From NCBI GenBank assembly GCA_002280485.1, contig NCED01000014.1, forward strand, positions 1 through 27,052: a stretch of DNA of 27,052 nt, read 5' to 3'. Positions 1-27,052 of this stretch are shown here, one piece after another; positions within the stretch are counted from its first letter, which is position 1; each line of letters opens with the position of its first letter. The notes beneath the pieces are model-generated. The model was not told where the DNA came from and did no database searches. It saw nothing but the letters and a program-made list of their open reading frames with translations. Both the position numbers and the translations under genes were made by a program. This DNA comes from Caulobacterales bacterium 32-69-10 (lineage in GTDB: Bacteria > Pseudomonadota > Alphaproteobacteria > Caulobacterales > Caulobacteraceae).

Positions 1-785
1 AACGGCAGGGCGTGGGCGTCGGCCAGCACGTCGGTGTGGCGGAAGACGGCGAACTCGGCCTCGATCACGTGGTCGAAGGCCCGCGCGCTGCCTCCGGCCG
101 ACAGGTTCAGCACCAGTCCGTCCGTCTGCTCGATCAACTGGAGGGCGCGTTGCGGCAGTTCGTTGGACACGTGGTCCCCCGGCATGACCCGCGGCTCGCC
201 AAGACCCGGGAACAGGACGGGCCGGCCGTGCGCCAGGGGCCAGGACTTGGCCGAGCCGGCGACGCCCAGGCCGGCGCCGCGCAGGGCGAGCGGCTGGCCG
301 GTCTGGGGGCAGCGCAGGTGAGGAAGGATGCGCTCCAGCCGGGCGGCCTGCTCCTCCGCCGTGCGCGGATGGTCGGCGCTCGCGTCGGCCGAGACAGGCG
401 CCGGCGGGTGCAGGGCGTGGTCGGCCTCGGCCACCCGCAGCCAGGGGTGGCGGCGGTGAATGTCGGCCAGGAGGCGGCGCTTGTTGGCGTTCACGTCCGT
501 CTGCGACCGGAGCATCGAATCGTTGTGCACGCGGTATTCGGCCAGGACCTCGGCGACCTGCTCGCCGAACATCCCCTGTTCGACCAGCTTGCACCAGAAG
601 TCATAGTCCTCCCACCCGAAGCGGATGTGGTCGTAGCCGCCGACCGCCGCCCAGGCCGAGCGGCGCACCAGGGCCATGGCGTCGATGTAGTTGGCGCCCT
701 TGAAGCGGGCCGGATCGAACGGTGCGATCCCCAGCGGGGGGCGGTCCTCGGCGGTCTGCGCGTCGCCGAACTCGCGGCTGTAGGG
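1..785 (-). pseudogene. In-frame continuation of the upstream glycosyltransferase (GT2 C-terminal half, Trm112-like, methyltransferase start) severed by a TAA
   Basis: Reading the minus strand on from the TAA at 788-786 in the same frame gives 261 open codons to the window edge with no further stop. The first residues, PYSREFGDAQ, directly continue the GT2 fold. They are followed by NYIDAMALVRRSAW, the GT2 acidic motif GWEDYDFW and EYRVHNDSM, all typical of the second half of family 2 glycosyltransferases. After about residue 150 comes LRCPQTGQPL, like a Trm112/YcaR-type element, then LVLNLSAGGSARAF and FRHTDVLADAHALP, which resemble motif I and the following strand of a SAM methyltransferase. 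The fragment has no convincing ribosome binding site; its first internal ATG, at 677, lies inside the GT2 domain. I infer that the stop is a nonsense mutation or a base-call error, not a natural gene end. The true 3' end is outside the window. Confidence 0.75.
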
Positions 786-3700
786 TTAGGCTAAGGCGGC
801 GGTCGTCTCGCGCAGCCGCTTCAGCAACCGGTCCAGAGCCTCGGGCAGCAGCCGGTTGTCGGCGTCCAGGGGCAGGACAAAGGGGGTGTCGGCGCAGGCG
901 AAGCCGACGTTGCGGGTCAGGGCGAGGCCCGAATTGGCCAGGTTGCGCAGCAGCAGCACGCGGTTGAAGCTGAGGACGTGCTGCCGCATCCACGCCAGCG
1001 CGACCTCGACCGAGGCGTCCGTCGAGCCGTCGTCGACCACGATGAGGTCGACCTCGCGCATGGTCTGGCCACGGACCGACTCAAGGGCTTCGACCACGTG
1101 GTTGGCGTAGTTGTAGAGCGGGATCACCACCGTGACGCGCGCGGGCCCCAGCCGGTCGTGTTCGAACAGCACCTCATGCGCGGGGATCTGCGGCGTCCGC
1201 GCCGGGACGTCGAGGTCGCGGGCGATATCGAGGGCGAAGGCGCGGGCGCCCACGCGGCCCCGCTGCAGGGTCTGATCGAGGATGGAGCCCAGCAGCTCCG
1301 TCCGGCGCTCCGGACCGTAGCGCACGATGGAGTCCAGCAGGGCGGCGCGGGCGACCGTCTTGCGCAAGTCGGGCTGGGTCACCAGCCGCTTGAGGGCCGC
1401 GTACCAATCGTCGCCGGTCAGGGCCAGGAAGCCGGTCACCCCGTCGCGGATCGCGATTCGGTAGGGTTCGGTCGGCGAGGCGATGGTCGGGGTGTCGACC
1501 AGGGCGGCCTCGAAATACTTCAGCTCGCTCTTGGCCTCGCAGAACACATTGCCGGTCTCGAGCGGGGCGAGGTTGATGTCGAACCGGGCGATCTCGTCGG
1601 GCAGGTTCTCGATCGGCACGAACTGCCGCCACTCGATCTGGTCGGCCAGGCCGTCGAACTCGGCATATTCGGAGACGTCCAGGGTCGGGCCCCACTGGCC
1701 GGTGAAGGCCACCAGCCGCGCCTCCGGGTGCTCGCGCAGGATGCGGGCCACGGCCGGCGCCACCTGGGCGAAGTCGGCTTGATGGGTTCGGGAGCCGGCG
1801 GCGTAGCCGATCCTGACGAAGCCATCGTGCTCCTCGGCGCGCCGCGCCCGGGCGGCCAGGCGCGAGCGCACCATGCCGGCCTCGTCGAAGCCGTTGGGGA
1901 TGCGGAACGCCACCTTCTCGTGGGTCATGCTCCAGCGCTGCATGAGCTGCGACAGGGCGGGGGTGGGCGAGCAGCCGAAATCCGAGGCGATCAGGGTGCG
2001 CTGCAGGCGCGAGAAATAGTCCTTGATGGCTTCCGGGTCGTGATTCTGGCTGCGCACGCCGTCGATGACGTCGGTCTCAACCAGGCTAGGATCGAAGATC
2101 AGGTCGTCGATGTCGAAGATCACCGGGACGCCGCCAGCCGCGGCGCGTTCGATGACCGGCGCGACGTTCACCTCGTCCCAGGCCGCGCGCCAGATGTAGA
2201 TCAGGTCGGCCGCGCCGAAGCGGTCCAGCTCGGCGTGGGCCTGGTCCAACCGGGTGATGCTGGTCGTGAAGCCCAGGGCCCGCGCCGCCTCGGCGATGCG
2301 AATAACCCGGTACTTGTGGCCGGGGGTGTCAGGCTCGCCCGACAGGAAGGCGATGTGCGGCGGCGGGGCTTCGCGCAGGGCCGGAGCCCGGGGCGCCTCC
2401 GCCTCGACGGCGGGCGCATCAACGGTCTCGGGAGCGGCGTCGAGGGCCGTCGGCTGCACGGCGTCGCGCTCGGCGAGCTTGCGGATCAGCTTGCCGGTCG
2501 CGATCCACCACGCGAGCTTGGCGCTGCGGCGCAGCAGGGTGCGCAGGAGCGGCGCCCGCTCCATCACCCGCCTCAGGCCGTGGGTCGCCTTCCAGGTGGT
2601 GCTGGTCTCGAAACCGTGCAGCCGAGCCTGCGCTTCGCGCTGGTCGGTTTCGGCGGCCCATCGGGCCAGGGTCGCCTCGGCGGCGGCGTTCTCCCAGCGG
2701 CGGCGCTCGTGCTCGACGCTCTTCACCAGGTCATCGAGGTCACGGATCTGGCGGTCGCGGACAAGCACGCCCTCGCGGGCCCAGCGCAGCTCCTGGTCCC
2801 GCTGGGTCAGCCGGTCGCGGACCGTGGCCAGGGCCCTGTCGGCCTCCAGCAGGCGCAGCACCTCGGCGTCACGCGCCAGGATCAGTTCGTCCCGCTCGTG
2901 GATCATCCCGTTCAGGTCGGCGATGATCCGGTCGCGGACGCGCAGCTCGTCGTGCGCGCCATGCAGCCGTTCGACGTCGCGCTGGTACGAGACCACCAGG
3001 GGGCCGAACAGGCCGACGCCCTCGGTGAGGGCCTCGCCGAGCCGGTCGAGAGTGGCCATGGCCTCGGCGTCGTCCGGATCGTCCCGCAGGCGCTTCAGCG
3101 CATCCCAGGCCTGCTGGCACAGTCGCTGCAGCGGGTCGCGGTCGTCGAGGGGGGTCTCGGCGCTGTGGTGGCGCAGTTCGCCGGTGAGGAAGGCGTCGAT
3201 CTCCGGCGCCGCCCGCATCAGGTCGCGAGGCCAGGCGAGGCCGAGCTCGCGCTCCATCTTGGCGACCAGGGTGCGCCAGTCGCCCATCAGGTCGTCGTAG
3301 AAGGTGAAGCTGCGGGCCATGCCGCGGCTGAACCGCTCGCCGTAGACGATGTGCTGCAGCCACATGAACAGGGAATAGGGCCGCGACAGCCCCGCCTTGG
3401 CGGCCAGGGACCCGGCCACCTCCAGGGGATGGCGCGCCGGCAGGATCGCCACGGCCTGGCGCTGACCGATCTCCAGGGCCTGGGTCCACACCGGCAGCAG
3501 CCGGCACATGCGCGGATCCTTGAACAGGCGCATCGGCTCGGCGCCGAACTCGTCGGTCAAGAGGTCGGCCAATTCCTCGGCCGCCGCCCGGCCCACCGGC
3601 GAGGCCACCCAGCCATAGTCGAGCGGCAGGGGGTCGTTGGAGGGCGAGCCGAGGCGGGCGAACAGGGCCTCGTGGAAGTCGACGATGCGCTGGGGCTCGA

Positions 3701-3887
3701 AATAGCCGCGCAGATTGTGGTGGTCCGTCGTCACCTGCTGCTCGGGAGCGGGCACGCCGAGCAGGTTCAGCACCCCGCCCAGCGCCGAGGTGCCGCTGCG
3801 GTGCATGCCCACGATCAGGACGGCGAGCGAGGTGCGGGACGTCCGTCCGGACCGGTCGTCCGCCTCGGAAGAGACCTTCTTCAGCAC
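786..3887 (-). CDS. Multidomain polysaccharide enzyme: sulfotransferase-like, coiled coil, GT4-like and truncated GT2 domains
   Basis: A 1033-aa product, probably involved in assembling or decorating a surface polysaccharide in the cytoplasm or at the inner membrane. Residues 21-35 (LAVLIVGMHRSGTS) form the PAPS-binding P-loop of sulfotransferases, and that domain runs to about residue 280. Residues about 320-470 are charged, heptad-like and probably coiled coil. From about 510 (HIAFLSGEPDTPGHKYRV) to 880 is a GT4/GT1-like glycosyltransferase. A GT2 domain starts near 918 (VTVVIPLYNYANHVVEAL, VVDDGSTD) with DADN at 1008-1011, but ends abruptly at a TAA after only 116 residues. The frame could open at 4073, but I place the start at GTG 3887: AGAAGGA lies 5 bases upstream and the sequence before it is low-complexity. 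It is divergent from an ABC exporter, supporting a capsule, O-antigen or holdfast-like role. The acceptor and sugars are unknown. Confidence 0.85.
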   Translation of the reverse strand: MLKKVSSEADDRSGRTSRTSLAVLIVGMHRSGTSALGGVLNLLGVPAPEQQVTTDHHNLRGYFEPQRIVDFHEALFARLGSPSNDPLPLDYGWVASPVGRAAAEELADLLTDEFGAEPMRLFKDPRMCRLLPVWTQALEIGQRQAVAILPARHPLEVAGSLAAKAGLSRPYSLFMWLQHIVYGERFSRGMARSFTFYDDLMGDWRTLVAKMERELGLAWPRDLMRAAPEIDAFLTGELRHHSAETPLDDRDPLQRLCQQAWDALKRLRDDPDDAEAMATLDRLGEALTEGVGLFGPLVVSYQRDVERLHGAHDELRVRDRIIADLNGMIHERDELILARDAEVLRLLEADRALATVRDRLTQRDQELRWAREGVLVRDRQIRDLDDLVKSVEHERRRWENAAAEATLARWAAETDQREAQARLHGFETSTTWKATHGLRRVMERAPLLRTLLRRSAKLAWWIATGKLIRKLAERDAVQPTALDAAPETVDAPAVEAEAPRAPALREAPPPHIAFLSGEPDTPGHKYRVIRIAEAARALGFTTSITRLDQAHAELDRFGAADLIYIWRAAWDEVNVAPVIERAAAGGVPVIFDIDDLIFDPSLVETDVIDGVRSQNHDPEAIKDYFSRLQRTLIASDFGCSPTPALSQLMQRWSMTHEKVAFRIPNGFDEAGMVRSRLAARARRAEEHDGFVRIGYAAGSRTHQADFAQVAPAVARILREHPEARLVAFTGQWGPTLDVSEYAEFDGLADQIEWRQFVPIENLPDEIARFDINLAPLETGNVFCEAKSELKYFEAALVDTPTIASPTEPYRIAIRDGVTGFLALTGDDWYAALKRLVTQPDLRKTVARAALLDSIVRYGPERRTELLGSILDQTLQRGRVGARAFALDIARDLDVPARTPQIPAHEVLFEHDRLGPARVTVVIPLYNYANHVVEALESVRGQTMREVDLIVVDDGSTDASVEVALAWMRQHVLSFNRVLLLRNLANSGLALTRNVGFACADTPFVLPLDADNRLLPEALDRLLKRLRETTAALA

Positions 3888-4020
3888 TTCGATCCTTCTT
3901 AAGCCGTCGCTGCGGCTCCGGCCGCCCCCTTGCGAGCCTGGGTTTGGAGTAGCGTCCTGATCGCCCCTGTCAACGCGCCATCGCCAAGCTGGCGGGTTGG
4001 CCGCGGCCCGATCCGCTTGT

Positions 4021-4036
4021 GACCCCCTGGGGGGTC
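4021..4036. promoter_or_regulatory. Perfect 7-bp inverted repeat, possible operator in the divergent wzm/glycosyltransferase intergenic region
   Basis: The 194-base region 3888-4081 separates the divergent glycosyltransferase and exporter genes and should carry both promoters. GACCCCC and GGGGGTC flank a TG spacer, giving a perfect two-fold symmetric site. TTGTGA at 4017-4022 and TATTCG at 4040-4045 are 17 bases apart and could be weak -35 and -10 boxes for wzm, placing the palindrome in the spacer. The symmetry is seen; operator function is inferred. Confidence 0.3.
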
Positions 4037-4081
4037 TGCTATTCGACGCCACCCTCCCGGAAAGCTCCAGCATTGTCCGTC

Positions 4082-4915
4082 ATGACTGATTTGCCGCGCA
4101 TCCACATCAGCGGGCGGAGCGGCCTCGGCGCCGACCTCAAGGAAGCGGGAAGCGATTTTGCCGGGGCGGCGCACCGCTGGCGGCTGTGGATGGCGCTCGC
4201 CACCCATGACATCACCTCGCGCTACCGCGGCTCCCTGCTCGGCCCGTTCTGGATCACCGCCACGACCGCGGCGATGATCGGCGGCGTCGGCCTGATGTAC
4301 TCCCAGCTGCTCAACCTGAGCCTGGCCGAGTACATCCCCTGGCTGGCCACGGGCATCGTGTTCTGGACCTTCTTCTCGCAGGTGATCACCGAGGGCTGCG
4401 ACGCCTTCATCGCCTCGGGGGCGATCATCAAGCAGACCGCCATACCGATGATGAGCTTCATCGCCCGGATGGTCGCGCGCAACCTGATCAACTTCGCTCA
4501 CCAGCTGCTGATCATCGTCGCTGTGATCGTCTATTTCGGCCTGTGGAAGGTGGCCAACCCGCTGCTCTGCCTGGCCGGGTTCGCGCTGGTGCTGATCAAC
4601 CTGTGCTGGATCGCCCTCGCCAGCGGCATCATCTCGGCCCGCTTCCGCGACGTGCCGCAGATCGTCACCGCCGTGGTGCAGGTGGCGGTGTTCATCACCC
4701 CGGTGTTCTGGCGGCCCGAAGCCATCAAGGCGCACCGCTTCGTGCTCAACGGCAACCCGTTCTACCACATGCTGGAGGTCACCCGCCGGCCCCTGCTGGG
4801 CGAGCCGGTAGCCCTGCACAGCTACCTGCTGCTGATCGCCATGGCGGTGGTGGGGTGGATCTTCGCCTACGTCCTGTTCGCCCGCACCCGCCGGCGCGTC
4901 GTGCACTACCTGTGA
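4082..4915 (+). CDS. wzm: ABC-2 type polysaccharide export permease
   Basis: A 277-aa inner-membrane permease of the Wzm/KpsM/RfbD class, expected to work with the adjacent ATPase to export a lipid-linked polysaccharide. After a soluble N-terminus, the motif ITSRYRGSLLGPFWITATT is the hallmark of the O-antigen ABC-2 permease family. About six hydrophobic segments follow (for example IGGVGLMYSQLL, YIPWLATGIVFWTFF, LLIIVAVIVYFGLW, LVLINLCWIALASGI, VAVFITPVFW, YLLLIAMAVVGWIFAYVLF), and the protein ends in a basic tail, RTRRRVVHYL. The reading frame extends upstream to 4019, but that extension crosses the palindromic probable promoter and has no family similarity, so ATG 4082 is preferred. The stop lies 22 bases before the ATPase start, indicating an operon. 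Confidence 0.9.
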   Translation: MTDLPRIHISGRSGLGADLKEAGSDFAGAAHRWRLWMALATHDITSRYRGSLLGPFWITATTAAMIGGVGLMYSQLLNLSLAEYIPWLATGIVFWTFFSQVITEGCDAFIASGAIIKQTAIPMMSFIARMVARNLINFAHQLLIIVAVIVYFGLWKVANPLLCLAGFALVLINLCWIALASGIISARFRDVPQIVTAVVQVAVFITPVFWRPEAIKAHRFVLNGNPFYHMLEVTRRPLLGEPVALHSYLLLIAMAVVGWIFAYVLFARTRRRVVHYL

Positions 4916-4937
4916 GCCTCATATCAAGAGTGTCGGC

Positions 4938-5723
4938 ATGAGCAGCGAAGTCGCCATCGAGATGCGGGATCTCGCCATCCGCTTCCCGGTCTACGGGGCG
5001 GATCAGCGGTCCCTGAAGCGGTCGCTGGCCAAGATCGCCATCGGCGGCGCCATCGGCGGGCGCGGGTCCGGCGGCGGCTCCAACACCGTCTCGGCGCTCA
5101 GCCACGTCAACCTGTCGCTGAAGGCCGGGGACCGGCTGGCCCTGGTCGGCCCCAACGGTTCGGGCAAGACCACCCTGCTGCGGGTCATGGCCGGTGTCTA
5201 CGCCCCGGACGAGGGGTCGCTGACCACGGTGGGCAAGATCGCCGGCCTGCTCGACCTGTCGCTGGGCCTGCAGCCGACCGCGACCGGCAACGAGAACATC
5301 TACCTGCGCGGGCTGGTGGCGGGGCTGAGCAAGGCGCAGATCCAGGCCAAGACCGAGGAGATCGCCAGCTTCAGCGGGCTCGGCCAGTTCCTCGGCCTGC
5401 CGCTGAAGACCTATTCGTCGGGCATGCTGGCGCGCCTGGCCTTCGCCGTGGCCACGGCCGTGGACGCCGACATCCTGCTGATGGACGAGTGGATCGCGGT
5501 CGGCGACGCCGAGTTCCGCGACGCGGCCCGCGCCCGGCTGATGCGCCTGATCGAGCAGTCGCACATCCTGGTCCTGGCCTCGCACGAAATGGATCTGGTC
5601 AAGGGCCTGTGCAACAAGTTCATGCACCTGGAGCACGGGGTCGCCTCCCCCGTCATGCCCATCGAACAGATCGACGACTTCATGGCCGCCCAGGCCGCCG
5701 GCCGGATCGCGTCGGCCGCATAA
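4938..5723 (+). CDS. wzt: ABC transporter ATP-binding protein, polysaccharide export (short Wzt/KpsT type)
   Basis: A 261-aa cytoplasmic ATPase partner of the upstream permease. Walker A is GPNGSGKTT at 71-79, the ABC signature YSSGM is at 159-163, Walker B DILLMDE is at 178-184 and the switch-histidine context LASHEMD is near 213. LQPTATGNENIYLRG matches the polysaccharide-exporter branch of ABC ATPases. A glycine-rich stretch at 35-48 precedes the nucleotide-binding core. At this length it lacks the C-terminal carbohydrate-binding domain of long Wzt proteins such as that of E. coli O9a, so chain-terminus recognition by that domain is not expected here. The start is ATG 4938, 22 bases after the permease stop. 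Co-transcription with wzm is inferred from spacing. Confidence 0.92.
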   Translation: MSSEVAIEMRDLAIRFPVYGADQRSLKRSLAKIAIGGAIGGRGSGGGSNTVSALSHVNLSLKAGDRLALVGPNGSGKTTLLRVMAGVYAPDEGSLTTVGKIAGLLDLSLGLQPTATGNENIYLRGLVAGLSKAQIQAKTEEIASFSGLGQFLGLPLKTYSSGMLARLAFAVATAVDADILLMDEWIAVGDAEFRDAARARLMRLIEQSHILVLASHEMDLVKGLCNKFMHLEHGVASPVMPIEQIDDFMAAQAAGRIASAA

Positions 5724-5823
5724 GACTGCGCGCCAAGGCGACGCTTCTGGCTGTACCATGTCGCGAAAGTGACGCGTTCCCCGGTTAAGGGGGACCCGGA
5801 GCAAAACCTCCGCAGGGGCGACA

Positions 5824-6435
5824 ATGGCCAAGGCCGGCAAGCGAAGCGGCGACGGTGTGGACGCTCTGGAGCGTTCGCCCAGCCACCTCCTCCATCGGGC
5901 CCTGCAGCTCGCCCTCGATCTCTATACCGAGGAAGCCGCGCCGGGCGCCCCCACCCAGCGTCAGTATGCGGTGCTCAGCGCCGTGGCCGCGCGCGAGGGC
6001 CTGACCCAGACCGACCTGGTCCGCGCCACCGGCATCGACCGCTCCACCCTGGCTGATCTGGTCGCCCGCATGATCGGCAAGGGGCTGCTCGTCCGGGAAC
6101 GCTCGACCTCGGACGGCCGCGCCAACGCCGTTCGGCTCAGCGAGAAGGGCCAGGAGGCCCTGACCGAAGCCTCGCCCAGGGCCGAGGCGGCCGACCACCG
6201 CATCCTGGCCTGCCTGCCCAAGGGCAAGCGCGACAGCTTCGTCGAGGCCCTGCACCTGCTGGCCCGCGCCGGCGACAAGGCCGAGGCCAAGGTCGAGAAG
6301 AGCGCGGCCGCCCAGGCGGACGGCGACACGCCGGCCCCCAAGCCCAAGAAGGCCAAGGCGGACAAGGGCGGCGGCAAGAAGAAGAAAAAGGCCAAGAAGG
6401 CCGACAAGATCGAGAAGGCCCTCGAGCCGGTCTGA
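5824..6435 (+). CDS. MarR-family regulator with histone-H1-like lysine/alanine-rich C-terminal tail
   Basis: A 203-aa DNA-binding protein. Residues 44-105 form a MarR winged helix: QRQYAVLSAVAAREG, then TQTDLVRATGIDRSTLADLV as the helix-turn-helix, then the wing GLLVRERSTSDGRANAVRLSEKG. MarR proteins are usually about 140-160 residues. Here a tail of about 50 residues (151-203) is rich in Lys, Ala, Pro and Gly, including KKAKADKGGGKKKKKAKKAD, like the tails of bacterial H1-type proteins. The tail probably adds non-specific DNA affinity; this is inferred from composition. AGGGG lies about 6 bases before the ATG. It is not obviously co-transcribed with neighbours: wzt ends 100 bases upstream and the next gene is convergent. 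Ligand and targets are unknown. Confidence 0.88.
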   Translation: MAKAGKRSGDGVDALERSPSHLLHRALQLALDLYTEEAAPGAPTQRQYAVLSAVAAREGLTQTDLVRATGIDRSTLADLVARMIGKGLLVRERSTSDGRANAVRLSEKGQEALTEASPRAEAADHRILACLPKGKRDSFVEALHLLARAGDKAEAKVEKSAAAQADGDTPAPKPKKAKADKGGGKKKKKAKKADKIEKALEPV

Positions 6436-6438
6436 TCC

Positions 6439-6456
6439 TTTTCTCCGCTCATCCCC
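6439..6456. repeat. Degenerate half-copy of the gap-pgk palindromic repeat, just after marR
   Basis: Starting 3 bases after the marR stop, TTTTCTCCGCTCATCCCC closely matches the left edge of the larger palindrome after gap (13885-13900) and the sequence after pgk (15189-15205). The similarity continues for a few bases (CGGAAG at 6458-6463). Comparison was by eye; origin as a decayed REP-like element is inferred. Confidence 0.4.
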
Positions 6457-6473
6457 TCGGAAGAGCTTCGTCC

Positions 6474-6707
6474 CTAGACCTTGATGTCGAGCAGCGATCC
6501 CGGCCGCATCGGCCGCTGGGGATCGGCTTCGGCCGGCTTCGCCGCCGAGGGTGCGGCCGACTGGGGCGGCGGCGCGGTCCGGGCGGCGCCGACCTGTTCG
6601 CCGGCCGCGGCCGCCTGGAAGAAGGCCTGCTGGGCGGCGCGCACGGCCGGGCGCACCGGCGCGGGCGTCGGGGTCAGACTCTGGCGGGGGATCCTGATGT
6701 CGGCCAT
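6474..6707 (-). CDS. Small protein of unknown function downstream of ccmG
   Basis: A 77-aa product beginning MADIRIPRQSLTP and ending GSLLDIKV. I do not recognise the family. It is proline- and alanine-rich in the middle, has no hydrophobic segment or signal peptide, and contains no cysteine, so it is probably a soluble cytoplasmic protein of low complexity. I chose ATG 6707 because GGAG lies 8 bases upstream; longer readings of the frame run into ccmG in another phase. It starts 29 bases after the ccmG stop on the same strand, so it probably belongs to the ccmC-ccmD-ccmG transcript. A role in cytochrome maturation is only suggested by position. Confidence 0.65.
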   Translation of the reverse strand: MADIRIPRQSLTPTPAPVRPAVRAAQQAFFQAAAAGEQVGAARTAPPPQSAAPSAAKPAEADPQRPMRPGSLLDIKV

Positions 6708-6736
6708 GAGAGACGCTCCGGCTTGAGAATCGGACC

Positions 6737-7270
6737 TTAGCCCGCCGCGGCGGCGCCGTGTTGCGCCTTTTCCATCATCGCCTCGGCGTCGGCGGGCAGC
6801 AGCGGCCCCGAATGCTTGGCGACGATCTTGCCGCCGGGCGCCACGAGGAAGGTTTCGGGCACGCCGGAAACGCCGAGCTCGATGCCGGCAAGGCCGTCCC
6901 GGTCGACCATCACCACCGCGAACGGGTCGCCATAGCGGCGCAGGAAGGCGGCCGAGGCGGCCGGCTCGTCTTTGTAGGCCACCCCGACGATGCGGGCGCC
7001 CTGGGCCTGCATGGCCGCCAGGGCCGGGGCCTCCACGGCGCAGGGCACGCACCAGGAGGCGAAGACGTTGACGAAGGTCGGCCCCTGCAGCTGCGCCTTC
7101 ACCGGCTGGGGCGGTCCCCCGGCCAGCAAGGGCAGGGTCAGGTCCGGCAGCGGCTTGCCGACCAGGGCGGCCGGAACGACCTTTGGGTCGTGGCGCAGGC
7201 CGTAGCCCGCGAACAGCAGGGCGAGCAGCCCCAGGACCACCAGGGGCAGGACCGCGATCCAGCGTTTCAT
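6737..7270 (-). CDS. ccmG: Periplasmic thiol:disulfide interchange protein CcmG/DsbE
   Basis: A 177-aa membrane-anchored thioredoxin-fold protein that delivers reducing equivalents for haem attachment to apocytochrome c. Residues 1-22 are a signal anchor (MKRWIAVLPLVVLGLLALLF). The thioredoxin fold follows, with the redox motif FASWCVPC (Cys74 and Cys77) and the cis-proline loop SGVPETF. The length is normal for the family. It lies downstream of ccmD, 24 bases from its stop, across a tandem 14-bp repeat, and no strong Shine-Dalgarno is visible before its ATG. Operon membership with ccmC and ccmD is typical of alphaproteobacteria. Confidence 0.95.
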   Translation of the reverse strand: MKRWIAVLPLVVLGLLALLFAGYGLRHDPKVVPAALVGKPLPDLTLPLLAGGPPQPVKAQLQGPTFVNVFASWCVPCAVEAPALAAMQAQGARIVGVAYKDEPAASAAFLRRYGDPFAVVMVDRDGLAGIELGVSGVPETFLVAPGGKIVAKHSGPLLPADAEAMMEKAQHGAAAAG

Positions 7271-7271
7271 A

Positions 7272-7306
7272 GCTGGGGGCTCAAGGCTGGGGGCTCAAGG
7301 CTGGGG
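7272..7306. repeat. 14-bp tandem repeat, 2.5 copies, across the ccmD-ccmG junction
   Basis: GCTGGGGGCTCAAG occurs at 7272-7285 and again at 7286-7299, followed by a half copy, GCTGGGG, at 7300-7306. Read on the minus strand, the unit carries the TGA stop of ccmD and the untranslated leader of ccmG. Gain or loss of units would not change ccmD but would alter the leader length of ccmG. The copies are identical by direct reading. Confidence 0.9.
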
Positions 7307-7456
7307 CGGCCGCTTGCGGCCCTCGGCCCGGGCCCGCCAGGCGCGCGAGCGCAGCAGGGTGTCGACCACCATCCAGACCAGGGCCGCCGCCGTCAGGCCG
7401 TAGGCGGGCCAGATGTAGGCCGCATAGGGGCCGACGTGCATCAGATCGGGAGTCAT
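7295..7456 (-). CDS. ccmD: Haem exporter protein CcmD
   Basis: A 53-aa single-span membrane protein beginning MTPDLMHVGPYAAYIWPAYG. CcmD proteins are short, have one transmembrane helix (here about residues 11-36, AAYIWPAYGLTAAALVWMVV) and a basic cytoplasmic C-terminus (RSRAWRARAEGRKR). CcmD helps release haem-loaded CcmE from the CcmABC complex. The ATG at 7456 lies 4 bases after the ccmC stop, suggesting translational coupling. Length, hydropathy and position between ccmC and ccmG make the call secure although the gene is very short. Confidence 0.9.
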   Translation of the reverse strand: MTPDLMHVGPYAAYIWPAYGLTAAALVWMVVDTLLRSRAWRARAEGRKRPPQP

Positions 7457-7460
7457 CGGT

Positions 7461-8177
7461 TCACCCCGCCGCCGCCAGGGCCAGGGACCCGGCCTTCTTG
7501 CGCCACACCTCGGCGCGGATGCGCACCAGCCACAGGGCCCCGAAAAGGGTCGTATAGGCCAGGGCCATGACCCCAAGCGGCAGCAGATAAACCGGCGCCA
7601 GGCCCGGCCCGCCGGCGGCCAGCACGCTGGCGCCCTGGTGCAGGGTGTTCCACCAGGTGACCGAATAGTGGACCACGGGCAGGTTGACGAGGCCGACCAG
7701 CGACAGGATCGCCGCCGCCCGCGCCGCCTTGGCCTCGTCGTCCATGGCAAGGTGCAGGGCGATGTAGCCGAGGTAGAACATCAACAGCACCACCACCGAG
7801 GTCAGGCGCGCGTCCCAGACCCACCAGGTTCCCCACATCGGCCGGCCCCACAGGGAGCCGGTGGCCAGGGCCAGGACGGTGAAGACGACGCCGAGGGGGG
7901 CGGCGGCCTTGGCGGCGGCGTCGGCGAGGGAATGGCGGAACACCAGGCCGAAGAAGCTGGCCCCGCCCATGCACATGTAGACGAACAGGGCCATCCAGGC
8001 GGCCGGGACGTGGATGAACAGGATGCGGACCGTCGCCCCCTGCTGGTAGTCGTCCGGCGTCGAGAGCGACAGCCACAGGCCCCAGGCGAGCAGGATCGCG
8101 GCGAGAACGCCGAGCAGCGGCGCCAGCCATCGCGAGAAGGCCATGAAGCGCGCGGGATTGGCCAGCAGCTGGAACAT
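7461..8177 (-). CDS. ccmC: Haem exporter / cytochrome c maturation protein CcmC
   Basis: A 238-aa polytopic inner-membrane protein that presents haem to CcmE. The tryptophan-rich haem-handling motif is visible as WGRPMWGTWWVWDARLTS, and the conserved histidine contexts are ILFIHVPAAWMA and NLPVVHYSVTWWNTLHQG. About six transmembrane helices are present. The frame extends to a TTG at 8213, but ATG 8177 gives the family-typical N-terminus MFQLLANPARF. Neither start has a strong Shine-Dalgarno. ccmA and ccmB are not adjacent: the next upstream gene is a divergent small ORF, so the haem ABC transporter must be encoded elsewhere. Confidence 0.95.
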   Translation of the reverse strand: MFQLLANPARFMAFSRWLAPLLGVLAAILLAWGLWLSLSTPDDYQQGATVRILFIHVPAAWMALFVYMCMGGASFFGLVFRHSLADAAAKAAAPLGVVFTVLALATGSLWGRPMWGTWWVWDARLTSVVVLLMFYLGYIALHLAMDDEAKAARAAAILSLVGLVNLPVVHYSVTWWNTLHQGASVLAAGGPGLAPVYLLPLGVMALAYTTLFGALWLVRIRAEVWRKKAGSLALAAAG

Positions 8178-8278
8178 GGCAAGCGAGATAGAGCCCCGCT
8201 GGGCGCGCGGCAAGCGGAGGCGGCTGAACCACCGCGGCTTCCTCCGCGTTCGGGTCCTGTCAGATGAGGAGATTTGTC

Positions 8279-8437
8279 ATGGCCGACGACAAGAAGCAGC
8301 AGCCGGCGGGCCCCAGCGGGGGCGATCCGAACATCGAGGCCAAGGTCAAGCCGGCCAAGGGCGACGGCTCCGCGCCCCACACAGGCGCCGCGGGCGGATC
8401 GACCGCGACCGCGCCGGCCGGGGGCCGCAGCCGCTAG
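8279..8437 (+). CDS. Small hydrophilic protein of unknown function, divergent from ccmC
   Basis: A 52-aa open frame, MADDKKQQPAGPSGGDPNIE and onward, ending GGRSR. AGGAGA lies 6 bases before the ATG, a good ribosome binding site. The composition is Gly, Ala, Pro and Lys with no hydrophobic segment, so it is likely disordered and soluble. I recognise no family. It shares a roughly 100-base upstream region with divergent ccmC and converges on the RTX protease gene 29 bases away. Coding status rests on the ribosome binding site, clean frame and basic/acidic composition, so confidence is moderate. Confidence 0.55.
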   Translation: MADDKKQQPAGPSGGDPNIEAKVKPAKGDGSAPHTGAAGGSTATAPAGGRSR

Positions 8438-8466
8438 GCTGCGCCCGGCGTCTCGGCAGGGGCAGG

Positions 8467-10485
8467 CTAGACAAACACCACCCAACCCGGAGTGAAGGCC
8501 GTAAAGGCGACGCCCATCAGCACGATGACGTCCCCGCCCCCGAGATCGAGGGCGGCCTGGCCGGCGATATCGGCGACCGTGTAGGCCGTGGCTGGCGCCA
8601 GCTGGATACGGTCGCCTTCGGCCGCATTGAAGTCGGCCACCCAGTCGCCGCCGCTGCCGGCGCGGAAAAGGAAGCGATCCGCGCCAGCGCCGCCGGTCAG
8701 CAGGTCGTTTCCCAGGTCGCCAGACAGCCAGTCGTCCCCGGCTTCGCCGAGCAAATGGTCGGCGCCCTGCCCTCCGTAGACGGTATCGTTCCCCTCGCCG
8801 CCATAGACGCTGTCGTCTCCCAGGTTGCCGTTGACGTGGGTATCGTCGCCCGCGTCGCCGTAGACGGCGTCATTGTCCTTACCGCCGCGCGCAAAGTCCG
8901 ACCCCGCCCCGCCATGGACGACATCGGCGCCGACGTTGCCGTTGACGTCGTCGTCTCCCGCCCCGCCGTCCACCAGATCGGCCCCATCGAGCCCCCGGAT
9001 CAGATTGGCGCCGGCGTCGCCGGTCAGGCTGTCGCCGAACGGCGAGCCAATTGCTCCTTCGAACCCGATCATCCGCTCCAGCGCGAAGCCATCGACCGGC
9101 CGGTCGCTGTTCAGGGTCGCCGATACGCCGGCGGTCTCGTCGGCATAGCTCACCTGGTCGAAGCCGACGCCGCCCGTCATGGAGTCGGCTCCTGTCCCGC
9201 CGAGGACGATGTCGTCGCCCGCCCCCCCGGAGAGGTAATCGGCGCCGCTCCCGCCCGAGAGCGTGTCCGCGCCGTCGTCGCCCCAGATCCCATCGTCAGC
9301 CGCGAGGCCGTTCAGCTGATCGTCGCCCCCCTCGCCGGCGATCTGGTCGGCCAGGTCGCTGCCCGTCACCGTGTCTCCGAAATCGCCGCTCCAGAGCGCG
9401 AAGGCTTCTATGCCGACGGCGACGCTTCCATTGGCGAAGGCGCGCGAAAGATTGAACTCGGAAGGACCGGGGCGGTTATCGAGCACGATTCCCAGAACGT
9501 CCGACCCGGACCCGCCGTCGACGAAGAAGCGTTCGGCCTCGACATAGAGCTGGTCGGCGCCAGCGCCGCCGCGCAGGGTGTCGCCGCCGCTGCCGGCGTC
9601 GATCAGGACGTCGGCCCCGTCGCCCCCGTCCAGCACATCGGCCCCGTCGTTTCCGACCAGCATGTCGTCGCCGGCGCCGCCGAAAACACTGTCGTCGCCA
9701 TCGCCCCCCGACAGGGTGTCGTTATCCTCGTCGCCGTTCACCTGGTCCGCGCCGCCGGAGCCGAACAGGTTGTCGTTCCCCGCCCCGCCTGAGAGCCTGT
9801 CCAGGGTCTCCACGCCCCGAAGGGTGTCGCCGCCGGCAAGACCTGTCTGAACGAGGGTGAAGCTGGAGGGGTCCCACGACCAGGCCGACACTTGCGTTCC
9901 GTCGGCCCCGGGACCCCCGTAGAGATGGCGGGCCGCCTCCAGGTCGTAGGCCTTGAGCTCGGAGGGCTCGGACCCGTAGGCCATGACCGTATTCTGCTGT
10001 CCGGTGAGGGTGTCGGTGGTCAGGTCCCCCTCGAACGGATGCTTGAAACCGAGTGCGTGACCGATCTCATGCAGCAGGATGCCGGGGTGCGTGCTGAAGT
10101 CGGATGCGGAATCCAGAAGGACATCGCCGCCCAGGCGACTGCCGGGATAGTAGGCGAAGCCCGAAGAGTCCTTGGCGATCTCGGGGATAAGTTCGAAATC
10201 GAGCTTCGAGAAGCGGATGTCGCCCTGGCCGGAGGGGACCTCGAAAAATTTCAACCCGCTGTCCGCTTCCCAGGCGGCGAGGGCCGCTCGCGCCGTGGCG
10301 CGTTCCGCCTCCGACATTGGGGTGAAGCTCGCCGTGGCCGCGGCGCCGTAGCCGGCGACGGGCGTCAGGTCGGCGTTCGCGACCGTCTCGAACGAATAGG
10401 TCAGGAACACCGCCTGACCGAGAACACCCTGGTAATTCCAGCTGTCGCCGGAAATGACCGCCCGAAAGTCCGAAATGATCGTCAT
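8467..10485 (-). CDS. Serralysin-like (M10) zinc metalloprotease with RTX repeats
   Basis: A predicted secreted 672-aa protease. The zinc site HEIGHALGFKHP (His139, Glu140, His143, His149) fits the metzincin HExxHxxGxxH motif, and the Met-turn NTVMAYGSEP (Met168, Tyr170) follows at the right distance. Downstream are three blocks of GGxGxDxxx calcium-binding nonapeptides, separated by linkers with other sequence. The C-terminus is a short hydrophobic strand (VIVLMGVAFTAFTPGWVVFV), consistent with a type I secretion signal; no N-terminal signal peptide is present. Neither an ABC/HlyD secretion pair nor an inhibitor gene is adjacent. GTG codons at 10491 and 10488 immediately precede ATG 10485; I prefer the ATG, with G-rich sequence just upstream. 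One repeat unit has ten residues instead of nine. Confidence 0.93.
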   Translation of the reverse strand: MTIISDFRAVISGDSWNYQGVLGQAVFLTYSFETVANADLTPVAGYGAAATASFTPMSEAERATARAALAAWEADSGLKFFEVPSGQGDIRFSKLDFELIPEIAKDSSGFAYYPGSRLGGDVLLDSASDFSTHPGILLHEIGHALGFKHPFEGDLTTDTLTGQQNTVMAYGSEPSELKAYDLEAARHLYGGPGADGTQVSAWSWDPSSFTLVQTGLAGGDTLRGVETLDRLSGGAGNDNLFGSGGADQVNGDEDNDTLSGGDGDDSVFGGAGDDMLVGNDGADVLDGGDGADVLIDAGSGGDTLRGGAGADQLYVEAERFFVDGGSGSDVLGIVLDNRPGPSEFNLSRAFANGSVAVGIEAFALWSGDFGDTVTGSDLADQIAGEGGDDQLNGLAADDGIWGDDGADTLSGGSGADYLSGGAGDDIVLGGTGADSMTGGVGFDQVSYADETAGVSATLNSDRPVDGFALERMIGFEGAIGSPFGDSLTGDAGANLIRGLDGADLVDGGAGDDDVNGNVGADVVHGGAGSDFARGGKDNDAVYGDAGDDTHVNGNLGDDSVYGGEGNDTVYGGQGADHLLGEAGDDWLSGDLGNDLLTGGAGADRFLFRAGSGGDWVADFNAAEGDRIQLAPATAYTVADIAGQAALDLGGGDVIVLMGVAFTAFTPGWVVFV
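8675..9800 (-). repeat. RTX nonapeptide repeat region within the metalloprotease gene
   Basis: Imperfect 27-base units encode GGxGxDxxx calcium-binding turns in three clusters: LSGGAGNDNLFGSGGADQV and following, GEGGDDQLNGLAADDGIWG and following, and GDAGANLIRGLDGADLV to GGAGADRFLF. Each cluster should fold as a parallel beta-roll once calcium is bound outside the cell. The boundaries given are approximate. Confidence 0.9.
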
Positions 10486-10552
10486 CACCACCCCCGCCCC
10501 GATCCCGACAATAGGCGCCGGAGCGAGAGTGGCAACGCGTCATCAACCTAAG

Positions 10553-10574
10553 GCGGCGCCGGGGCCGACGCCGC
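10553..10574 (-). terminator. Stem-loop after mdh, possible terminator
   Basis: Eight bases past the mdh stop on the minus strand, GCGGCGTCGG can pair with CCGGCGCCGC. This gives a 10-bp GC-rich stem with one G-U wobble and a tight loop. No U-tract follows, so an intrinsic terminator is uncertain. It may instead separate or stabilise the mdh transcript ahead of the protease gene. Confidence 0.35.
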
Positions 10575-10581
10575 ACGGAGC

Positions 10582-11601
<1,020 letters not shown>

Positions 11602-11660
11602 CTAGCCGCCGCCGCGCGCCCGGGCAAGGCCGCCGTCTTATGTTGGTGACTCATCGGTGC

Positions 11661-11682
11661 GGCGGCGCTAGAAGGCGCCGCC
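11661..11682 (+). promoter_or_regulatory. Perfect 8-bp stem-loop in the leader of the HIT gene
   Basis: GGCGGCGC and GCGCCGCC flank the 6-base loop TAGAAG, ending 29 bases before the HIT start codon. A smaller hairpin (GGCGG/CCGCC, loop TCTAG) lies at 11596-11610. In a GC-rich genome such stems occur by chance, so any regulatory role is tentative. Confidence 0.3.
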
Positions 11683-11711
11683 GTCGCAGACATCCGGGCT
11701 CCACCCCTTCA

Positions 11712-12149
11712 ATGGCCGAATTCGCGATCGATCCCCGCCTTGTCGCCGCCACCCACCCCCTTGTCTCGCTCAAGCTGAGCGAGGCGCGTCTCTACGCCGA
11801 CGCCCGCTGGCCGTGGATCCTGCTGGTCCCGCGCAAGGTCGGCGCCCGCGAGCTGGAGCACCTGACGACGGCGGACCGGGCCGTGCTGATGGACGAGATC
11901 GTCGCCGCGGGGATGGCGGTCCGCGCCATCGGGGCGGCGTCGGGCCGTCCGGTCGAGAAGCTGAACGTCGGCGCCATAGGCAACAAGGTCGAGCAGCTGC
12001 ACATCCACATCGCCGGCCGCCGTCCGGACGATCCGGCCTGGCCCGAGCCGGTGTGGGGCTTCGGAACGGCCAAGCCCTATGCGGAAGCCGACCTGGCGAC
12101 GGTCCGTGAGGCCGCCCTGACCGCCTTTCAGGGGCTGAAGCGGAAGTAA
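11712..12149 (+). CDS. HIT-family nucleotide hydrolase/transferase-like protein
   Basis: A 145-aa cytoplasmic protein. The histidine-triad region is VEQLHIHIAGR at 93-103, with catalytic His97 and His99. The first position of the usual H-x-H-x-H motif is Gln95. PWILLVPRK at 34-42 and EKLNVGAIGNKV at 82-93 match the nucleotide-binding fold of the family. Substrates are usually nucleoside phosphoramidates or dinucleoside polyphosphates; the exact one cannot be read from the sequence. The frame extends upstream to 11577, but that part is arginine-rich and probably non-coding, so ATG 11712 is chosen. It is divergent from mdh and converges on the next gene with a 6-base gap. Confidence 0.88.
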   Translation: MAEFAIDPRLVAATHPLVSLKLSEARLYADARWPWILLVPRKVGARELEHLTTADRAVLMDEIVAAGMAVRAIGAASGRPVEKLNVGAIGNKVEQLHIHIAGRRPDDPAWPEPVWGFGTAKPYAEADLATVREAALTAFQGLKRK

Positions 12150-12155
12150 GGGCTT

Positions 12156-12719
12156 TCAGGGCCGCGCCAGCACCACCGGCTCGCCCTTGTCGCCGACTTT
12201 CAGTTCCCCCGCATAGCGGCCGTCCGGGCGCTGATCGACGGTGATCGCCGTCAGCCCCTCGCCGGCGCGGGCGAACTGAAGGGTCAGGCGCGCCCCTTCG
12301 CGGGCGACCCCCGAGAAAAAGCCGCTGCTCTCCATCGGCGACCCCGAGCGCAGGTCTTGCCAGGCCCCTTCGAGGCGCCCGCCGGAGAAGCCTGGGTCGA
12401 CCAGCTGGACCCGATAGAGCGACGCGCCCGCCGCGTCCTTCAGGACCCAGGTCCCGTCCAGAGGCCCCTGCAGGCTTTGGGTGCGGGAGAAGGCGCCGCG
12501 GATGCCGCTCTCGTAGGAGCCTTGCGGCACAGCGCCGGTGAGCGGACGGCTCAGGTCTTCGATCTTCCGCGGGGGGGCGGGCGTCGCGGGGGCCACGGGC
12601 GGCGCAGGAACGGGGGCCGGCGAGGCCCCGACGGCCGGCGCCGGTTGCGGCGGCGCGGTGGAGACCGGATCGCCCGGAGCGGTCTGCAGAGCGAGAAGCA
12701 GGACGAGGACAGGGGTCAA
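12156..12719 (-). CDS. Exported protein of unknown function with proline-rich linker
   Basis: A 187-aa product. Residues 1-14 (MTPVLVLLLALQTA) look like a short signal sequence, although there is no basic n-region. Residues 15-50 are Pro/Ala-rich and probably disordered. A compact domain from about 60 to 187 contains DGTWVLKDAAGASLYRVQLVD and ends VVLARP; it looks beta-rich, but I cannot name a family. The only start in frame before the hydrophobic segment is TTG at 12719, preceded by GGGAG 10 bases upstream. It is convergent with the HIT gene and divergent from gap. A periplasmic location is inferred from the signal-like N-terminus. Confidence 0.7.
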   Translation of the reverse strand: MTPVLVLLLALQTAPGDPVSTAPPQPAPAVGASPAPVPAPPVAPATPAPPRKIEDLSRPLTGAVPQGSYESGIRGAFSRTQSLQGPLDGTWVLKDAAGASLYRVQLVDPGFSGGRLEGAWQDLRSGSPMESSGFFSGVAREGARLTLQFARAGEGLTAITVDQRPDGRYAGELKVGDKGEPVVLARP

Positions 12720-12748
12720 GTCGGCGAAACTCCCGCGCCTTAGCGGCC

Positions 12749-12762
12749 TGTCAGGGTTGACA
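12749..12762. promoter_or_regulatory. TGTCA-TGACA inverted repeat overlapping a TTGACA box upstream of gap
   Basis: TGTCAGGGTTGACA is a 5-4-5 inverted repeat whose right arm overlaps a perfect TTGACA (12757-12762) on the plus strand, about 110 bases upstream of the gap ATG. A nested symmetry, CAGG/CCTG, is centred on the same region. No good -10 box is visible 16-18 bases downstream, so the promoter itself is unproven. Confidence 0.3.
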
Positions 12763-12873
12763 CCTGGGCCATGGGACGCAAAACGCCAGCCTAGCGGACG
12801 CGATCGTCGTCCACCCGATCAAAAACACGTCAGCCTCATATCCCAAGGCGGACCCTTCGGAGCATCAGCCCCC

Positions 12874-13884
12874 ATGGCCCTTCGCGTCGCCATCAACGGC
12901 TTCGGCCGTATCGGACGTCTCGTCCTGCGCTCGATCGTCGAACACGCCCGCCGCGATATCGAAGTGGTGGCCATCAACGACCTGGGGCCGATCGACACCA
13001 ACGCCCACCTGCTGCGCTACGACTCGACCCACGGCCGGTTCCCGACCCCGGTGCGCGTGAACGGCGACATCCTCGACGTCGGCCTCGGCCCCATCAAGGT
13101 CACCGCCATCCGCAACCCGGCCGAGCTGCCGCACAGGGACCTGGGCGTCGACATCGCCTTCGAGTGCACCGGCATCTTCACCGCCAAGGACAAGGCCGCC
13201 GCCCACCTCGAGGCCGGCGCCAAGCGGGTGCTGATCTCGGCCCCGGGCGAGAGCGCCGACAAGACCATCGTCTTCGGCGTCAACCACGACCAGCTGACGG
13301 CGGACGACCTGATCGTCTCCAACGCCTCGTGCACCACCAACTGCCTGGCGCCCGTCGCCCAGATCCTGCACCGCCTGTGCGGGATCGAGCGCGGCTACAT
13401 GACGACGATCCACTCCTACACCAACGACCAGCCGTCGCTGGACCAGATGCACAAGGACCTCTACCGGGCCCGCGGCGCGGCCCAGTCGATGATCCCGACC
13501 TCGACCGGCGCGGCCAAGGCCGTCGGCCTGGTCCTGCCCGAGCTGGCCGGCAAGCTGGACGGCTCGTCGATCCGGGTGCCGACCGCCAATGTCTCGGTGG
13601 TCGACCTCAAGATCGTCCCCGGCCGGTCGGTGACCAAGGACGAGATCAACGACGCGATGCGCGCGGCGGCCAGCGAGGGCATGCTGAAGGGCGTGCTGGC
13701 GGTGACCGACGAGCCCCTGGTGTCGTCGGACTTCAACCACATCGCCGCCTCGTCCACCGTGGCCATTCCCCAGACCCAGGTCATCGAGGGTCAGCTGGCC
13801 CGAGTCCTGACCTGGTACGACAACGAGTGGGGCTTCTCGACCCGCATGGCCGACACCGCCCTGGCCATGGGCAAGTTCCTCTAG
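12874..13884 (+). CDS. gap: Glyceraldehyde-3-phosphate dehydrogenase, type I
   Basis: A 336-aa cytoplasmic enzyme that oxidises glyceraldehyde-3-phosphate to 1,3-bisphosphoglycerate using NAD. The Rossmann motif INGFGRIGR is at 7-15, the nucleophile Cys153 lies in NASCTTNC, and His180 is in TTIHSYTNDQ. The C-terminal WYDNEWGFSTRM is typical. The open frame reaches back to 12538, but ATG 12874 gives the canonical N-terminus MALRVAINGFGRIG and has GGAG 11 bases upstream. It is followed by pgk on the same strand after a 110-base gap containing a long palindrome, suggesting one transcript with an internal structured element. Confidence 0.98.
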   Translation: MALRVAINGFGRIGRLVLRSIVEHARRDIEVVAINDLGPIDTNAHLLRYDSTHGRFPTPVRVNGDILDVGLGPIKVTAIRNPAELPHRDLGVDIAFECTGIFTAKDKAAAHLEAGAKRVLISAPGESADKTIVFGVNHDQLTADDLIVSNASCTTNCLAPVAQILHRLCGIERGYMTTIHSYTNDQPSLDQMHKDLYRARGAAQSMIPTSTGAAKAVGLVLPELAGKLDGSSIRVPTANVSVVDLKIVPGRSVTKDEINDAMRAAASEGMLKGVLAVTDEPLVSSDFNHIAASSTVAIPQTQVIEGQLARVLTWYDNEWGFSTRMADTALAMGKFL

Positions 13885-13893
13885 TTTTTCCGT

Positions 13894-13975
13894 TCACCCC
13901 GGCGGAAGCCGGGGCCCAGGTCTTCGGCGGATAGCGCGGCGGCTCAAGCCTGGGTCCCGGCTTCCGCCGGGATGA
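13894..13975. repeat. Long REP-like palindrome between gap and pgk
   Basis: A 27-base arm at 13894-13920 is complementary to 13949-13975 with only two differences, around a 28-base loop. Each arm is itself a small hairpin: CCCCGGC-GGAA-GCCGGGG on the left and CCCGGC-TTCC-GCCGGG on the right. The RNA could therefore fold as one long stem or as two short ones, the left capped by a GNRA-type GGAA loop. The element ends 9 bases before the pgk Shine-Dalgarno. Similar repeats are common between genes in Caulobacter relatives. Confidence 0.9.
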
Positions 13976-13994
13976 CCGGGCTTTGGAGGTCGCG

Positions 13995-15188
13995 ATGTCG
14001 TTTCGAACCCTGGATCAAGCCGGCGACCTCAAGGGCAAGCGCGCCCTGGTGCGCGTGGACTTCAACGTGCCGATGGACGGCGGCCAGGTGGCCGACGACA
14101 CCCGCCTGCGCGCCGCCCTGCCCACCATCCGCCGCCTGACCGAGGCCGGCGCCAAGGTCGTGCTGATCGCCCACTTCGACCGCCCCAAGGGCCGCCGGGT
14201 GCCGTCGATGAGCCTGCAGCCCATCGTCGGGCCCCTGTCGACCCTGCTCGGCCGCCAGGTCGCCTTCAGCCACGACTGCGTCGGGCCCCAGGCTGCGGCC
14301 GACATCGGCAGGCTGGGCGACGGCGAGGTGATCCTGCTCGAGAACCTGCGCTTCCACGTGGGCGAGGAGGAGAACGACGCCGACTTCTCCGACATGCTCG
14401 CCGCCCTGGGTGATCTCTACGTCAACGACGCCTTCTCGGCCGCCCACCGGGCTCACGCCTCGACCGAGGGCGTGGCGCGGCGTCTGCCGTCCTATGCGGG
14501 CCTCGCCATGCAGGCCGAGCTGGAGCACCTGGAGAAGGCGCTTGGCAAGCCCAACCGGCCGGTGCTGGGCATCGTCGGCGGCTCCAAGGTCTCGACCAAG
14601 CTCGACCTGCTGAAGAACCTGGTGACCAAGCTGGACAAGCTGGCCATCGGCGGCGGCATGGCCAACACCTTCCTCTACGCCCAGGGCCACGACGTCGGCG
14701 CCTCGTACTGCGAGAAGGACCTGGCCGAGACCGCCCGGGAGATCATCGGCCTGGCCGGGCGCAACAACTGCAAGCTGTTCCTGCCGATCGACATCGTGGT
14801 GGCCGAGAAGATGGCCGCCGGGGCGCCGGCCCGCGTCCGCGGCCTGGGCGAGATGGACGAGGACGAGCGCATCCTCGACGCGGGTCCCGACACGCTGAAG
14901 CGCCTGCGCCGGGCGATGGAGAACTCGGCCACCCTGATCTGGAACGGGCCGCTGGGCGTGTTCGAGATCCCGCCCTTCGACCGCGGCACCGTGGAGGCCG
15001 CCAAGCACGCCGCGGAACTGGCCAAGGCCGGCAAGCTGGTCGCCGTGGCCGGCGGCGGCGACACCGTGGCGGCCCTGAACCACGCCGGGGTGGTGGACGA
15101 CTTCACCTTCGTCTCCACAGCGGGGGGCGCCTTCCTGGAATGGATGGAAGGCAAGACCCTGCCGGGGGTGGCGGCGCTGGAGGGGTAA
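13995..15188 (+). CDS. pgk: Phosphoglycerate kinase
   Basis: A 397-aa cytoplasmic enzyme that transfers phosphate from 1,3-bisphosphoglycerate to ADP. The substrate-binding motif VRVDFNVPMDGG is at 19-30, followed by AHFDRPKG and LLENLRFHVGEE. Nucleotide-binding signals are GIVGGSKVSTKLDLL and WNGPLGVFE, and the C-terminal AGGGDTVAALN is the phosphate loop. Length is normal for the family. An upstream in-frame start at 13983 exists, but ATG 13995 has GGAGG at 13985-13989, 5 bases away. The Shine-Dalgarno sits just past the palindromic element shared with gap. Confidence 0.98.
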   Translation: MSFRTLDQAGDLKGKRALVRVDFNVPMDGGQVADDTRLRAALPTIRRLTEAGAKVVLIAHFDRPKGRRVPSMSLQPIVGPLSTLLGRQVAFSHDCVGPQAAADIGRLGDGEVILLENLRFHVGEEENDADFSDMLAALGDLYVNDAFSAAHRAHASTEGVARRLPSYAGLAMQAELEHLEKALGKPNRPVLGIVGGSKVSTKLDLLKNLVTKLDKLAIGGGMANTFLYAQGHDVGASYCEKDLAETAREIIGLAGRNNCKLFLPIDIVVAEKMAAGAPARVRGLGEMDEDERILDAGPDTLKRLRRAMENSATLIWNGPLGVFEIPPFDRGTVEAAKHAAELAKAGKLVAVAGGGDTVAALNHAGVVDDFTFVSTAGGAFLEWMEGKTLPGVAALEG

Positions 15189-15205
15189 TTTTCTCCGTTC
15201 ACCGG
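15189..15205. repeat. Half-copy of the gap-pgk repeat edge, directly after the pgk stop
   Basis: TTTTCTCCGTTCACCGG begins at the base after the pgk stop codon and nearly repeats the sequence after gap (TTTTTCCGTTCACCCCGG) and after marR. The rest of the palindrome is absent. It is interpreted as a truncated REP-like element. Confidence 0.45.
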
Positions 15206-15213
15206 ATATGGGC

Positions 15214-16113
15214 CTACCCCGCGAACGGGACCATCCGCATCCCGGGCACGTTCGCCGGGATCGCGAACACCGAGCCGTCCAGCGAATCCGGCGCCAAGCC
15301 CTCAAGCTCCTGGCGGGCCGAGGTGACGTAGAGGGTCCGGCGGTCCGGGCCGCCGAAACAGCAGCTCGAGGGCTGTTCGACCGGCAGCATGATCTCGCGG
15401 TCCACGCGCCCGTCGGGGGCGAAGCGGATCACCCGCGATCCGCCCCAGCGGGCGTTCCACAGGAACCCCTCCTCGTCCATGGCCGAGCCGTCGGGATGGC
15501 CGGGACCGCCTTGGGCGAACACCCGCCGGTCCGACAGGCGCGGGCCCTCCGGGTCGTAGGCGAAGGACCAGATGGTCTCCTGGAGGGTGTCGGCGCAGTA
15601 GAAGCGGCCGCCGTCCGGGCTCCAGCATAGGGTGTTGGTGATGCCGACCCCGTCCATCACCCGGGTCCAGCGGCCGTCCGGCTCGACCACGAAGAAGCCG
15701 CCCGAGCTGCGGGTCAGGGGGATCGGCGAGCCGTCATGCTGCAGGTTGTTGCCCATGGTGCCGAGCCACAGCCGCCCTTGCGGATCGGTCCGGGTCTCGT
15801 TGGACCGGTTGCCCTCGTCCGGGTCCGGACGGACGAAGGGGCGGGTCTGGCCCGTCGCCAAGTCCATCCGATGCACCCCGTCGACCAGGGCGACCAGGGC
15901 GTCGCCCGACGCGGTGGGGATGAAGGCCGAGCACGAGGACGGCATGCGCCAGCTCCGGCCCCGGCCGCTCGACGGCTCCAGCCGGTGGGCCCAGCGGCCG
16001 GCGATATCGACCCAGTAGAGGGCGGCCTCGGCCTCGGACCAGAACGGCCCTTCGCCCAGCTGGTCGCGGGCGGGCGCGCCGGCGGGGCGCGGCAGAATCT
16101 CGTAATCGGTCAC
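15214..16113 (-). CDS. SMP-30/gluconolactonase/LRE family sugar lactonase
   Basis: A 299-aa six-bladed beta-propeller protein, probably a cytoplasmic lactonase opening aldonolactones such as gluconolactone, xylonolactone or arabinonolactone. The metal ligands of the family are visible as Glu21 (LGEGPFW), Asn160 (GITNTLCWSPDG) and Asp208 (GHPDGSAMDEEG). The substrate-side motif NRSNETRTDPQGRLWLGTM includes Arg103 and Asn105; it carries Glu106 where Asp is usual. There is no signal peptide. It is convergent with pgk and divergent from the amidase. No sugar dehydrogenase or dehydratase lies beside it, so the pathway and exact substrate are not determined by context. Confidence 0.9.
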   Translation of the reverse strand: MTDYEILPRPAGAPARDQLGEGPFWSEAEAALYWVDIAGRWAHRLEPSSGRGRSWRMPSSCSAFIPTASGDALVALVDGVHRMDLATGQTRPFVRPDPDEGNRSNETRTDPQGRLWLGTMGNNLQHDGSPIPLTRSSGGFFVVEPDGRWTRVMDGVGITNTLCWSPDGGRFYCADTLQETIWSFAYDPEGPRLSDRRVFAQGGPGHPDGSAMDEEGFLWNARWGGSRVIRFAPDGRVDREIMLPVEQPSSCCFGGPDRRTLYVTSARQELEGLAPDSLDGSVFAIPANVPGMRMVPFAG

Positions 16114-16200
16114 GCGGGCGTCCCCATCCTAGCCTTAATCCCCGCAAAGGTGGCCAGTTGCATCGACACGAGGCGGCCGTCGGCCCAAAGTGCCCCCATC

Positions 16201-17556
16201 ATGAGCTTTGCAAATCCGATCATCGAGGCCGGGATCACCGGCCTCTGCGACCTTTACGCCGACCGGGCAGTCACCCCTGTGGAGGCCTGCGAGGGGTACC
16301 TTTCCCGCATCGACGGCCTGGACGGGTCGCTGAACGCCTATGTGGCGGTGGACGCCGAGGGCGCGCGCGCCGCGGCCTACGCCAGCGCGGAGCGCTGGAG
16401 CAAGGGCCAGGCCCTGTCGCGCCTCGACGGCATGCCCATCGCGGTCAAGGCCAATATCGCCGTCCAGGGCCTGCCGTGGCACGCGGGCATCGACGCCTAT
16501 CGCGCGCGCATCGCCGAGGAGGACGCCGCCTGCGTGGCCCACCTGCGTTCGGCGGGGGCGGTGATCCTCGGTGTGCTGAACATGCATGAGGCGGCCTTCG
16601 GCGGGACCAGCGACAATCCGTGGTTCGGGCGCGTCGCCAACCCCTGGGCCCGCGACTTCATCCCCGGCGGCTCGTCAGGCGGCTCGGCCGCGGCGGTGGC
16701 GGCCGGCTTGTGCGCCGGGGCGCTAGGCACCGACACCCTGGGCTCGGTGCGCATCCCTTCGGCCCTGTGCGGGGTGTTCGGCCACAAGCCGACCCTGGGC
16801 CTGATCCCCACCGACGGGGTGGTCGCCCTGTCCTGGACCCTGGACCACGTGGGCGTGCACGCCCGCTCGGCCGACGACCTCGGCCGGCTGCTGGCCGGAA
16901 GCTCCGGCGCCGAGGCCGAACTGGCCGCGGAAATCTCCCAGCCCGCCGACCTGGAGACCCTGCGCCAAGCCCCCCTCGCCGCCCTGTCCTGGGACGGGGT
17001 GGAGGTCGAGGACGAGGTGCGCGAGACCTATGAACAGGCCATCACCGACGCCCGCGCGGCCGGGCTTGAGGTCGAGATGCTGAGCCTGGGCGGCTACAAT
17101 TTCGCCGACCGCTCCGACCTCTATCTGATCTGCGCCGCCGAAGCGTCCGTCGAGCACACCGAGGCCCTGCTGTCCGCGGCCGAGGGCTTCTCGCCCGCAC
17201 TGATGGAGCGGATGAACCTGGGGCGCACCCATTCGGCCATCGACCTGGCCCGGGCCTACCGCGAGCTGGCCACGGTCGCCGCCCATGTCCGCGAGCAGCT
17301 GTCGCCGTTCTCGGGCCTCCTGCTGCCGGCGACCCCGCGGACCGCGACGCGCTCGCATGCGCCCGCGCCGGTGATGACGCCCTTCACCGCCCTGGCCAAT
17401 GTGCTCGGCCTGCCCGCCACAGCCTTCCCCATGGGCCTGTCCGACGAGGGCCGCCCCATCGGCTGCCAGGCCCTGGCCTGGGAGGACGAAACCACCCTGG
17501 GCCTCGCCAGGCTGCTCGGCCGCAACCTCGGCGCGCCTCCGGCCTATCAGGGCTGA
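16201..17556 (+). CDS. Amidase-signature family hydrolase
   Basis: A 451-aa hydrolase with the complete Ser-cisSer-Lys triad of the amidase signature family: Lys83 (IAVKANIAV), cis-Ser158 (PGGSSGGSAAAVAAG) and nucleophile Ser182 (GTDTLGSVRIPSA). Leu180 occupies a position that is often glycine. C-terminal motifs GLLLPATPRTA and FTALANVLGLPATAFPMG are typical. Possible substrates include aliphatic or aryl amides, allophanate or urethane-like compounds; GatA is unlikely because no gatB or gatC is present. The frame reads back to 15736, overlapping the lactonase, but ATG 16201 starts the conserved domain. No strong Shine-Dalgarno is evident. Confidence 0.88.
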   Translation: MSFANPIIEAGITGLCDLYADRAVTPVEACEGYLSRIDGLDGSLNAYVAVDAEGARAAAYASAERWSKGQALSRLDGMPIAVKANIAVQGLPWHAGIDAYRARIAEEDAACVAHLRSAGAVILGVLNMHEAAFGGTSDNPWFGRVANPWARDFIPGGSSGGSAAAVAAGLCAGALGTDTLGSVRIPSALCGVFGHKPTLGLIPTDGVVALSWTLDHVGVHARSADDLGRLLAGSSGAEAELAAEISQPADLETLRQAPLAALSWDGVEVEDEVRETYEQAITDARAAGLEVEMLSLGGYNFADRSDLYLICAAEASVEHTEALLSAAEGFSPALMERMNLGRTHSAIDLARAYRELATVAAHVREQLSPFSGLLLPATPRTATRSHAPAPVMTPFTALANVLGLPATAFPMGLSDEGRPIGCQALAWEDETTLGLARLLGRNLGAPPAYQG

Positions 17557-17592
17557 CTCGACGGCGGCGCGCATGGGGGATAATTCCCCGCC

Positions 17593-18753
17593 ATGACATC
17601 GCCCGCGGCTCCCATCGACGCCCTGGAACTGGCCCAGGCCCTGATCCGGCGCCCGTCGGTGACCCCGGCCGACGCCGGGGCCATGACGGTGGTCGAGGAG
17701 CAGCTGACGGCCCTTGGCTTCACCTGCCGCCGGATGAAGTTCGGCGACATCGAGAACCTCTACGCCCGGCGCGGGACCACCAGCCCCAACCTCTGCTTCG
17801 CCGGCCACACCGATGTGGTGCCCGTGGGCGAGGCCGGGGCCTGGTCCCACCACCCCTTCGCCGGCCAGGTCCACGACGGGCGCCTCTACGGCCGCGGCGC
17901 GGTGGACATGAAGAGCGCCATCGCCGCCTGGATCGCCGCCGTCGCCAAGGTGCTGTCGAAGGGTGAGCCGGAGGGGTCCCTGTCGCTCCTCATCACCGGC
18001 GACGAGGAAGGTATCGCCGAGCACGGCACGGTGAAGGTGGTCGAGGCCCTGGCCGCCGAGGGCGAGACCATCGACCATTGCGTGGTGGGCGAGCCGAGTT
18101 CGTCGGCCCAGCTCGGCGACATGATCAAGGTCGGCCGCCGCGGCAGCCTCAACGCCTGGATCACCGTCGAGGGCGTGCAGGGCCACGTGGCCTATCCCGA
18201 CCGGGCGGCGAACCCCATCCCGGTGCTGATCCAGCTGGTCGAGCGGCTGCGGGCCCATCGGCTCGACGAGGGCTATCCCGAATTCCAGCCCTCCAATCTT
18301 GAGTTCACGGCGCTGACCGCCGACGACGTGGCCACCAACGTTATCCCGGCGACCGCCTCGGCGCGGCTGAACATCCGCTTCAATCCCCACCACACCGGGG
18401 CGAGCCTGGTGCGCTGGCTGGCCGCCGAGTGCGAGGCGGCCGACGCGACCTTCCCGGGCAAGGTGCGGCTGAAGACCCACATTTCGGGCGAGGCCTTCCA
18501 CACCCCGCCCGGCCGCTTCGTCGAGATCGCCTCGGCCGCGGTTCAGGCCTCGGTCGGCCGCACGCCGGAGTTGTCCACCTCCGGCGGCACCTCCGACGCC
18601 CGCTTCATTCGCGCCCTGTGCCCAGTGATCGAGCTGGGGCTGGTGGGGACCACCATGCACAAGGTCGACGAGCATTGCCCCGTGGGCGAGGTCCGGGCCC
18701 TGGTCGGCGTCTACGAGGCCCTGATCGAGGGCTACTTCGAGGCGCGTCCGTGA
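17593..18753 (+). CDS. dapE: Succinyl-diaminopimelate desuccinylase
   Basis: A 386-aa cytoplasmic di-zinc peptidase-like enzyme that releases succinate from N-succinyl-LL-diaminopimelate in lysine and peptidoglycan synthesis. Metal and catalytic motifs are AGHTDVVPVG (His72, Asp74), GRGAVDMK (bridging Asp105), TGDEEG (Glu138, Glu139), VGEPSSS (Glu168) and TMHKVDEHCPV near the C-terminus. GVQGHVAYPDRAANP marks the dimerisation-domain histidine. A GGGGGA Shine-Dalgarno-like run at 17575-17580 can pair with TCCCC at 17585-17589 just before the ATG. The stop overlaps the next gene start in GTGA, indicating translational coupling. Confidence 0.97.
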   Translation: MTSPAAPIDALELAQALIRRPSVTPADAGAMTVVEEQLTALGFTCRRMKFGDIENLYARRGTTSPNLCFAGHTDVVPVGEAGAWSHHPFAGQVHDGRLYGRGAVDMKSAIAAWIAAVAKVLSKGEPEGSLSLLITGDEEGIAEHGTVKVVEALAAEGETIDHCVVGEPSSSAQLGDMIKVGRRGSLNAWITVEGVQGHVAYPDRAANPIPVLIQLVERLRAHRLDEGYPEFQPSNLEFTALTADDVATNVIPATASARLNIRFNPHHTGASLVRWLAAECEAADATFPGKVRLKTHISGEAFHTPPGRFVEIASAAVQASVGRTPELSTSGGTSDARFIRALCPVIELGLVGTTMHKVDEHCPVGEVRALVGVYEALIEGYFEARP

Positions 18754-19340
18754 GCGTCGCCGACCTGCCCCGCGACATCGCCGACGCCGGGGTCGGCGTG
18801 GCGCGGCTGATCCGCTACGACCCGCGCTGGCTGGAGGCCTTCGACCTTTCGGTCGGCGGCTTCCTGCGCTCCTTCGCCGGGCCGATCCTGTCCCTGCCCT
18901 TCGTGGTCATCGTCGCGGCCATGATCACCGGCGTTCCCGGCGACGGCCATGTGATCGACTCGCGCGTCCTGTGGGCGGCGGGGCTGTCGCAGGTGATGGC
19001 CACCATCGCCTATCCGGCGGTGGTCGGTTTCCTGGCCCGGCCGCTGGGCATCGGCGAGGGCTATGGCGCCTTCATCGTGGTGGTGAACTGGGCCTCGCTG
19101 TTCGTGAACATCGCCATCACCGCCGCGACGGCGCTGCTGCTGCTGGGCACCTTCGACCTGTTCGGCTTCGTCTGGCTGGTGCTGTTCGGCCTGTCGCTGT
19201 TCGTGGTCTGGCGCGCCTCGCGCGAGACCCTGAGCCCGGAGATCGGGCCGTCGCTGATGGTGGTGGTGCTGTGGGTCGGGATCGGCGTCGCCACCGACCG
19301 GCTGGCCCAGCTGATCTTCGGCCTTCAGCTGGCCGGATAG
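18750..19340 (+). CDS. Membrane protein of unknown function coupled to dapE
   Basis: A 196-aa protein starting at GTG 18750, which shares GTGA with the dapE stop. The frame extends far upstream, but that part lies inside dapE. Four to five hydrophobic helices are visible, including [72 protein letters not shown] and [16 protein letters not shown] do not recognise a characterised family. Its 3' end overlaps truA on the opposite strand by 16 bases. Tight coupling suggests co-expression with dapE; a functional link to peptidoglycan synthesis is speculation. Confidence 0.82.
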
Positions 19341-20071
19341 CCCACGCCGGTCAGATAGAGGCCATGCGCCGGCGCGACCTGGGCGCAGGCGGCGCGGTCC
19401 CTAGCCTCCAGGGCCGCCTGCAGATCCGCCGCGCTCCACCGCCCCGCCCCGACCTCGGCCAGGGCCCCGGTCATCGAGCGGACCTGGCGGTGCAGGAACG
19501 AGCGGGCCGTGAAGGTCACCCGCACCTCCTCGCCCTCGCGCCACACCCGGGCCGTATCGAGGGTCTTCACCGGCGAGGCCGACTGGCAGTTGACGTCGCG
19601 GAAGGTGGTGAAGTCGTGCAGGCCGACCAGGCCTTGCGCGGCGGCGTGCATGGCCTGGGCGTCCAGGGGGGTCTTGACCAGCCACACCCGGCCGCGGTCC
19701 AGCGCCGGCGGCGGGCGCCGGTCGAGGATGCGGTAGAGGTAGCGCCGCTCCAGGGCTGAAAAGCGGGCGTGGAACTCGGGGTCGGCGACCTCGACCTGGA
19801 GCACCGAGATCGGCTCGGGGACCAGGTGGGCGTTGATCGCGTCGCGCACCTTGTCGGGCGCCCAGTCGCGGGTCAGGTCGAAGCTGATCACCTGGCCGGT
19901 GGCGTGGACGCCGGAATCGGTGCGCCCGGCGGCGGCGAGGCGCACCGCCTCGCCGGTGAAGGCGTGGATCGCCCGCTCCAGCTCGCCCTGCACCGACGGG
20001 TGCGTCGCCTGGACCTGGAAGCCCTTGTAGGGGCCGCCGTCATATTCGATCGTGGCTTTGTACCTTGGCAT
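19325..20071 (-). CDS. truA: tRNA pseudouridine(38-40) synthase TruA
   Basis: A 248-aa cytoplasmic enzyme that isomerises uridines 38-40 in the tRNA anticodon arm. Catalytic Asp52 lies in the signature [15 protein letters not shown]. Family motifs [28 protein letters not shown] and the C-terminal [22 protein letters not shown] are intact, and length is typical. It begins 13 bases after fmt on the same strand, fitting an fmt-truA transcript. Its last 16 bases overlap the convergent membrane-protein gene. Confidence 0.98.
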
Positions 20072-20084
20072 CAGCCCCCAGACC

Positions 20085-21011
20085 TCAGCCCAAGATTTCG
20101 CCGGCGGCGATGGGCAGGCCGCGCAGGAAGTCCTCGGCGTCCTGGGGTCCCTTGCCCTCGCGCTGCACCCGCAGCAGCCGCACGGCGCCCTGGCCGCAGG
20201 CGACGGCCAGCTTGTCGTCCAGGGCCTCGCCGGCCGGGCCGTTCCCGCCGGCCAGCCGGGACATCAGGGCCTTGACCCGCACCGGGCCCTTGGGTGTCAG
20301 GGCCTCGAACCAGGCGCCGGGGAAGGGCGACAGGCCGCGGATGTGGCGGTCGACCTCGGCCGCCGGTCGGTCCCAGTCGATGCGGGCCTCGGCCGCCGTG
20401 ATCTTCCTGGCGTAGGTGACGCCCTCTTGCGCCTGTTCCTGCTCGATCACCGGCCCGCGCTGCAGGGCGGCGAGCGCCCCGGCCAGCAGCTCGGCGCCAA
20501 CCTCGGCCATGCGGTCGTGCAGGGTGGCCGAGGTGTCGTCGTGGAAGATCGGCACGGTCTCGGACAGCAGGATGGGGCCCTCGTCGAGGCCCTCGGTCAT
20601 GCGCATGACCTGGACCCCGGTCAGGGTGTCGCCGGCCATGATCGCCCGCTGGATCGGGGCGGCGCCCCGCCAGCGCGGCAGGAGCGAGCCGTGCAGGTTG
20701 AAGGCGCCCAGCCTGGAGGCGGTCAGCACCGGCCCGGGCAGGAGCTGGCCATAGGCCACCACCACCACCGCATCGACGTGGAGGTCGCGCAGGGCGGCGA
20801 CCTCGGCCTCGTCCTTGAAGGTGCGGGGCGTGCGCACCGTCAGGCCCAGCTCATCGGCCAGGGCGTGGACGGGCGAGGGCTGCAGGGTCTGGCCCCGGCC
20901 GCGCGGCCTGGGCGGCTGGGTGTAGACGGCGGCGATGTCGTGGCCCTCCGCCACAAGCTGGCGAAGCGCGCGGACGGCGAAGGCGGGAGTGCCCATGAAG
21001 GCTATGCGCAT
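20085..21011 (-). CDS. fmt: Methionyl-tRNA formyltransferase
   Basis: A 308-aa enzyme that formylates initiator Met-tRNA using 10-formyl-tetrahydrofolate. The formyltransferase triad is Asn105, His107 ([16 protein letters not shown]) and Asp143 ([11 protein letters not shown]). The N-terminus [16 protein letters not shown] is canonical, and the C-terminal tRNA-binding domain contains [13 protein letters not shown]. The open frame includes an earlier ATG at 21026, but that would add only the six codons lying in a short direct repeat; ATG 21011, with AGGGA upstream, is preferred. It is separated from its usual partner def by an opposite-strand dehydrogenase gene, so it needs its own promoter in the 77-base region before that gene. 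Confidence 0.97.
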
Positions 21012-21015
21012 GCCT

Positions 21016-21044
21016 GTCCCTAGCATCGGCAGTCCCTAGCATCG
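21016..21044. repeat. 13-bp direct repeat at the fmt / FMN-dehydrogenase divergent promoter region
   Basis: GTCCCTAGCATCG occurs at 21016-21028 and identically at 21032-21044, a 16-base period. It sits directly upstream of fmt and between the two divergent genes. It could be a local duplication or a tandem binding site; function is unknown. Confidence 0.85.
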
Positions 21045-21088
21045 CCACGGACAATTCGTCATGCTCCGAAAAAACGGGGGGATCGGGG

Positions 21089-22222
21089 ATGGATCGCAGG
21101 GGCTTCCTGGCGACCGGCGCTGCGGCGCTTGCGACGAGAGCCGCCGCCCAGCCGGTCACGCCGTCCGCGGTCGCCCCCATTCCCGTCAGCCGCCTGGCCG
21201 ATCTCGAAGCCCAGGCCCATGCGGTTCTGGGCGACGGGCCCTTCGCCTTCGTCGCCGGCGGGTCGGGGGCGGAATGGACCCTGCGCGAGAACCGCCGCGC
21301 CTTCGACCGCTGGACCATCATTCCCGAATACCTGTCGGGCCGCGGCCCGCCGGACCTGCGCACCCGGCTGCTGGGAATCGACCTCGCGGCGCCGCTGTTC
21401 ACCGCTCCGACCGGCGGGCAAGGGCTGATTCACGCCAGCGCCGATGTCGGCATGGCCGAAGGGACTTGGGCCGCGGGCGCCCTGATGACCACCAGCGGCG
21501 CCGCGTCGCGCTCGCTGGAGGCGGTGGCCGCCGCCACGCCCGGGCCGAAGTGGTGGCAGCTCTACATGCCCGCGGACCCGGGCCGCGCCCGCAACCTGCT
21601 GCAACGGGCCCGCGCCAGCGGCTACCGGGCCGTCGTCTTCACCGTCGATGCCCTGGCCTCCGGCAATTCGGAATCCCTGGACCGCTCGGGCTACGACGTC
21701 GGCGGGTCGCTGCGCCGACTGCCGCCGCAGGTTCCGGCGACTCCCGCCGGCACGCCCCCGGGAACGCGCCGGTCGTTGAGCTGGGACGACATCACCTTCA
21801 TCCAGAAAGAAGGCGGGCTGCCGGTGATCCTCAAGGGCGTGCTGACCGGCCAGATGGCGCGCCGGGCGGTTCAGATGGGCGTGGCGGCCGTGCAGGTGTC
21901 CAACCACGGCGGCCGCCAGCTTGACGGCCTGCCCGCCGCCCTGGCCGTGCTGCCGGAGATTGCGGCCGCGGTCGGCGGCAAGGTCCCGGTGCTGATGGAC
22001 AGCGGCATCCGCCGCGGGGTGGACGTGTTCAAGGCCCTAGCCCTGGGCGCCGACGCGGTGGGCCTCGGCCGCCCGGCCCTGTACGGCCTGGCGCTCGGGG
22101 GGAATCTAGGGGTGCAGAGCGTGTACGAGCGGCTGAAGACCGAGCTGAGCGCGACCATGCAGTCCGCCGGGGTGGACCGGATCGACCAGATCACAGAGAC
22201 CCGCCTTCGAAAGGTGGCCTAG
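21089..22222 (+). CDS. Tat-exported FMN-dependent alpha-hydroxyacid dehydrogenase homologue
   Basis: A 377-aa TIM-barrel flavoprotein of the lactate dehydrogenase/glycolate oxidase family. [20 protein letters not shown] is a twin-arginine signal, so the folded, FMN-loaded enzyme probably works in the periplasm. FMN and catalytic features are present: Tyr159 (WWQLYM), Asp187 (FTVDA), Lys249 (VILKGV), and His273 and Arg276 (SNHGGRQLD). Aligned by eye to glycolate oxidase, two substrate-carboxylate ligands are replaced: the Tyr24 equivalent is Phe52, and the Arg164 equivalent is Ser194 (SGNSES). The substrate may therefore not be a simple 2-hydroxyacid. It lies antisense between def and fmt, and its TAG stop shares CTAG with the def stop. 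Confidence 0.9.
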
Positions 22223-22740
22223 GCCAGGGCCGCGGCCTTCTTCACCTTGGCGACGGCGCGCTCGCGCTTCAGCCGCGACAGGTGGTCGATGAACAGCACC
22301 CCTTCAAGGTGGTCCATCTCGTGCTGGATGCAGACGGCGTAGAGGCCCTCGGCGTCCTCCTCGACGGGGTTTCCGTCGAAGTCGAGGTACTTCAGCTTCA
22401 CCTTGGCGGGCCGATCGACCTCGTCATAGATCTCCGGCACCGACAGGCAGCCCTCCTCGTAGGGAAGGGTCTCCTCGGACGCCCAGACGATCTCGGGATT
22501 GACGTAGTAGCGCGGCGCCTTGGCGGTCTCGTCGCGGGACAGGTCCATGACGATGACGCGCTTGGGCACGCCGATCTGCACGGCGGCCAGGCCGATGCCG
22601 GGGGCGTCGTACATGGTCTCCAGCATGTCGGCCATCAGGGCGCGCAGCTCGTCGTCCACGACCGACACGGGTTCGGACTTGGTCTTGAGAACCGCGAGGT
22701 CGGCCTTGTTATCGACGGTAAGGATGCGACGGAGTGCCAT
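22219..22740 (-). CDS. def: Peptide deformylase
   Basis: A 173-aa metalloenzyme that removes the N-formyl group from nascent proteins. All three active-site motifs are present: [10 protein letters not shown] at 48-57, EGCLSVP with Cys98, and QHEMDHLEG with His140, Glu141 and His144. Length matches bacterial type 1 deformylases. The frame reads upstream to 23397, but that portion is antisense-frame sequence within rmuC, so ATG 22740 is the start; a weak AAGG precedes it. It begins 14 bases after rmuC on the same strand, suggesting an rmuC-def transcript. fmt is displaced downstream by an opposite-strand gene. Confidence 0.98.
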
Positions 22741-22754
22741 GGCCTTGAGGTAGG

Positions 22755-24038
22755 TTAGCCCCTGGCGAGGGTCAAGGCGGGCGGCCCATCTGTCGCGGGG
22801 TCGGCGGATTCGACCGCCGCCAGCTTGGCCAGGGGGCGCACGGCGGCCTCCACCGGCTCCAGGGTGGGCAGATCCTTGCCTTCGTGGTCGACCTGCAGCT
22901 CCTCGAAGCGGCGGGCCTGGGTCATCACCTGGGTCTCCAGCGAGCCGACGAAGGAATTGTATTTGCTCACCGCCTGGCCCAGCGCGCGGCCGACGCCCTC
23001 GACATGCCTGCCCATGACGGCGAGGCGCTTGTGCAGCTCGCGCCCGACCTTGGCCACCTCGGCGGCGCCGCGCGCCTGCTCCTCGACACGCCAGCCGTAG
23101 GCGACGGCCTTGCACAGGGCGAAGAGGGTCGTCGGCGTGACCAGCAGGACCTTCTTGCTCATCGCCTCGGTCATCAGGTCGGGCATGCGGTCCAGCGCCG
23201 CGGCGAGGAAGCCGTCGCCGGGCACGAACATGGCGACGAAGTCCGGCGTGCCCTCGGACTGGAACTGGTCCCAGTAGCTCTTGGCCGACAGCCCCGCCAT
23301 GTGGCCGCGCACGCTCTGGGCGTGGCGGACCATGGCCGCGTCGCGCAGGGCCTCGTCGGCCGCATCCTGCGATTCCAGGAAGGCGTTCAGCGAGCACTTG
23401 GCGTCGATGACGAACACGCCGCCGCCCGGCATGCGCACCTTTACGTCCGGGCGCCGCCGCCCTTCATCGGTGTCGACCGAGAACTGCTCTTCGAAGTCGA
23501 ACCGGCTGGTCAGGCCGGCCATCTCGAGCACGTTGCGCAGGGTCTGCTCGCCCCAGCGCCCTTGCACCCCGGCCCCGCGCCGCAGGGCCGACGACAGCTT
23601 GCGCGCCTCGGCCTGGGTGGCGCTGGAGGCCAGCATCAGGGCGGCGAGCTGCTCCTTCAGGCCGCCGGTCTCCTCGGCGCGGGCCTTCTCCAGGGCGGTG
23701 ACCTGCAGCTCGAACTTGGCCAGGGTCTCGGCCACGGGCTTGAGCTGGGCCTCCAGCCGGGCCTGGGACAGCTTGTCCTGGGCGTTGAAGGTCTCGGCGT
23801 TGCGCTTGAGGAGCTCCTCGGCGATGTGGTTCGCCGATTGCGCCGCTTGAGCCTTGATCAACTCGGCCACCGTCGTGCTCTGGGCCTCCAGCGAGCGCGT
23901 CCGTTCCCGCGCCTCGGCCAGGGCGGCGCTGGCCTCGCCCAGCCGCTCGCCCAGCCGGTCGGCGCGGCGGCGTTCCATGAAGCCCCAAGCGGCGGCCAGG
24001 ACCACGCATAGGATCGCAGGGGCGAGCACGAGGAGCAT
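22755..24038 (-). CDS. rmuC: DNA recombination protein RmuC homologue
   Basis: A 427-aa protein of the RmuC family, linked in E. coli to limiting recombination at inverted repeats. Residues 1-20 are a membrane anchor ([20 protein letters not shown]), about 25-140 a coiled coil rich in Glu, Ala, Arg and Gln, and about 150-380 the nuclease-like RmuC domain with [28 protein letters not shown] and [17 protein letters not shown] 24044 and ATG 24038 are both in frame. The only Shine-Dalgarno, GGAG at 24049-24046, is 1 base from the first and 7 from the second, so 24038 is chosen. This start region lies in overlapping inverted repeats. Confidence 0.95.
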
Positions 24039-24063
24039 GTTCATGCTCCGTTCGTAGACGGAG
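24032..24063 (-). promoter_or_regulatory. rmuC: Shine-Dalgarno of rmuC within two competing inverted repeats
   Basis: On the minus strand, ACGGAG (the ribosome binding site, 24051-24046) can pair with upstream CTCCGT (24063-24058) across a 6-base loop. The overlapping sequence GGAGCATG can instead pair with CATGCTCC (24039-24032), which covers the start codon. Both are perfect. Either pairing would hide the ribosome binding site; a regulatory role is inferred. Confidence 0.45.
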
Positions 24064-24175
24064 TCGGCGCGCTAGACCAGAGCCCGAGGCGACGCGCGAT
24101 GGGCGGGAATTGCTATTGGGGCGGCAGGCGCGTTCCATGCCGCCCTGATGTGATCGACGTCCGCAGGGGGCTCGG

Positions 24176-25081
24176 ATGAATCGACTTTCAACCCTGGCCG
24201 CAGCTGTGCTGCTCGCCGCCTGGGGCGCCTCGACGGCGGCCCGCGCAGCCGTCGAGGGCGCCTGTTCGCACGACGGCCGGCGCGTGGCGCTTATCGACGG
24301 CGTCGCCTGGCTGGAGCCGCGCAAGGCCGAGGCCGAGGTCGCCGACGGGATCGAGGACCAGGACAAGCCGGACGCGCCGCCGCAACCGCCGATACGGCTG
24401 AGCTTCGCCTCCTTTCCGGTGGACGCCGCCGACGTCGCGCGCGCGGAAGACCGCGAGGAGGCCTTCCGCGATCAAGGCTTCGGCGCCGACGGCGGGGGCC
24501 GCCTGGAGCTCACCGTCAAGGATGGCGCGGTCACCCGGCAGTATCTGTGGATGTCTCCGGGCGTAAACCTGAGCTACGGCTCCAACCAGATCGGCCACTA
24601 CACCCCGGGGGCCGAACAGGCGGGGCGCGTACGCGGCGCCTACCGCTTCACCCCGCAGGATGGCCAAGACCTGGACTGCACGGTCACCTTCGATCTGGCG
24701 CTGCTGGGCGACGTCGCCGACGCCCCGCCCCTGCCGGGTGTGCCGCTGCCCCCCGACGGGGGCGCTCCCGGCGCCGCCTATCTGGCGCTGAACCGCGCCA
24801 TCCAGGCGGGCGACGTCGACGCCATGCTGCGGCTGCTGCCGGCCGACCGGGCCGCCGAACTGCGCAAGGCGCAAAGCTCGCCGGAGTTCGCCGCGATGAT
24901 GGCGTTCGCCAAGGCGGCGACACCGACCCAGGTCCACATCACCGGCGGCCGGCAGGACGACGACCGGGCCTGGGTGGACTTCACGGCCGTTGAGGACGGC
25001 AGCCCGCGCGTGGGCGTCGCCGAGATGAAACAGCAGGACGGGCGGTGGATCATGCTCGTGGAGAGCACGCGCGACCCGTAA
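24176..25081 (+). CDS. Secreted protein of unknown function
   Basis: A 301-aa protein with a classical signal peptide: MNRLSTLAAAVLLAAWGAS then TAARA, probably cleaved before AVEG. The first part of the mature protein (about 25-180) contains LIDGVAWLEPRKAEAEVADG and PGVNLSYGSNQIGHYTPG. After a Pro/Gly hinge (PGVPLPPDGGAPG), residues about 200-301 resemble small NTF2-like domains (LNRAIQAGDVDAMLRLLPAD, ending GRWIMLVEST), but this is only by eye. AGGGGG lies 6 bases before the ATG. It is divergent from rmuC. I recognise no specific function; periplasmic or secreted location is well supported by the signal peptide. Confidence 0.82.
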   Translation: MNRLSTLAAAVLLAAWGASTAARAAVEGACSHDGRRVALIDGVAWLEPRKAEAEVADGIEDQDKPDAPPQPPIRLSFASFPVDAADVARAEDREEAFRDQGFGADGGGRLELTVKDGAVTRQYLWMSPGVNLSYGSNQIGHYTPGAEQAGRVRGAYRFTPQDGQDLDCTVTFDLALLGDVADAPPLPGVPLPPDGGAPGAAYLALNRAIQAGDVDAMLRLLPADRAAELRKAQSSPEFAAMMAFAKAATPTQVHITGGRQDDDRAWVDFTAVEDGSPRVGVAEMKQQDGRWIMLVESTRDP

Positions 25082-25095
25082 TCAGGCTCTGGAGT

Positions 25096-25147
25096 TAGAG
25101 CGCGTTCGAGCGGCGAAACCGCTCACACTTTCGCCTAACGCGCTCTA
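25096..25147. repeat. Palindromic intergenic repeat supplying the recR stop codon
   Basis: TAGAGCGCGTT (25096-25106) and AACGCGCTCTA (25137-25147) are perfect 11-bp arms. Inside, GAGCGG-CGAAA-CCGCTC forms one hairpin, while GGCGAAA and TTTCGCC offer an alternative pairing that excludes it. The last three bases are the recR stop on the minus strand. Elements of this shape, with AGAGC...GCTCT ends, are widespread between genes in Alphaproteobacteria. The rest of the gap to the secreted-protein gene is only 14 bases. Confidence 0.88.
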
Positions 25148-25744
25148 GGCCGGCCGCCGCTGCCGCATGGCCTGGGCGATGGTGCCGTCGTCGAGCCAGT
25201 CGAGTTCGCCGCCGACGGGGACGCCCCGGGCCAGCATGGTGATGTCCACCCCGGAGCCCGCAAGGCGCTCGGCGAGGTAATGGGCGGTGGTCTGGCCATC
25301 GACGGTGGCCGGCAGGGCCAGGATCACCTCGCGCACCCCGCCGCGCACCCGCTCCAAGAGCTCGCCGATGCGCAAGGCGTCGGGGCCCACGCCATCGAGG
25401 GCGGACAGAAGCCCGCCGAGCACGTGATAGCGGCCGCGAAAGGCGCCGGCCCGCTCCAGCGCCCACAGGGCCCCGACCTCCTCGACCACGCAGAGCAGGG
25501 TCCCGTCGCGGCCAGGGTCGGAACAGATGGCGCAGGGGTCGGAGGTGTCGAGCGCCCCGCACACGGAGCACGGCCGCACCCGCCGCCCGGCCTCGGCCAT
25601 CGCCAAAGCGAGCGGGTCGAGCAGCTGCTCCTTGCGCTTCAAGAGGGCCAGGGCCGCCCGCCGGGCCGACCGCGGACCCAGCCCGGGCAGCTTTGAGAGC
25701 AGCGCGATCAGCCGTTCGATTTCCGGGCTGGCTGAGGCGGCCAC
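25145..25744 (-). CDS. recR: Recombination mediator protein RecR
   Basis: A 199-aa cytoplasmic protein of the RecFOR pathway that loads RecA on gapped DNA. It has the N-terminal helix-hairpin-helix region ([20 protein letters not shown]), a four-cysteine zinc finger ([16 protein letters not shown], Cys59/62/71/74) and a Toprim domain ([16 protein letters not shown], then [19 protein letters not shown]). The start is GTG 25744, four bases after the ybaB stop; no ATG gives a full N-terminus. It is the last gene of the dnaX-ybaB-recR operon. Its stop codon is inside a palindromic repeat. Confidence 0.98.
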
Positions 25745-25748
25745 CCGG

Positions 25749-26072
25749 CTAGAACTTCAGGCCCGGCGGCAGGGCGCCGGCCAGCGGCCCCATGGTGTCG
25801 CGCATCAGGGCCGCTTGCTGCTCGTCGATGCGCCGCTTGGCGTCGGCGTGGGCGGCGACGATCAGGTCGCCCAGCATCTCCTGCTCGCCGGCTTCCATCA
25901 GGCTGGCGTCGATATTGACCCCGCGCAGCTCGCCGCCGCCGGTCAGGGCGACGGTGACAAGGCCCGAGCCGGCCGAGCCCTCGACCACGGTCTGGGCCAG
26001 ACGGGCCTGAGCCTCCTGCAGCTTGGCCTGCATGGCCTGGGCCTGCTTCATGATGGAATTCAGGTCTTTCAT
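25749..26072 (-). CDS. ybaB: YbaB/EbfC family nucleoid-associated protein
   Basis: A 107-aa DNA-binding protein that forms tweezer-like dimers. The N-terminal helix [20 protein letters not shown], the strand [17 protein letters not shown] and the C-terminal [17 protein letters not shown] are typical. ATG 26072 shares one base with the dnaX TGA (TGATG), so translation is probably coupled; a GTG one codon earlier is possible. Position between dnaX and recR is the conserved arrangement. Confidence 0.96.
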
Positions 26073-27052
26073 CACTCGTCCTCGTCTTCGGCGTCGGGCG
26101 CCGCTTCGGCCACAGGGGCGGCGGTCTTGCGCACCCCCACGATCTCGGCGCCGGGGAAGGCTTCGCGCACGGTCTTCACGAAGGGGTCGGCCTCGATGTC
26201 GGCCCGGGCCTTGGCGTCCTCGCGGCGTTCGCGCTCATAGGTGGTTTCGACCCCCTCGGCCCCGCCCTGGATATCCATCAGCCACTGGCGGCCGGTCCAT
26301 TCCTTCAACTTGCCCGACAGGCGCTGCGGCAGGTTGGCGGGCGCCCCCTCGACGAGGGCGAAGCGGAACTGCCCGGGCTTGACCTCGATGGGGCGGATGT
26401 AGCGCTCGACGTCGAGCTTCAGCGTCACGTCGCGCTTGGCCGAGATGAGGGCGAGGACGTCGCCGAAACTGCCCAGGGCCACGGCGGCGTCGGTGGCGCC
26501 GACCGGGCGCACGTTCATGTGCGGCTGGGCGGAGATGTAGGTCGGCTGCAGGGCGCGGGCCGCGTTTCCGCCGCCGCCGCCCCCGCCGCCCGAGGGCGCT
26601 TGGGGCGCCGCCGAAGCGGGCCCGACCGGCGACTGGCCTTCCTGCAGACGCTTCAGCGCCTCTTCGGGGCCGGGCAGGTCGGAGGCGTAGGCGAGGCGGA
26701 TCAGGGCCATCTCGGCCGCCGCCGCCGGATCGGGGGCGCGCCGGGTCTCTTCGAAGGCTTTCAGCAGCATCTGCCAGGCCCGCGACAGGGAGCCGGCCGA
26801 GGCCTCCGCGCCGATGGCCGCCAGCCGCGCGGCCTGGTCCTTGGGTAGGACCAGGGCGTCGGCGCCCAGGGTCTTGGCCACGGAAGCGGCGTGGGCGTGC
26901 TCCAGGAGGTCGGTCATCACCACGCCGGGGTCGGCGCCGAAACCGTAGAGGGTGCGGAAGGCCAGCAGCGCCTCGGCGATCTTGCCGCCCATGGCCAGCT
27001 CGAACAGGCCGATGGTGGCCGAGCGGTCGGCCAGGCCCAGCATGTCGCGCAC
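26072..27052 (-). CDS. dnaX: DNA polymerase III tau/gamma subunit, C-terminal part (5' end outside window)
   Basis: The last 326 residues of DnaX. The N-terminal AAA+ domain is beyond the window; the GTG at the edge is an internal codon. Visible are the clamp-loader collar region (FELAMGGKIAEALLAFRTLY, AWQMLLKAFEETRRAP, ALIRLAYASDLPGPEEALKRL), then a Pro/Ala/Gly linker with eight consecutive glycines (codons 26590-26567), and a tau-type domain IV-V region (ALGSFGDVLALISAKRDVTLK, FVKTVREAFPGAEIVGVRKT) ending in an acidic tail. I see no A-rich slippery site of the E. coli type in this part. It overlaps ybaB by one base. Confidence 0.97.
   Translation of the reverse strand: MRDMLGLADRSATIGLFELAMGGKIAEALLAFRTLYGFGADPGVVMTDLLEHAHAASVAKTLGADALVLPKDQAARLAAIGAEASAGSLSRAWQMLLKAFEETRRAPDPAAAAEMALIRLAYASDLPGPEEALKRLQEGQSPVGPASAAPQAPSGGGGGGGGNAARALQPTYISAQPHMNVRPVGATDAAVALGSFGDVLALISAKRDVTLKLDVERYIRPIEVKPGQFRFALVEGAPANLPQRLSGKLKEWTGRQWLMDIQGGAEGVETTYERERREDAKARADIEADPFVKTVREAFPGAEIVGVRKTAAPVAEAAPDAEDEDE

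What the first reader, a model, noticed from the sequence alone, without database searches (positions are those of the whole stretch)
786..788. In-frame TAA splits a large glycosyltransferase at a conserved tyrosine position
Seen: after RETTAALA the frame meets TAA, then continues open for 261 codons with the rest of a GT2 domain (PYSREFGD, GWEDYDFW, YRVHNDSM). Family knowledge: GT2 proteins of this branch commonly read ...YPYSREFG or similar here, so TAA differs by one base from a Tyr codon (TAC/TAT). The upstream product ends immediately after DADN and lacks the acidic ED motif, so it should be inactive in its GT2 step. Possible explanations are a recent nonsense mutation, a base-call error, read-through or phase-variable loss of a surface glycan.
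Basis: partly seen in the sequence, partly recalled or inferred. Interest (0 to 1): 0.7.

Follow-up and report, generated by a model that had tools for sequence, protein, structure and literature searches.

The report
Stray stop codon in glycosyltransferase gene
One gene for a large sugar-chain-building enzyme in an environmental bacterium is cut by a single stray stop codon that its known relatives lack; it is most likely a sequencing or assembly error or else a very recent mutation, and in either case ordinary.

Summary
The TAA at 786-788 (minus strand) is in the given sequence and interrupts one ancestral gene. Of 279 listed database proteins aligned across it, 253 have Tyr and 17 Phe in that column; the five nearest listed (65-76% identical) all have Tyr and one continuous protein. 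Of 85 genome loci held, 78 span the site and none has a stop in that column. The 261 codons downstream show no decay: GC3 0.935 against 0.933 upstream, and 0 of 77 conserved columns up to residue 1214 changed.

Two points favour a local error: the stop lies about 786 bases from what appears to be the end of its only known contig, and TTA, two codons upstream, is the only TTA in 8,404 codons counted, in a column where 250 of 279 relatives have Phe or Tyr. No reads or second assembly were available, so a consensus error (favoured) and a recent nonsense mutation cannot be separated. I found no support for phase variation, programmed read-through, recoding or a natural gene boundary. The gene is of a known kind (modular enzymes beside a Wzm-Wzt exporter). 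Interest is low.

The parts
786..788 (-). in-frame TAA, residue 1096 of the frame opened at 4073
   Evidence: no stop in this column in the 279 proteins and 78 loci that span it
792..794 (-). TTA (Leu) codon two codons upstream of the stop; the only TTA in 8,404 codons counted; the column is Phe or Tyr in 250 of 279 relatives, Leu in 3
789..3887 (-). upstream piece, 1,033 aa from the start used in the database copy P0124 (the ORF opens at 4073): sulfotransferase-like N-terminus (weak), charged stretch that may be coiled coil (not tested), GT4, and the first half of GT2 with DADN
   Evidence: PF13692, PF00534 and PF00535; PF13469 at 16.9 bits, below its cut-off of 27; P0124
3..785 (-). downstream piece, 261 codons: second half of GT2 (GWEDYDFW) and the region that leads into the methyltransferase of relatives; cut by the window edge
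   Evidence: relative P0004 has PF08241 at its residues 1309-1356
4076..4915 (+). Wzm-like ABC-2 permease, divergent neighbour (Pfam run on 4037-4915; the start is my choice)
   Evidence: PF01061 5.3e-12
4938..5723 (+). Wzt-like ABC ATPase, 261 aa; no further C-terminal domain reported by Pfam at 1e-3
   Evidence: PF00005 2.5e-21

Best explanation
One continuous multi-domain glycosyltransferase (probably also methyltransferase) gene carries an isolated, unprogrammed in-frame stop. Shown: a single gene in relatives, Tyr conserved at the site, no decay downstream. Inferred: the stop is most likely a consensus error (library, sequencing or assembly) near a contig end, made together with the odd TTA two codons upstream; the organism then makes the full protein and nothing regulates this codon.
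For: The five nearest listed relatives are continuous with Tyr here. GC3 is 0.935 downstream against 0.933 upstream; of nine A-ending rare codons checked, one (a GCA) occurs in the 261 downstream codons, and 0 of 77 conserved columns between residues 1099 and 1214 are changed. The only TTA in 8,404 codons counted is 6 bases from the stop; the chance for a lone TTA to lie within 2 codons is about 5e-4 (a test chosen after seeing it). Both odd codons are one substitution, of one and the same class, from the commonest window codon for the residue of most relatives (codon counts; no DNA of a close relative was seen); that class is the one produced by oxidised guanine in library preparation (passages of PMC5521083). 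The stop is about 786 bases from the apparent end of a 32,884-base contig; both database copies have one member and one contig. Spurious internal stops from low coverage or poor reads are reported to be common in bacterial assemblies (passages of PMC11017572).
Against: The rest of the contig end looks clean (0 of 77 conserved columns changed after the stop), so there is no general drop in quality. The sequence context that PMC5521083 gives for shearing damage would fit only one of the two codons. The excess of private residues beside the stop is weak (p about 0.05); Tyr at 1098 does occur in 8 of 279 relatives and Leu at 1094 in 3 of 279, and 2 of the 73 loci with a codon aligned at 1094 have TTA there. 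No reads were seen.
Confidence: 0.55

Rival explanations
1. A real, recent nonsense mutation: this strain has lost the GT2 step and the C-terminal methyltransferase, and so probably makes no, or an altered, exported glycan.
For: The stop is in the sequence and the rest of the contig end looks clean. Surface-glycan genes are often lost in populations and clustered substitutions also arise in vivo (both recalled). A relative's copy (P0135 and P0268, both with a longest contig of 205,735 bases, so probably one contig) is also in pieces.
Against: No trace of relaxed constraint downstream, though a very recent mutation would leave none. P0135 reads as if frameshifted in places (my reading), as read errors would do, and is not cut at this site.
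Confidence: 0.38
2. Programmed or tolerated read-through, recoding, or a phase-variable switch gives two products from one gene.
For: The downstream frame is intact. Short inverted repeats flank the site, for example perfect 11-base arms at 641-651 and 795-805 (that tool gives no chance control, and GC-rich sequence gives many such pairs).
Against: No stop in this column in 279 proteins or 78 loci. The stretch between those arms already aligns with relatives in its present orientation, so turning it round would not give back the relatives' protein. No tandem tract was listed, no stable structure follows, and five other ORFs counted in the window end in TAA, so TAA looks like an ordinary stop. 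A cut after DADN leaves half a GT2 domain.
Confidence: 0.04
3. A natural boundary between two genes.
For: C-terminal-only ORFs exist among relatives, some on long contigs (P0215 476,318; P0210 109,849; P0205 82,802 bases). Some relatives end just after GT2 (P0050, P0108).
Against: The stop falls inside the GT2 domain. C-terminal pieces begin at scattered columns: ten at 1114-1133 besides the window's own, P0205 and P0210 earlier (my reading). The only listed protein that ends near the stop is the window's own.
Confidence: 0.03

Closest known systems
Spurious internal-stop pseudogenes of draft bacterial assemblies (PMC11017572; start of abstract in a listing, and passages)
   Same: single internal stop in an otherwise intact conserved gene, known from one contig only
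   Different: coverage, platform and read quality of this contig are unknown
WsaE of Geobacillus stearothermophilus (PMC2943079; passages)
   Same: one protein with two glycosyltransferase domains and a methyltransferase, in a cluster with wzm-wzt; there the methyl group caps the chain
   Different: its methyltransferase is N-terminal; in relatives of the window gene it is C-terminal behind GT4 and GT2, and a sulfotransferase-like part leads; no activity is known here; sequence not compared
Klebsiella O7 ORF6 and WbdD-type coiled-coil terminators (PMC11231755; passages)
   Same: large modular protein with methyltransferase, coiled coil and GT modules for ABC-exported glycans
   Different: module order differs; coiled coil, ruler function and chain end are untested here
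Chondroitin synthase structures 2z86/2z87
   Same: closest solved sequence relative of the GT2 domain (E 1.7e-16 with X at the stop)
   Different: covers the GT2 domain only

Membership tests
GT2 glycosyltransferase (PF00535) | profile match above the curated cut-off, with a DxD-type motif | tested here: met
   upstream piece 81.2 bits against a cut-off of 23.3; DADN present, its second D and its N in 273 and 274 of 279 relatives
GT2 glycosyltransferase (PF00535) | acidic ED motif (catalytic base, role recalled) in the same polypeptide | tested here: not met
   E1155 and D1156 (278 of 279 relatives each) lie after the stop; met only if the stop is not real
Class I methyltransferase (PF08241) | profile match in the gene | tested here: inconclusive
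   no Pfam match at 1e-3 in the downstream piece, which ends at the window edge; relative P0004 matches at 2.8e-14
Pseudogene | stop present in the organism and fixed | not testable with these tools
   no reads, no second assembly; no whole genome held
Phase-variable gene | repeat tract or invertible element that toggles the frame | tested here: not met
   no tandem tract at the site (which leaves out units of 1-3 bases; longest run seen nearby is G6 at 736-741, downstream of the stop); short inverted repeats flank the site but the enclosed stretch is already in the relatives' orientation
Stop-codon read-through or recoding | stop conserved among relatives together with the downstream frame | tested here: not met
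   no stop in this column in the 279 proteins and 78 of 85 loci that span it

The most novel reading that the evidence does not exclude
The TAA is real, and the truncated protein with GT4 and half of GT2 is kept in the population as a glycan-off variant, with the methyltransferase part made separately from the internal ATG at 677.
Probability: 0.03. Interest if true: 0.35.

Novelty: already known. Interest (0 to 1): 0.1.

Why it matters
Mainly as a caution: a lone internal stop in a single contig, next to a one-off rare codon, should not be read as biology before the reads are inspected. If the stop is real, it marks a strain that has very recently lost the second half of a glycan-building enzyme.

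Tried and rejected
Different frame for the second half: rejected, both halves are in one frame. Alternative genetic code: rejected, five other ORFs counted end in TAA and the aligned relatives have sense codons here. RNA families at gathering score, tRNA and tmRNA: none found in the window. Promoter-like or terminator-like sites in 1-4300: none found. Relatives of the downstream piece in viral contigs: none confirmed among 5 candidates. Template copying from elsewhere in the window: apart from the site itself no stretch within 5 mismatches of the local 19-mer. A search of 385 genomes of the class of one relative: 264 had some match, the best listed identity was 51% and that was the centre genome itself. 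A+T content of 18-mers was uninformative. NCBIfam gave no listed match at or above its cut-off for the two pieces or P0004. Structure prediction was not used, as it would not decide between error and mutation. In one search my frame for the ORF at 11710-12149 was wrong and it was left out of that count; it was recounted in its listed frame. That the other window genes have no internal stop is true by construction, since they were picked as ORFs; I did not compare them with relatives, so other broken genes are not excluded.

Full report
What is there. The minus strand of the window carries an ORF from 4073 (database start at 3887) to a TAA at 788-786; the same frame then runs open for 261 codons to the window edge. 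The finding is correct in substance. The product would end 22 residues after DADN, within the GT2 domain.

One gene, not two. The frame read with X at the stop aligns with continuous proteins: P0004 (76% identical, 1,476 aa), P0006 (70%), P0005 (69%), P0050 (66%) and P0108 (65%). Of 318 proteins held, 3 were the query forms and 2 the window's own copies; 279 gave an alignment that spans the site, with Tyr 253, Phe 17, His 4, gap 4, Val 1 in that column. These proteins are the best 120 listed from each of three searches, so they are not a full census. In the 73 loci the column reads Tyr 44, Val 10, His 10, gap 4, Phe 3, Met 1, Glu 1; by my reading the non-aromatic cases are mostly low-scoring alignments with gaps nearby. 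With the loci added, 78 of 85 loci span the site; six have a stop somewhere in the aligned span, all at columns 1215-1246, past the GT2 domain, and none at this column.

Counter-evidence looked for. Some relatives have C-terminal-only ORFs, also on long contigs (P0215, P0205, P0210), and one relative (P0135 with P0268) is in pieces with stretches that read as frameshifted. Their starts are scattered and none marks a boundary at this column; the only listed protein that ends near it is the window's own copy P0124.

State of the downstream part. GC3 is 0.935 after and 0.933 before the stop. Of the columns in residues 560-1214 that are identical in the five nearest relatives, 7 of 363 differ in the window, the stop and residue 1098 among them; after residue 1098 it is 0 of 77. 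So there is no sign of long decay: the event is very recent or not real.

Signs of a local event. TTA occurs once in 8,404 codons counted (8,213 plus 191), two codons before the stop, in a column that is Phe or Tyr in 250 of 279 relatives and Leu in 3. Each of the two odd codons can come from the commonest window codon for the residue of most relatives by one and the same substitution class, that of oxidised guanine in library preparation (passages of PMC5521083). This is inference: no DNA of a close relative was available, TTA could also have arisen from another Leu codon, and the sequence context given in that paper would fit only one of the two. The closeness of private residues is by itself weak (given the stop, another within two residues: p about 0.05); Tyr at 1098 is seen in 8 of 279.

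Place in the assembly. P0199 stops exactly where the window starts, without a stop codon, which implies that the contig ends there and that the TAA is about 786 bases from the end. Internal stops of this kind are a reported product of low coverage or poor reads (passages of PMC11017572). No whole genome is held and reads cannot be seen, so a real recent nonsense mutation remains a strong rival.

Other readings. Read-through, recoding and phase variation find no support: no stop in this column elsewhere, no stable RNA structure, no tandem tract listed. Short inverted repeats of 8-17 bases do flank the site, the clearest being perfect 11-base arms at 641-651 and 795-805; the stretch between them already lies in the relatives' orientation, so I do not take it for a switch, but no chance control was run.

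What the gene does (inference). The relatives join a sulfotransferase-like N-terminus (weak Pfam match below cut-off), a charged stretch that may be coiled coil (not tested), GT4, GT2 and, in the longer ones such as P0004, a methyltransferase. The divergent neighbours are a Wzm-Wzt-type ABC exporter. In plan, not in module order, this resembles WsaE and the Klebsiella O7 protein. If the stop were real, the product would lose the second half of GT2 and the methyltransferase.

Organism. 71% G+C; probably an alphaproteobacterium of the Caulobacterales, which rests on gene content (recalled) and one hit named Phenylobacterium at 54%, and is not settled.

Verdict. Ordinary: an isolated stop in one contig, error favoured over recent mutation; interest 0.1.

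Noticed in passing
window 8467-10491 (-): RTX protein: 12 stretches of the calcium-binding nonapeptide repeat and a matrixin-like (Peptidase_M10) match.
   Followed up: no
P0135 and P0268 (contig length 205,735): A relative whose copy of this gene is in pieces that read as frameshifted; likely read errors, possibly a second natural loss.
   Followed up: partly
P0004-P0006 versus P0050 and P0108: Close relatives come in two lengths: about 1,460 aa and about 1,140 aa ending just after GT2; P0004 has a C-terminal methyltransferase and P0108 none in Pfam.
   Followed up: no
window 4938-5723 (+): Wzt-like ATPase without a C-terminal glycan-binding domain reported by Pfam, beside the modular glycosyltransferase.
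   Followed up: no
window 641-651 and 795-805: Perfect 11-base inverted repeat enclosing the stop and the TTA, among several short GC-rich pairs.
   Followed up: no
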